Positions 1 through 63,704 of a DNA stretch of 63,704 bases are shown in pieces. Source of the stretch: Kofleriaceae bacterium (GTDB taxonomy: Bacteria > Myxococcota_A > Polyangia > Haliangiales > Haliangiaceae); NCBI GenBank assembly GCA_018058095.1, contig JAGPCO010000029.1, forward strand, positions 1 to 63,704. The letters are read 5' to 3'. The position numbers were made by a program, and so were the translations under genes. Below the pieces are notes generated by a model. The model saw only the letters and a list, made by a program, of their open reading frames with translations. It was not told the origin of the DNA and did not search any database. The number at the start of each line of letters is the position of its first letter. Position 1 is the first letter of the stretch.

Positions 1-2
1 CG

Positions 3-1592
3 GCCGCGCCGGTCACCGCGCCGCCGGCCCGCGCCGTCGACGGAGCGCCGGTCGCGGTCGCGGTCTTGGTCGAGTCCCCACCCGCCGCGGCGCCCGAGCC
101 AGCGCCGGCGCCGGAGCCAGATCGCGACGCCGCCAGCGACGATCCGGGGGGCGAGGTGGCCACCACCGAGTTCGTGCGGGTCGTCGCCGCGACGTCGACG
201 GACGCCGAGGCCGCCTCGTTCGAACTCGCGCCGGCGCCAGGGGACGCCGAGGCCGCCCACGTCGAGCCGATGCCGGAGTTCGCGCCGACGCCGGAGCCCG
301 CGCCGGAGCCCGCGCCGGAGCCGATGCCGGAGCCGATGCCGGAGCCGATGCCGGAGCCGGAGCCGATGCCGGAGCCGATGCCGATGCCGGAGCCGATGCC
401 GGAGCCGGAGCCGGAGCCGATGCCGGAGCCGGAGCCGATGCCGGAGCCGGAGCCCGCGCCGATGCCGGCCGAGCCGATGCCGGAGCCGCCGTCGGCCGAG
501 GCCGCGCCCGTCGAGCCGACGCCGGCACCGGTGCCTACACCCGTGCCGACACCCGCGCCAAGGCCCGTGCCGGCGGCGAGCTGGGAGGATGACCTCGACG
601 TCGACGAGCTGTTCGCGGCGATGACCGATGACGCCGCGCCGGCCGCGCCTGCTGCCGCCGAGCCTGCCGCCGCCGAGGTGCGGGTCGAGGTCGCCGTTGC
701 CGTCGCGGACGCCCGGGTCGAGGTCACCGCCGGTGCTGTCGAGCAGGACGTCGAAGACGACGACGTGCCGGTCGAGATCTCCGAGGTTCGCGTCGAGGAC
801 GCCGAGCTGCCCGTCGACGACGCCGAGCTGCCCGTCGACGACGCCGACGCCGCCGATGCCCCGGTCGAGATCGCCGAGGCCCTGGTCGCCGACGGCGCCG
901 CCGCTGACGACGACGACGATGAACTCCCGGTCGAGGTCGAGGTCGACGACGACGGCCCGGCCGAGCCGCACGACCGCCCGGCCCCGGCGCGTGGCGACGA
1001 CGAGGCTGCCGCCGCGGCCGACGACGAACGGCTCGCCGCGGCGCTGGCCGCCATCGACGACGCGCTGGCGGCGGGGGATCTGCGCGGCGCTCGCCAGCGC
1101 GCCGACGCGCTGGTCGATCACGCGCCCGAGCCGGCGGCGCAGTGCGCGGCGCTGTCGGCCCAGGCCCGGGTCGCGCTGGCCCAGGACGACCTCATCGCCG
1201 CCCGCGCCGCCTGCGAGATGTGGGTCGTCGTCGCCCGCGCCGAGGCCGACAGCGGCGAGCTGCCGTCGGCGCTGGTCGAGCTGTCGGAGGCGTTCGACCG
1301 CCTCGGCGCGGTGGCCGAGCTGCAGGGCGACTGGGCCTGCGTGTTGACCGCCGCCGGCCCCGACGGCCGGGCCGGCGTCCTGCGCGTGCTGCGCCAGCGC
1401 TTCGGCGATGACGTGCGGCTGCTGACCGACCTCGGCGCCAGCCTGGCCCGCGCCGGCCGCGCCGCCGGCCAGCTCGGCCAGGTCGGCGCGCGCCGGATCC
1501 TCACCCTGCTCGAGGTCGAGGTCGGCGCCGCGCTGGCCGCGGCCCGGGCCGACGACGCCCTGTTGCTCGGCGGGGAGGACGACCATGACTGA
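3..1592 (+). CDS. Pro-Glu-rich protein with helical C-terminus (5' partial)
   Basis: The frame is open from the left edge, so the true start may lie outside the window; the first start-like codon inside is TTG at 66. The N-terminal half is low complexity, made of alternating Pro-Glu and Pro-Met-Pro-Glu. A Val/Asp/Glu-rich stretch follows (about 690-960). The last 190 residues (about 1010-1592) are Ala/Leu-rich helices with TPR-like periodicity. I do not recognise the protein. The layout, an extended Pro-rich spacer followed by a helical interaction module, resembles bacterial scaffold or motility proteins, but that is only an analogy. Its stop codon overlaps the ATG of the next gene, so the two are probably translated together. 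Confidence 0.6.
288..488 (+). repeat. In-frame tandem repeat coding PEP/PEPM units
   Basis: Imperfect repeats of the 6-base unit CCGGAG alternate with CCGATG and CCCGCG, often forming 12- and 18-base blocks such as CCGGAGCCGATG. They encode Pro-Glu-Pro-Met and Pro-Glu-Pro-Glu runs. All units are multiples of three, so gain or loss of a unit changes protein length without shifting the frame. Confidence 0.8.
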
Positions 1593-3444
1593 CAACGCAT
1601 CGCGTGCGATCGGGCTGGTCGCGCGCACCGCCCCCGTGCACTTCGCGTTCGCCGTGGTCCGGCTGCGCCAGCCCGCCGATCGACCGGCCCTGCTGGCGCT
1701 CGGCCACGCCCTGGCCAGCGTGGCCGGGGACGCCCTGCCGGCCTGGCTGGCCACCATCCCGGCCGAGCTGCCGGCGGCGGTGCGCTGGGTCGTGGTGCCG
1801 TGGCAGCCGGCGCTGGGGCCGGCCCTGGCCGCGCAGCGCGAGGCCGTGCTGGCCGCGCAGGACCGGCACGGCATCGACCGCGCCTGGTTCCACCAGTCCA
1901 CCACCCGGCTGCGCGCCGACGTCGACGACCTGCCCGCCGACGCCGCCGGGGGCGACCCCGACGACGACGATCGGCGCTGGACCGCGGGGCCGCCGCCGCG
2001 CCGCCCGGCCGCGCCATTGCCGGTCGATGGCCTGGCCGCCATCGACGAGCGCGCGGCCGGCGCCGACCTCGGCATCGCCCTCAAGCTGGCCGCGCCGCCC
2101 GAGCCCGGGCAGGACAGCGTGCTGCACGCCTTCCTGTCGCTGTGGCTGGCGCCGTACGAGGGCGCCGTCGGCCAGGCCGGCGTCGTCGTCGACGAGGCGC
2201 ACGGCGCGGTGCAGCTGTGGGCGAGCGGCCTGACCGGCGCGATCGACACCCTGCACCTGGTCGAGCACCTGTTCGCGGTGGTCGGTGCGCTGCACGAGGT
2301 CGTGCCGCTGGTGCACGGTCGGTTCGGCGCGCCCTCGATCGAGGCGCGGCGCGAGGCAGCGCCGTTCGTGTTCGCCGGCAACCCGCTGCTGGCGACGTGG
2401 CTGGAGGAGGGCGGGCGCGGGGTCGACGCGGCGCTGGCCCAGCCCGGGCCGTGGTCGGCGCGCGAGCAGGCCCACATGCTGCGCGAGCTGGCCATCAAGG
2501 TCACGACCCCGGTGGCCACCTTGCCCGGGCTCGACGAGGAGTTCGAGGCGCTGGTGGCCGACACCGAGGAGCCGGCGCCGGTCGCGCCCCCCGCCGCGGC
2601 GCCGCCGCGCCGGCGCGCACCGGCGGTGCTGGCGGCCGAGCTGCTGGCCGAACGCGCCGCCGCCGACCTGCTGCACCGGCGCGGCCTCGACGTGTTGCGG
2701 CCGCTCCTGGCCCAGCCCGACCCGGGCGAGGTCCGGCGGGCGCGGGTGGTGCGCATCGTCGGCGCCGCCGGTGATCCGGCCGCCGTGCCCGACCTGGTCG
2801 CGGTGCTGGAGGCGTGCGCCAACCCCGACGGCCTCACCCCGTCGGGCCGGCCCGAGCTGGTGGCGGCGGTGGTCGACGCCCTGGCCACGCTGGCCCACCC
2901 GATGGCCATCACCGCGCTGGCCGACCTGGTGGTCGGCTCCGGCGCCGCGCTCGACCCGGTCCGGGCCCCGGCCCTGGCCGCGCTCGCCGCCTGCCTGCTG
3001 GCACCTGGCGGGCGCCGGCCGATCTCCGACAAGGTCGTCACCGCCGGCCTGGCCCTGACCCGCAGCAGCGACGACCTCGCCGCCGCCAGCGCGATCTGGG
3101 CGATGGCTCGGCTGGCCTCGACCCAGGAGCCGACCCGGCTCGGCCGCGTGCGCGCCGCGCTCGAGGCGACGACGGCGAGCGCGCCGGCGCCGCGCCTGGC
3201 CCGGCAGGCCGGGCTGCGCTGGCTGGGGGCGTCGGTGGCCGGCTACGCCGACGAGCTGAGCGCGCTGGTGCGGGCCCACCTCGAGGCCGGCCAGCACCAG
3301 GCCGCCGCGGTGCTGGCCGCGCTGGCCGAGCCCTGGCCCGGGGAGCTGGCGGCGCCGACGCTGGCGGCGCTGTCCGAGGCGCCGCCGCTGGCGCTGCGCG
3401 TGCTGGCGCGCCGGGTCCGGACCGGCCGCGGGGGGCGCCGGTGA
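1585..3444 (+). CDS. HEAT-repeat-like protein of unknown function
   Basis: A 619-residue protein starting at the ATG that overlaps the upstream stop codon (ATGACTGA). There is no signal peptide or clear membrane segment, so it is probably cytoplasmic. Residues from about 350 to the end are Ala/Leu-rich paired helices with motifs such as [20 protein letters not shown], as expected for HEAT or PBS-lyase-type HEAT repeats that act as protein-binding scaffolds. The N-terminal 340 residues match no family I know. Coupling to the Pro-Glu-rich gene suggests one complex. Function unassigned. Confidence 0.6.
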
Positions 3445-3481
3445 TCCGGCCGCGCGCGCCCGGCGCGGCGAGGCCCGCGCG

Positions 3482-5056
3482 ATGAGCGGCGCCACCGCCT
3501 GGTCCGAGCTCGAGGTCACCATCGAGCTCGGCCTCGACGAGCCCGACGACGCCAGCGCCATCCGCGCCCGCGTCGGCGCGCTGCTCGGCCAGCCCGCCGC
3601 CAGCCTGCCGCCGCTCGAGGTCAAGAAGCGCTCGATCGACGCCCGGCGCGGCCGGGTCCGCTTCCACTTGCTCGTCGGCGCCGCCGATCCGTCGCCGCCG
3701 CCGCTGGCCGATCCGCCGCTGCGCCCGGTCGCCGGCCGCCCGGTGATCATCGTCGGCGCCGGCCCGGCCGGGCTGTTCTGCGCCTACCAGCTGGCTCGCG
3801 CTGGCGTGCCGGCCATCGTCCTCGATCGCGGCAAGCCGGTGCAGGCGCGCCGGCGCGACCTCAAGGGCCTGACCCAGCACGGTCAGGTCGACCCCGACAG
3901 CAACTACTGCTTCGGCGAGGGCGGGGCTGGCACCTACTCCGACGGCAAGCTGTACACGCGCGCGCACAAGCGCGGCGACATCCGCGACGTGCTCGAGATC
4001 CTCGTCGCCCACGGCGCGCCGGCCGAGATCCTGGTCGACGCCCGCCCGCACATCGGCTCCAACCGCCTGCCCAAGGTCATCACCGGCCTGCGCGAGCACC
4101 TCGAGCAGGTCGGCAGCCAGGTCCGTTTCGGCGCCCGCGTCACCGGCCTGCGTGTCGACGGCGGGCGCGTCCACGGCGTGCGCCTGGCCGCCGGCGAGGA
4201 CCTCGACGCGTCCGAGGTCGTGCTGGCGACCGGCCACTCGGCGCGCGACGTGTACACGCTGGCGGTGGCCGCCGGCGTCGTCGCCCTGCCCAAGGAGTTC
4301 GCGCTCGGCGTGCGGGTCGAGCACCCGCAGGCCATGGTCGACCGCGCCCAGTACGGCGGCGCCGGCGCGCCGCGCCACCCGCGCCTGCCGGCGGCGGCGT
4401 ACCGGCTGGCCCACACGCCGGCGCCCGGTCGCGGCGTGTTCTCGTTCTGCATGTGCCCGGGCGGCTGGATCGTGCCGGCCGCGACCGAGGCCGACGGCGT
4501 CGTCGTCAACGGCATGAGCCTGTCGCGGCGCGACTCGCCGTTCGCCAACTCCGGCCTGGTGCTCAGCGTCGGCCTGGGCGATCTCGACCTGGCGCGGGAT
4601 CCGTTCGCCGGCATCACCCTGCAGCGCCGGCTCGAGCAGGCCGCGGCCGTCGCCGGCGGCGGCCACCTGCGCGCGCCGGCGACGCGGGTCGCCGACTTCC
4701 TGGCCGGGCGCGGCTCGACCACCACGCCGCCCTCCAGCTACGAGCCGGGCCTGACCGCCGTCGACCTGGCCGAGGTCCTGGGCGCCTCCGGCCTGCCGCT
4801 GGCCCAGCGCCTGCGCGACGCCCTGCGCGTCTTCGCCGGCCAGCTGCGCGGCTTCGACGCCGCCGACGGCGTCCTGGTCGGCGTCGAGTCGCGCACCTCG
4901 AGCCCGCTGCGCCTGCCGCGCGATCCGGCCCTGCTCACCGCCCACGGTGTGGCCGGCCTGTACCCGACCGGCGAGGGCGCCGGTTACGCCGGCGGCATCG
5001 TCAGCGCCGCCCTCGACGGCATCCGCGTCGCCCGCGCCATCCTCGCCGCGCGGTAG
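3482..5056 (+). CDS. FAD-dependent oxidoreductase (COG2509-like)
   Basis: A 524-residue flavoprotein. A short N-terminal domain (about 1-85) precedes a Rossmann dinucleotide-binding motif GAGPAG at residues 92-97 and the aspartate-ended second strand (IVLDRGK). Also visible are NYCFGEGGAGTYSDGKLYTR, a conserved block of the COG2509 uncharacterised FAD-dependent dehydrogenases, and a C-terminal FAD block around YPTGEGAGYAGGI. Length and order fit that family; the substrate is unknown. It lies 37 bases after the HEAT-like gene and may share its transcript. The following intergenic stretch holds a short inverted repeat (GTCCGG CCCG CCGGAC, 5134-5149) but no T-run. Confidence 0.85.
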   Translation: MSGATAWSELEVTIELGLDEPDDASAIRARVGALLGQPAASLPPLEVKKRSIDARRGRVRFHLLVGAADPSPPPLADPPLRPVAGRPVIIVGAGPAGLFCAYQLARAGVPAIVLDRGKPVQARRRDLKGLTQHGQVDPDSNYCFGEGGAGTYSDGKLYTRAHKRGDIRDVLEILVAHGAPAEILVDARPHIGSNRLPKVITGLREHLEQVGSQVRFGARVTGLRVDGGRVHGVRLAAGEDLDASEVVLATGHSARDVYTLAVAAGVVALPKEFALGVRVEHPQAMVDRAQYGGAGAPRHPRLPAAAYRLAHTPAPGRGVFSFCMCPGGWIVPAATEADGVVVNGMSLSRRDSPFANSGLVLSVGLGDLDLARDPFAGITLQRRLEQAAAVAGGGHLRAPATRVADFLAGRGSTTTPPSSYEPGLTAVDLAEVLGASGLPLAQRLRDALRVFAGQLRGFDAADGVLVGVESRTSSPLRLPRDPALLTAHGVAGLYPTGEGAGYAGGIVSAALDGIRVARAILAAR

Positions 5057-5249
5057 CGGCTCCGCGCCCCTGCCGGACCCGCCGCCCGCGCCTCGAACCT
5101 TTCGTCTCCTTCCGCACCCTTGCGCCTCGACCCGTCCGGCCCGCCGGACACTCCCGTCCGCCCCGTCCGCCCGCCGCCCACTCCCGGACACCGCCTCCCA
5201 GCGATCTCGGTCGCTTGGCCGCAGGCTCCGCGCCTCGCCGCGGCTCCGA

Positions 5250-7379
5250 TCAGGTCGTCACGACCCGATCCTCCGGGCCGAATCCCGTAGGCTGCAAGCC
5301 AAGCACCTCGGCAGGTGAGACCTTGAACAAGGCGAGGTGCAAGGCCTCATGCATCGCCTGCGCCGAAGGGCATCCGGTATAGGTCTCGTCCAACACATAG
5401 GGGCGAATGCTCAAGCCAATCTTGTTGAGATCTGGACTCGACACTCCTCCACTGATAGCAACCCCCGGCTCCCAGAGCAGGTATTTGAAACGCCCATTCG
5501 AGATGACTTCTACCTGGAAAAACGTCCGAAGAGCGGTCGGTTGACAAGTGTATGCAGCAGTCAGGAGCGACTGAATTCCGAGGCGGCCAAGCGGGTCACG
5601 GCATTCGCCTCGACTTATGCAGGCGAAGAGATCGATTGCAGCTCGATTTATCGCACTCGCAACCCTCTCGCCGAGAGGGTCACAATCGACTCGTGGCCGG
5701 TCGCGCGGAAATATCGACTCTTGGCCCGTGGGATCCGAAAGCGTAGTTCCCCGAGCTCGAGCGTAGGTGTATTGCTCTGGGTCGGTCCGCCCGCTGCGGT
5801 CGAGGCCATCCGGCTGCAGATACGCGCCCATCAGCGGGTCGTAGACGCGCCACTGATTCAGTATCAGCGGCGGGCGGGTGTGCGCGTATCCGGCGCCGGA
5901 GGCGTACGCCGCGGTGGAGTCGACGCCGGCGGTGGCGCCGTTGGTCGCGACGCGCTCGAGGGTGAGCTGGCCGGGCAACCCGAACGGCATGTACATGTCC
6001 GCGCCACCGACCTGGGTGACGACCTGACGCCAGCCGCTGGCGTCGTAGCGTGCCGATAGGTCCTTCACGCCCTGGATGGTCACCATGTTGTAGATGAGCC
6101 CGCGCTCGTCGAACTCGGACCAGTAGCGTTGCACGACTGGCGCGGCGGTGCCGACCTTCTTCTCACGGGTGGCGGCCACGACCTGGTCGCCCAGGTAGTG
6201 GTAGTGCCAGGTCCAGATCTTGCGCTGGGTGACCTGGCCGGGGTTGTCGTCGACCCGCATCGAGATGAGCCGGCTGGAGTCGTCCCAGTACCACTCGTAC
6301 AGGATGGCCACGCCGCTGCCGGTCTGAAAGCTCATGGTCAGCGGTCGACCCTCGTGGTCGTAGTTGACGCTGGTTACGTAGGCCGCGTTGGTCGGGGTCT
6401 GACCGGTGATGGTGCCGAGCTGGCCGTTGGGCAGGTAGGTGTAGTCGCGCCGGCTACGGGTGGCGTCGAACGCGTCGTACTCGAACGAGCGCCGACCCAG
6501 CGCGTCGTGGCCAACGACCATGGTGTTGGAGCCGGCCGCGTCGCGCGTGAAGGTCTGCACCTGTCCCGAGCCCCCGGCATAGGTGCTGACGTCGCCGTCG
6601 AGGGTGTTGTAGTCGGCGCGCCTGATGTGCGCCACGCTGCGCACGTCGGGCGGGGCGGTCGCGCTGGCGCCGTCGTGGTAGGTGAACAGGCCGCCCATCT
6701 TGAGCTTCTTGGTGCCGCAATCGGCCGCGGCCGGCTGGGTCGTCGCGTCGCCGCGGGCCTCGCAGGTCAGCCGGAGCAGCGCGTCGTAGCCGTAGTAGCG
6801 CGAGGTGAGCTTGCTGGTCAGCGCGGTCTCGGTGCGCGTCGCGAGCAGGCCAGCCTTGGTGTAGCCGAAGTCCTGCGACAGGTCCCAGGCGTCGGTGGCG
6901 CCGTCGAGCAGCCAGCGCAGCCCGCTCAGGGCTCCGTCGCTTCGATACAGCGCCTGGAACTTGAGGGTCCGGTTCACGGTGGGGACGAGGACGGCGGTGG
7001 TGTAGCCGGACACGCCGCCGAAGGCCTGGTAGGAGATGGCCGACAGCACCGGCGACCCGCCCTTGGTCGTCAGGCTCGTCGGCAGCCCGGTGGAGGTCGA
7101 CAGGGTGTACGCGGTGCCGAAGCCGGTGTTGAGAGGCGACCCGGCCTCGAGCGTGCGGCCGCCCGGGGTGGTGACGTAGCTCATCGTCACCGCGGTCCCG
7201 TAGCTCGAGGTCGCGCCGGTCGTGGTCTGCGAGGCCAGGGCCACGCTGGCGACCCGGCCTTGCGCGTCGTAGTTGTACCAGCGGCCGCGCTTGACGGTGG
7301 CGCCGCCGCTGCAGTGCAGGTGGGTGCGGGCGTCAGGTGCCCCGGTTCGTTGACGCGCCGCGCGCGAGGTCGCTATCAT
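5250..7379 (-). CDS. Truncated Rhs/YD-repeat protein with HExxH C-terminal tip
   Basis: About 709 residues if read from ATG at 7379. It shows YD-repeat strands (NYDAQGRVASV, NYDHEGRPLTM, YTYLPNGQLG) and the Rhs core (VYDPLMGAYLQPDG, ending near LSDPTGQE). The variable tip is the last ~157 residues and contains HEALH at about 677-681, a zincin-type HExxH motif, plus several cysteines. Rhs proteins usually exceed 1,200 residues and begin with a secretion or envelope region; none is present, and the frame upstream of 7379 is antisense to another gene. The DNA coding the tip (about 5253-5723) is visibly richer in A/T than its surroundings, as is usual for exchanged Rhs tips. No immunity-sized gene follows. 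Probably a 5'-truncated remnant or displaced cassette. Confidence 0.7.
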   Translation of the reverse strand: MIATSRAARQRTGAPDARTHLHCSGGATVKRGRWYNYDAQGRVASVALASQTTTGATSSYGTAVTMSYVTTPGGRTLEAGSPLNTGFGTAYTLSTSTGLPTSLTTKGGSPVLSAISYQAFGGVSGYTTAVLVPTVNRTLKFQALYRSDGALSGLRWLLDGATDAWDLSQDFGYTKAGLLATRTETALTSKLTSRYYGYDALLRLTCEARGDATTQPAAADCGTKKLKMGGLFTYHDGASATAPPDVRSVAHIRRADYNTLDGDVSTYAGGSGQVQTFTRDAAGSNTMVVGHDALGRRSFEYDAFDATRSRRDYTYLPNGQLGTITGQTPTNAAYVTSVNYDHEGRPLTMSFQTGSGVAILYEWYWDDSSRLISMRVDDNPGQVTQRKIWTWHYHYLGDQVVAATREKKVGTAAPVVQRYWSEFDERGLIYNMVTIQGVKDLSARYDASGWRQVVTQVGGADMYMPFGLPGQLTLERVATNGATAGVDSTAAYASGAGYAHTRPPLILNQWRVYDPLMGAYLQPDGLDRSGRTDPEQYTYARARGTTLSDPTGQESIFPRDRPRVDCDPLGERVASAINRAAIDLFACISRGECRDPLGRLGIQSLLTAAYTCQPTALRTFFQVEVISNGRFKYLLWEPGVAISGGVSSPDLNKIGLSIRPYVLDETYTGCPSAQAMHEALHLALFKVSPAEVLGLQPTGFGPEDRVVTT
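7350..7379 (+). promoter_or_regulatory. Sigma70-type promoter of the envelope operon
   Basis: TTGACG at 7350-7355 and TATCAT at 7374-7379 are separated by 18 bases. The predicted transcription start is near 7386, about 20 bases before the TTG start of the first lipoprotein gene, with a GGGGGAAGG ribosome-binding site between. The -10 box overlaps the only ATG available to the opposing Rhs frame. Confidence 0.65.
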
Positions 7380-7406
7380 CGTCCCACTCTGACCTGGGGG
7401 AAGGTC

Positions 7407-8456
7407 TTGGTTCGTAGTCGTCGTGCAGTTCGCGATGGGGGTGGGGGCCGCACGCTGGTGCGCGGCCTCGCCGTGGCCGCGGCCGTCGGTGGCGGCGCCT
7501 GCGTCGAGCCGTTCCGCGGCTCCAACATCCAGATCGACTTCTCGTCGGCCACCCACGTCGCCGGCACCCCGGGCGGCTCGCTCCTGCCCAACCAGCCGCC
7601 GGCCGGCACCTACTACACGCTGTACGGCGCCGACCAGGTCCGCGCCGCCGACGGCACGGTCAGCCAGGTGTTCCTGTTCGAGATCCAGCGCTTCGAGGTC
7701 CGGCCGCTGGTCGACATCAACTCACCCTGCTACATCGACCGCGCCGGCACGCCGTACCCCGGCATCCACGCCACCCAGTTCTTCGCCAAGACCGCGGCTG
7801 ACGCCGGCATCGCCGACCCGCTGGCGCCTCCGGCCGGAGCCGATCCGGAGGTGGTGAGCCGGGTCCTGACCGCGCAGGCCCGGGCCCAGCGTATCGCCGC
7901 GCTCACCACCTACAAGGTCGTCACCTCGGCCTCGGACGCACGCTACCCGGCGCTGGCCGCGACCTGCGTCGACGACGACGCCAGCGCGCCCGCGGCCGAG
8001 ATCCCGGCGCCGACCTGCACCGGCCCGCTCGCCAACACCCGCCGCCTGGCCCTGTGCGAGGCGTTCTGGGCCGGCCATCCCGATCACTTCGAGGGCACCG
8101 ATCGGGTCCTGACCTCACCGCTGAGCGGGACCTTCTTCGGCCCGGTCACCGGCATCAACCCGATCACCAGCGCGCCGACCGGCGGCACGTCGATGTACGT
8201 CGACGAGGTGGCCGACCTCGACGCCTACGCCATCAACTGGCAGTTCAAGGACCAGGACGGCGTGGCCGGGCCCGACTATCCGGCCACCTTCGCCGACGCC
8301 GACAAGTCGGCCGTCGGCTACCCGTACATGACCGGCCTGCCCGAGGCCCGCACCCGCGGCGTCATCAACGTCCGCCTGCGCAACGCTGTCGATCCGGCGA
8401 TCGCCGCCGAGATGGCCATCTTCCCTGGCCTGGGCACCGACGATGTCCAGTTCTGA
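7407..8456 (+). CDS. Putative lipoprotein, first gene of envelope operon
   Basis: 349 residues from TTG at 7407, chosen because GGGGGAAGG lies just upstream and a promoter lies at the right distance. The N-terminus has arginines, a hydrophobic stretch (LAVAAAVGGGAC) and a lipobox-like cysteine, although the -3 position is Gly instead of Leu, so lipidation is probable but not certain. The mature part has paired cysteines and no domain I recognise. It is followed after 16 bases by a second Cys-rich exported protein, then an OmpA-type barrel and a TonB-dependent receptor, so it is likely a surface or periplasmic partner of that uptake system. Confidence 0.65.
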   Translation: MVRSRRAVRDGGGGRTLVRGLAVAAAVGGGACVEPFRGSNIQIDFSSATHVAGTPGGSLLPNQPPAGTYYTLYGADQVRAADGTVSQVFLFEIQRFEVRPLVDINSPCYIDRAGTPYPGIHATQFFAKTAADAGIADPLAPPAGADPEVVSRVLTAQARAQRIAALTTYKVVTSASDARYPALAATCVDDDASAPAAEIPAPTCTGPLANTRRLALCEAFWAGHPDHFEGTDRVLTSPLSGTFFGPVTGINPITSAPTGGTSMYVDEVADLDAYAINWQFKDQDGVAGPDYPATFADADKSAVGYPYMTGLPEARTRGVINVRLRNAVDPAIAAEMAIFPGLGTDDVQF

Positions 8457-8472
8457 CCCCCCCGGAGCGCCC

Positions 8473-9659
8473 ATGACCCGACCCCTCGCCAGTTCCCTCG
8501 CCCGGTTGGCCCGGCCCGCGCCCGGGTCGGCTCGGCGCCGCGCGCTCGGCGCGATGCTGGTGCTGGCGCCGGCCGCCATGACGGCGTCGCTGGCCCAGGT
8601 CGGCTGCAGCAGCCTCGAGTGCGCCGAGGGCACCATCGAGCGCGACGGCGTGTGCGCGCCGGCCAACGGCCAGCCCGGCGCCGCCACCTGCGGCCCCGGC
8701 ACCCAGCTCGGCGCGGGTGGCCTGTGCGAGCCGATCCTGCCGCCGGCGGTGTGTGATCCGGCCACCACCGAGGAGATCCTCGACCCCGAGACCGGCGTGA
8801 TCACCTGCCAGGGCACCGGCGGCGCCGGCTGCGCCGGCGATCTACCCGACTGCGCCACGGCGCCGCCCGGGTCGATGACCCTGTGTGGCCGCTTCGTCGA
8901 CCTGCAGTCCGACGTGCCGGTGCAGGCCCCGAGCGCGACCGGCGCGCAGTGTGTGGCCTCGACCGCGACCGGGCCGTGCTCGCTGGCCATCGCCGCCTAC
9001 AACGCCATCGCCTTCGCCACCAACCCGCTGGGCGCGACCCCGCTGCCGACGGCCGAGACCTACATCGACGACTGCGGCCGGTTCCGCCTGCGCGAGGTCA
9101 TGGTCCAGGCCTCGGTCCCGTTCGTCGGCCTCGGCGTCGACGACAGCCCGACCTCGGGCGCCGACAACGTCCGCCTGACCGGCGTTGCCTTGCCCCGCGC
9201 CGACGCCACCGCCGTGCGCAACATCGTCGCCTACACCACCCAGATCGCGACCGACATGGCGTGGACCACGTCGGCCGGGCTGACCGGCGGCACCTTCGCC
9301 GAGCAGGGCGTGTACGTGAACCTGTTTCGCCGCGCCGGCACCACCGCCGATCCGCTGGCCGGCATGCCCATCCCCGGCGTCCAGATCACCCGGTCCGGCG
9401 CGGTCGTCGCCGGCGACGACTACTACTTCTCCGACACCAGCCCGGGCGGCCGCCTCACCGTCGATCCGGCCCAGGACGCGACCGGCGCCAACGGAGTCGG
9501 CCTGATGCTGCGCTCGACCCTCGGGGCCCACTCCGGCACCGGCGGCATCCCGGCCTCGTGCCAGTTCGCCACCAACAACGGCGCCTCCATCCCGGGCGTG
9601 GTCTTCGTCCAGATCAAGCCCGCCGGCGACGCGCCCGGCATGACCTGCACCTTCCCCTG

Positions 9660-9660
<1 letters not shown>
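8473..9660 (+). CDS. Cys-rich exported protein, second gene of envelope operon
   Basis: 395 residues from ATG at 8473, with GGAG just upstream. An Arg-rich n-region and a hydrophobic segment (GAMLVLAPAAMTASLAQVGC) precede Cys-Ser-Ser, consistent with an exported lipoprotein. The next ~120 residues are Cys-rich (CAEGTIERDGVCAPANG, CGPGTQLG), resembling small disulfide-bonded EGF-like turns. The remainder is a beta-rich domain I do not recognise. The stop codon overlaps the next ATG (TGATG), indicating translational coupling with the OmpA-type protein. Confidence 0.65.
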
Positions 9661-11644
<1,984 letters not shown>

Positions 11645-11648
<4 letters not shown>

Positions 11649-14008
11649 CACGCATCCAGTCCCGGGCGACCGCGCTGGCGGCCAGCGTGGCCGGCGTGGC
11701 CCTCGTGCTCGGCCCGGCCGGCGCCGTCGCTCCGGCCCATGGCCAGGAGGCGCCGCTCGACATCGAGGTGCCGGTCGAGGTGCTCGACCGCGCCGGCGCG
11801 ACCACCGGCGAGGGTGGGCCGGCCGACGACAGCGACCTCGACCTCGCCAACCTCGTGCAGAGCGCGGCCAAGGGCGTCACCACCGTGCAGGAGGCGCCGG
11901 CCATCGTCACCGTGGTCACCGCCGACGAGATCAAGGAGCGGCAGTACCGCTCGCTCGACCAGGTCGTCGACGGCGTGCCTGGCTGGCAGCGGGCCTCGCT
12001 CTACCACAACAACTTCTCGGCCCCGCTGGTCCGCGGCCAGGGCCAGGCGGTGCAGTACCTGCACGACTCGCTGTCGCTGTTCGATCCCGACATCAACGTC
12101 GCCTCGACCGGCCGCCTCATGCCGATGGAGCTGATCAAGCGGGTCGAGTTCATCACCGGCCCGGGCGGCGTGTTGTGGGGCTCGAACTCGCTGCTCGGCA
12201 TCCTCAACGTCATCACCAAGGACGCCGACGACGTCGACGGCGTCGAGGCCGGCGGCACGCTGGGCGGCGGCCCGGGCGATCGCGGCGTGGCCCGGGCCTA
12301 CGCCATGGTCGGCCTGCCCGACCTGGCCGGCGGCAAGGTCAAGCTGCTGGCGCACGGCGCGTTCGAGACCTTCCAGGGCATGGGCCAGCAGCTGCCGCAG
12401 CTGCTGTTCCACCAGCCGTTGCCGCAGCCCAACGCGCCCAACATCTACGGCCCGCTCATCACCTCCGACCAGCCGCGCTCGACCTTCTTCACCCTCAGCG
12501 GCAAGCTGTCGATCGGCAACCTGCAGCTGCGCGTGTTCAGCCCGTTCATCGAGCGCATGCAGCCGGCCGGCCTGTCCGGCAACCCGGTGCGCGAGGACCT
12601 GCCGCAGGACGACCTGCTCGGCATGGACGGGCAGCCGCTGTGCCCGAACACCGAGCCGTACACCGACCCGATGCAGTGCGTCGACAAGGGCCGGCGCTCG
12701 CGCGCGTCGCGCATCGACTTCTTCGATCGCTACGCCGTGGCCGAGTACCGCGGCCGGTTCGCGCGCGGCAAGGCCGGCGTCACCGTCAAGGGCTACGGCA
12801 TCCAGTTCAACCGCAAGTTCTCGCCGCTGCAGATCCTCACCGCGACCGCGACCAACCAGGGCGGCCTGTCGTTCGTGGCCGAGCCGGTCGCGTACCGCCT
12901 GGGCGGCGCCGTCGACGGCGACGTCGAGCTCGATCGCAAGCTGCGCGTGCTGTACGGCGCCGAGGTGTTCACCGAGTGGCTGGGCGACAACACCACCCGC
13001 TCGCTGCAGGGCGAGGGCGCCGAGCTGACCTTCCCGTCGCCGTACAACCTGAGCCGGCTGCCGCTCTTGTGCCCGCGCGAGCTGGTCGCCGGCGCCTCGA
13101 CCATCATCCCGGGTTGCCCGCTCACCTTCGTGTTCGACGCCTCGCGCACGGTGACCGGCGCCTACCTCAACCCGCAGTGGCGCCCGAGCAAGAAGCTCAT
13201 CCTCGACCTCGGCGCCCGCGCCCAGATCGCCCCGGCCGCCCTCGGCAGCCTGGCGTACGACCTCACCACCACCCTGGGCGGGACCGTGGTGTGGAACTTC
13301 CTGCCCAGCTGGTACGCCAAGTTCAACCTGGCCCAGGGCTTCCGCCCGCCGGTGTTCAACAACACCAACTCCAACGGTGAGTCGGTCCAGGTCGCCGGCA
13401 ACCCGGACCTCGAGGTCGAGACCTCCGACGCGGCCCAGGCCGAGGTCAACGCCCGCCTGTTCAAGGGCAGCCGGCGCCTGCGCGAGGTCGCGTTCCGCGC
13501 CGACTACTCGTACACGCGGATGCAGAACCTCATCCAGGTCCAGTCCGGGCGGTACCTCAACACCGCCGATCGCGCCATGCATTCGGGCGAGCTGCTGGCC
13601 AAGGTGTACGTCCAGGGCGGGCACCGCCTCGAGCTCGGTTACACCTACCTGCGGGCCGAGTCGGCCGACAAGGGCCGCCTGCGCTCGCTGCCGGAGCACT
13701 GGTTCAACCTCGGCGGCATCTTCAACCTCATCGACGACAAGCTCAGCGCGACCACCGGCCTGCGCGTCACCGGCGCGGCCGAGGACCCCAACCGCCTGGT
13801 CGAGTACCGCGACCTGGCCTTCGACGAGATGGGCAACATCATCAACGTCAGCACCGGCCTGGTCACGCCGCGGACGGTCAACGCGTCCGAGGTCGTGCTC
13901 GACCGCCTGCCGCCCATCGCCGAGCTGACCCTGGGCGTGGCCTGGCAGCCGATGACCAAGCTGCGGGTCGAGGGCACCGTGCTCAACACCCTGGGCGGCC
14001 GGTACTAG
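11645..14008 (+). CDS. TonB-dependent outer-membrane receptor (ends at in-frame TAG)
   Basis: 787 residues to the first stop. A signal peptide (to about APAHGQ) is followed by a plug domain (APAIVTVVTADEIKERQYRS, VEFITGPGGVLWGSNSLLGI) and a 22-strand-type beta barrel (GFRPPVFNNTNSNGE, ADYSYTRMQNLIQVQSGRYL). Such receptors import metal chelates, vitamins or glycans using TonB energy; the substrate is not evident. The reading stops at TAG 14006-14008 directly after GGRY, yet the same frame continues for 32 codons and ends in ATYQY, the aromatic C-terminus expected of a barrel. As read, the protein lacks its last strand. It is the fourth gene of the operon and overlaps the OmpA gene by four bases. 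Confidence 0.9.
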
Positions 14009-14107
14009 CAGCCCGACGTGTTCTTCGACTACGAGCCGCACCTCGAGCTCCTGCCCAACGCGTACGAGGACCTGCGCGCATACGTGTCGGCGACCTACCA
14101 GTACTAG
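14009..14107 (+). other. Displaced C-terminal strand of the TonB receptor
   Basis: Thirty-two codons in the receptor frame follow the TAG and end at TAG 14105-14107. They start QPDVFFDYEPHL and end AYVSATYQY. A C-terminal Tyr/Phe preceded by alternating hydrophobic residues is the BAM recognition signal of outer-membrane barrels, so this segment is most simply the original end of the receptor. A single base change TAC to TAG would explain the break. Confidence 0.7.
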
Positions 14108-14134
14108 CAGGCTGCTTCTTCAGCAGCCTGCTAG
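14104..14134. terminator. Perfect 13-bp hairpin between convergent genes
   Basis: CTAGCAGGCTGCT (14104-14116) and AGCAGCCTGCTAG (14122-14134) are perfect inverted repeats around the loop TCTTC. The hairpin spans the distal receptor stop codon and lies 28 bases beyond the stop of the response regulator coming from the other side, so it could terminate both. It has no long T-run, so factor-independent activity is uncertain. Confidence 0.6.
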
Positions 14135-14161
14135 GCCGCTGCCGCCGCCGCCGCCCGGGCG

Positions 14162-14557
14162 TCAGCGCTGGGCCCGACGCGCGACCGCCTGCTCGACCAC
14201 GTCGAGCAGGCCGTGCCCGTCGATCGGCTTGAGCGCGCTGGCGTCGACGTGGCCGGCCGCCTCCGCCCGCGACACCTCGGCGTCGTCGGCGAAGCCGGAC
14301 AGGAGGACCCGGGCCATGGCCGGGTGGGTGGCGCCGACGGCGGCCAGCAGCTCGAGGCCCGACCGGCGCGGCATCTTGTGGTCGGTGACCAGGACCGCGA
14401 ACTGGCGCTGGCCGAGGAGGTCGAGCGCGGCGTCGACGCTGCCGCACGCGCTGACCTGGAACCGGCGGCGCAGGGCCCGGACCGCGAACTCGAGCACGTC
14501 CGGCTCGTCGTCGACGACGAGCGCGGCGGGTAGCGACAGGGCAGCGGCGGCGGACAC
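14162..14557 (-). CDS. Single-domain response regulator
   Basis: 131 residues from GTG at 14557, chosen because GGAGG lies just upstream; an upstream GTG at 14590 would add 11 residues. It is a stand-alone receiver domain: the acidic pair in VVDDEPD, the phospho-acceptor Asp in VTDHKMPRRSG, the Ser switch in VLLSGF and the conserved Lys in ALKPID are all present. There is no output domain, so it probably acts by protein contact, as CheY-like proteins do. It is divergent from a pseudo-receiver/ATPase gene, a likely functional partner. Confidence 0.85.
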   Translation of the reverse strand: MSAAAALSLPAALVVDDEPDVLEFAVRALRRRFQVSACGSVDAALDLLGQRQFAVLVTDHKMPRRSGLELLAAVGATHPAMARVLLSGFADDAEVSRAEAAGHVDASALKPIDGHGLLDVVEQAVARRAQR

Positions 14558-14565
14558 GTCCCTCC

Positions 14566-14571
14566 ATGGTA
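14566..14571 (-). promoter_or_regulatory. -10-like TACCAT 8 bases before the GTG
   Basis: On the minus strand TACCAT ends 8 bases before GTG 14557. The spacing would put the mRNA 5' end at or within about 2 bases of the start codon. The intervening GGAGGGAC also resembles a ribosome-binding site, so the two interpretations compete. Confidence 0.4.
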
Positions 14572-14594
14572 CGGCCGGGGTCGCCGCCACCTCA

Positions 14595-14608
14595 AGGTGG
14601 ATCCACCT
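14595..14608. promoter_or_regulatory. 14-base perfect palindrome in a divergent intergenic region
   Basis: AGGTGGATCCACCT is its own reverse complement and lies between the divergent response regulator and pseudo-receiver/ATPase genes. It sits 24 bases upstream of a TATGAT (14632-14637) that could be the -10 box of the rightward gene. It could be an operator for a dimeric regulator; no regulator is identified. Confidence 0.4.
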
Positions 14609-14661
14609 CGTCGGGCGCTGGCGGTTTCCGCTATGATGCCGGCAGGCTCCGAGGGCCCCCC

Positions 14662-15666
<1,005 letters not shown>

Positions 15667-15677
15667 GTCGGGCCGCC

Positions 15678-18902
<3,225 letters not shown>

Positions 18903-18909
18903 CGGGCCC

Positions 18910-19899
18910 TTACTTCACGCGCTGGACGAACCAGGCGGCCGCGCCACACGCGCTGCACAGCTGGGCGTAGCCGCGGCCGCCGCCGCCGAGGCCAAGGCCG
19001 CCGCCGGCGTGGGCCTCGAGCTGCAGCAGGGGTTTCATCGGCGCCTTGCACGGCTTGCACGTCGCCGTGGTCGCCGCGCCGACCCACAGCTGGGCTCCGA
19101 CCAGGCCGACCACCTCGCGCCGGGCCTCGAGCGTGTCGGCGTAGGCGCGCGCTGGGTCGGAGATGCGCCCGGCCAGCGCCTCGGCCGTGATCGTCTGCGT
19201 GCGCAGGAGCGTGATCTCGGCGCTCGACGGCGGCGCCAGCATCGGCACCAGGTCCTCCTCGTCGAGGACGATGGCCCGGGCTGCGCCGCTGGTCGGATCG
19301 CCGCTCGGGCAGGCCTTGTCGCCGGTGCTGGTGCAGTGCCACAGGGTGAGGAGCCCGTCGCGGTCGGCCCCGACCTCGCGCAGACGGAGCTGGCCGACGA
19401 AGCGCATCGGCTTGTCGCAGCAGGCGCAGTCGGGCCAGTCCATCGACGACGGCGCCAGCGGCATGCCGCCGACGCGGCTGCCCAGCGCCGATGGCTTGCC
19501 CGGGCTGGCCACCAGCACCCGCAGCGGGCCGTCGCTGCTGCTCATGGCGGCGGCGGCGGGGCGCGGCGTGGCCTTGCGCTTGGCCACGGCCGGGCCGGCG
19601 CTGACGGCGGCCTTGCCCCGAGCCGGCGCGGGTGCGTCGTCGTCGTCGTCGTCCTCGTCGTCCTCGCCGGCGGCGGGCGCGATCGGCTTGTCGGCGATCT
19701 TGAAACCCGCCTTGAGCTGGCGGTCGAGCTCGCTGCGCAGCCAGGCCTCGACCTCGCGGGGGCTGCCGAAGTTCTTCACCTTGGTCGACAGCGGGCGCCC
19801 GACCGTGCCCGAGGCGATCTCCACCGCCAGGCCGGCCCAGGTGATCTCCCACACCTCGGTGCGACCCTCGCGCTCTCGGACCAACGTCAGCGTCTCCAT
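18910..19899 (-). CDS. WGR-domain-like protein with cysteine knuckles
   Basis: 329 residues from ATG at 19899. Residues 1-65 (VWEITWAGLAVEIASGTVGR, then KVKNFGSPREVEAWLRSEL) resemble a WGR domain, a small nucleic-acid-binding fold known from PARP and MolR-type proteins. An acidic run (EDDEDDDDDD) and an Ala/Lys linker follow. The C-terminal part has CACCDKP, CKPCKAP and CSACGAA motifs, possible zinc ribbons. There is no signal peptide. DNA or RNA binding is an inference from the WGR-like fold. A -10-like TAAGCA lies 7 bases before the ATG (19907-19912). Tail-to-tail with the kinase, with 7 bases between. Confidence 0.6.
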   Translation of the reverse strand: METLTLVREREGRTEVWEITWAGLAVEIASGTVGRPLSTKVKNFGSPREVEAWLRSELDRQLKAGFKIADKPIAPAAGEDDEDDDDDDAPAPARGKAAVSAGPAVAKRKATPRPAAAAMSSSDGPLRVLVASPGKPSALGSRVGGMPLAPSSMDWPDCACCDKPMRFVGQLRLREVGADRDGLLTLWHCTSTGDKACPSGDPTSGAARAIVLDEEDLVPMLAPPSSAEITLLRTQTITAEALAGRISDPARAYADTLEARREVVGLVGAQLWVGAATTATCKPCKAPMKPLLQLEAHAGGGLGLGGGGRGYAQLCSACGAAAWFVQRVK

Positions 19900-20022
19900 C
19901 CGGCCGTGCTTACCCCGAGCCGGCGGCGAACGCCACTCCCTGTGTGTCGAGGCGGACCGCCCGGGGGCGGCCTGCCGGTGGCGCCTGCCCACAGCGGTCC
20001 CCCGGCTGATGATTGATCACAA

Positions 20023-20056
20023 GTCGACGGCCCTCACCGGGTGCCCGGCCGTCGAC
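20023..20056 (-). terminator. Stem-loop downstream of the Cys-array lipoprotein
   Basis: GTCGACGGCC (20023-20032) and GGCCGTCGAC (20047-20056) form a perfect 10-bp stem; the loop itself can form CACC-G-GGTG. On the minus strand the stem is followed by TTGTGATCAAT, moderately T-rich. It lies about 130 bases beyond the stop of the gene ending at 20186. The rest of 19900-20185 shows no gene. Confidence 0.45.
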
Positions 20057-20185
20057 GTGAACGGGAACGACACCGTGATCCTGGTGCTCTGCCTGGGTGG
20101 GGCGCGACGGCGGCTCACGACCACGATCACGCGGTCGTCCACACGCGGTCGTCCACGACCCTGACACCTGGCCGGCGCCGGGCGG

Positions 20186-21202
20186 CTACTGGGCGCTGGC
20201 GCCGGCCGAGGCCGAGATCGAGGCCGAGACCTCGATCGACACCGAGAAGCGCGCCTCGATCTGGGCCAGGGCGGCGATCGACGCCGCGAACTGCCCGCCC
20301 ACACACAGGGTGCGCTCGCCGAGGTCGGCGATGAGCTCCCCGGTCGAGCGGACCAGCCCACCCAGGGTCTTGCCCCACAGCACCGCCGCCCGCGCCACCA
20401 GCTCGGCCTTCTTGCCGACGCGGAGGATGGTCGGCATGCCGACCCGGATGGCGGCCATCGCCTTCTGGAACTTGCTGTCGTCGATGATCGTCACGTCCTG
20501 CTCGACGATCTCGACTCGCGGCTCGGTGCAGGTGGTGTTCAAGGTGGCCCGCACCTCGGCCGAGGCCTTGCACTCGACCGAGGCGTCGACCGCGGCGTAG
20601 CCCTGGCACGAGCCGGTGCACTCGCCGCGGCAGGTCCCCGAGCACATGCCGGCGCACTCGCCGCCGGCGCCACCACCGCTGCAGGTGCCGTCACACGCGC
20701 CGTTGCAGGTTCCGCCGCAGCGGCCCTCGCAGGTCACGTCGATGTCGGTCGCCAGCTTGGCCTCGCACTCGGCGACGACACTGGCGGCGAAGTCGACGTC
20801 GGTGGTGCACTCCGGCGGCACGGTGCGGGTGACCAGGCGCTTCTCCTGGCTGACCGACACCTTCAGGTTGGCGTCGAGCTCGGCCACCACCGCCGCGCAC
20901 ACCGCCCGGGTGTCGCCGGTCGGGGTGATGCCCAGCTCCTGCGCCATCTTCCGGCACGCGCCCAGCACCGACTGCTCCAGCTCGAGGCTGGCGCGGTCGA
21001 GCTCGGCCGAGGCGACCAGGAAGCTGTGCAGGCGGCGACCGACCGGGTTGACCGAGATGTTGCCGCAGGCGTCGGGGTTGATGCCCGCGCCGCCGCCGCC
21101 GCCGCCGCCCATCGCGCCGCCCGCACCCTGGCGGGGAGGAGGGCAGGCCGCGACCAGGCCGAGCAGGAACAAGATCCCTGCGGCGACGAGGGCGCGAGGC
21201 AC
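20186..21202 (-). CDS. Lipoprotein with two five-cysteine arrays
   Basis: 338 residues from GTG at 21202, one base after the stop codon of the upstream gene. A clear lipobox (FLLGLVAAC, Cys20) is followed by a Gly-rich spacer. The striking part is residues 158-199: cysteines at 158, 162, 166, 170 and 174, then 183, 187, 191, 195 and 199, each exactly four apart (CEGRCGGTCNGACDGTC, CAGMCSGTCRGECTGSC). The flanking regions are predicted helical. The protein ends in a Ser/Ala-rich amphipathic stretch. I do not recognise the family. The array could bind metal or form a disulfide ladder. Confidence 0.7.
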   Translation of the reverse strand: MPRALVAAGILFLLGLVAACPPPRQGAGGAMGGGGGGGAGINPDACGNISVNPVGRRLHSFLVASAELDRASLELEQSVLGACRKMAQELGITPTGDTRAVCAAVVAELDANLKVSVSQEKRLVTRTVPPECTTDVDFAASVVAECEAKLATDIDVTCEGRCGGTCNGACDGTCSGGGAGGECAGMCSGTCRGECTGSCQGYAAVDASVECKASAEVRATLNTTCTEPRVEIVEQDVTIIDDSKFQKAMAAIRVGMPTILRVGKKAELVARAAVLWGKTLGGLVRSTGELIADLGERTLCVGGQFAASIAALAQIEARFSVSIEVSASISASAGASAQ

Positions 21203-21203
21203 G

Positions 21204-22013
21204 TCAGCGCCCCTGGCCGTAGCCGCCGCCGCCGCCCTGCGGGTTGTAGCCCGGCGGGTACTGGCCCGGCTGCTGCGGGTAGCCCGGCTGCTGGCCCGGC
21301 TGCTGCGGGTAGCCCGGTTGCGGCTGGCCGTAGCCCTGCGGCTGGCCGTAACCCTGCTGCGGCTGCTGCGGCTGCTGCTGGCCGTAGCCCGGCGGGTACG
21401 CACCACCACCACCGCCGCCGCCCTGCGGGTAGGACGGCGCCGCCGGCGGCGCCGCGGTCCAGCCCGAGCGCTGGCCGAACTTGGTCAGGGCCAGGAAGAG
21501 GATGGCGCCGCCGGTGAGCGTGCCGACGAGGTTGGGGGTGTTGGCCGCCCACGGCAGGCTCACGAACAGGCCGGTGAGGAACGCCGACAGCGACGACAGC
21601 GCGCCGATGCCGTAGCTCAGGGCGAGCATGCCGAGGAAGAAGCGCTCGGGCTGACGCTGGGTCGCGGCGTTGGTCTTCGGCAGGATGATCGTGCCGGTGA
21701 TGAACAGGGTGGCGCCACCGACGAGGATGGGCGGGATCGCGACCTTGATCGGACCCGCGCCGCCCTTGAAGCCACTGAGGGCGTAGGACAGGAGGATGTT
21801 CACCCCACCGAGGGCGATGCCGATCCCCGCCAGGATGAGCGCGAACAGCACCAGCTTGATGCCGACCTGGGTGTCGTCCTTGCTGGGGCTGGTGGCGCGC
21901 TGCCGATCCAGCGTGATGAAGAAGTAGGCGGCGGCGACGAACGCCACGCTGGGCAGGGTCGCCAGCAGCGTCGGAAGCTGTTGCATCATTCCTTCGAGTG
22001 CGTCGCGCTCCAT
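21204..22013 (-). CDS. Multi-pass membrane protein with PQG-rich tail
   Basis: 269 residues from ATG at 22013, preceded by a GAGGACAG ribosome-binding site. Five hydrophobic segments occupy about residues 18-190 (LPSVAFVAAAYFFIT, GIKLVLFALILAGIGIALGG, PPILVGGATLFITGTII, FFLGMLALSYGIGALSS, TLTGGAILFLALTKF). The last ~75 residues are Gly/Tyr/Pro/Gln repeats (QPGYPQQPGQ), probably a disordered cytoplasmic or periplasmic tail. No enzymatic motif is seen. The Cys-array lipoprotein follows immediately, so they likely form one operon. It is divergent from the ATP synthase operon. Confidence 0.65.
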   Translation of the reverse strand: MERDALEGMMQQLPTLLATLPSVAFVAAAYFFITLDRQRATSPSKDDTQVGIKLVLFALILAGIGIALGGVNILLSYALSGFKGGAGPIKVAIPPILVGGATLFITGTIILPKTNAATQRQPERFFLGMLALSYGIGALSSLSAFLTGLFVSLPWAANTPNLVGTLTGGAILFLALTKFGQRSGWTAAPPAAPSYPQGGGGGGGAYPPGYGQQQPQQPQQGYGQPQGYGQPQPGYPQQPGQQPGYPQQPGQYPPGYNPQGGGGGYGQGR

Positions 22014-22174
22014 GATCTGTCCTCACCTGTGCCCGGGCCGCATCCGGGAGTTGTTCGCGGGCTCGTCGTCGGCGCCAACATTGCGCCGCTTCCCGGGCGA
22101 ACCCTAACAGCATCGCGCGGCGGTTTGTCGCAGGCAGATCATCAACCGTCGGCCAACGTGGCGGCATCGCACGG

Positions 22175-22203
22175 TTGACACGCCCCGAGGCGGGTCGTAT
22201 AAG
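22175..22203 (+). promoter_or_regulatory. Strong sigma70-type promoter of the atp operon
   Basis: A perfect TTGACA (22175-22180) is separated by exactly 17 bases from TATAAG (22198-22203). The predicted start is near 22210, about 46 bases before the first ATG. This is the closest match to housekeeping promoter consensus in the window, fitting a constitutively expressed ATP synthase. Confidence 0.85.
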
Positions 22204-22255
22204 CGGCCGCGCCTGGCCCAAGTGGCCAAGACGCATGGATTATCAAGAGGTTGCC

Positions 22256-22738
22256 ATGGACACCGCGACGGTCACGACGACGCTAGGGGTCGCTGCCAGC
22301 GAACACCCGCTGATCGACATCGACCTCACCGTCCTGCTGCAGTTCGGGCTGTTCCTGGTGATGTTCTTCGCCGCCAGCGCTCTGCTGTTCAAGCCGTACC
22401 TGCGCCTGCGCGAGCAGCGCGCCGCCGGCATCGACGGCGCGCGCGGCGAGGCCGAGCGCATGACGGCCGAGGCCGACGCCAAGCTGGCCACCTATGAGAA
22501 GGACCTGGCCGTGGCCCGGGCCCGCTCGGCCGAGGAGACCCGCAAGGTCCGGGCCGAGGCCGCCGCGCACGAGCGCGAGGTGACCGAGAAGGCGCGCAGC
22601 CAGGCCGCCGCCGCCCTCGACGCCGCCCAGACCAAGGTGCGCAGCCAGACCGAGGCCGCGCGCGCCGAGTTGATGCCGCAGGCCGACGCCCTGGCCCGCA
22701 AGGTCGCCAGCCGCCTGCTCGGCCGGGAGGTCGCGTGA
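22256..22738 (+). CDS. ATP synthase Fo subunit b'
   Basis: 160 residues from ATG at 22256, with AAGAGG upstream (an ATG at 22235 is possible). One N-terminal membrane helix (VLLQFGLFLVMFFAASALLF) is followed by a long charged coiled coil (GARGEAERMTAEADAKLATY and on), the form of the Fo peripheral-stalk b-type subunits. The presence of a second b-type subunit directly downstream marks it as b'. It connects the membrane sector to F1 through delta. First gene of the atp operon. Confidence 0.85.
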   Translation: MDTATVTTTLGVAASEHPLIDIDLTVLLQFGLFLVMFFAASALLFKPYLRLREQRAAGIDGARGEAERMTAEADAKLATYEKDLAVARARSAEETRKVRAEAAAHEREVTEKARSQAAAALDAAQTKVRSQTEAARAELMPQADALARKVASRLLGREVA

Positions 22739-23565
22739 TGTCGAAGCCCTCGTCCACTCCCCGTCGCCGGCGCTGGCTGGGCGGGCTCATCGGCGTGCTC
22801 ATCGGCCTCGGCGTGCCGGTCACCGCGCTCGGCCAGGAGGCGGCGACCCCGCCTGCCGACGGCCACGTGCTGCCGGCCCACCCCGACGTCAGCCGCCACT
22901 ACAACTTCTTCGGCGGCATCCCGTTCGGCTACAAGAACAAGGACGTGTTCGGCGGCACCCTCGGCGACGGCGTCATGAAGGACGCCGGCGGCAAGCTGGT
23001 GTACGAGACCGGCCACGACGCCAAGGGCAACACCACCTACGCGCCGGCGGCCGAGGAGCCGATGTCGGCCCCGTTCGTGCTGATGGTCTTCAACTTCGTC
23101 CTCCTGCTCGTCATCCTGGCCAAGTTCGGCGGTCCGGTCGCGCGCAAGATGGCCGAGGGCCGGCACGACCAGATCAAGACCGCGCTCGACGAGGCGGCCA
23201 AGCTGCGGGCCGAGGCCAAGGACAAGCTCGACTCGTACACCAAGAAGCTGGCCGACGCCGACGCCGAGATCAAGAAGATGATCGACGGCATGCGGGCCGA
23301 CGCCGAGGCCGACAAGGTCCGCATCCTGGCCGCGGCCGAGGCCCAGGCCGTCGCCCTCAAGAAGGACGCCGACGAGCGCATCGCCGCCGAGATCGACCGC
23401 GCCCGCCTGCTGCTGGCGCGCGAGGTCGCGGTCGCCGCCACCGGCGCCGCCGAGAAGCTGCTGCGCGACAAGACCACCGCCGGCGACCACCAGCAGCTGG
23501 TCAGCACGTTCATCACCGGCCTGGCGTCCCCCGCGGCGTCCGGGTCCAGCAAGGAGCGCGTGTAA
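22738..23565 (+). CDS. atpF: ATP synthase Fo subunit b with N-terminal extension
   Basis: 275 residues from ATG at 22738 (TGATG overlap with b'; a GTG lies one codon upstream). The C-terminal ~165 residues are a standard b subunit: a membrane helix at 110-130 (APFVLMVFNFVLLLVILAKF) and a charged coiled coil. Unusually it begins with a signal-like Arg-rich n-region and hydrophobic core (about 8-32) and a ~75-residue Gly/His/Lys-containing region (33-109) before the membrane anchor. This would place an extra domain in the periplasm. Ordinary b subunits are ~160 residues and lack it. Confidence 0.9.
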   Translation: MSKPSSTPRRRRWLGGLIGVLIGLGVPVTALGQEAATPPADGHVLPAHPDVSRHYNFFGGIPFGYKNKDVFGGTLGDGVMKDAGGKLVYETGHDAKGNTTYAPAAEEPMSAPFVLMVFNFVLLLVILAKFGGPVARKMAEGRHDQIKTALDEAAKLRAEAKDKLDSYTKKLADADAEIKKMIDGMRADAEADKVRILAAAEAQAVALKKDADERIAAEIDRARLLLAREVAVAATGAAEKLLRDKTTAGDHQQLVSTFITGLASPAASGSSKERV

Positions 23566-24104
23566 TGGCCGCCGGCAGCCTCGCCCGTCGTTACGCCAAG
23601 GCCATCGTCCAGATCGGCGAGCAGGATGGCTCGCTCGCCCGCATCGGCGCCGACCTGACGACCCTCGGCACCGCCATGCGCACCTCGGCCGAGCTCGGCG
23701 CCCTGCTGGCCAGCCCGGCCATCCGCAAGGCCGACCGCAAGCGGGTCATCGACGCGCTCACCACCCGCATCGGCGCCCACCCGACCACCAAGACGGTGAC
23801 CGCCCTGCTGCTCGACCGCGAGCGGCTGTCGGCGCTGCCGGACATCGCCCGCGAGGTCGCGGCGATGATCGAGGCCAAGGCCAATCGGGTCTCGGCCGAC
23901 GTCGCCTCGGCCACCGCGCTGACCCCGGCCCAGCTGGCCGAGATCGTCGCCGCGCTCGAGAAGCTGTCGGGCAAGAAGGTCGACGCCCACACCCGGCAGG
24001 ACCCGGCCCTGCTCGGCGGCGTCGTCGCCAAGGTCGGCGACGTCATCTACGACGGCAGCGTGCGCAGCCAGCTGCGCGCCCTGCGCGACGAGCTGTCCCG
24101 TTGA
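23565..24104 (+). CDS. atpH: ATP synthase F1 subunit delta
   Basis: 179 residues, the usual length, starting at the ATG overlapping the b stop (TAATG). The N-terminal SLARRYAKAIVQIGEQ and C-terminal GKKVDAHTRQDPALLGGVVA with KVGDVIYDGSVRSQLRALRD are the conserved delta/OSCP signatures. It joins the peripheral stalk to the top of the alpha3beta3 head. A 100-base gap follows before alpha. Confidence 0.95.
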   Translation: MAAGSLARRYAKAIVQIGEQDGSLARIGADLTTLGTAMRTSAELGALLASPAIRKADRKRVIDALTTRIGAHPTTKTVTALLLDRERLSALPDIAREVAAMIEAKANRVSADVASATALTPAQLAEIVAALEKLSGKKVDAHTRQDPALLGGVVAKVGDVIYDGSVRSQLRALRDELSR

Positions 24105-24204
24105 ACCGTTGATTCCCTTCGAGCCCCGGCCCCGGCCGGGCCACCGCCTCACCGCCTCTCACGCTCTGCCGCAACGCTCTGCCTGAGCCAGCAAGGAAAC
24201 CGCC

Positions 24205-25740
<1,536 letters not shown>

Positions 25741-25746
25741 GCGGCC

Positions 25747-26628
25747 ATGCCGTCGCTCAAGGCGATCCGCAAGCGGATCACGTCGGTCAAGAACTCGCGC
25801 AAGATCACGCGGGCGATGAAGCTGGTGGCGGCGTCGAAGCTGCGCCGGGCCCAGGACAACATCCTGGCGGCGCGGCCGTACGCCGACGCGCTCGGCCGGG
25901 TCGTGTCCGAGCTGTCGGCGGTGGCCGGCAAGGACGCCCACCCGTTGTTCGAGGACCGGGCCGCGACCAAGGCGACGATCGTCACGCTGACCTCCGACCG
26001 CGGCCTGGCCGGCCCGTTCAACTCGAGCATCATCAAGCGGGTCGAGCAGTTCGCCGCCGGCGAGCTGGCCGGGTACGCCGAGGTGTCGCTGCGCATCATC
26101 GGCAAGAAGGGCAACCAGCACTTCACCCGCCGCAACGCCAACATCACCAGCTTCGACCCGTCGCCGACCGCGGCGACCGCGCTGACCCTGGCGCGGGAGA
26201 CGGCCAACCACATCATCGACGACTTCCTGACCGGCAAGGTCGACCGGGTCTACGTCGCCTACAACGCCTTCAAGAACGCCGGCAGCCAGATCGTCACCAT
26301 CAAGCAGGTGCTGCCGGTGGTCGACGACGCCACGCCGGCCGGCGGCAAGGACGACGGCGCCGGCGGGGTCGACTTCATCTACGAGCCGAGCAAGGAAGAG
26401 CTGCTGACCCGGCTGGTCCCGCTGTACGTCCAGATCGGGCTGTACCGCGCCTGCCTCGAGTCGATCGCGTCCGAGTTCGGCGCCCGCATGATGGCGATGG
26501 AGAACGCCACCAAGAACGCGGGCGAGATGATCAACAAGCTCACGCTCGACTACAACCGCGCCCGCCAGGCCAGCATCACGAAAGAGCTGCTGGAGATCAT
26601 CGGCGGCGCCGAGGCGCTCAAGGGCTAG
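25747..26628 (+). CDS. atpG: ATP synthase F1 subunit gamma
   Basis: 293 residues. The N-terminus (AIRKRITSVKNSRKITRAMK) and C-terminus (MMAMENATKNAGEMINKLTL, then NRARQASITKELLEIIGGAE) are the two highly conserved coiled-coil helices of gamma that form the rotating shaft inside alpha3beta3. Only 6 bases separate it from alpha. Confidence 0.98.
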   Translation: MPSLKAIRKRITSVKNSRKITRAMKLVAASKLRRAQDNILAARPYADALGRVVSELSAVAGKDAHPLFEDRAATKATIVTLTSDRGLAGPFNSSIIKRVEQFAAGELAGYAEVSLRIIGKKGNQHFTRRNANITSFDPSPTAATALTLARETANHIIDDFLTGKVDRVYVAYNAFKNAGSQIVTIKQVLPVVDDATPAGGKDDGAGGVDFIYEPSKEELLTRLVPLYVQIGLYRACLESIASEFGARMMAMENATKNAGEMINKLTLDYNRARQASITKELLEIIGGAEALKG

Positions 26629-26669
26629 CGCCCGCGCCACCCACGCTCCGCTTTCTGCAACCACGCTGA

Positions 26670-28151
<1,482 letters not shown>

Positions 28152-28153
28152 CC

Positions 28154-28597
28154 ATGGCCGAGCAGCGCGCGCTCCCCGGCAGCGGCGGCCTGCCCACGTT
28201 CCTCGGCGTCAACCTGGTGACGCCGCGCGGCGTGGTCGCCCACACCGACACCGACGCCATCACCGCGCCGGGCGAGCAGGGCGAGTTCGAGCTGCTGCCT
28301 GGCCACGTGCCGATGCTGACCGCCCTGCGCCCCGGCGTGCTGGTGGTCGGCGAGAAGGCGCAGACCCGCTACGCGGTGTCGGCCGGCTACCTCCGGGTCG
28401 ACCCGTCCAACGCGGTCGAGATCCTGGTCGAGCAGGCCGTGCTCGGCACCGAGGTCGATCGCGACCGTGCCCGGGCCGAGCTCAAGGCGGCCGAGGCCGA
28501 GCTGGCCAAGTGGGGCGACCAGCCCGCTGACGCCGAGTTCCGCAACGTGTCGTACCGCGCGCTGTGGGCCCAGGCCCAGCTCGACGCGGCCGGCTGA
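28154..28597 (+). CDS. atpC: ATP synthase F1 subunit epsilon
   Basis: 147 residues starting 2 bases after beta. The N-terminal beta-sandwich is typical (VVAHTDTDAITAPGEQGEFE, LPGHVPMLTALRPGVL), followed by the C-terminal helical hairpin. Epsilon binds the gamma shaft and can inhibit ATP hydrolysis. It is the last gene of the operon; the genes for Fo subunits a and c are not in the window. Confidence 0.95.
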   Translation: MAEQRALPGSGGLPTFLGVNLVTPRGVVAHTDTDAITAPGEQGEFELLPGHVPMLTALRPGVLVVGEKAQTRYAVSAGYLRVDPSNAVEILVEQAVLGTEVDRDRARAELKAAEAELAKWGDQPADAEFRNVSYRALWAQAQLDAAG

Positions 28598-28672
28598 GCG
28601 GCCCGCGCCCGCACGCGGCAACACCTACATCGGGTCGGTCGGCCCAGGGCGGCAGCTCCGCACCCGTCGTGG

Positions 28673-28678
28673 CATGAT
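28673..28678 (+). promoter_or_regulatory. Near-consensus -10 (TGG-CATGAT) 9 bases before ATG
   Basis: CATGAT with an upstream TG (TGGCATGAT) ends 9 bases before ATG 28688. No Shine-Dalgarno sequence lies between. It would give an RNA with at most a few untranslated bases for the first lipoprotein of the family. Confidence 0.35.
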
Positions 28679-28687
28679 CACGGACGA

Positions 28688-29608
28688 ATGTGGCGGCGAA
28701 CCAAGGTCGGCCTCGCGCTGTCCGGGGTGCTGGTGCTGGCGCCGGCCTGTCGCGGCGTGCTCGGCCTGGACGGTGCCGACGGCGATGAGGATGGCGACCT
28801 GATCGAGGCCAGCGTCGACAACTGCCCGCTGGCGAGTAACCCCGGGCAAGAGGACGGCGACGGCGACGGCCTGGGCGACGCCTGTGACGCCTGCGCCGGC
28901 TGCGGCGACGGGTCGTTCCTGGCTGACGCCCGGGACTGCGGCGCCCACGACGAGGACGGCGACGGCCTGCTCGACCTTTGCGACCCGTGCCCGATCGCGT
29001 CGGGCGCCGCCGATGTCGACGGCGATGGTGATGGGGTTGGCGACGGCTGTGACGCCAACGCCGGGGCCGCCGACCGGATCCTGTTCGATCCCTTCACCCG
29101 CGCTGGCGGCATCGGCTGGAGCGGCGCGTGGGACCTCGGCCCCGACGGCGATTCGCTGATGGCCACCCTCGCGGCTCCCACCCTCTCGCTCGGGAGAGAT
29201 CTTGGCCTGGGGCCGGCCTGGCGCATCGAGCTTGCGCTGTCCGCCGTCCCGGTGGTCGACGGTGAGCGGCTCGAGCTGCGGCTGTCGCGGCCCGGGCCAC
29301 AGGGGCTGCCCCGGCAGATCGGTTCCTGCACCATCACCCGGTCCGGTGGCTCCTACGTGGTCGCGGTCGAGCGCGAACCGGGCGTGGGCCGGATGACGAC
29401 GAGCACCGCGACGCTGGACCTGCCACAGCGCCTGTGGCTGTCGGCGCCGCCCGCCGGTGACCAGCTGGAGTGCGCATTCATCGCGGCTGGCGCCCGATCC
29501 TCGATCACGACCGCGATCACGGATGCGCCCAACCCGACGCTGGTGCAGGTCACGGCGGGGCCCGGGGTGGCCCTGACCTCGTTCCTGTTCAGCGAGCGGG
29601 CGCCGTGA
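28688..29608 (+). CDS. TSP3-repeat lipoprotein, family member 1
   Basis: 306 residues. Signal peptide with lipobox (LSGVLVLAPAC, Cys21), then the family motif CRGVLGLDG directly after the lipid-attachment Cys. Residues about 30-130 are acidic TSP3-like repeats with cysteines (VDNCPLASNPGQEDGDGDGL, DEDGDGLLDLCDPCP), expected to bind Ca2+. The C-terminal ~170 residues form a beta-rich domain beginning ILFDPF with two conserved cysteines (SCTI, LECAF). Predicted outer-membrane or surface lipoprotein of unknown function. First of six paralogues; its TGA overlaps the next gene's GTG. Confidence 0.8.
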   Translation: MWRRTKVGLALSGVLVLAPACRGVLGLDGADGDEDGDLIEASVDNCPLASNPGQEDGDGDGLGDACDACAGCGDGSFLADARDCGAHDEDGDGLLDLCDPCPIASGAADVDGDGDGVGDGCDANAGAADRILFDPFTRAGGIGWSGAWDLGPDGDSLMATLAAPTLSLGRDLGLGPAWRIELALSAVPVVDGERLELRLSRPGPQGLPRQIGSCTITRSGGSYVVAVEREPGVGRMTTSTATLDLPQRLWLSAPPAGDQLECAFIAAGARSSITTAITDAPNPTLVQVTAGPGVALTSFLFSERAP

Positions 29609-30693
29609 GGGCGGGGGAAGCCCGGGCTGTGCTGGTGCTGGGCGGCTGCGCCCAGCTGCTCGACCTGGAGCCTGGCGCGACCGACACCGACGGCGATGGC
29701 GTGGCCGACACTGGCGACAACTGCGAGGCGGTGGCCAACCCCGACCAGGCCGACGGCGACGGCGACGGCACCGGTGACGCGTGCTCGGTCGTGACCTGCA
29801 CCGAACCGCTGTGGGGACGCGACCTCGATCGCGACGGCGTCGACGACGCCTGCGACGCGTGCGTGACCGGGCCGGGGCCAGTCGGGGACGACACCGATGC
29901 GGATGGGCTGCCGGCCGAGTGTGACCCGTGCCCGACCGGCGGGGGCGTCGACGCCGACGGCGACCACGTCGAGGACGCCTGTCAGGCGGGCGTCGGGCAC
30001 GACGAAGACGGCGACGCCGTGCTCGACCCTGACGACAACTGCCCGACCGTGGTGAACCCGGACCAGGCCAACCTCAACGCCGACGGGGCCGGGGACGCGT
30101 GCGAGCCAGCGCCAGGCCGGTTCTCCCAGGTCCTGTTCGAGCCGTTCTTCGACCCGACGCTTCCTGGGTGGCAGGTGCTCCCCGCCGCCTGGTCGATCGA
30201 CGCCGACGCCGTGGTCGCTCGCGGCGTGACGGCCGACGCCAGCGTCGCCTTCCTCGGCACGCTCACGACGTTCGAGGGCTGGTTCGAGGCGGTGGTGACC
30301 ATCGAGGCCGGCGTCGGCCACGAGCAGGACAGCGCGGTCTTCGGCCTCGGCAGCGCAGGCGGGGCCGGGCGGGTGGGCTGCCGCCTGAGCGGTGCTGGCT
30401 TGCTGTCGCTGGAGTTCGAGGTCGTGGCTGGCCCGTCGCCCAAGGGTGACCAGGCCCAGACCCCTTTCCTCGCCGGCGAGACGGTCCGGCTGCGGCTGGT
30501 GCGTCGAACCATCCCCATGACCGCGATGGAAGTGTTCTTCTGCCAGGCGGAGGCGGATGGAATGGTGTTCTCCACCGCGCCGCTCGACCAAGCCACGCTC
30601 GGGCGTATCGATCGGCCGTTCGTCGGCGCCCGCGGCAGCGCACCGACCTCGGTCGTGCGGTTCGCCAGCCTGTGGGGCCTGGTCCCGCAGTGA
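29605..30693 (+). CDS. TSP3-repeat lipoprotein, family member 2
   Basis: 362 residues from GTG at 29605, overlapping the previous stop (GTGA). The signal peptide is short (VRAGEARAVLVLGGC); the cysteine is followed by AQLLDLEPG, the family motif. Five TSP3-like repeats follow (DTDGDGVADTGDNC, DDNCPTVVNPDQANLNADGA). The C-terminal domain starts VLFEPFFD and holds the conserved Cys pair (VGCRLS, VFFCQAE). The unusually short signal region makes export slightly less certain than for its relatives. The last gene before an antisense TPR-type gene splits the cluster. Confidence 0.75.
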   Translation: MRAGEARAVLVLGGCAQLLDLEPGATDTDGDGVADTGDNCEAVANPDQADGDGDGTGDACSVVTCTEPLWGRDLDRDGVDDACDACVTGPGPVGDDTDADGLPAECDPCPTGGGVDADGDHVEDACQAGVGHDEDGDAVLDPDDNCPTVVNPDQANLNADGAGDACEPAPGRFSQVLFEPFFDPTLPGWQVLPAAWSIDADAVVARGVTADASVAFLGTLTTFEGWFEAVVTIEAGVGHEQDSAVFGLGSAGGAGRVGCRLSGAGLLSLEFEVVAGPSPKGDQAQTPFLAGETVRLRLVRRTIPMTAMEVFFCQAEADGMVFSTAPLDQATLGRIDRPFVGARGSAPTSVVRFASLWGLVPQ

Positions 30694-30717
30694 GCGGGGC
30701 CTCGCCCTGGCGGCCGG

Positions 30718-31716
30718 TCAGAACCCGCCGCTGAGCGTGACGCCGGCGCCGTCGCTTCCAACCCACGCCGCCAGCGCGGTGCGGTTGCTGCGCTCCTTGG
30801 GCGCGGTCCACCACAACACGACGCCGGTGGCGACCGCGGCCAGGCCGACCGCGCCGGTGATGGTGGCGATGTTGGCCCGGGTCCGGGACCGGTCGATGGC
30901 CGACTTGCCGTCGGGGGTACACAGGTTGGCCGCGCCGTCGCGGGCGACGCAGGCTGGCGTCGCGCCCTCGAACTGCTGGTCGTACAGCGACTTCGCGGTG
31001 TAGGCCAGCACGCCGCTGCCGACCAGCAGGGCGGCGCCCGAGCCGGTCAGGATCTTGCCGACGGTGGAGCGGGTCTGGCTGACCCGCTCGACCTGGACCA
31101 CGGTCCTGGTCTTGGGCTCCTCCAGCTGCGGGATCTCGATCGCGCTGGCCTGGCCGGCGCCTGCGTCGACCTCGCGCTCGAACGGAAGCCGGCCCGGCGC
31201 GGTGACGACGATGGCGTGTTTGCCGGGGTCGACCAGGTACGGCGCGGTCCGGCCGACCTCGACCACCGTGTCGTCGACCAGGAGGCGGGTGCCGGGCAAC
31301 GGCGTGCCCTGCCAGGTGAAGGTGAGTGACGGCACCAGCGGCGTCAGCTCGGCGATCTTGTCGCGCGCGGCCTGGGTCTGGCCGGGCAGGCCGGCGGCCG
31401 AGGCGTGGTCGAACGCTTGCTGGTACATGACGAGCGCGGTCGCCACCTTGCCGGCCCGCTCGTTGCACAGGCCGAGGTTGAGCAGGGTGCCCACCGCGCG
31501 CGGGTTCTTGCGCCGGCTGTCCTCGAACTTGGCGCAGGCGCCGGCGGCGTCGCCGGCCTCGAGCAGGGCGCGCCCCTCAAGGAACAGGCGCTCGGACTCC
31601 TGCTGCTCGGGCGAGGGCGCTGGCGTTGGCTGGGCCTGGCCCGGGCCGGGCCGGGCGGCGCTGACGACGGTGAGGGCCAGCGCGACGAGGGCCACACACC
31701 GTGACGAGGATCGCAT
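30718..31716 (-). CDS. Exported TPR protein with PEGA-like domain and two TM helices
   Basis: 332 residues from ATG at 31716. Signal peptide (VALVALALTVVSA, cleavage near GQAQ), TPR-like helices at about 38-110 (ERLFLEGRALLEAGDAAGAC, NLGLCNERAGKVATALVMYQ), a PEGA-like beta domain at about 128-190 (GTRLLVDDTVVEVG, PGKHAIVVTAPG), and two hydrophobic helices near the C-terminus (SGAALLVGSGVLAYTA, GAVGLAAVATGVVLWW). This architecture is common in myxobacteria as periplasmic membrane-anchored proteins of unknown role. It lies antisense within the TSP3 lipoprotein cluster and is divergent from member 3, with 67 bases between starts. Confidence 0.75.
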   Translation of the reverse strand: MRSSSRCVALVALALTVVSAARPGPGQAQPTPAPSPEQQESERLFLEGRALLEAGDAAGACAKFEDSRRKNPRAVGTLLNLGLCNERAGKVATALVMYQQAFDHASAAGLPGQTQAARDKIAELTPLVPSLTFTWQGTPLPGTRLLVDDTVVEVGRTAPYLVDPGKHAIVVTAPGRLPFEREVDAGAGQASAIEIPQLEEPKTRTVVQVERVSQTRSTVGKILTGSGAALLVGSGVLAYTAKSLYDQQFEGATPACVARDGAANLCTPDGKSAIDRSRTRANIATITGAVGLAAVATGVVLWWTAPKERSNRTALAAWVGSDGAGVTLSGGF

Positions 31717-31722
31717 GACCTG

Positions 31723-31728
31723 ATCGTA
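31723..31728 (-). promoter_or_regulatory. Extended -10 (TGG-TACGAT) 6 bases before ATG
   Basis: On the minus strand TGGTACGAT is followed by CAGGTC and then ATG 31716. The 6-base gap puts the expected +1 exactly on the A of the start codon, i.e. a leaderless mRNA. Confidence 0.5.
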
Positions 31729-31783
31729 CCACCGAGCCTCCCGCGCCGGTTCCCGCCCGCGCCAGCCCGTGCGACGATGGGCC

Positions 31784-32761
31784 ATGCCGGTCCGGGGCTG
31801 GTGGCACATGCTGGCGACGTGCGTGCTGCTCGCGCACGCGGCCTGTGCCAGCGTGCTCGGGCTCGACGACAGCACCGAGGTCGACCGCGACCTCGACGGG
31901 GTGCTCGGAGACGACGACAACTGCCCGACCGTGGCCAACCCCCTGCAGGAGGATACCGACGGGGATCAACTCGGCGACGCCTGTGATCAGTGCCCCGATT
32001 GCCTCGCCTGCGACACACCGCTTGGCGCCGACATCGACCAGGACGGGATCGACGATGGTTGCGACCTGTGCCTCTTGTCGGGCCAGGACGACGAGGATGG
32101 GGATGGCCTGCTCGACGGCTGCGACCCGTGCCCGGTCGCGCTCGACGACACCGACAGCGACGGCGACGGCCTGGGGGATGCCTGCGAACCGATCGTCGAG
32201 CTGACGACGGTCCGCTCCTTCGCCGGGTTCCGGCTCGGCGCCGAGCCGTTCGACCTGAGCGGCACCACGGCCTGGACCTGGACCGAGGGGGCGCTGCTCG
32301 GCGACCCCGCCGCGCTCGAGCGGGAGCTCCCCGGCCCGCTGCTTCGGCCGGACGCGCCGGCCATGATCGAGGTCGGGCTCGGCCAGCCGACGTCGAGCGC
32401 CGAACGTGGCTTCGAGTTCAAGCGCATGGTCGGGCCGACGCAGCGCGTGTTGTCGTGCCGGTTGACCGAGAAGGACCAGTCCTGGTACGCGACCCTCACC
32501 GTCACTGGCGTGGCGAGCCCTGCGCTGTCCCCGAAGGTCGTGCCCGGCGCGGTGGTGCGCCTCCAGCTCGTGCTTTCGGCCGACGGCACCGGCGTCTGCC
32601 GGGCGTTCGACGTCGCCTCCAACAAGTTCCTCGGCACCCCGGCGGTCGACGTGTCCGACCTTCGCGCCAGCGAGCAGACGGTCCGCCTGGTCGTCGGAGG
32701 GGTGCTCGGCGATGAGCAGGTCGGGTTTCGCTATCTGATGGTGGTCGGAGCGGGATCGTGA
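31784..32761 (+). CDS. TSP3-repeat lipoprotein, family member 3
   Basis: 325 residues from ATG at 31784. Lipobox LLAHAAC followed by ASVLGLDDS, the family motif. TSP3-like repeats with cysteines (DDDNCPTVANPLQEDTDGDQ, DQDGIDDGCDLC, DDEDGDGLLDGCDPC) occupy about 35-140. The C-terminal domain carries the Cys pair (LSCRLTEK, GVCRAFD) and ends near VGFRYLMVV, the shared terminal motif. Surface lipoprotein of unknown function. It heads the second block of four, whose genes overlap by four bases each. Confidence 0.8.
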   Translation: MPVRGWWHMLATCVLLAHAACASVLGLDDSTEVDRDLDGVLGDDDNCPTVANPLQEDTDGDQLGDACDQCPDCLACDTPLGADIDQDGIDDGCDLCLLSGQDDEDGDGLLDGCDPCPVALDDTDSDGDGLGDACEPIVELTTVRSFAGFRLGAEPFDLSGTTAWTWTEGALLGDPAALERELPGPLLRPDAPAMIEVGLGQPTSSAERGFEFKRMVGPTQRVLSCRLTEKDQSWYATLTVTGVASPALSPKVVPGAVVRLQLVLSADGTGVCRAFDVASNKFLGTPAVDVSDLRASEQTVRLVVGGVLGDEQVGFRYLMVVGAGS

Positions 32762-33756
32762 CGGGCGGGGGCCGCTGCGGGTTCGTCCTGGTGTGGGCGC
32801 TGGCCGGATGCAGCGGGCTGCTCGGGTTCGATGATGCCGAGGTCGACAGCGATGGCGACCGCGTCGCCGATGCGGACGACTCGTGTCCGGACCAGGCCGA
32901 CCCCGACCAGCGCGACGTCGACGGCGATGGTCGCGGAGACGTGTGTGACCCCTGCTTCGGGCTGGGCCAGGTGGGGACGGACGCGGACGAAGATGGTCTC
33001 GACGACGGCTGTGATCCCTGCCCGACCGGGGTGGCCGAGGACAGCGACGGCGACGGTGTCGAAGATCGCTGCGCGCCGATCGCCGTCATCGACGAGGACG
33101 GCGACGGCGTGCGCGACGAGGTCGACCGGTGCCCGGTCCACCCGGATCCGAGCCAGACCGATACCGATGGCGACCTGCTGGGCGACGCGTGTGACCCGAC
33201 CTCGGGCCTGGACGAACGCCGGCTGTTCGCGTCGTTCGGGTCCGTCGATCCGACGCTGATGCCGCCGCCAGCGTGGAGCCTCGACCGCGGCGACCTGGTG
33301 ATCCCCACCACAGGGACCCTGCCGACCTCGGCCAATACGTCCGACGGCATGGTCGCGCAGGTCGCCCTCCAGCTCGACCTCGGGACCGGTGAGGTGGTCG
33401 CGCTGCGCCTGGTCCAGGCCGGCAACCGCTCGGTGGCCTGCCGGATCAACGGCGATGGCCGCGTCGAGATGGTGCGGACCAGCCCGGTGAGCACCGATCA
33501 GATCGACAGCTCGCCGACCGTGGTGTCGTTGACCGGGCCGGTCGTGCTGCGGATGGTGCTGACCGCCAACCAGCTCCTGGGTGGCGTCAGCGGCGTGTGT
33601 GATGTGGTGCCGTCGGCCGGACCGGGCGCCACCGTCGACGCCGGCGTGATCGGCGAACGTATCGGCACGGTCCGGATCGACGCCCTCCTGGCGGCTCCGT
33701 CGACCGCCCGGGTCCGCTACCTGTGGGTGGTCGACGCGTCCGAGGCGCCGCAATGA
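32758..33756 (+). CDS. TSP3-repeat lipoprotein, family member 4
   Basis: 332 residues from GTG at 32758 (GTGA overlap). Lipobox VWALAGC followed by SGLLGFDDAEVD. TSP3-like repeats include DSDGDRVADADDSC, DADEDGLDDGCDPC and DEDGDGVRDEVDRC. The C-terminal domain shows VACRINGDG and GVCDVV as the conserved cysteines and VRYLWVVDA at the end. Closest in its post-lipobox motif to member 5. Ca2+ binding is inferred from the repeats; function unknown. Confidence 0.8.
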   Translation: MTGGGRCGFVLVWALAGCSGLLGFDDAEVDSDGDRVADADDSCPDQADPDQRDVDGDGRGDVCDPCFGLGQVGTDADEDGLDDGCDPCPTGVAEDSDGDGVEDRCAPIAVIDEDGDGVRDEVDRCPVHPDPSQTDTDGDLLGDACDPTSGLDERRLFASFGSVDPTLMPPPAWSLDRGDLVIPTTGTLPTSANTSDGMVAQVALQLDLGTGEVVALRLVQAGNRSVACRINGDGRVEMVRTSPVSTDQIDSSPTVVSLTGPVVLRMVLTANQLLGGVSGVCDVVPSAGPGATVDAGVIGERIGTVRIDALLAAPSTARVRYLWVVDASEAPQ

Positions 33757-34679
33757 GCCGCGCGTGCGCCGGTCGGCTGGTCCTGCTGCTCGTCCTGCAC
33801 CTGGCCGGGTGCAGCCGCCTCCTCGGGCTCGACGAGGCAGAGGTCGACCCGGGCAACGACAGCGACGGCGATGGCGTGCCGTTCGAGCTCGACAACTGCC
33901 CGCTGTTGCCCAACCCCGACCAGGCCGATCGCGACGGCGACACCATCGGCGACGTCTGTGACAGCTGCGACGCCTGCGGGGTCGATGGTGCGCTCGGCCC
34001 CGACGCGCGGGATTGCGGCAGCCACGACGAGGACGGGGACGGCAAGGGCGACGCCTGCGACCCGTGCCCGGTCCGGGCCGACGTGGCCGGCGATGGTGGC
34101 GATGCGGACGCGGACGGCGACGGGGTCGGTGACGGCTGTGATCCGGTGTTCAGCGCCGCCCATCGCCTGCTGCTCGACCCGCTGCTGAGCTCCGACGGCT
34201 GGGTGCTCGGTCGCAACACCACGATCGGCGACGACCAGGCCGTCGTCGACAGCGGCTCGCTTCGTCAGGAGCTGCTGCAGGAGCTGCGGACCAGCTGGCT
34301 GGCCGAGGTCGGGGTGGCGGAGCTGGGGCTCGGTTCGTCCTTCACCTTCGGCGTGGCCAGCCAGTTTGTGGGCGAGCTGCCGCGCGCGGGCTGCGTCCTC
34401 CGCCGTGACGCCGGTGGCTACACGATGACCGCGGTGTCCGACGTCGACCCGGTCAGCTTCTTCACCGTGACCGCGGCCAGCCTGCCGCCGCCGGTCTCGG
34501 TCCGACTCGACCGCAAGCTGAACGCGACGGACGCGACCTGCACCCTGTTCGACGCCAGCGGGGAGCGCGGCCAGGCCACCGCCGAGACCCTCCTCCAAAG
34601 TGACGACCTCGGGCGGTTCGAGGTCGAGAGCACCAACCGGGTAGTGCTCCGCTACCTGCTCCAGGTCTGGCGGCGATGA
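33753..34679 (+). CDS. TSP3-repeat lipoprotein, family member 5
   Basis: 308 residues from ATG at 33753 (ATGA overlap). Lipobox LVLHLAGC followed by SRLLGLDEAEVD. TSP3-like repeats (DSDGDGVPFELDNC, DEDGDGKGDACDPC, DADGDGVGDGCDP) lie at about 35-135. The C-terminal domain has AGCVLRRD and ATCTLFD as the conserved Cys pair and ends VLRYLLQVW. The phrase DARDCG(S/A)HDEDGDG also occurs in member 1, showing that repeats have been shared within the family. Confidence 0.8.
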   Translation: MSRACAGRLVLLLVLHLAGCSRLLGLDEAEVDPGNDSDGDGVPFELDNCPLLPNPDQADRDGDTIGDVCDSCDACGVDGALGPDARDCGSHDEDGDGKGDACDPCPVRADVAGDGGDADADGDGVGDGCDPVFSAAHRLLLDPLLSSDGWVLGRNTTIGDDQAVVDSGSLRQELLQELRTSWLAEVGVAELGLGSSFTFGVASQFVGELPRAGCVLRRDAGGYTMTAVSDVDPVSFFTVTAASLPPPVSVRLDRKLNATDATCTLFDASGERGQATAETLLQSDDLGRFEVESTNRVVLRYLLQVWRR

Positions 34680-35776
34680 GGCCCACGCCCGGGTCTGGCC
34701 TGGCGCCGAGCGTGCTGGTGCTGGTGCTGGTCGGCGGTTGTGCTGGCTGGCTCGGCCTCGACGAGGCGGTGACCGATCGCGACCTCGACGGCGTGGTCGA
34801 CGTGGACGACAACTGCCCTGATCAGGCCAACCCGGACCAGGCCGACCGCGACGGCGATGGCCGTGGCGACGCCTGCCTCGAAGGGTGTGCGACGCCGTGG
34901 GGCGTCGACCTCGATGGTGACGCCGTCGACGATGGGTGCGACCCGTGCGTCGGCACGGGACCGGTCGGCGGCGACGAGGATGGCGACGGCCTGGTGCTCG
35001 GCTGTGACCCGTGCCCGACCGGCGGGGGCGTCGACCTCGACCAGGACCACCTGGAGGATGCGTGTGAGCCGTCCACCACCATCGTCGACGAGGATGGCGA
35101 CCTGGTCGACGACGCCGACGACAACTGCCCGGGCCGGGCCAACCCTGACCAGCTCGCGCTGATCGATCTCGACGCGATCGGCGACGCGTGTGACCCCGAC
35201 GACGGCACCAACCTGCAGGTGCTGTTCGAGCCGTTCGCCCAGCTCCCGGCTGGCTGGGTCCTGCGCAACGCGGTGGTGCAGGACGGCGCGCTCGAGCTCG
35301 GCGGCCCGCTCACCTCGGCGCGGTCCGACCGCGCCGCCGCGGTGCCGACCGCGTCGTCCTGGACCGAGGTGCCGGTCGCGCTGCCGGCGGGCACCGGGGA
35401 AACGCCGTACGTCGAGATCGTGCTCAGGAGCCGCAATAGCACCCGCTCGATGGCCTGTCGGCTGGACCATGCCGGGACGTTGACCCTGGTGCACAGCGCG
35501 CCCGAGGCCGGCCCCGTGGTCAGCACCCCGACCGGGTGGACGGCCCCGGGCGAGCTGCCGCTCCGGATCCGGACCCAACCGGTGGTGCTGTCGACGGACA
35601 CCAACATATGGTGCGAGGTCGGCGTCGGTGGCGGGCTGGTCCGGACGCCGCCGTACCAGGCCCAGGTGGTGGCGGGCACCTATCAGCTCGAGCTGGTGGC
35701 GGATACCCGGGACGGTGACCTGGCCACGATTCGCTACGTGTGGATGATCCGAGGTCCGGAGATCGGGACGATGTAG
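34676..35776 (+). CDS. TSP3-repeat lipoprotein, family member 6
   Basis: 366 residues from ATG at 34676 (ATGA overlap). Lipobox VLVLVGGC followed by AGWLGLDEAV. TSP3-like repeats are the most numerous of the family (DRDLDGVVDVDDNC, DGDAVDDGCDPC, DEDGDLVDDADDNC). The C-terminal domain begins VLFEPF as in member 2, carries MACRLDHAG and IWCEVGV, and ends IRYVWMIRG. Last of the tandem; it ends 14 bases from the stop of a convergent kinase gene. Confidence 0.8.
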   Translation: MRPTPGSGLAPSVLVLVLVGGCAGWLGLDEAVTDRDLDGVVDVDDNCPDQANPDQADRDGDGRGDACLEGCATPWGVDLDGDAVDDGCDPCVGTGPVGGDEDGDGLVLGCDPCPTGGGVDLDQDHLEDACEPSTTIVDEDGDLVDDADDNCPGRANPDQLALIDLDAIGDACDPDDGTNLQVLFEPFAQLPAGWVLRNAVVQDGALELGGPLTSARSDRAAAVPTASSWTEVPVALPAGTGETPYVEIVLRSRNSTRSMACRLDHAGTLTLVHSAPEAGPVVSTPTGWTAPGELPLRIRTQPVVLSTDTNIWCEVGVGGGLVRTPPYQAQVVAGTYQLELVADTRDGDLATIRYVWMIRGPEIGTM

Positions 35777-35790
35777 GGGCCGGCCCGGCG

Positions 35791-37146
35791 TCAGCAGCCG
35801 ACCTGGTTGCCGAACGGGTCGCACGCGGCGTCGACGCGGCCGGGGCGCGCGCGGGCGTCAGGCCGAGCCTCGGCGGGGCGGGCGTCGGCTCGAGGGGCGG
35901 GGGCGGCGTCGGCACGGCGGGGCGAAGGACGTCCGGAGGCATCGCGTGGCGCGGGCGCGACCTCGGCGTCGACCGGGGCCACGGGGGCCGCGTCGACGGT
36001 GATGCCGGTGGCGGGGGTGGTCGCGGCGTCGACGGTCGGCCCCGGGGCGGCATCGGCGCCGACGGTCGCGGCGGTGCCGGCGGCCGGAGTCCGACCGCGG
36101 CCCGAGGCCAGCACCACGGCCACGCCGGCCACCACCGCCAGCAGCGCGGCCGCGACGACGAGGCCTCGCCGCCGGCGCGGCGCCGGTCCGAGGTGACCGG
36201 TGGCGGTGGGCGCCGCGGTCGCGGCCAGCGTGACAGGGACACCGGCCGGTGGGGTCATCGTCAGGGTGGGCGGCGGGTACGGCGTGCCGGGGCGCCCCGT
36301 CGGCGCCGGCCCCCCGAGCGCGGCGATCAGCTCGGCCATGGTCTGGTAGCGACCATCGACCGCCTTGCTCAGGCAGCGGCTGATGATCGGCCGCAGCTCG
36401 GGCGGCGCTAGCGTCATCGGCGCCGGCTCCTCCATCGCCACCTGCAGCACCATCTCCGAGAAGCTCTCGGCGTTGAACGGGAGGCGGCCCTCGACCAGCT
36501 CGTACAGCACCACGCCGAGCGACCAGATGTCGGTGCGGCCATCGACGGTGCGGGCCGACCGCATCTGCTCGGGCGACATGTACGCCGGCGTGCCCAGCAT
36601 CGACTGGGTCTGCGTCAGCGACAGGTCGGCCTCCATCGTCGCCTTGGAGATGCCGAAGTCGAGGATCTTCACCGCCGGGCTGCCGTCGGGGCGATGGGTC
36701 AGCATCAGGTTGGCGGCCTTGATGTCGCGGTGGACGATGCCGAGGCCATGCGCCTCGGCCAGCGCGGTCGCCGCCTGCGTCACCAGGGTCACCGCCAGCT
36801 CGGGCGCGACCGGGCCGGCCCGGTCGATCAGCACCCCGAGGTCCTCACCCTCGAGGTAGTCCATCACCATGTACGGCCGGCCATCCTCGAGGGTGCCGAG
36901 GTCGTGGACGCGGGCGATGTGCTCCGACCGCAGGCGGACGACCGCCTTGCCCTCGCGCAGGAAGCGGGCGATGGCCTGCTCGTCGGCGATGTCCTCGCGC
37001 AGCAGCTTGATCGCGACCTGGTCCTCGAGCTGGAGGTGGCTGGCGCGCACCACCTCGCCCATCCCGCCCTTGCCGAGCACGCTCTCGACCCGGTACTTGC
37101 CGAGCAAGATCTGCCCAGGCAGGGTGGTCGCGGCGCGGCTGCTCAC
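35791..37146 (-). CDS. Ser/Thr protein kinase, single TM, Ala/Pro/Asp-rich tail
   Basis: 451 residues from GTG at 37146. Complete Hanks-type kinase: Gly-rich loop GKGGMGEV (25-32), Lys47, HRD 139-141 (HRDIKAAN), DFG 163-165, YMSPEQ and the GRTDIWSLG helix. A transmembrane segment follows at about 329-355 (GLVVAAALLAVVAGVAVVLA), then an outward Ala/Pro/Asp-rich tail ending CDPFGNQVGC, whose two cysteines could pair. It lacks PASTA or PEGA sensor domains, so its signal is unknown. Convergent with the lipoprotein cluster. Confidence 0.93.
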   Translation of the reverse strand: MSSRAATTLPGQILLGKYRVESVLGKGGMGEVVRASHLQLEDQVAIKLLREDIADEQAIARFLREGKAVVRLRSEHIARVHDLGTLEDGRPYMVMDYLEGEDLGVLIDRAGPVAPELAVTLVTQAATALAEAHGLGIVHRDIKAANLMLTHRPDGSPAVKILDFGISKATMEADLSLTQTQSMLGTPAYMSPEQMRSARTVDGRTDIWSLGVVLYELVEGRLPFNAESFSEMVLQVAMEEPAPMTLAPPELRPIISRCLSKAVDGRYQTMAELIAALGGPAPTGRPGTPYPPPTLTMTPPAGVPVTLAATAAPTATGHLGPAPRRRRGLVVAAALLAVVAGVAVVLASGRGRTPAAGTAATVGADAAPGPTVDAATTPATGITVDAAPVAPVDAEVAPAPRDASGRPSPRRADAAPAPRADARPAEARPDARARPGRVDAACDPFGNQVGC

Positions 37147-37152
37147 GCCGGC

Positions 37153-37158
37153 AATCTA
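37153..37158 (-). promoter_or_regulatory. Extended -10 (TGC-TAGATT) 6 bases before GTG
   Basis: Minus-strand TGCTAGATT is followed by GCCGGC and GTG 37146, placing the expected transcription start on the start codon. No Shine-Dalgarno sequence is present. Confidence 0.5.
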
Positions 37159-37184
37159 GCAGGCCGGCGCCGGCCGCGCCGGGG

Positions 37185-40100
37185 TCAGGGCAGGTTGGGG
37201 ATGCCCGGGGTCACCGTCGTCGTCGCCGCCCAGTCGGTGCTCGCGACGTCGGTGTCCTGCCCGTTGGGCAGCCGGGCGATCGCCATGACCATGACCGGGT
37301 CGTCGGCGAGGGCGGTGCTGTCGAGGCTGACCGTGCCCGGGAAGCCGGTCACGGTGGCGGCGCCGATCGTGCCCTCGTATCCCAGGCTGTCGAGCACGGT
37401 CGTGGTGGAGACGTCGATGAGCACGATGCCGTCCGGCGCGCCGTTCTGGACCGCGTCGGTCGCCGGCCAGGTCCCCGTCGGCGGGGTCAGCTTGAGGCCG
37501 GCCCCCATCGGCGTCACCGCGGCGGCGCCGATGACCAGGTAGCCGCCGGCCGGCAGGCTGCCGGCCGAGGCCAGCGCGACCCGGCGGTACTCCGGGGCCG
37601 GCGAGCTGGATCCATTGACCAGGACCAGCGCCAGGTTGGTCAGGTCGATCGGCTGGGTCGTCGGGTTGTACAGCTCGACGAACTCGACCGAGTCCGGGTT
37701 GGCGCCCTGGTCGTAGTCGACCTCGTTGATGACCAGGTGGCCGATCGACGCGACGATGGTGATGGTGGCGCTCGAGCTCGACGCACCCAGGGTCGCGGTC
37801 ACCATCGCGCTGGCGACCATGCTGGCGTCGACGTACGTGAAGGTCGCGCTGATCTGCCCGGCCGGCACGGTGACCGTGGCCGGCACGGTGCCGGCCGCGG
37901 CCGGAGCCAGGCTGAGCGCGACGACCGTGCCGCCCACCGGCGCCGGCAGGTCGAGCGTGGCGGTCAGGGTCTGGCTCGCACCCGGCGTGATGGTCGCGCT
38001 GCTCGGGCTCAGGGTCACGCTGGTCGGCAGCTCGGCCGCGCCCAGCACCCGCACCGTCGCCGTGCGCATGACCGCGCCCAGGCTGGCGGTCAGGGTGACC
38101 GCGGTGGCCTGGGTCAGGCCCGACACCAGCACCTGTGCGCTGGTCATGCCGGCCGGGATGGTCACGCCGCCGCCGGTGACGGTCAGCGCGGCCGGGTCGC
38201 TCGAGGTGATGGTGATCGTGGTGTCGGTCGCGGCCGGGGCGACCAGGCTGACGGTCAGCGGCGTCGGCGCAGTCGGCGTCATCACCTCGCCGACCCGCAC
38301 GAACGACAGCGGCGGGGTCAGGCTGGCCAGCACGGCGGCGCCGGCCGGCAGGTCGGTCAGGGCGCGTGGCTCGAGCTTGCTGTTGCTGTTGCGCCGGGCC
38401 AGCACGCCGGTGAGCGAGGCGAAGGTCTGGCCCACGGTCGGGCCGGGCAGGGCGAACAGGAAGTCGTCGACGATCAGCGAGGCGGCGCCATCGCCCACGG
38501 TGAACTCACCGAACGTGGCGTCGACCGCGGTGATGGCGGCGGCGCCGACCTGGACCAGCACCGACTCGAGCGTCGTCGCCCGGGTGCCGCCGGTGGTGAC
38601 CTCGGCCACCGTGGCCAGCACCGGCGCCGGCGGTGCCTCGACGGTGGCGCTGGTGATGGTGACCGCGCTGACCGTGGCCAGCTCGATCTGACCGCCGAAG
38701 TCGGTCACGGTGCCGGTCACGTTGACCCGGTTGCCGACCAGCGCGGCCAGGAAGGGCGAGGCCGTCCCGGTGAACACGAAGATGCCGGAGTGGTCGGGCC
38801 CGAGGTAGCCGGCGTCGCCGGCCTTGACCTGCATGAAGAAGCCGTTGTTGCCCTTGCCGGTGACCAGCCCGCCGCTGACGATGACGTCCTGGCCGAGCGG
38901 GATGGTGCCGTTCTTGATCTGGTAGATCGTCGCCGGGCAGCCGGCGTTGCCGGGGTTGGCCGCCATCGGGCAGGCGTCACACACGTCGCCCTTCTGGTCG
39001 CCGTCGGCGTCGGCCTGGTCGGGGTTGGCCGTGTTGGGGCAGTTGTCGGTGCCGTTGGCCACGCCGTCGCTGTCGAGGTCGTTCGGGTCGAACGCGCAGG
39101 TCGTGGTGTCGGGGTTGACCGGGCACACGTCACACACGTCGCCCTCGCCGTCGGCGTCGACGTCGCTCTGGACGCCGCCGTCGACCGGGCGGATCGGGTT
39201 GAACACGGTCGGGCAGTTGTCGCCGGTGTTGGCGAGGCCGTCGCCGTCGCTGTCGGTGGCGCTGGCGACGCCGGTGTACACGGTCGACCCGGCCACCGCG
39301 ACCGGGCGGGTCGGCGTGCAGCTCGGCTCGTTCATGGGCGTGCCACAGGTGAAGTCCGGATAGGCGCCGGCGCCGAGCGAGGCCTTGAGCTGGTCGTAGG
39401 TCTTGCCGATCTCGCCCATCAGGCACACCGCCTTGGCGCTGCCGCACACGTCGACCGGGTCACACCCGGTCGCGCCCAGGCCGGCGACGAGGTCGGCGTT
39501 GCCCGACAGCGGCGTGCCGCCGCGCAGCACCAGCAGCACGTCGGCCGGCTCGGCCGCGACCACGGCGCGGTGGTCGGTCCGGCTGCGACCATCGAAGATG
39601 GCGACGTCGGCGACGCGCCCGACCACCAGCTGGCCGATGGCGTCGTCGGTCGCGGTCACCGCGGCGGCGTCGACGGTCACCATGCGCCACAGGTCCTCGT
39701 CGGTGAAGTGGCCGCCGAGGTAGGTCCGGTTGAAGTCGTCGGCGCAGCGCAGCTCGCGCAGCAGGTTCATCGACCCGGTCGCGACCCAGTCGGTGCCGAG
39801 GGCGATCTGCACGCCCATGCGGTCGGCCACGGTCACCGGCGCGGTGTCGCCGTACAGCGTGATGTTCGATCGCGGCGACCAGATGAGCGCGGTGCCGGCC
39901 TGCGCCATCAGCCCGTAGTCGGCCGGCAAGAGGCCGATGCCGTGGATGATCGCCGTCTGCGGGGCCAGCAGGTTGTTGGACAGGCCCGGCGTCGTCACGT
40001 CGTAGGTAGTCGACGAGGTGCACAGGAACTCGTTGCGGCTGACCTGGTCGATACCCTCGGCGATGTGCGGCTCGTAGCCGTCGAACCCGGCGATGGACGT

Positions 40101-40823
40101 GGCGGTGTCGGGCGCCGCGCCGTAGTTGCAGTTGCTGGTGAGCTGGGCCCCACCGGCATCGTCGAGCGGGAAGGTCTCGAACCGGACCGCCTCCTGGCCG
40201 AGGCCACCCTGGTTGGGGGTGCTGTCGAGGTTACGCAGCAGGCCGGGCTGGCTGCCCGAGCCGATGGTGGAGGTGGCGCCGCCGAGGAGGAAGCGCAGCT
40301 CGCCCCACCGGATCTCGTCTGCGGTGGCGCTGCCCGCGGTGTTGATCTCGGTGTGGCCGCGCTGGCCCCGGCGCCAGTCGTGGCGGTGCTCGTAGCGCTC
40401 GCCGGTGTCGGTGTACGGCGGGTTCTGCGCGAAGGTGATGTGGTCGTGGGTGTTGATGAGGCCGGGCGAGATGACCCCCAGCGGGCAGTCGACGCGGGTC
40501 TCGCCGCCGGTGGCGCAGCTGGCGCCGACGCAGGTGATGAGCCCGGCGGCGTCGATGGCGACCTCGCCGGTCATGGCCCCGGTCGGGGTCAGAAGGCGGC
40601 CGGACAGGATCTTGCGGGCGTCGCCGGGGGTCACCGTACACGCAGGCCCACCGGGGGGCGCGTCGACGCTGGCGTCGGCGCCGCCGACCGGGCCGTCGAC
40701 CGCGGGCCTGCCGTCGGGCTCGCCGCTGGCGTCGTCGCCGCAGCCGGCGCCGAGGCCAACCAGCAGGAGCGTGCACGACATCGACAGGAGGAAGGAGCAC
40801 GTGGCAAGGGGCGAGCGGACCAT
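37185..40823 (-). CDS. Giant lipoprotein: amidohydrolase, TSP3, OB-like and lamin-tail domains
   Basis: 1,212 residues from ATG at 40823 (a GTG three codons upstream is possible). Lipobox LLVGLGAGC (Cys28). Residues about 65-440 are an amidohydrolase of the TRZ/ATZ-like superfamily with HxH at 126/128 (LINTHDHI), a later His in AIIHGIG and Asp in ALGTDW, so metal binding looks intact. TSP3 repeats follow at about 520-630 (DSDGDGLANTGDNC, DSDGVANGTDNC). Then come an OB-fold-like domain (about 630-780) of the type found beside extracellular nucleases, an Ig-like Thr/Val-rich region (about 790-1010), and a lamin-tail domain (from about 1026, HLVINEVDYDQGANPDSVEF). Substrate unknown. Confidence 0.85.
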   Translation of the reverse strand: MVRSPLATCSFLLSMSCTLLLVGLGAGCGDDASGEPDGRPAVDGPVGGADASVDAPPGGPACTVTPGDARKILSGRLLTPTGAMTGEVAIDAAGLITCVGASCATGGETRVDCPLGVISPGLINTHDHITFAQNPPYTDTGERYEHRHDWRRGQRGHTEINTAGSATADEIRWGELRFLLGGATSTIGSGSQPGLLRNLDSTPNQGGLGQEAVRFETFPLDDAGGAQLTSNCNYGAAPDTATSIAGFDGYEPHIAEGIDQVSRNEFLCTSSTTYDVTTPGLSNNLLAPQTAIIHGIGLLPADYGLMAQAGTALIWSPRSNITLYGDTAPVTVADRMGVQIALGTDWVATGSMNLLRELRCADDFNRTYLGGHFTDEDLWRMVTVDAAAVTATDDAIGQLVVGRVADVAIFDGRSRTDHRAVVAAEPADVLLVLRGGTPLSGNADLVAGLGATGCDPVDVCGSAKAVCLMGEIGKTYDQLKASLGAGAYPDFTCGTPMNEPSCTPTRPVAVAGSTVYTGVASATDSDGDGLANTGDNCPTVFNPIRPVDGGVQSDVDADGEGDVCDVCPVNPDTTTCAFDPNDLDSDGVANGTDNCPNTANPDQADADGDQKGDVCDACPMAANPGNAGCPATIYQIKNGTIPLGQDVIVSGGLVTGKGNNGFFMQVKAGDAGYLGPDHSGIFVFTGTASPFLAALVGNRVNVTGTVTDFGGQIELATVSAVTITSATVEAPPAPVLATVAEVTTGGTRATTLESVLVQVGAAAITAVDATFGEFTVGDGAASLIVDDFLFALPGPTVGQTFASLTGVLARRNSNSKLEPRALTDLPAGAAVLASLTPPLSFVRVGEVMTPTAPTPLTVSLVAPAATDTTITITSSDPAALTVTGGGVTIPAGMTSAQVLVSGLTQATAVTLTASLGAVMRTATVRVLGAAELPTSVTLSPSSATITPGASQTLTATLDLPAPVGGTVVALSLAPAAAGTVPATVTVPAGQISATFTYVDASMVASAMVTATLGASSSSATITIVASIGHLVINEVDYDQGANPDSVEFVELYNPTTQPIDLTNLALVLVNGSSSPAPEYRRVALASAGSLPAGGYLVIGAAAVTPMGAGLKLTPPTGTWPATDAVQNGAPDGIVLIDVSTTTVLDSLGYEGTIGAATVTGFPGTVSLDSTALADDPVMVMAIARLPNGQDTDVASTDWAATTTVTPGIPNLP

Positions 40824-40830
40824 GGCCGGC

Positions 40831-40836
40831 ACGCTA
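40831..40836 (-). promoter_or_regulatory. Extended -10 (TGC-TAGCGT) 7 bases before ATG
   Basis: Minus-strand GTGCTAGCGT is followed by 7 bases and ATG 40823. The same ten bases occur at the same place before the SDR gene at 43163, so they recur independently. Confidence 0.5.
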
Positions 40837-40997
40837 GCACTCCGGCCGGCATTCGGTTGCGCTGTCCGTCACGCCGGTGTCGATCGTCCGACCGCCGCCG
40901 CGATCGTCACCGCGCCCTCACGATTCCGCCACGTTGCCGACGCTGGTAGCGGGCATGCGGCTCGCAAGCGACCGGTCGGTGTGCAGCCCGCGCGTGT

Positions 40998-41003
40998 TAG
41001 CCT
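40998..41003 (+). promoter_or_regulatory. Extended -10 (TGT-TAGCCT) 7 bases before ATG
   Basis: TGTTAGCCT is followed by CGACCAC and ATG 41011. No Shine-Dalgarno sequence lies between; the transcript would be leaderless or carry about one untranslated base. Confidence 0.45.
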
Positions 41004-41010
41004 CGACCAC

Positions 41011-41598
41011 ATGGTCGCCGCCATGGACCCCGCGCTGCTCGAGCCGGGCCGGTTCCGCGGCCTGCGCCGGGACGAGTACGAGCGCCTGGCCGAGCTCGGG
41101 GCGTTCGACCACGAGAAGGTCGAGCTGCTGCGCGGCGTGGTGGTGTCGGTGAGCCCGCAGGGACCACCCCACGCCTGGCTGGTCGCCCGCATCAACGAGG
41201 TGCTGGTGCTGGCCCTGCGCGGCGGCCACACCGTGCGGCCCCAGCTGCCGATGGCCGCCGCCGACGATTCGATGCCCGAGCCCGACCTGGCGGTGGTGGC
41301 GCCGGCGCCGCGCGGGTCGCCGCACCCTGGGCCCGACGCGGTCGCGCTGGTGGTCGAGGTGTCGGCGTCGTCGCTGGCGATCGATCGCCGGGTCAAGGCC
41401 GAGATCTACGCCGCCGGTGGCGTGCCGGAGTACTGGGTGGTCGACGTCGAGGCCCGGGTGGTGCATCGCCACACCGAGCCCAGCGGCGCCCGCCCGGGTC
41501 GCTTCCACCGGGTGGAGGTGCTCGGCCCGGGCCAGGTCATCGCGCCGGTCGGCCTGCCCGGGCACACGTTCGCGGTGGCCGACCTGCTCGGCGACTGA
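41011..41598 (+). CDS. Uma2 family endonuclease-like protein (DUF820)
   Basis: 195 residues from ATG at 41011 (a second ATG lies 4 codons in). The Uma2/DUF820 PD-(D/E)xK core is visible: Glu in HEKVELLRGVV, Asp in SMPEPDLAVV, and the E...K pair in VVEVSASSLAIDRRVKAEIY, followed by GVPEYWVVD. Length fits the family. These proteins are abundant in cyanobacteria and myxobacteria and their biological role is unclear; nuclease activity is inferred from the fold. Convergent with the cupredoxin gene, 9 bases apart. Confidence 0.88.
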   Translation: MVAAMDPALLEPGRFRGLRRDEYERLAELGAFDHEKVELLRGVVVSVSPQGPPHAWLVARINEVLVLALRGGHTVRPQLPMAAADDSMPEPDLAVVAPAPRGSPHPGPDAVALVVEVSASSLAIDRRVKAEIYAAGGVPEYWVVDVEARVVHRHTEPSGARPGRFHRVEVLGPGQVIAPVGLPGHTFAVADLLGD

Positions 41599-41607
41599 GG
41601 CGGCCGG

Positions 41608-42324
41608 CTACTTCGTCGTCGGGGTGGCCGCGGCCGCGAACACGAAGTCGAGCTTGGCCGCCTTGCCCTTGCTGACCTTGACCTTCTTGCGCTGGGTGCC
41701 GAGCACCGGGTGCCAGGCCTCGACGGTGTAGCGCCCGGGCGCCAGGCCGGTCAGCTCGAACCGGCCGCCAGCGCCGGTGACGGCGAAGAACGGGTGGTCC
41801 GACACCGGCAGGTACGCGTGCATCCACGGGTGCACGTCGCACTGCAGCTCGACCACGTCGCCGGCCTTGGCGGTCAGGTCGCGCACGATGTCGGGCGCGG
41901 CGGCCGGCTGGGCCAGGTTGAACCACGGCTTCTGCGCCAGCGTGCTGCGCACGTTGTGGTAGGTCGGGTCGCCGTTCTTGACCACCAGCTTCTGCCCGAC
42001 CATCACGCCGACGACGCGCGGCGTGTACATACACTCGGTCTGCACCAGCGTCGCCGGGCTGGTCGGCGCGGCGTGGGTGCCGGCGCCGCCGTTGCTCACC
42101 CGCACCAGCACGTCGCGCACCTTGCCGGCGTCGACGATCACGTCCTCCGACAGCTTGTCGACCTTGGCGCACACCGGGTCGGTGTCGCGCACCAGCTTGG
42201 TCCGCGCCGGCGGCGTGCCCTTGAAGCTGACGGTGCCGCGCACCGCGCCGGTCGGCGCCGGCTGGGCCGCGGCCAGGCCGGTGGCGAGGCAGATCGCGGC
42301 CGGGACGAGCAGGAGGTGGCGCAT
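41608..42324 (-). CDS. Exported cupredoxin-like protein with carboxypeptidase-regulatory fold
   Basis: 238 residues from ATG at 42324, chosen for its signal peptide (LLLVPAAICLATGLAAAQP); ATG 42351 would add 9 residues. Type-1 copper ligands are visible: His in DPTYHNVRS and the Cys-x2-His-x2-Met set in LQCDVHPWMHAYL. The C-terminal part (GAGGRFELTGLAPGRYTVEA) resembles a carboxypeptidase-regulatory-like beta domain. Probably a periplasmic electron carrier or copper-binding protein of the plastocyanin/methylamine-utilisation-like group. TACCTC lies 7 bases before the ATG. Confidence 0.8.
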   Translation of the reverse strand: MRHLLLVPAAICLATGLAAAQPAPTGAVRGTVSFKGTPPARTKLVRDTDPVCAKVDKLSEDVIVDAGKVRDVLVRVSNGGAGTHAAPTSPATLVQTECMYTPRVVGVMVGQKLVVKNGDPTYHNVRSTLAQKPWFNLAQPAAAPDIVRDLTAKAGDVVELQCDVHPWMHAYLPVSDHPFFAVTGAGGRFELTGLAPGRYTVEAWHPVLGTQRKKVKVSKGKAAKLDFVFAAAATPTTK

Positions 42325-42380
42325 GGGGCGGGAGGTAGACGGCCTGGGCATGGCGATATTCGAGGTGTTCGTGGGCACCG

Positions 42381-43163
42381 TCAGGCCGAGGTCAGGCCGC
42401 CGTCGACGACCAGCACGGTGCCGGTGGTGAACGAGGCGGCGTCCGACAGGAGGTAGACCGCGGCGCCGGCGATCTCGGCTGGCTGGGCGTGGCGGGCCAG
42501 CGGCGTGCGGCCGACCACGTGGTCGCGCAGCATGGGGTTGGCGACGATGGCCGAGGCGAACTTGGTCTCGACCAGGCCGGGGGCGATGGCGTTGACGCGG
42601 ATGCCGCTGCCGCCGAGCTCGAACGCCAGGGTCTGCGTCATCGAGATCACCGCGGCCTTGGTCATGCCGTACACGCCCTGCATCGGCGCGGCCCGCAGGC
42701 CGGCCACGCTGGCGACGTTGACGATGCTGACGCCGGCGGTCGCGCCCCGGCCGCGCGCGTGCCGGACCATGGCCCGGGCCGCGTAGAAGTAGCCCTTGAG
42801 GTTGACCTCGACGGTCTTGTCGATGGCCGCGTCGGGCGTGTCGACCAGTGGGCCGAAGTACGGGTTGGTCGCCGCGTTGTTGACCAGGCCATCGACCCGG
42901 CCGAAGCGGTCGGTCGCGCGGGTGAACAGGGCGTCGACGTCGGCTGCCTTGCCGGTGTGGCAGGCCACCGCCATGACCTGCTCGGGCGGCAGGGTGGCCG
43001 CCGCGGCGTCGAGGTCGGCCTGCTTGCGCGAGGCCAGCACGACGTTGGCGCCGGCGCTGACGCAGGCCTGGGCCATGGCCAGGCCGATGCCGCGGCTGGC
43101 GCCGGTGATGACGATGGTCTTGCCGGCGAGCGCGCCGGCGGCGGGGGACGAGGAGGGCTGCAT
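42381..43163 (-). CDS. Short-chain dehydrogenase/reductase
   Basis: 260 residues from ATG at 43163. Classical SDR: cofactor motif TGASRGIG (20-27), NNAA (95-98), Asn121, catalytic Ser152, and Tyr165/Lys169 in VYGMTK, then IRVNAIAPGLVETKF and a C-terminal GTVLVVDGGLTSA. Arg in ASRKQ after strand 2 suggests NADP(H) preference. Substrate not evident; these proteins often reduce 3-oxoacyl or related carbonyl groups. It is divergent from an acyl-CoA dehydrogenase, which may hint at fatty-acid metabolism. Confidence 0.92.
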   Translation of the reverse strand: MQPSSSPAAGALAGKTIVITGASRGIGLAMAQACVSAGANVVLASRKQADLDAAAATLPPEQVMAVACHTGKAADVDALFTRATDRFGRVDGLVNNAATNPYFGPLVDTPDAAIDKTVEVNLKGYFYAARAMVRHARGRGATAGVSIVNVASVAGLRAAPMQGVYGMTKAAVISMTQTLAFELGGSGIRVNAIAPGLVETKFASAIVANPMLRDHVVGRTPLARHAQPAEIAGAAVYLLSDAASFTTGTVLVVDGGLTSA

Positions 43164-43171
43164 CGGCGGGA

Positions 43172-43177
43172 ACGCTA
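43172..43177 (-). promoter_or_regulatory. Extended -10 (TGC-TAGCGT) 8 bases before ATG
   Basis: Minus-strand GTGCTAGCGT is followed by TCCCGCCG and ATG 43163. Same decamer as before the giant lipoprotein gene. Confidence 0.5.
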
Positions 43178-43271
43178 GCACCGCCGGGTGCGGGCGGGGC
43201 CGGGGGGACCCGCGGACCCCTGCCACCCGGTTGGCCGGGCGGATGCGCCAGTACGCCACACGCCGACCGCC

Positions 43272-43300
43272 TTGACGCGACGCGGCACCGCGGCCACACT
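43272..43300 (+). promoter_or_regulatory. Probable promoter of the acyl-CoA dehydrogenase gene
   Basis: TTGACG (43272-43277) followed after 17 bases by CACACT (43295-43300). The -35 is good and the -10 weak. The FadR-like inverted repeat begins 5 bases after the -10, over the expected transcription start. Confidence 0.5.
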
Positions 43301-43305
43301 TCGAC

Positions 43306-43323
43306 TGAATGACGGCTCATTCA
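43306..43323. promoter_or_regulatory. FadR/TetR-like operator TGAATGA-N4-TCATTCA
   Basis: A perfect inverted repeat with 7-base arms and a 4-base centre. The arms and spacing match the operator of the TetR-family fatty-acid degradation repressor FadR (YsiA) of Bacillus subtilis, which is released by long-chain acyl-CoA. The site sits between a promoter and an acyl-CoA dehydrogenase gene, the expected target. No such regulator is encoded in the window. Confidence 0.7.
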
Positions 43324-43385
43324 GGGCCTGGTCAGACGCCCCGCCTGGTCGATTCACCCTCCATCCAGCACGGTCAGGAGCCCCC

Positions 43386-45221
<1,836 letters not shown>

Positions 45222-45310
45222 CCGGGGCCGGCGTCACCCGCGCGCCGCGCCCTGCCAGCGTCTGCCAGCCCCGGCCCGCGCTTCCGGGCCCGGCCTGGCC
45301 GGCGTCGGCC

Positions 45311-45316
45311 TACAGT
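45311..45316 (+). promoter_or_regulatory. -10-like TACAGT 7 bases before ATG
   Basis: TACAGT is followed by CGGGCCA and ATG 45324. No upstream TG extension and no Shine-Dalgarno sequence are seen. Confidence 0.4.
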
Positions 45317-45323
45317 CGGGCCA

Positions 45324-46856
45324 ATGCTCCGCGCCGCCCGCCCCGCCGCCGCCCTCGTCCTCGTCCTCGTCACCGCCTGCGGCGACAACGACCCGGCCCC
45401 GCCCGACGCCGGCCCATCCAGCCCCGACGCGTCGACCGCGGCCTGCACCGACCTGGCCGACCCGGTGCCGACCGGGATCCTCACCACCGTCAGCGACATG
45501 CCGGCCCTCACGGGCTGCGCCGCCGGCGGCCTGGTCGAGCTCGCGCCCGACGTGTGGTTCGTGCGGTCGGACCCGGTCAGCGGGTTCGGTTACGCCTATC
45601 CGCGGGTCGGCAGCTCGTGCGCCGACGGGCTCACCGTCACCAACAACGACTACACCTGGTCCGACGGCACGATCGGCTTCGCTCGTCGTGGCGTGAGCGG
45701 GCAGGGCTTCGAGTTCGCCCGCGCCGCCGCGGTGTGCCTGGGTCAGGACGGCCTGCTGCGCTACGCCGAGCGCGTGTGCTTCCAGCCGGCCGGGGAAGCG
45801 CTCGAGTGCCGCGACTCGGTCGCCGGCACCGGCACCCGCTACCCGGTGCTGGGCGAGCAGGGGCGCAACGTGACGCTGGTGGCCAGCGACGAGTTTGACG
45901 CCGCCGCGTTCGACGTCGACATCCGCGGCGACGTCGCCTACGTCGCGGTCGACGGCGGGGTGCGCGCCTACGACCTGTCCGACCCGGCCGCCATGCCGCT
46001 GCTGGGCGTGCTCGACCTGCCCGGCTCGTTCACCATCAACGACATCGAGGTGGTCGAGTTCGCCGGCCGCCGCACCGCCTACGTGTCCGATGACGCCACC
46101 CTGGTCATCGACGTGACCGACCCGACGGCGATGGTCGCGCTCGGCACCGTCGACAACTCCGGGCGCGACCCGTACTCGCACACGGTTCAGGTCGGGCTGC
46201 GCGGCGGGGTGCCGCACCTGTACCTGGGTGGCCAGGCCGGCATCCCGGTCTACAGCCTGGCCAACCCGGTCAGCCCGCTCCACGTCGGCACCATCGCGCT
46301 GACGCAGGAGGGCACCCACGACATGACCGTCGACGGCACCCGCATCTACGTCAACAACGAGTTCGGCGGCTTCGTCACCGTCGACGCCACCAGCCTGACC
46401 ACGCCGGTCGAGGGCGCCCGTCGCAACGGCACCTTCTACGACCACGCCAGCGCGGTCGGCACCAGCGGGGCGCGCCGGCTGGTCATCCACGGCGGCGAGG
46501 GCCTGGAGGAGGACGGGCGCGGCACCCACCTGCGCGTGTTCGACGGTGACCCCGGCTCAGCTACCTTCATGCAGCAGCTCGGCGAGTTCGCGACCCGGGC
46601 CGAGACGGGCATCCACAACATGCAGCTGCGCGACGGCGTGGCCTACGTCGCCTACTACCACGACGGCTTCCGCATGATCGACCTGACCGACCCGGCCAGC
46701 CCGGTCGAGCTCGGTCACTACAACACGTGGGACCGCGCACACGGCAACGGCGGCGCGTTCGACGGCGCCATCGGCATCGACCTGGCCGCTGACGGCTCGG
46801 TCGTGCTGGTCAACTACGGCGGCAGCGTCATGCGCCTGCGCCCGACCCCGCGCTGA
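45324..46856 (+). CDS. LVIVD-type beta-propeller lipoprotein
   Basis: 510 residues. Lipobox LVLVTAC (Cys19), an Asp/Pro/Ser linker and a Cys-containing N-terminal domain (about 40-180). The rest consists of repeated four-strand blades with the LVIVD pattern (AYVAVDGGVRAYDLSDPAAM, TAYVSDDATLVIDVTDPTAM, IYVNNEFGGFVTVDATSL, AYVAYYHDGFRMIDLTDPAS), indicating a surface-exposed beta-propeller. Such propellers bind proteins or sugars; the ligand is unknown. Confidence 0.85.
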   Translation: MLRAARPAAALVLVLVTACGDNDPAPPDAGPSSPDASTAACTDLADPVPTGILTTVSDMPALTGCAAGGLVELAPDVWFVRSDPVSGFGYAYPRVGSSCADGLTVTNNDYTWSDGTIGFARRGVSGQGFEFARAAAVCLGQDGLLRYAERVCFQPAGEALECRDSVAGTGTRYPVLGEQGRNVTLVASDEFDAAAFDVDIRGDVAYVAVDGGVRAYDLSDPAAMPLLGVLDLPGSFTINDIEVVEFAGRRTAYVSDDATLVIDVTDPTAMVALGTVDNSGRDPYSHTVQVGLRGGVPHLYLGGQAGIPVYSLANPVSPLHVGTIALTQEGTHDMTVDGTRIYVNNEFGGFVTVDATSLTTPVEGARRNGTFYDHASAVGTSGARRLVIHGGEGLEEDGRGTHLRVFDGDPGSATFMQQLGEFATRAETGIHNMQLRDGVAYVAYYHDGFRMIDLTDPASPVELGHYNTWDRAHGNGGAFDGAIGIDLAADGSVVLVNYGGSVMRLRPTPR

Positions 46857-46886
46857 CCACCGGCGCGCGCCGGCACCGTCGGTGGT
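46856..46886. terminator. Stem-loop between convergent lipoprotein genes
   Basis: ACCACCG (46856-46862) pairs with CGGTGGT (46880-46886). The interior contains the 14-base palindrome CCGGCGCGCGCCGG. It fills almost the whole gap between the two stop codons, so it may serve both genes, though it lacks a T-run. Confidence 0.4.
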
Positions 46887-46887
46887 G

Positions 46888-47697
46888 CTACGGCCCGCAC
46901 ATGCGCAGGTTGTCGTAGCGCGAGACGCCGCTGGGGGTGCTCGCCTCGTGGTACCCGGCCGCCAGCTCGATCGAGGCCGCGCCGTACCAGGCCGGGGTCG
47001 ACACCCGGCGGACCTCGGTCCAGGTCCGGCCGTTGGGTGACACCTCGAAGTGGAGGACCCCGGCGCTCTCGCGCATCTGCCACCAGCGCATGGAGGTGGG
47101 ATCGTAGGTCAGGTACAGCGCCGGCGACGGGGTCAGCTCGAGCGCGAGCTGGCCCTCCGACTCGAACATCTGCGCCCACACGTCCTGGCTGGGCGTGATC
47201 TGCACCAGGGTCTGGGTCGACGGGCCCTGCACCGTGCTGGCGATCTCGACGGCGATGCGGCGCCCGCGCAGATCGTAGGTGGTGCCGCCCTGGTTGACGC
47301 CCCAGTAGGCCGGCGGCGTCGCGCCCGCGACCGGGCCCAGCTCGAGCGCGCCGGCGACGACGCTGACCTGGCCGCCCTGGCCATTCCCCGGGATGTAGGT
47401 CGTGGCCCAGGCCGGCATGCCGGCGCCGAAGTCCCAGCTCAGCGGGCCCGACACCTCGCCCGGCAGGCACGGTCCGGCCACGCCGGCGTCGACGCCCGGC
47501 TGGAACGGGGCATCGATCAGCGCGGCGTCGGCCGCGCCGGCCCCGCCGTCGGCGCCGGCGCGGGCGTCGGCGGTCCCGGGGTCCTGCCCGGACTGGGTGG
47601 TGAAGCCGAACTGGCCGCAGCCGGCGGCGGGGCCGAGCAGCGTGGCCGCCGCGGCCAGCCCGAGCGCGGTCGTCACCAGCTGCACCCGCGCGGCCAT
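46888..47697 (-). CDS. Lipoprotein with single beta-sandwich domain
   Basis: 269 residues from ATG at 47697. Lipobox LLGPAAGC (Cys27), then an Ala/Gly/Asp-rich linker (~45 residues) and one beta-rich domain (about 80-269) with LSWDFGAGMPAW at its start and SRYDNLRMCG at its end, like concanavalin/LamG-type jelly rolls. It resembles the C-terminal half of the TSP3 lipoproteins in general style but lacks the TSP3 repeats. Function unknown; probably a surface ligand-binding protein. Confidence 0.75.
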   Translation of the reverse strand: MAARVQLVTTALGLAAAATLLGPAAGCGQFGFTTQSGQDPGTADARAGADGGAGAADAALIDAPFQPGVDAGVAGPCLPGEVSGPLSWDFGAGMPAWATTYIPGNGQGGQVSVVAGALELGPVAGATPPAYWGVNQGGTTYDLRGRRIAVEIASTVQGPSTQTLVQITPSQDVWAQMFESEGQLALELTPSPALYLTYDPTSMRWWQMRESAGVLHFEVSPNGRTWTEVRRVSTPAWYGAASIELAAGYHEASTPSGVSRYDNLRMCGP

Positions 47698-47704
47698 GCC
47701 GGCC

Positions 47705-47710
47705 AGGATA
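47705..47710 (-). promoter_or_regulatory. Extended -10 (TGG-TATCCT) 7 bases before ATG
   Basis: Minus-strand TGGTATCCT is followed by GGCCGGC and ATG 47697. The position predicts a leaderless or nearly leaderless mRNA. Confidence 0.5.
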
Positions 47711-47716
47711 CCAGGA

Positions 47717-50116
<2,400 letters not shown>

Positions 50117-50390
50117 GACCGCGAGTCATACCGCGGGTGGCGGGCCGTCGCCGGGCGCCAGGGGGCTGGTCCGGGTACCGCGCTCGGGTGAGACCCGGAG
50201 GTCGCAGCCGGGCGGGGGGGCGTCGCCCTGGCTGTCCGAGTAGCCGGCCGGTCCGGTAGGCCTGCGGGGCGGACCCGACAGGGCGGCCGGCCGGATGGCC
50301 ATCGGCCCGCCGGAGATCGTTGATCGGTGGTCGCGATCCCGACCGCCTGGCGCCGCCGCGGCTGGCCCGCGCCTTGCCCCAGAGAGGGTC

Positions 50391-53300
50391 ATGCGCACCA
50401 CCCGCCTGCTACCGGCTGTCCTCGGCCTGGGGCTCACCACCCTGGCCGCCTGCGGCAACGACCTCGAGGTCGCCCCCATCTACGACCCGGCCACCGGCCG
50501 GATCCTCGTCCTGATGAACCGGGACCTCGAGGACGGCGAGACCCTGCACGTGCAGGCCCGGCGTGGGTCGTTCGGGCAGCTCGACTGCGCCAGCCTGGCC
50601 CCCACGCTCGAGCCGCTGACCGAGTCCGACCGCGGCCGCCACTTCGGCCCGGTGCTGGACCAGTCGCTGCTGCGCCCGTTCTACGGCCCGGAGTGGGCGT
50701 TCGAGCCCACGCCGGAGATGCTGGCCGCCCTCGAGGCCGGCACCGACTCGATCATCGACGTCTGCCTCATGAAGGGCGGCGAGGTCGTCGTGCCGGTCGA
50801 GGCCGACCTGTTCGAGGCGGTCGACCGCGGCCGGCGCGAGGGCCTGGGCGGCAAGGCCGACGACCAGGACTCGGGTGAGCAGCGCATCACCAGCCCGCAG
50901 GCCTACGGCGAGCGCTGCATCGCCGAGCTGGGCGACATCCCGTTCTTCGAGAAGATCGGCGACGGCAACTACGGCACCTACAACTGCCTCGACTCGACCC
51001 CCATCCCGATGACCGTCACCGACGGCGGCGGCAACGTCGACCGGCCCGAGGGCACGGTCGGCCAGTGCGACAAGCCGCAGTACATCTACTCGCTGTGCGA
51101 GCAGGGCCCGCGCGTGGCGCAGCGGGTCAACGAGGACGGCACCCGCTGGGTCCTCCTGTGCCGCAAGAGCCTCGGCGGCCTGTCGTCGGATCAGTACAAC
51201 GACATCGCCATGATCGGGACCAACCCGTTCACCGGCAAGACCTGCTTCTTCCAGAACGCGCTGTACTCCAAGACCGACGGCGGCCACGTGCCGCACCCGG
51301 CCGACGTCGAGAAGAGCAAGAACCTGTGGAGCGGCGTACACGGCGGCCTCGGCGGCGGCATCGAGTGCACCCGCTGTCACTCGGCCGACGCCTTCGTGCA
51401 CAGCCCGTGGATCGACGGCGCCAAGGACCAGAACGGCCGCCCGGTCATCTCCAAGATCGGCGTCGACGAGGACTTCCCGACCGGCGCCAACGACACCCCG
51501 TACTCGCTGGTCAACGCGCGTGGCCAGGGCTGGACCTTCCACGAGATGATCACGGACGAGCGCGCCGCCGCCTGCACCAAGTGCCACCGCATGGGTAAGG
51601 GTGACCGCTGGGCCGGCTCGTGGCTGGCCCGCCTCGAGCAGACCGACGGCTCGTGGGAGAACATCACCACCGCCCACGGCAAGAAGTTCGAGAACGCGCG
51701 CTGGATGCCGCCCGAGCTGGGCGCGCTCACCGCCAGCACCTGGGCCGGCTCGCCCGAGGCGGCCGCGCTCACCTTCATCAAGGGCTGCAGCGAGGGCAAC
51801 GCCGACTGCCAGAGCGCGCCCATCCCGTCGATGATCGGCGGCGACGGCGGCGGCGGCAAGCTGCGCAACCCGGTCGACCTGCCCGACACCGCGCTGGCCC
51901 AGCAGTCGCTCGAGCTGCTCACCGTCGGCAAGTGCGCCGACTGCCACGCCGTGACCCGCCGCACCCTGCGCGAGTGGCACGAGCTGACCGTCGCCGCCGA
52001 GGACACCTGCCTGGCCGAGAGCAGCGGTGGCGCCGGTGAGCCGGTCACCCGCAGCGACGACCAGTCGCTGGCCCAGGGCGAGTTCAAGGCGTACGGCCCG
52101 TACGAGGTCGCCTCGGGCGGCACCTTCACCGCCAAGCTGACCGGCACCGGCGACGCCGACCTGTACGTCAAGAAGGGCGCCGAGGCCTCGACCACCGTGT
52201 ACGACTGCCGCCCGTACGGCGGCACCTCCAACGAGGAGTGTGGCCCCGGCCAGTTCGGGGCGACCGGGCCCGGCCTGTTCTACGTCGGCGTCAACGGCTA
52301 CAAGGCGAGCGAGATCACCCTCGAGGTCAGCTACACCGCGCCCGGCGGCGGCGGCATCGCCCCGGCCGACGTCGTCAAGTGCGCCAAGCTCGACCCCGAG
52401 AACCCGAGCTCGCCGTTCTACCCGGCCAAGGTCGGCATCTACAGCGCGGCCGCCCACCTCGGCTGGTTCCAGGACGTGTTCAAGAGCGCCTACCCGGTGG
52501 CCGACCACGGCGCCAACAAGTGGGTCATCGAGTACGCCAAGTTCAAGAGCCGGGTCAGCATGCCCAAGGGCAACAACCCGCGCTGGAGCCAGGACCAGTT
52601 CGACATCGTCGCCGAGTGGTTCGCGCGTGGCCTGCCGCAGCTCGACGCCCAGCTGCCGGAGGACCCGCCGCCGACCTCGTGCACCCCGTTCGTGTCGAGC
52701 ACCATGTCGTCGCACGTGAGCACGATGGCCAGCCAGGGCTGGGGCGCGGTCAACCGCGACCGCGGCATGCAGATGTTCGGCTGCACCGGGGCCGACCCGC
52801 TCGGCTGCCTGTCCAGCTTCGCGCGCGCCAGCAGCAAGCCGTACGGCACCGGCTGGGAGAACGTGGCCGGCGCCAAGCTGCGCGTCCTGCGCGAGCTCGA
52901 CTTCAAGACCTTCTACTGGGCTCGCTCGTCGCCCGACGGCCGCTTCGTCGGCAACGGCGACGCCACCAGCGGCCAGGGCTCGCGCATCACCGACCTGCAG
53001 ACCGGCGTCGACATCCCGACCGAGGCGGCCTACGACCCCGGCTTCTACCCCGACGGCTCGGGCTGGATCTTCCAGGGCACGCCCATCGGCACCGCCTTCT
53101 GCACCAACAGCCTGCTGAGCAGCGGCCCGGCGCAGATCACCTTCTCCGAGCCGCAGTGCAGCTCGATCAACGGCGTGGCGCTCTATCAGCACCTGGGCAC
53201 GGCGCTCGGCGGCGGCGACTACTTCACCATCAACGGCCAGTTCACCTCCGACAACGGCGGCCACGGCAAGACCCTCAAGGACCCCAGCGCCGGCTTCGCC

Positions 53301-53870
53301 TCGAGCGCGCAGATCAAGCTCACGCCGATGGCGTTCGACGGCAACCACTACGTGGCCAAGCCGCAGGCGACGGTCGCCTCGCCGTTCGAGGGGGACAACG
53401 TGCTGTCGCCGTCGACCCGCCTGGTGGTGTCGCGCCTGGCCGGCCCGAACGCCGAGCAGCTCGGGTACACGCTGCGGCGAGTCAACGCCACGGCGAACGG
53501 CTCGGGCTACAACGTGACGACGACCGAGGTCGGCCGCTACTGCGTCAAGGGCGCCAAGGCCGGCATCTCGTTCGACGAGAGGTTCCTGGTGACCCACCAC
53601 TACGTCGAGGCCGGCGACTTCGCCGAGCTCGGCTATGCCTCGGCCAGCGACCCCGAGTTCGTGGCCCTGCGCGACAAGGGCGCGTCCAACATCATCCTGG
53701 TCGACCTCCTGACCGGGACGCGGACCCGGGTCACCACCATGAAGGCCGGCCAGTACGCCCTGTTCCCGCACTTCCGGTCGGACAACTGGATCTACTTCCT
53801 GGTGCGCGACAACAACACCGGCAAGGACCTCATCGTCGCCAGCGATGCGGCGCTGGTGCTGGCGCCGTAG
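50391..53870 (+). CDS. Tri-heme c-type lipoprotein with PPC domain
   Basis: 1,159 residues from ATG at 50391, preceded by AGAGAGGGT. Lipobox LTTLAAC (Cys20). Three covalent heme motifs: CTRCH at 326-330, CTKCH at 395-399 and CADCH at 515-519. A beta-sandwich at about 555-660 (GEFKAYGPYEVASGGTFTAK, GTGDADLYVKKG) matches a bacterial pre-peptidase C-terminal (PPC) domain. The remaining ~450 residues show propeller-like repeats (ARSSPDGRFVGNGD). Likely a periplasmic or surface electron-transfer protein. The 274 bases upstream hold no gene and no strong promoter match. Confidence 0.85.
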   Translation: MRTTRLLPAVLGLGLTTLAACGNDLEVAPIYDPATGRILVLMNRDLEDGETLHVQARRGSFGQLDCASLAPTLEPLTESDRGRHFGPVLDQSLLRPFYGPEWAFEPTPEMLAALEAGTDSIIDVCLMKGGEVVVPVEADLFEAVDRGRREGLGGKADDQDSGEQRITSPQAYGERCIAELGDIPFFEKIGDGNYGTYNCLDSTPIPMTVTDGGGNVDRPEGTVGQCDKPQYIYSLCEQGPRVAQRVNEDGTRWVLLCRKSLGGLSSDQYNDIAMIGTNPFTGKTCFFQNALYSKTDGGHVPHPADVEKSKNLWSGVHGGLGGGIECTRCHSADAFVHSPWIDGAKDQNGRPVISKIGVDEDFPTGANDTPYSLVNARGQGWTFHEMITDERAAACTKCHRMGKGDRWAGSWLARLEQTDGSWENITTAHGKKFENARWMPPELGALTASTWAGSPEAAALTFIKGCSEGNADCQSAPIPSMIGGDGGGGKLRNPVDLPDTALAQQSLELLTVGKCADCHAVTRRTLREWHELTVAAEDTCLAESSGGAGEPVTRSDDQSLAQGEFKAYGPYEVASGGTFTAKLTGTGDADLYVKKGAEASTTVYDCRPYGGTSNEECGPGQFGATGPGLFYVGVNGYKASEITLEVSYTAPGGGGIAPADVVKCAKLDPENPSSPFYPAKVGIYSAAAHLGWFQDVFKSAYPVADHGANKWVIEYAKFKSRVSMPKGNNPRWSQDQFDIVAEWFARGLPQLDAQLPEDPPPTSCTPFVSSTMSSHVSTMASQGWGAVNRDRGMQMFGCTGADPLGCLSSFARASSKPYGTGWENVAGAKLRVLRELDFKTFYWARSSPDGRFVGNGDATSGQGSRITDLQTGVDIPTEAAYDPGFYPDGSGWIFQGTPIGTAFCTNSLLSSGPAQITFSEPQCSSINGVALYQHLGTALGGGDYFTINGQFTSDNGGHGKTLKDPSAGFASSAQIKLTPMAFDGNHYVAKPQATVASPFEGDNVLSPSTRLVVSRLAGPNAEQLGYTLRRVNATANGSGYNVTTTEVGRYCVKGAKAGISFDERFLVTHHYVEAGDFAELGYASASDPEFVALRDKGASNIILVDLLTGTRTRVTTMKAGQYALFPHFRSDNWIYFLVRDNNTGKDLIVASDAALVLAP

Positions 53871-53900
53871 GGGCGGGCGGCGGCTGACCTGACGACGTGA

Positions 53901-53920
53901 CGGGGCCTCACCCGGCCCCG
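53901..53920 (+). terminator. GC hairpin after the tri-heme gene
   Basis: CGGGGCC (53901-53907) and GGCCCCG (53914-53920) form a perfect 7-bp stem with loop TCACCC, 30 bases beyond the stop codon. No T-run follows. Confidence 0.4.
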
Positions 53921-53943
53921 GTCTCCTGCGGCTCCCGGTCACC

Positions 53944-53978
53944 CCGCCGGGGGCCGCAACTTTTTTCGGCCCTGGCGG
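53944..53978 (+). promoter_or_regulatory. Stem-loop with a T6 loop just upstream of a kinase gene
   Basis: CCGCCGGGGGCCG (53944-53956) pairs with CGGCCCTGGCGG (53967-53978), with one G-T pair and one bulged G; the loop is CAACTTTTTT. It ends 10 bases before the TATCCT box of the kinase gene. It may finish termination of the preceding gene or be a protein-binding site at the promoter. Confidence 0.35.
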
Positions 53979-53988
53979 TGGGCCAGCG

Positions 53989-53994
53989 TATCCT
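53989..53994 (+). promoter_or_regulatory. -10-like TATCCT 8 bases before GTG
   Basis: TATCCT followed by TTCGGGAC and GTG 54003. No clear -35 box. Confidence 0.45.
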
Positions 53995-54002
53995 TTCGGG
54001 AC

Positions 54003-55877
54003 GTGAGCCGTGCCGACGAGGACCCGACCGAGCGAGGCGATGGCCTGCTCCCCGGTGAAGATCTGACCGATCTGACCGCCGCGGTCGCGCCGGCGGCCCG
54101 TCGCAAGCAGGCCTCGCTGCCGCCCGAGACCACGCCGCTGCCAGCGCCGATGCCCGGCGACGAGCCCGGCGCGGTCCGCGCCAGCCCGGGCCCGGCCAGC
54201 CCGCGCACCGCCTCGCAGCGGGTCGACGCCGCGCTGCACTCGCACCCGACCCAGCAGCTGCCGGCCAGCCGCGCGTTGCCGGCGGCCGACACCGGCGACA
54301 GCCGGATGTCGACCAGCACCTCGCCGGTGGCCGCCCTGCTCGAGGACGAGTTCGAGCGGATGCAGCTGTTCCTCAAGCTGGTCATCGGCGCCACCCTGGT
54401 CGGCGCGTTGCTCATCACCATCGCCCCGGGCGACCCGTTCGCCAAGATGGTCGTGTACGGCGGCTGCGCGGTGGTCGGGTTCGGGGCGCTGTTCCTCCTG
54501 TGGTACGTCGGCGCGCCGGCGCGCTACACGCCCAACCGCATCGCCCTGGGCGCGCTGCTCATCGCCGTCGGCGCCTGGGCCGGCATCTACTACTGGGGCC
54601 TGGCCTCACCGGCGGCGGCCATCTACATCTACGGCATCTACGTCTTCGCCCAGGGCGCCAACTTCCGGCTCATCCTGGCCATGTACCTGGTGTGCGCCGG
54701 GCTGCACGCCGCGTTCGCGGTGGCGGTCTTGACCGGGCTCACCCTCGATCGCGGCGTGGTCAGCATCGAGTCGTTCGAGCTGACCCAGCAGATCTCGATC
54801 ATCGGCATCGTCCAGGGCCTCATCTTCCTGGCCTTCATCACCGCCCGTGCCAGCCGCAAGCGCACGCTCGAGGCGGTCGGCCGGCTCGAGAAGGCGGTGC
54901 GCAGCGTGTCGCAGCGCGAGGCGATGCTGGCCGAGGTGCGGCAGGAGCTCGACCGGGCGCTCAAGGTCGGCGGGCCGGGCCGCTACAGCGAGCAGGTGGT
55001 CGGCTCGTTCAAGCTCGGCATGCTCATCGGCCGCGGCGGCATGGGCGAGGTGTACGAGGCGGTCAACCTGCGCGACAGCTCGCCAGCGGCGGTCAAGCTG
55101 CTGCACCCGGCCACGCTGTCGGACCCGCACCAGGTCCAGCGTTTCCTGCGCGAGGCCGAGGTCGCGGCCAAGCTGGTCAGCCCGGGCGTGGTGCAGGTGC
55201 TCGAGGTCGGCACCACCTCCGGCGAGGTGCCGTTCATCGCCATGGAGCGGCTGCGCGGGTTCGACCTGGCCCACCACCTGCGCCGGCAGCGCACCCTCGG
55301 CCTGCCGCAGGTCGTCGCCCTCATCCAGCAGCTGGCGATCGGCCTCGAGGCCGCGCGCGCCGCTGGCATCGTCCACCGCGACCTCAAGCCGCACAACCTG
55401 TTCCTGGCCGAGCGCGACGGCCAGCTGAGCTGGAAGATCCTCGACTTCGGCGTGTCCAAGCTCGAGCACAACCAGGGCACGCTGACCCAGGGCCACGTCG
55501 TCGGCACGCCAGCGTACATGGCGCCCGAGCAGGCGCGCGGCGAGAACGTCGACTACCGGGCCGACGTGTACGCGCTGGCCGCCATCGTGTACCGCTCGGT
55601 CACGGGGCACCCCGCGTTCACCGGCAAGGACGTGCCCTCGACCCTGTACGACGTGGTCTACAAGCAGCCGACCCAGCCGAGCCAGCTGGCCCAGCTGCCG
55701 GCGGACCTCGACCGCGTCCTGGCCATCGGCCTGGCCAAGAATCCGGCCGAGCGCTTCCAGAGCGCGACCGAGTTCGCGCAGGCCCTGGCCGCCGCCGCCG
55801 CCGGCGAGCTGCCGCAGCCGCTGCGCCGCCGCGCCGAGGACCTGCTCGGCAAGTTCCCGTGGGGCGTGCGGCTGTAG
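54003..55877 (+). CDS. Ser/Thr protein kinase with N-terminal six-TM sensor
   Basis: 624 residues from GTG at 54003. A ~115-residue disordered, Pro/Ala-rich N-terminus precedes about six membrane helices between residues 121 and 281, then a coiled coil (285-322) and a C-terminal kinase domain: GRGGMGEV 343-350, Lys365, HRD 458-460 (HRDLKPHN), DFG 481-483, YMAPEQ. All catalytic residues are present. The order membrane sensor, coiled coil, kinase mirrors that of sensor histidine kinases and is the reverse of typical bacterial Ser/Thr kinases, whose kinase domain comes first. The signal is unknown. Confidence 0.93.
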   Translation: MSRADEDPTERGDGLLPGEDLTDLTAAVAPAARRKQASLPPETTPLPAPMPGDEPGAVRASPGPASPRTASQRVDAALHSHPTQQLPASRALPAADTGDSRMSTSTSPVAALLEDEFERMQLFLKLVIGATLVGALLITIAPGDPFAKMVVYGGCAVVGFGALFLLWYVGAPARYTPNRIALGALLIAVGAWAGIYYWGLASPAAAIYIYGIYVFAQGANFRLILAMYLVCAGLHAAFAVAVLTGLTLDRGVVSIESFELTQQISIIGIVQGLIFLAFITARASRKRTLEAVGRLEKAVRSVSQREAMLAEVRQELDRALKVGGPGRYSEQVVGSFKLGMLIGRGGMGEVYEAVNLRDSSPAAVKLLHPATLSDPHQVQRFLREAEVAAKLVSPGVVQVLEVGTTSGEVPFIAMERLRGFDLAHHLRRQRTLGLPQVVALIQQLAIGLEAARAAGIVHRDLKPHNLFLAERDGQLSWKILDFGVSKLEHNQGTLTQGHVVGTPAYMAPEQARGENVDYRADVYALAAIVYRSVTGHPAFTGKDVPSTLYDVVYKQPTQPSQLAQLPADLDRVLAIGLAKNPAERFQSATEFAQALAAAAAGELPQPLRRRAEDLLGKFPWGVRL

Positions 55878-55908
55878 CTCGTTGCCCCTGCGCCTCGCGC
55901 TCGCTAAC

Positions 55909-56036
55909 GTTGACCTTGACCTTGACGTCTACGTCGACGTCTACGTCGACGACCACGTCGACGTCGACGATCATGTCAGAGTAGACGACCAGCTCAGAGT
56001 CGACGCCCAGGTCAGAGTCGACGCCCAGGGCGCTGA
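55909..56036. repeat. Degenerate short tandem repeats between convergent genes
   Basis: Two blocks: imperfect hexamers and dodecamers such as TTGACC, GACGTCTACGTC and GACGTC (about 55909-55972), then two direct copies of GTCAGAGTCGACGCCCAG (56011 onward) with a related CTCAGAGTCGACGCCCAG just before. The region contains many GTCGAC and ACGT palindromes. It is short and not protein-like in a consistent frame, so I treat it as noncoding. Confidence 0.6.
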
Positions 56037-56041
56037 GGCCG

Positions 56042-57295
56042 CTACGGCGCCGGCAGCCGCCGGTAGCGATCACGCAGGCGGGTCTGGTGATCCGCGCTCG
56101 GCTGCAGCTCGCCGCCGACGAACACCTGCTCGGCCCGCGTCGTCACCTCCAGCGGGTCGCCGCTCCACACCACCAGATCGGCCACCGCGCCGCGTGCCAG
56201 CGTGCCGCGTCCGGGCAGGCCGTAGGCCTCGGCCGGCGCCGTGGTGATCGCCGCCAGCGCGGTCGCCCACGGCAGGCCGTTGGCGACGGCGACGCCGGCG
56301 AGCTGGCGCAGGGTGCGCGTGTTGTTGGCCGTGCCCAGGGTCGACACCACCACCGTCACCCCGGCCTTGGCCAGCAGCGCCGCGTTGTCGTCGCGCACGT
56401 CGCGGGCGATCAGGTCCGGAAGGTTGGCGGTCGGGTCGAGGATGACCGGCACCTTGGCCTGGGCCAGCTCGCTGGCGACGCGCCAGGCCTCGGTGCCGCC
56501 GACGATCACCAGGCGTAGCCGGCGCTCGCGCGCCAGCCGCAGCAGCGCGCGCAGGTCGGCCTCGGCGCTGGCCCGCACCACCAGCGGTAGCTGGCCGCGC
56601 AGCACCGGCACCAGCGCCTCGAGATCGAGCCGGGTCGCGCGCTGCGGCCGGCTCTGGTTGCGCTCGAACCCGGCCCGGTTGCGATCGAACGCCGCCGCAT
56701 CGTCGAGCAGCTCGCGCAGCGCCGCCAGGGCCTTGCCGCGCGAGCCCGACGCGGTGGCCCCGGCACCAACGGCGGCGTGGACCGCCAGCGGGTCGCGCAC
56801 CGGCGCTGGCGGCGTGGCGCGGTCGGCCAGCACCATCCAGGCCGACTGGCCGGCGACCAGGCCACCGGTCGGGGCCGCCACCACCGAGGTGATGCCGCCG
56901 GCGCGGGCGATGGGCAGCGCGACCGAGCGCGGGTCGAACGCGTCGGTGGCGCGGAAGGCGGCGTGGATCTCGGTCGGCCCGGTGCCGAAGCGGCCGTCGG
57001 CACCGGCCGGCTCCAGGTCGACCTCGATCATGCCGAGCTGGGTGAACGCCTCGACCAGCCCGGCCGTGACTACCTTGCCGCGGCCGTCGATGCGGCGGGC
57101 CTTGGCCGGCGGCGACAGGCCGCGCCCGACGTCGACGACCAGCCCGTCGCGGATGATGATCGTCGCGTCGTCGACTTTCTTGTCGGGTCGCTCGTACACG
57201 GTGGCGCCGACGATGGCCACGGTCTCGGCCCGGGCCGCGCCGGCCGCAGTCGCGGCCACGGCCAGCGCGGCCAGCAGCGCGGCGCGGCGGGTCAC
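56042..57295 (-). CDS. Amidohydrolase-like protein without metal ligands
   Basis: 417 residues from GTG at 57295, overlapping the stop codon of the preceding gene (GTGA). A signal peptide is present (LLAALAVAATAAGAARA). The fold is that of the adjacent imidazolonepropionase-like amidohydrolase (ADLVVWSGDPLEVTTRAEQV near the end). However the HxH position reads EAFTQLG (Phe84, Gln86), the later His positions are replaced by Arg and Gly, and the HSD motif reads VSTLG. It is therefore probably not a hydrolase, but a structural or regulatory partner. Confidence 0.8.
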   Translation of the reverse strand: MTRRAALLAALAVAATAAGAARAETVAIVGATVYERPDKKVDDATIIIRDGLVVDVGRGLSPPAKARRIDGRGKVVTAGLVEAFTQLGMIEVDLEPAGADGRFGTGPTEIHAAFRATDAFDPRSVALPIARAGGITSVVAAPTGGLVAGQSAWMVLADRATPPAPVRDPLAVHAAVGAGATASGSRGKALAALRELLDDAAAFDRNRAGFERNQSRPQRATRLDLEALVPVLRGQLPLVVRASAEADLRALLRLARERRLRLVIVGGTEAWRVASELAQAKVPVILDPTANLPDLIARDVRDDNAALLAKAGVTVVVSTLGTANNTRTLRQLAGVAVANGLPWATALAAITTAPAEAYGLPGRGTLARGAVADLVVWSGDPLEVTTRAEQVFVGGELQPSADHQTRLRDRYRRLPAP

Positions 57296-58953
57296 GGCGC
57301 ACCTCCCGGCGCCACCGCCCGGGCCGGTGGCGGCTTCGTCGGCGCTGGTGCGGTCGGCGCCGGCGCCGGCGCCGGCGCCCGGTCGGTCGCCGAGTTGCCC
57401 AGCTCGAAGTCGGTCAGCGGCCAGGGCGCCGTGCGGTCGAACACCAGCTCGCCGGCCATGAACACCTGCTGCGCCAGCGTGTACACCGACAGCGGCGAGC
57501 CCGACCACACCACCACGTCGGCCCGCTTGCCGGCCTCGAGCGTTCCGACCACGTGGTCGAGGCCCAGCACCCAGGCCGGGTTGGCGGTGATCCAGCGCAG
57601 CGCGGCCGTCTCGCTCACGGCGATGCCGGCGGCGTTGGCCGCGGCCATCGCCTTGGCCGCCTCCTGGCCCAGCCGCTGGATGCCGATCGGCGAGTCGGAG
57701 TGGATCGTCGCGATGCCGCCCTGCTCGGTGAACAGCCCGGCGTTCTCGGGGATGCCGTCGAACGCCTCCATCTTGAAGCCCCACCAGTCGGCCCAGGTGT
57801 TGATGGCGATGCCATCGGCCACCAGCAGGTCCCGGATCTTGTAGGCCTCGAGCGCGTGGTGGAACGAGCGGATGCGGAACCCGAACTCGTGGGCGATGGC
57901 CATCATCTCGGCCATCTCACTGGCCCGGTAACAGTGGATCTGCACCAGCACCTCGCCGCGCAGCACGGCGGCCAGCGTCTCCAGCTTGAGGTCGACCGCC
58001 GGTGGCTCGGGCGCCGGCTCGCCGGGGATCGGCTTGCTACCGGCACCGACCGCCGCCGCCGCCGCGTCGAGCTCGCCGGCGCGCCGGCGCCGCTCGTCCC
58101 AGGCCGCCCGCTGCCGCCGATACGCCGCCTGCTTCGCGCCGTACGCCGCCGCGTCGAGGAACGCCGTCCGGAACGCCGCGTACTCGCCCATGCGCGTCTG
58201 CGGCCCGCCCTTGTCGCCGTACGCCCGCTTGGGGTTCTCGCCGCACGCCATCTTCACCGTCGCCGGCGCGCCCGGGAACGCCACCTCGTCGGCGGTGCGG
58301 CCCGGCCGCATCTCGACCGTGAAGCCGCGCCCGCCGACCAGGTTGGCCGAGCCGGGCAGGATGAGCGCGGTGGTCACGCCGCCGGCCATCGCCCGCACGA
58401 TCTGCGGGTCCTGCGGTGAGTAGCCGTAGCGGGCGTCGGCCTGGCCGGTCAGCGGCGCCGTGACCTCATTGCCGTCGTTGTGGGCGCGCGTCGCCGGCGC
58501 CGGCCACAAGCCCAGGTGCGAGTGGGCGTCGATGAGCCCGGGTGTGATGAACTTGCCGGTGGCGTCGATCACCCGCGCGCCGTCGACGCTCGGGCCCGGC
58601 CCGTCGCCGACGTAGGTGATGGCGCCGCCCTCGAGCACCAGCGTGCCGCGCTCGTACCGAGCCCCGGTGGCGGTGAGGATGGTGCCGCCGCGCAGGATGA
58701 TGGGCGTGGCGCGCGGGTTCCGCGCCGCCTGCCGCGCCGGCACCGGCCGCGGCCGCACGGTCACGCGCTCGAGCTCGACGTCGACCCAGGGCGTCGGCAG
58801 GTCGAGCGCCGGGGATGCCGGTGGGGTAGTCGCCGCGGTCGCCGTGGTCGGCGCCGGGATCTTCCCGGGACGCCCCGCGCCGCCGAGGCAGGCGCTCGCG
58901 CCTGTACAGGCGATCAGGAGCTGCGCTGCGAACACCGACCTCGAGGCGCGCAT
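57292..58953 (-). CDS. Exported amidohydrolase (imidazolonepropionase-like)
   Basis: 553 residues from ATG at 58953. Two possible lipidation cysteines (LLIAC16, GASAC22). Metal ligands are intact: HxH at 144/146 in DAHSHLG, His in VQIHCYRA, His in RSFHHALE and Asp in TIHSDSPIG. The ~90-residue insertion rich in Arg/Ala (near residues 250-310) and the Pro/Ala-rich C-terminus are additions to the family core. Substrate unknown; relatives act on imidazolones, amides or dipeptides. First gene of a two-gene operon; TAGAAA lies 7 bases before the ATG (58961-58966). Confidence 0.87.
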   Translation of the reverse strand: MRASRSVFAAQLLIACTGASACLGGAGRPGKIPAPTTATAATTPPASPALDLPTPWVDVELERVTVRPRPVPARQAARNPRATPIILRGGTILTATGARYERGTLVLEGGAITYVGDGPGPSVDGARVIDATGKFITPGLIDAHSHLGLWPAPATRAHNDGNEVTAPLTGQADARYGYSPQDPQIVRAMAGGVTTALILPGSANLVGGRGFTVEMRPGRTADEVAFPGAPATVKMACGENPKRAYGDKGGPQTRMGEYAAFRTAFLDAAAYGAKQAAYRRQRAAWDERRRRAGELDAAAAAVGAGSKPIPGEPAPEPPAVDLKLETLAAVLRGEVLVQIHCYRASEMAEMMAIAHEFGFRIRSFHHALEAYKIRDLLVADGIAINTWADWWGFKMEAFDGIPENAGLFTEQGGIATIHSDSPIGIQRLGQEAAKAMAAANAAGIAVSETAALRWITANPAWVLGLDHVVGTLEAGKRADVVVWSGSPLSVYTLAQQVFMAGELVFDRTAPWPLTDFELGNSATDRAPAPAPAPTAPAPTKPPPARAVAPGGAP

Positions 58954-59073
58954 ACGGCCGTTTCTAGCATCTCAGCGGTTTTTTGGTGCGGCCGAGGGTG
59001 TCAGTTCTTCGACAGTGCGAAGCCGTGTCGCCGGGACAACCGCATGTGCGAACCGCTTCGCGCACCACAAAAA

Positions 59074-59090
59074 GTTGCCTGAATGGCAAC
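59074..59090. promoter_or_regulatory. Short inverted repeat upstream of the barrel gene
   Basis: GTTGCC and GGCAAC flank TGAAT, 77 bases before ATG 59167. Possible operator; no clear promoter boxes accompany it. Confidence 0.25.
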
Positions 59091-59166
59091 CACGCGATCA
59101 TGCTTCGTCGTAACAAACGGACCAGTAGGGCCGTCCACGGTCTTTCCTACCAAGAGGGAGTCTCAG

Positions 59167-60105
59167 ATGAAGAACGTCACCAGCATGCTCGCCGCGGCAC
59201 TCGTTTCGACACTCGCGATCGGTTCGGCCTTCGCTCAGGATGAGGGCGCTGACCCCTGCGGCGGCGGTGAAGCCAACCCGTGCGGCGGCGGCGAAGGCGG
59301 CGGCGAAGGCGGCGGCGAGGCCACCGGCGGCGGCGAGGCCACCGGCGGCGGCGAGGCCACCGGCGGCGGCGAGGCCATGGGCGGCGACACGGCTGCGGCC
59401 GCCGGCGGCGGCTACCCGATGGCGGTGATCGACCGCCCGCTCAACATCCCCAAGGGCATGGTCGAGATCTCGCCCGATGTGAACATCACCATTCCCGACG
59501 AGGGCGACACCGCCTTCGGCATCACCCTCGGCGCCCGCTACGGCGTGGCCCCGAAGATCGAGGCCCTGCTGAGCTACGGCCTGAGCCTCTCGCCGTCGAG
59601 CGACGGCAAGGGCCCGCTGACCATCGGCGCCGGCCTCTCGGTCCTCGATAACGGCAAGCTCGCCGTCGAGGCCAAGGCCGCGTTCCAGTACGACGTCCTG
59701 CTCGAGTCGGCCGCCATCCTGGCCGGCGCCGACGTCCGCTACAAGATCAGCGACAAGCTGTGGGTCGGCACCCCGGTCAACCGCCCCGGCCTCGGCATCT
59801 TCGTCAAGGGCATCAGCCTCGGCCCGCTGGGCGAGATCAAGCCGATGTTCTTCAACATCCCGCTCGGCGTCGGCTTCCAGGCCACCCCGCAGATCCACGC
59901 CCAGCTCAACACCCAGCTCATCAACATCGCGATCAACGACGACGCGGGTGAGACCGGCTTCTTCGGCGCCGACTACATCCCGCTCGACCTGACGGCGCTG
60001 TACTCGCTCAGCTCGAGCCTCGACGTCACCGCGGGCGTCAACCTCGGCGACCTGAAGAACTTTGGCGGCTTCGGCATCGACCTCGGCGTCAACTACCGCA
60101 TGTGA
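59167..60105 (+). CDS. Outer-membrane beta-barrel-like protein with Gly-Glu repeat
   Basis: 312 residues from ATG at 59167, with AGAGGGAG upstream. A classical signal peptide (MLAAALVSTLAIGSAFAQ) is followed by a Gly/Glu/Ala repeat (about 30-75) and then amphipathic beta strands to the end (EISPDVNITI, AFGITLGARYGVAPKIEALL, GADYIPLDLTALYSLSSSLD), finishing in GVNYRM. The terminal residue is Met, not Phe or Tyr. Codon use is like a highly expressed gene with strong ribosome-binding site. Probably a porin-like outer-membrane protein. Confidence 0.75.
   Translation: MKNVTSMLAAALVSTLAIGSAFAQDEGADPCGGGEANPCGGGEGGGEGGGEATGGGEATGGGEATGGGEAMGGDTAAAAGGGYPMAVIDRPLNIPKGMVEISPDVNITIPDEGDTAFGITLGARYGVAPKIEALLSYGLSLSPSSDGKGPLTIGAGLSVLDNGKLAVEAKAAFQYDVLLESAAILAGADVRYKISDKLWVGTPVNRPGLGIFVKGISLGPLGEIKPMFFNIPLGVGFQATPQIHAQLNTQLINIAINDDAGETGFFGADYIPLDLTALYSLSSSLDVTAGVNLGDLKNFGGFGIDLGVNYRM
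59314..59378 (+). repeat. 18-base in-frame tandem repeat
   Basis: About 3.5 copies of GGCGAGGCCACCGGCGGC, encoding Gly-Glu-Ala-Thr-Gly-Gly. The multiple of three keeps the frame when copies change. Confidence 0.75.
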
Positions 60106-60123
60106 TCCCGTCGATCAAACGCC

Positions 60124-60351
60124 ATGGCATGCTGTGCCGTGGCCGCTGATCGCCCAGCCGTGACCGACGCGCCCTTCCCGGGCAGCGCCTGTCACGGCTG
60201 TCGTTTTTTGCGGTCCATCACCTCGGGCCGTGGCTCGGTGTTCCTGATGTGCACCCAGCCCGACGTCGAGCAGCGGACCAAGTACCCTCGCCAGCCGGTG
60301 CTGCGTTGTGTGTATCGCGTGCCCGCGCCCGATGCCGGGTCCGGTTCATGA
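60124..60351 (+). CDS. Small four-cysteine protein
   Basis: 75 residues from ATG at 60124 (GTG 60139 is an alternative). Cysteines at 23, 26, 43 and 62 (CHGC, LMC, LRC) with conserved-looking surroundings RFLRSITSGRGSVFLMC and KYPRQPVLRC. The spacing suggests a zinc or iron-sulfur knuckle. No signal peptide is evident. The stop codon overlaps the ATG of the following membrane protein (ATGA), so they are co-translated. Function unknown. Confidence 0.65.
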   Translation: MACCAVAADRPAVTDAPFPGSACHGCRFLRSITSGRGSVFLMCTQPDVEQRTKYPRQPVLRCVYRVPAPDAGSGS

Positions 60352-61871
60352 GTGCTGGCGTCGGTCGTCTCGGCCGCTTCATCCGCAGCCCGGGCGCGGC
60401 CGTCCTCACGCTGGCCCTGGTCGCCTACGGCTACTTTTACCAGGCCGGCGGCTGGAACCAGAACAGCCGGTTCGACCTCACCCGCGCCCTGGTCGAGCGG
60501 GGCACCGTCCGCATCGACGCCTACGAGCGCAACACCGGCGACGAGTCGCGCCGCGCCGGCCACATGTACAGCGACAAGGCGCCGGGCGTGTCGCTCGCCG
60601 CCGTCCCGGCCTGGGCCGCCGTGCGCGCCGTCTCCCCCGGCCCGCCGACGCCGCGCCAGCTCGCCCTCGGCGCCTGGCTCGGCACCGTCGTCGCCGTCGG
60701 CGTGCCCGCCGCCCTCGCCGTGCTGGCCCTGCTGCGCCTGGCTCGGGCCTGGGGCGCGCGCGCCGGCGCCGCCGTGCTGCTGGCCGGCAGCTACGCGCTG
60801 GCCACCCTGGCCTGGCCGTACGCCACGCTCATGTATGGCCACCAGGTCATCGCCGCGCTCATGGTCATCGCCTTCGCCGCCCTGGCCGGGCCACACGCGC
60901 GCGGCGAGGAGGTCTCGCTGCGCCGCCTCGTCGGCGTCGGCGTGTTGCTCGGCTGGGCCGTCGTCGTCGAGTACCCGGCCGCGCTGGCCGTCGTCGTGCT
61001 CGGCGCCTACGCGCTCACCTGCGCGCCGCCGCGCCGCGTGCTGCTCGGCCTGGCCCTCGGCGGCGCCGCGCCCGCGCTGGTGCTGGCCACGTACCACGCC
61101 GTCGCCTTCGGCGGCCCGCTCGCCCTGCCATACGAGTTCTCGACCCAGCCGCACCGGCACCAGGGCTTCTTCATGGGCCTGGGCGTGCCGTCGCCCGACG
61201 TGCTCGGGCAGATCCTGGTGTCGCGCTACCGCGGCCTCCTGTACGCCGCGCCGTGGCTGGCCCTCGGCGTCGTCGGCCTGGTCCCGCTGTGGCGACGCGG
61301 GCGCCGGGCCGAGGCCGGCGTGTGCGCGTCCCTGGTGCTGCTCTTCCTCTGGCTCAACGCGTCGCTGGTCGACTGGCAAGGCGGCTGGGCCATGGGCCCG
61401 CGCTACCTCGTGCCCATGGTGCCGTTCCTGGTGCTGCCCATCGCCGCGCTCCTGCCGCGCGACGGCGATGGCGCCGCGTGGCCCGCCCGCTTGCCGCGCT
61501 GGGCCGCCCTCACCGCCGTCGTCGCCGCCGCCGCGCTGGTCGCCCGCAGCGCCGCGCTCATGCTCGTCGGCACCGCCGTCAAGCCCGAGGTGCCCACGCA
61601 CATCCGCCAGCCGTTCGCCGACTACCTCTTGCCGCGCTTCTGGCGCGGCGACCTCGCCGTGTCGACGCAGAGCATCGACATGGCCGGCCACCCCGAACAC
61701 GGCCCGGCCCAGGCGTGGAACCTGGGCCACGCTCTCGGCCTGCACGGCCACGCCACGCTCGCGCCGCTCGTGCTCGTGCTGCTCGCGTGCGCGGCGTGGG
61801 CGTGGTGGGCGGTGCGCGCCACGGGCGCCGAGCGCGCCGAGCACACCCGGGATCACTCCACACCCGCGTGA
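60348..61871 (+). CDS. Multi-pass membrane protein, glycosyltransferase GT39/GT-C-like
   Basis: 507 residues from ATG at 60348, overlapping the preceding stop. About ten hydrophobic helices. The first loop holds FDLTRALVERGTVRIDAYER and HMYSDKAPGVSLAAVP; the pattern of an Asp/Arg-containing loop followed by SDKAPG is typical of a family of polyprenyl-phosphate-dependent GT-C transferases. Likely transfers a sugar from a lipid carrier in the inner membrane; donor and acceptor are unknown. Confidence 0.7.
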   Translation: MSAGVGRLGRFIRSPGAAVLTLALVAYGYFYQAGGWNQNSRFDLTRALVERGTVRIDAYERNTGDESRRAGHMYSDKAPGVSLAAVPAWAAVRAVSPGPPTPRQLALGAWLGTVVAVGVPAALAVLALLRLARAWGARAGAAVLLAGSYALATLAWPYATLMYGHQVIAALMVIAFAALAGPHARGEEVSLRRLVGVGVLLGWAVVVEYPAALAVVVLGAYALTCAPPRRVLLGLALGGAAPALVLATYHAVAFGGPLALPYEFSTQPHRHQGFFMGLGVPSPDVLGQILVSRYRGLLYAAPWLALGVVGLVPLWRRGRRAEAGVCASLVLLFLWLNASLVDWQGGWAMGPRYLVPMVPFLVLPIAALLPRDGDGAAWPARLPRWAALTAVVAAAALVARSAALMLVGTAVKPEVPTHIRQPFADYLLPRFWRGDLAVSTQSIDMAGHPEHGPAQAWNLGHALGLHGHATLAPLVLVLLACAAWAWWAVRATGAERAEHTRDHSTPA

Positions 61872-61905
61872 CCACACCGCTTGGGGTAGCATCAGCGAAG
61901 GTGTT

Positions 61906-63072
61906 GTGGTGCCCAAGGTGGATGACGTGACGGCAACCGGCGCGCGCGTCCTCGTCCTGTACAACCTCATCGAGGACGACGTGTACGAGGTCCTGCGCGC
62001 CGAGGGCCCGACCGCGCTGGCATGGGACCCCGAGCGGCAGCGGCCCAAGGTCAACACCGTAGCCGAGGAGTTCGGCCTCATCGTCAACACCCTGCGTGGC
62101 CTCGGCCACCACGTCGAGCTGGTCAACATCGGCGACGACCTCGGCACCTTGCTCGGCGCGCTGGCCCAGCACCGGCCCGACGTCGTGTTCAACCTGGTCG
62201 AGTTCTTCGGCGACGACCTCGCGCACGAGGCCCACGTCGCCGGCGTGTTCGAGCTGCTCGGCATCGCCTACACCGGCAACCGGCCCGAGGTGCTGGCCCT
62301 GTGCCAGAAGAAACACCGCACCAAGGCCGTGCTCGCCGCCGCCGGCGTGCCGACCGCGCCGTACCTGGTGGTCGGCCCGGGCGAGGTGCTGCCGGCTCGC
62401 CACGCCCTGCGCTTCCCGGTCATCGTCAAGCCGGCCATGGAGGACGCCTCCGGCGGCATCGACGCCAGCTCGGTCATCACCGACCCCGCCGCCCTGGCCG
62501 GCAAGGTCGCCGCCGTGCAGGCCGAGTTCGGCAACATGCCCATCCTCGTCGAGGAGTTCATCGACGGCCGCGAGATCCACTGCGCCGTGCTGGGCGACCC
62601 CGTGCGCGCCCTGCCGCTGTGGGAGATGGAGTTCTTCGGCGGCGTCGACGAGCACGGCGCGCCCCTGCCCAAGATCATCACCTACAAGGGCAAGTGGGAC
62701 CCCGACAGCCGCGACTACCACGGCATGGACGGTCGCTGCCCCGTGCCCGACCTCGGGCCCGACCTCGTCGCCCGCATCCAGGCCACCGCGCTCGACGCCT
62801 GCCGCGCCGTCGGCATCCGCGACTACGCCCGCGTCGACATGCGCCTCGACGCCGCCGGCGTCGCCCATGTCCTCGAGGTCAACCCCAACCCCGACCTGTC
62901 CGACGAGTGCGCCTTCTGGCAGTGCGCCCAGGCCGCCAACCTGACCTACGCCGACGTGCTGCGCGAGCTCATCGACGCCGCCCGCGCTCGCACGCGGACC
63001 CGCGCCCCCGGCCTGCGCGCCCCCGCCGGCGCCACCGACGAGCTCCTGCGCCAGCTCCGCGCCCGGGGCTGA
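61906..63072 (+). CDS. ATP-grasp enzyme, D-alanine-D-alanine ligase-like
   Basis: 388 residues from GTG at 61906, chosen for GAAGG 5 bases upstream; in-frame GTGs at 61909, 61918 and 61927 are alternatives. The ATP-grasp fold is visible: VFNLVEFFGDD, AYTGNRPEVLALCQKKHRTK, the nucleotide-binding FPVIVKPAMEDASGGI, EEFIDGREIH, and the metal-binding ARVDMRLD and LEVNPNPDLS. Length and motifs fit Ddl-type carboxylate-amine ligases. It may build a peptidoglycan-type dipeptide or another amide; an alternative is a Ddl relative with a different substrate. Confidence 0.85.
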   Translation: MVPKVDDVTATGARVLVLYNLIEDDVYEVLRAEGPTALAWDPERQRPKVNTVAEEFGLIVNTLRGLGHHVELVNIGDDLGTLLGALAQHRPDVVFNLVEFFGDDLAHEAHVAGVFELLGIAYTGNRPEVLALCQKKHRTKAVLAAAGVPTAPYLVVGPGEVLPARHALRFPVIVKPAMEDASGGIDASSVITDPAALAGKVAAVQAEFGNMPILVEEFIDGREIHCAVLGDPVRALPLWEMEFFGGVDEHGAPLPKIITYKGKWDPDSRDYHGMDGRCPVPDLGPDLVARIQATALDACRAVGIRDYARVDMRLDAAGVAHVLEVNPNPDLSDECAFWQCAQAANLTYADVLRELIDAARARTRTRAPGLRAPAGATDELLRQLRARG

Positions 63073-63078
63073 GCCGCC

Positions 63079-63108
63079 TTGACAACCGCGCCCCCGCCGG
63101 GGCAAATT
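63079..63108 (+). promoter_or_regulatory. tRNA gene promoter
   Basis: A perfect TTGACA (63079-63084) and CAAATT (63103-63108), 18 bases apart, lie 10 bases before the mature tRNA 5' end. The -35 box begins 7 bases after the stop codon of the ATP-grasp gene. Confidence 0.6.
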
Positions 63109-63118
63109 CTCGCCGCAT

Positions 63119-63193
63119 TCCGAAGTAGCTCAGTGGTAGAGCAGGCGGCTGTTAACCGCCTGGTCGTAGGTTCGAGTCCTACCTTCGGAGCCA
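63119..63193 (+). tRNA. tRNA-Asn (anticodon GTT)
   Basis: Acceptor stem TCCGAAG pairs perfectly with CTTCGGA; anticodon stem GGCGG/CCGCC encloses the loop CTGTTAA with anticodon GTT; the T-arm contains GTTCGAGTC; the discriminator is G and the CCA end is encoded (63191-63193). The D-arm begins AGCTCAGTGGTAGAGC. All elements are canonical. Confidence 0.97.
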
Positions 63194-63234
63194 TTTTTCT
63201 CTCGTCGCCAACCAACGGCGAGGGTCGGTAAACA

Positions 63235-63266
63235 GAAGCCCCCAAGGAGCGATCCGAGGGGGCTTC
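63235..63266 (+). terminator. Terminator-like hairpin after the tRNA
   Basis: GAAGCCCCC (63235-63243) and GGGGGCTTC (63258-63266) form a perfect 9-bp stem with a 14-base loop, followed by GCCGTTTCTCC. It lies 41 bases after the tRNA. Confidence 0.65.
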
Positions 63267-63317
63267 GCCGTTTCTCCCCAGAAGTCCGAGCGTTTCGCGC
63301 GCTGCGCGTGCTGCTGC

Positions 63318-63348
63318 GGCGCTCTCGCGGCTGCTCGCAGAGAGCGCC
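63318..63348 (+). other. Perfect 9-bp inverted repeat in gene-free region
   Basis: GGCGCTCTC (63318-63326) and GAGAGCGCC (63340-63348), with GCG/CGC able to extend the stem in the interior. Not followed by a T-run. Confidence 0.6.
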
Positions 63349-63372
63349 GAGCGAGCGCGATGAGCGCCGCGT

Positions 63373-63416
63373 GGGACAGCTCTCCCGCTCTCTCTCCTGT
63401 CCCGTGGGGAGAGAGA
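63373..63416 (+). other. Two overlapping, mutually exclusive stems
   Basis: GGGACAG (63373-63379) can pair with CTGTCCC (63397-63403), or TCTCTCTCC (63389-63397) can pair with GGAGAGAGA (63408-63416). Both pairings are perfect, and they share base 63397 and interleave, so an RNA could fold only one way at a time. Confidence 0.5.
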
Positions 63417-63458
63417 AGCCGAGAGGCGTTTAACTGCGTACCCGGCGATCAACAGTCG

Positions 63459-63518
63459 GCCCCGCTGATCAACAGCTTCGGCGTCCGCGATCGGGCCGAG
63501 CCTGTTGATCATCGGGGC
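63459..63518. other. Long interrupted palindrome around TGATCAACAG
   Basis: GCCCCGCTGATCAACAG (63459-63475) pairs with CTGTTGATCATCGGGGC (63502-63518) at 16 of 17 positions. A further direct copy GATCAACAG lies at 63447-63455. It could be a regulator site, a repetitive palindromic element or a stable RNA hairpin. Confidence 0.6.
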
Positions 63519-63704
63519 GACGGCTCGCGACGCGCGACGAACGGTGCCCGCCTTGGTGCGTGGAGAACTGGTCGCGCGAGGTTCGTGGGCGTACTCGCGG
63601 GCGTCGGCGGGCCTATCAACCTACGTTCACCGCGCTCGGCGGCGTGGGTATGCGCGATGACATCGGCAGCGGTCGCAGGTGCTCACTAATTTCTCCTCTC
63701 CGGC

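Follow-up and report, generated by a model that had tools for sequence, protein, structure and literature searches.

A conserved non-coding region behind tRNA-Asn as the probable left end of a genomic island family in Myxococcota

Results

Features of the locus

The window analyzed here is the whole 63,704-nucleotide stretch of contig JAGPCO010000029.1 from a Kofleriaceae bacterium, and it forms the end of contig G000:C193. Near its right edge lies a tRNA-Asn(GTT) gene on the + strand (63119–63193; ARAGORN; 72.9 bits with the Rfam tRNA model), the anchor gene of this study, whose last seven bases, GGAGCCA (63187–63193), coincide with the recombination boundary described below. The conserved non-coding region that starts there is called the block (63187–63610). 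Directly 3' of the tRNA, hairpin 1 (63201–63222, + strand) appears by eye to be kept despite sequence change in divergent copies. It is followed by the terminator-like hairpin 2 with a short T run (63235–63274, + strand; arms 63235–63248/63253–63266) and by a 9-bp perfect stem around an inner hairpin (63316–63370, + strand; arms 63316–63324/63362–63370). The most conserved module (63357–63440, + strand) consists of helix S1 (63373–63379/63397–63403) crossing helix S2 (63388–63394/63409–63415; repeat arms 63388–63397/63406–63415), both on the + strand, and then GTTTAAC. Inspection for inverted repeats also revealed a lone copy of the CCCGGCGATCAACAG motif (63441–63455, + strand) and a 24-nt inverted repeat (63459–63518, + strand; arms 63459–63482/63495–63518, 88% complementary) that carries TGATCAACAG in both arms, with a third GATCAACAG copy beside it at 63447–63455. 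The contig stops 94 bp past the shared end (~63610), and these last bases (63611–63704), for which no alignment to the copies examined was obtained, are the presumed start of the cargo. The cargo and right end of the window's own copy would lie beyond the contig end. Elsewhere in the window, positions 59083–60105 encode a predicted protein of 340 aa, in which a signal-like start is followed by a series of GGGEATGGGEATG repeats.

The initial annotation had noted four strong inverted repeats behind tRNA-Asn, and all of them are present and above chance. The minimum free energy of the stretch was −179.8 kcal/mol, as compared with −144.8 ± 5.8 kcal/mol in shuffles (z −6.02; none of 100 shuffles was as low). 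The best inverted-repeat score was 15 (shuffle mean 8.3; matched by 1 of 500 shuffles), and the sum of the four best was 43 (shuffle mean 24.3; matched by 0 of 500). The description of the region as structured and gene-free was likewise borne out, with conservation peaking on hairpin 2 and on the crossing stems. Two of the stems had been called mutually exclusive; a nested fold can indeed hold only one of them, but they share no bases, cross each other, and could coexist as an H-type pseudoknot. The proposed feature end at 63518 was too short, given that similarity to relatives spans 63186/63187 to ~63610. Furthermore, a genome-wide search found TGATCAACAG exactly 11 times in 7.57 Mb, including the two sites described here, indicating that there is no genome-wide array; the other nine sites are single and have flanks that look coding by eye.

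The T run after hairpin 2 comprises three T in the window copy and in 19 of 26 copies overall, and four or five T in 7 of 26. An automatic terminator scan called hairpin 2 on the − strand only. No sigma-70-like promoter was found in a scan of the stretch, and Rfam at gathering score gave only tRNA matches, the best sub-threshold matches reaching 11–21 bits.

Conservation is concentrated in hairpin 2 and the S1/S2 module

The block was 86–93% identical to other Myxococcota copies (over ~430 bp in nine copies in other genomes), and its first 225 bp were 94–97% identical. In the fetched relatives similarity stopped at ~63610, and nothing was shared just upstream of the tRNA. Among 12 main-type copies, mean pairwise identity was 98–100% over 63187–63206 and 63227–63266, and 97–100% over 63367–63446, which covers the S1/S2 module. 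It was 92% in the hairpin 1 stretch (63207–63226), 78% over 63307–63326, which holds the poorly conserved 5' arm of the 9-bp stem, 85–92% in the outer parts of the 24-nt repeat, 73% in its loop and inner arm (63487–63506), and 65–75% beyond 63547. Disruption of the stems in close relatives, which the initial annotation named as refuting evidence, applies only to part of the 24-nt repeat and to the 9-bp stem; hairpin 2, S1 and S2 are mostly kept.

We also compared the block start with the accompanying cargo. In G025 and G042a, which have cargo in common, the first 225 bp were 97% identical and the whole 9-kb match 79.5%; in G036 and G039b, the corresponding values were 94% for the block start and 88.4% for the whole match. 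On the other hand, in G035b compared with G041a or G046a, the cargo was conserved equally to, or above, the block start. Conservation of the block start could come in part from recombination between islands rather than from selection. Judging from the alignments, constraint on hairpin 2 and the S1/S2 module is well supported, whereas action as RNA is not, and the strongly conserved parts of the block probably do something.

Left and right ends reassort at GGAGCCA

The left boundary was located in 33 copies, 17 of which lie directly behind tRNA-Asn (G047c being counted from its spacing), one (G035b) is separated from it by 128 bp, and 15 are not preceded by a tRNA; G134:C47 is included in the 33 though it does not carry GGAGCCA. 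Ten copies whose left boundary is cut off or absent fall outside this count (G027a, G134:C99, G036:C23:71331, L067, L071, G053, G083, G097, G189 and G208). No other tRNA type was found in front of the block at these loci. The 16 copies not directly behind tRNA begin at GGAGCC, except for G035c (CGAGCC) and G134. Comparison of junctions placed the point of exchange precisely: G027b and G036c have 97.5% of the 120 bp upstream in common and only 57.1% of the block, whereas G027b and G046a have 93.6% of the block in common and only 53.6% of the 108 bp upstream. One right end is thus joined to unlike left ends, and vice versa, exactly at GGAGCCA, indicating that recombination takes place there. The part of the tRNA 3' end shared at the other junctions was 6–8 bp at seven junctions and 5 bp at G035c, G035a and G035b being left out of this count.

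In G039:C6 and G035:C36, two and three copies in the same orientation, spaced by 34–37 kb, lie behind one tRNA-Asn. Specifically, the two blocks in G039:C6 are at 73226, where the copy is divergent, and at 108140, and the blocks in G035:C36 are at 117052, 82892 and 45793. The first block of G035 starts with a second copy of the last 20 tRNA-Asn bases, running up to GGAGCC. Between tRNA-Asn and this 20-bp copy of the tRNA 3' end lies an insert of ~108 bp that contains a terminator-like stem of its own (L110:17052–17257, equal to G035:C36:117052–117257), which resembles a mini-element or an island remnant.

The block has spread among Myxococcota

In G025, G037 and G042a, the block was 95.6–96.8% identical to that of the window, whereas tRNA-Asn was 69.3–90.7% identical (the low G037 value being partly due to a 76-nt tRNA compared over a fixed 75-nt cut) and the 300 bp upstream 28–46%, a comparison that speaks for horizontal spread. 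Eleven other tRNA-linked copies were more divergent (ten at 48–73%, and one too short to measure), suggesting that this mobile family is also old. Among 30 genomes of the same family, three long matches at 91–93% were found beyond the window's genome, all in another genus (one in G025 and two in G027); the block was missing from most genomes of the same genus, and the best same-genus match, 75% in G009, covered query bases 1–130 only. A pattern scan across genome contigs identified 21 stretches, of which 20 are labelled as Myxococcota groups or delta-proteobacteria and one as a Planctomycetia MAG. All 19 genomes checked, which had been chosen for a known or suspected copy, held block matches.

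Model R1, built on the S1/S2 module, found 20 sites in 15 of 282 genomes of the phylum. These 15 include G025 and genomes that, judging from matching contig numbers and positions, had been used to build R1, and nine are new, four of which, at E 5.7e-7 to 1.7e-6, may be chance. Three of the ten R1 sites in the nine new genomes lie behind tRNA-Asn. Note that most of the genomes are draft MAGs, and common contig ends (G009a and G046a) may be assembly effects. A phage collection gave no match to the block, and two exact patterns were also absent from viral contigs. Known plasmid sequence was rejected as a source, the matches listed (20 of 557 plasmid records) being centred on the tRNA part.

Cargo genes and a candidate recombinase

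The genes behind the block differ between genomes and include methyltransferase and metal ATPase genes, sensor kinase and RND genes (G025), a TetR regulator gene (G009a, where the block is truncated) and a GmrSD-like gene (G035a). An RND/metal-ATPase cluster with a methyltransferase gene pointing at the block was found in seven copies, with 89–99% protein identity between genomes. At L066 (CADEGN010000156.1), positions 2681–4735, a methyltransferase gene is present on both sides of the junction in opposite orientation, placing two metal islands head to head. The G035 cargo comprises HsdR/HsdM type I restriction-modification genes and a subtilase gene; a further G035 cargo protein that looked Argonaute-like by eye was set aside, given that 643 residues had no Pfam match. 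In addition to Cmr-type CRISPR proteins and a helicase, the G039 cargo encodes a serine recombinase located beside DUF2924. A protein of 98–99 aa, with no Pfam or PHROG match, is highly conserved between islands (G035:C36 51622–51918, 78082–78378 and 106896–107195; also G025, G036, G037 and G042), and its gene contains or shortly precedes a contig break in three draft genomes. When 10 proteins of one island were searched with respect to a prophage origin, one matched amidase/endolysin families, one a glutamylcyclotransferase and one was DUF2924-like (two unknown-function families), and seven had no match.

The G039 recombinase (PF00239, PF07508 and PF13408) adjoins DUF2924. In G039, G036 and G046, a recombinase gene lies on the block's contig, inward of the block and reading back towards it. 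Relatives of the G039 large serine recombinase were detected in 12 of 24 block-bearing genomes (E 1e-30), with only a piece in G035, and the window's own genome had no candidate large serine recombinase at this threshold. The large serine recombinase with its DUF2924 partner is the best candidate for the island enzyme, as yet unproven. A tyrosine integrase was rejected as the island's own enzyme; such proteins occur in all six genomes searched, but among eight block contigs only on G036:C23. On that contig (L119, G036:C23:38404–40849), three adjacent tyrosine recombinase matches stand next to a DUF2924/serine recombinase module, an arrangement that we take to resemble a recombinase-in-trio element. 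A conserved module in which genes for a serine recombinase, an HTH-like protein and DUF2924 stand together with others was also seen at L195 and L210–L213, including contigs, fetched in part, where no block was found.

tRNA-Asn loci without the block

The ATP-grasp gene of the window is also located 5' of tRNA-Asn in 3 of 16 block-free loci (G004, G005 and G006, all of the same genus), and the sequence downstream differs. Behind tRNA-Asn, Pfam detected phage-integrase domains in G004 and G015, with a weak match in G006, and a serine recombinase in G022; an integrase read by eye in G029 was discarded, as the piece searched had no Pfam match. The same small gene follows the block-free tRNA-Asn in G005 and G011 but was not found in G000, and part of it lies 18 kb away in G013, as expected if islands enter there. 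A search for the empty site of the G035 array showed that the distal neighbour gene is not beside tRNA-Asn in the two relatives having that gene, and the analysis yielded no empty site for any block-bearing island. Other tRNA-Asn loci of the family (L135, L137, L139 and L145) carry shorter look-alikes of the form GGGGAGAGA...GGTTAAC, of which L135 has only GGTTAACAG; these are possibly very divergent members of the block family.

Covariation in the crossing helices

Covariation had been proposed in the initial annotation as the check on an RNA structure, and modest covariation was seen in one crossing helix only. With G-U counted, S1 pairs formed in 157 of 182 cells and S2 pairs in 171 of 182 (26 copies). 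In S1, two pairs changed on both sides, in five cells; the cell count was matched by 0 of 500 shuffles and the pair count by 120 of 500. When S1 was slid by −3, the covariation score was similar, but far fewer pairs were formed (60.6% vs. 96.2%). No both-sided changes were found in S2, because this helix is near-invariant and hardly varies. The structure that RNAalifold itself chose, which prefers the S2 hairpin, had no both-sided change, and the consensus fold of A3 recovered hairpin 1 only in part. A pair count for hairpin 2 on a MAFFT alignment showed no covariation either, and a paired one-base shortening in hairpin 2 that had been read by eye is not supported by this count. A strand test on G-U versus A-C changes favoured neither strand.

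Discussion

The region very probably forms the tRNA-proximal, left end in a family of genomic islands anchored at tRNA-Asn in Myxococcota, because similarity begins at the tRNA edge, ends are exchanged at GGAGCCA, and the cargo differs between copies. As far as genome comparison can tell, the family stacks in tandem, and its left end looks functional. Site-specific recombination would insert an island at the tRNA-Asn 3' end, the island bringing its own GGAGCCA, so that the tRNA stays whole, followed by the ~420-bp non-coding end. Repeated use of the site would then generate arrays of tRNA, left end, cargo, right end, GGAGCC and the next left end. Hairpins 1 and 2 may terminate the transcript of tRNA-Asn and keep the cargo insulated. 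For the S1/S2 module a role in cis is probable, and together with the TGATCAACAG repeat it may act on recombination or its control, either as RNA or as folded or protein-bound DNA.

Several other explanations were weighed against this reading. That the block is merely the native tRNA-Asn trailer of the lineage, with no mobile element involved, would fit its position directly behind the tRNA and its terminator-like hairpins; however, the block is not behind tRNA-Asn in 11 of the 12 other genomes of the genus whose downstream bases were inspected (the exception being G009), is more similar between genera than the tRNA is, and also occurs away from tRNA, making this idea hardly credible. The initial annotation had hinted at an attenuator, or a riboswitch, for one gene beyond the window. 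The crossing alternative stems and terminator-like hairpins would suit such an element, but we consider it very improbable, because the genes next to the block differ in kind from genome to genome; moreover, in the seven copies where a methyltransferase gene adjoins the block, this gene is oriented towards the block rather than away. A protein-binding array, the alternative named in the initial annotation, is a candidate reading. Attachment-site arms, i.e., DNA sites for the island recombinase or helper proteins, would be another role for the TGATCAACAG repeats and stems. The left boundary is a recombination point, and inward of it the repeats are present in both orientations, with their outer parts 85–92% conserved. 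The nearest repeat is, however, ~250 bp from the junction, which is far for known arm sites, the 5' arm varies among copies, and no partner protein was identified; we consider this reading less likely than not.

The block could also represent a new family of structured non-coding RNA, read through from tRNA-Asn or from its own promoter, with the island as a mere vehicle. The fold z of −6.0, the conservation maxima at hairpin 2 and S1/S2, the five both-sided S1 cells equalled in 0 of 500 shuffles, and the + strand runs of four or five T behind hairpin 2 in 7 of 26 copies favour such an RNA. Yet S2 is near-invariant and without covariation, only two S1 pairs vary on both sides (equalled in 120 of 500 shuffles) and the −3 slide scores alike, the RNAalifold structure and the hairpin 2 pair count contain no both-sided change, and G-U versus A-C changes favour no strand. 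In addition, the 9-bp stem is poorly kept, and neither a sigma-70-like promoter nor an Rfam family at gathering score was found, so that we regard this explanation as rather doubtful. A more elaborate scheme is unlikely in our estimation: the left end would be a new structured RNA, a crossing-helix or pseudoknot module behind a tRNA trailer, driven by the tRNA-Asn promoter and steering island excision and insertion, and the many members lacking a recombinase would be served in trans at their common ends.

Like SCC elements with CcrAB, the islands described here are site-specific cassettes with modular cargo, and SCC elements are moved by large serine recombinases, the candidate enzymes here. 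The SCC target is rlmH, a protein gene, and we know of no structured non-coding end of such a kind in SCC. Hairpin 2 resembles an intrinsic terminator in that T residues come after a GC-rich stem on the + strand, but it differs in having only three T in the window copy and no call on the + strand. Of the known systems that we found, the tandem ssrA islands of Dehalococcoides come closest (PMC3146451). As reported there, they also stack in tandem behind an RNA gene, are bounded by a repeat of its 3' end, and carry unlike cargo, and a serine-recombinase integration module is present in 16 of 31 islands and lacking in 15. Compared with those islands as described there, the target here is tRNA-Asn in Myxococcota rather than ssrA, the repeat is mostly 6–8 bp rather than 20 bp, the recombinase is far from the left end, and the common part is a ~420-bp structured non-coding end (PMC3146451). 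As in tRNA-anchored islands generally (Islander, PMC4383910), the target gene here would be restored, and the short tRNA 3'-end repeats at the junctions may correspond to the displaced fragment that marks the far end of such islands. Islands of that kind are usually made by tyrosine integrases, a family found here on one of eight block contigs (G036:C23) in the six genomes searched. Within the open-licence literature, no earlier description of these tRNA-Asn islands was found by title or abstract start, and no counterpart of a conserved, structured non-coding island end was found.

In some pairs of islands the non-coding parts are better kept than the accompanying protein genes, which makes the function of the island end directly testable. 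R1, or the boundary together with hairpin 2, may serve as a recognisable mark for tRNA-Asn islands of Myxococcota with metal-resistance and anti-phage cargo, and the shared end would let such islands be found even where they carry no recombinase and where assemblies break at them.
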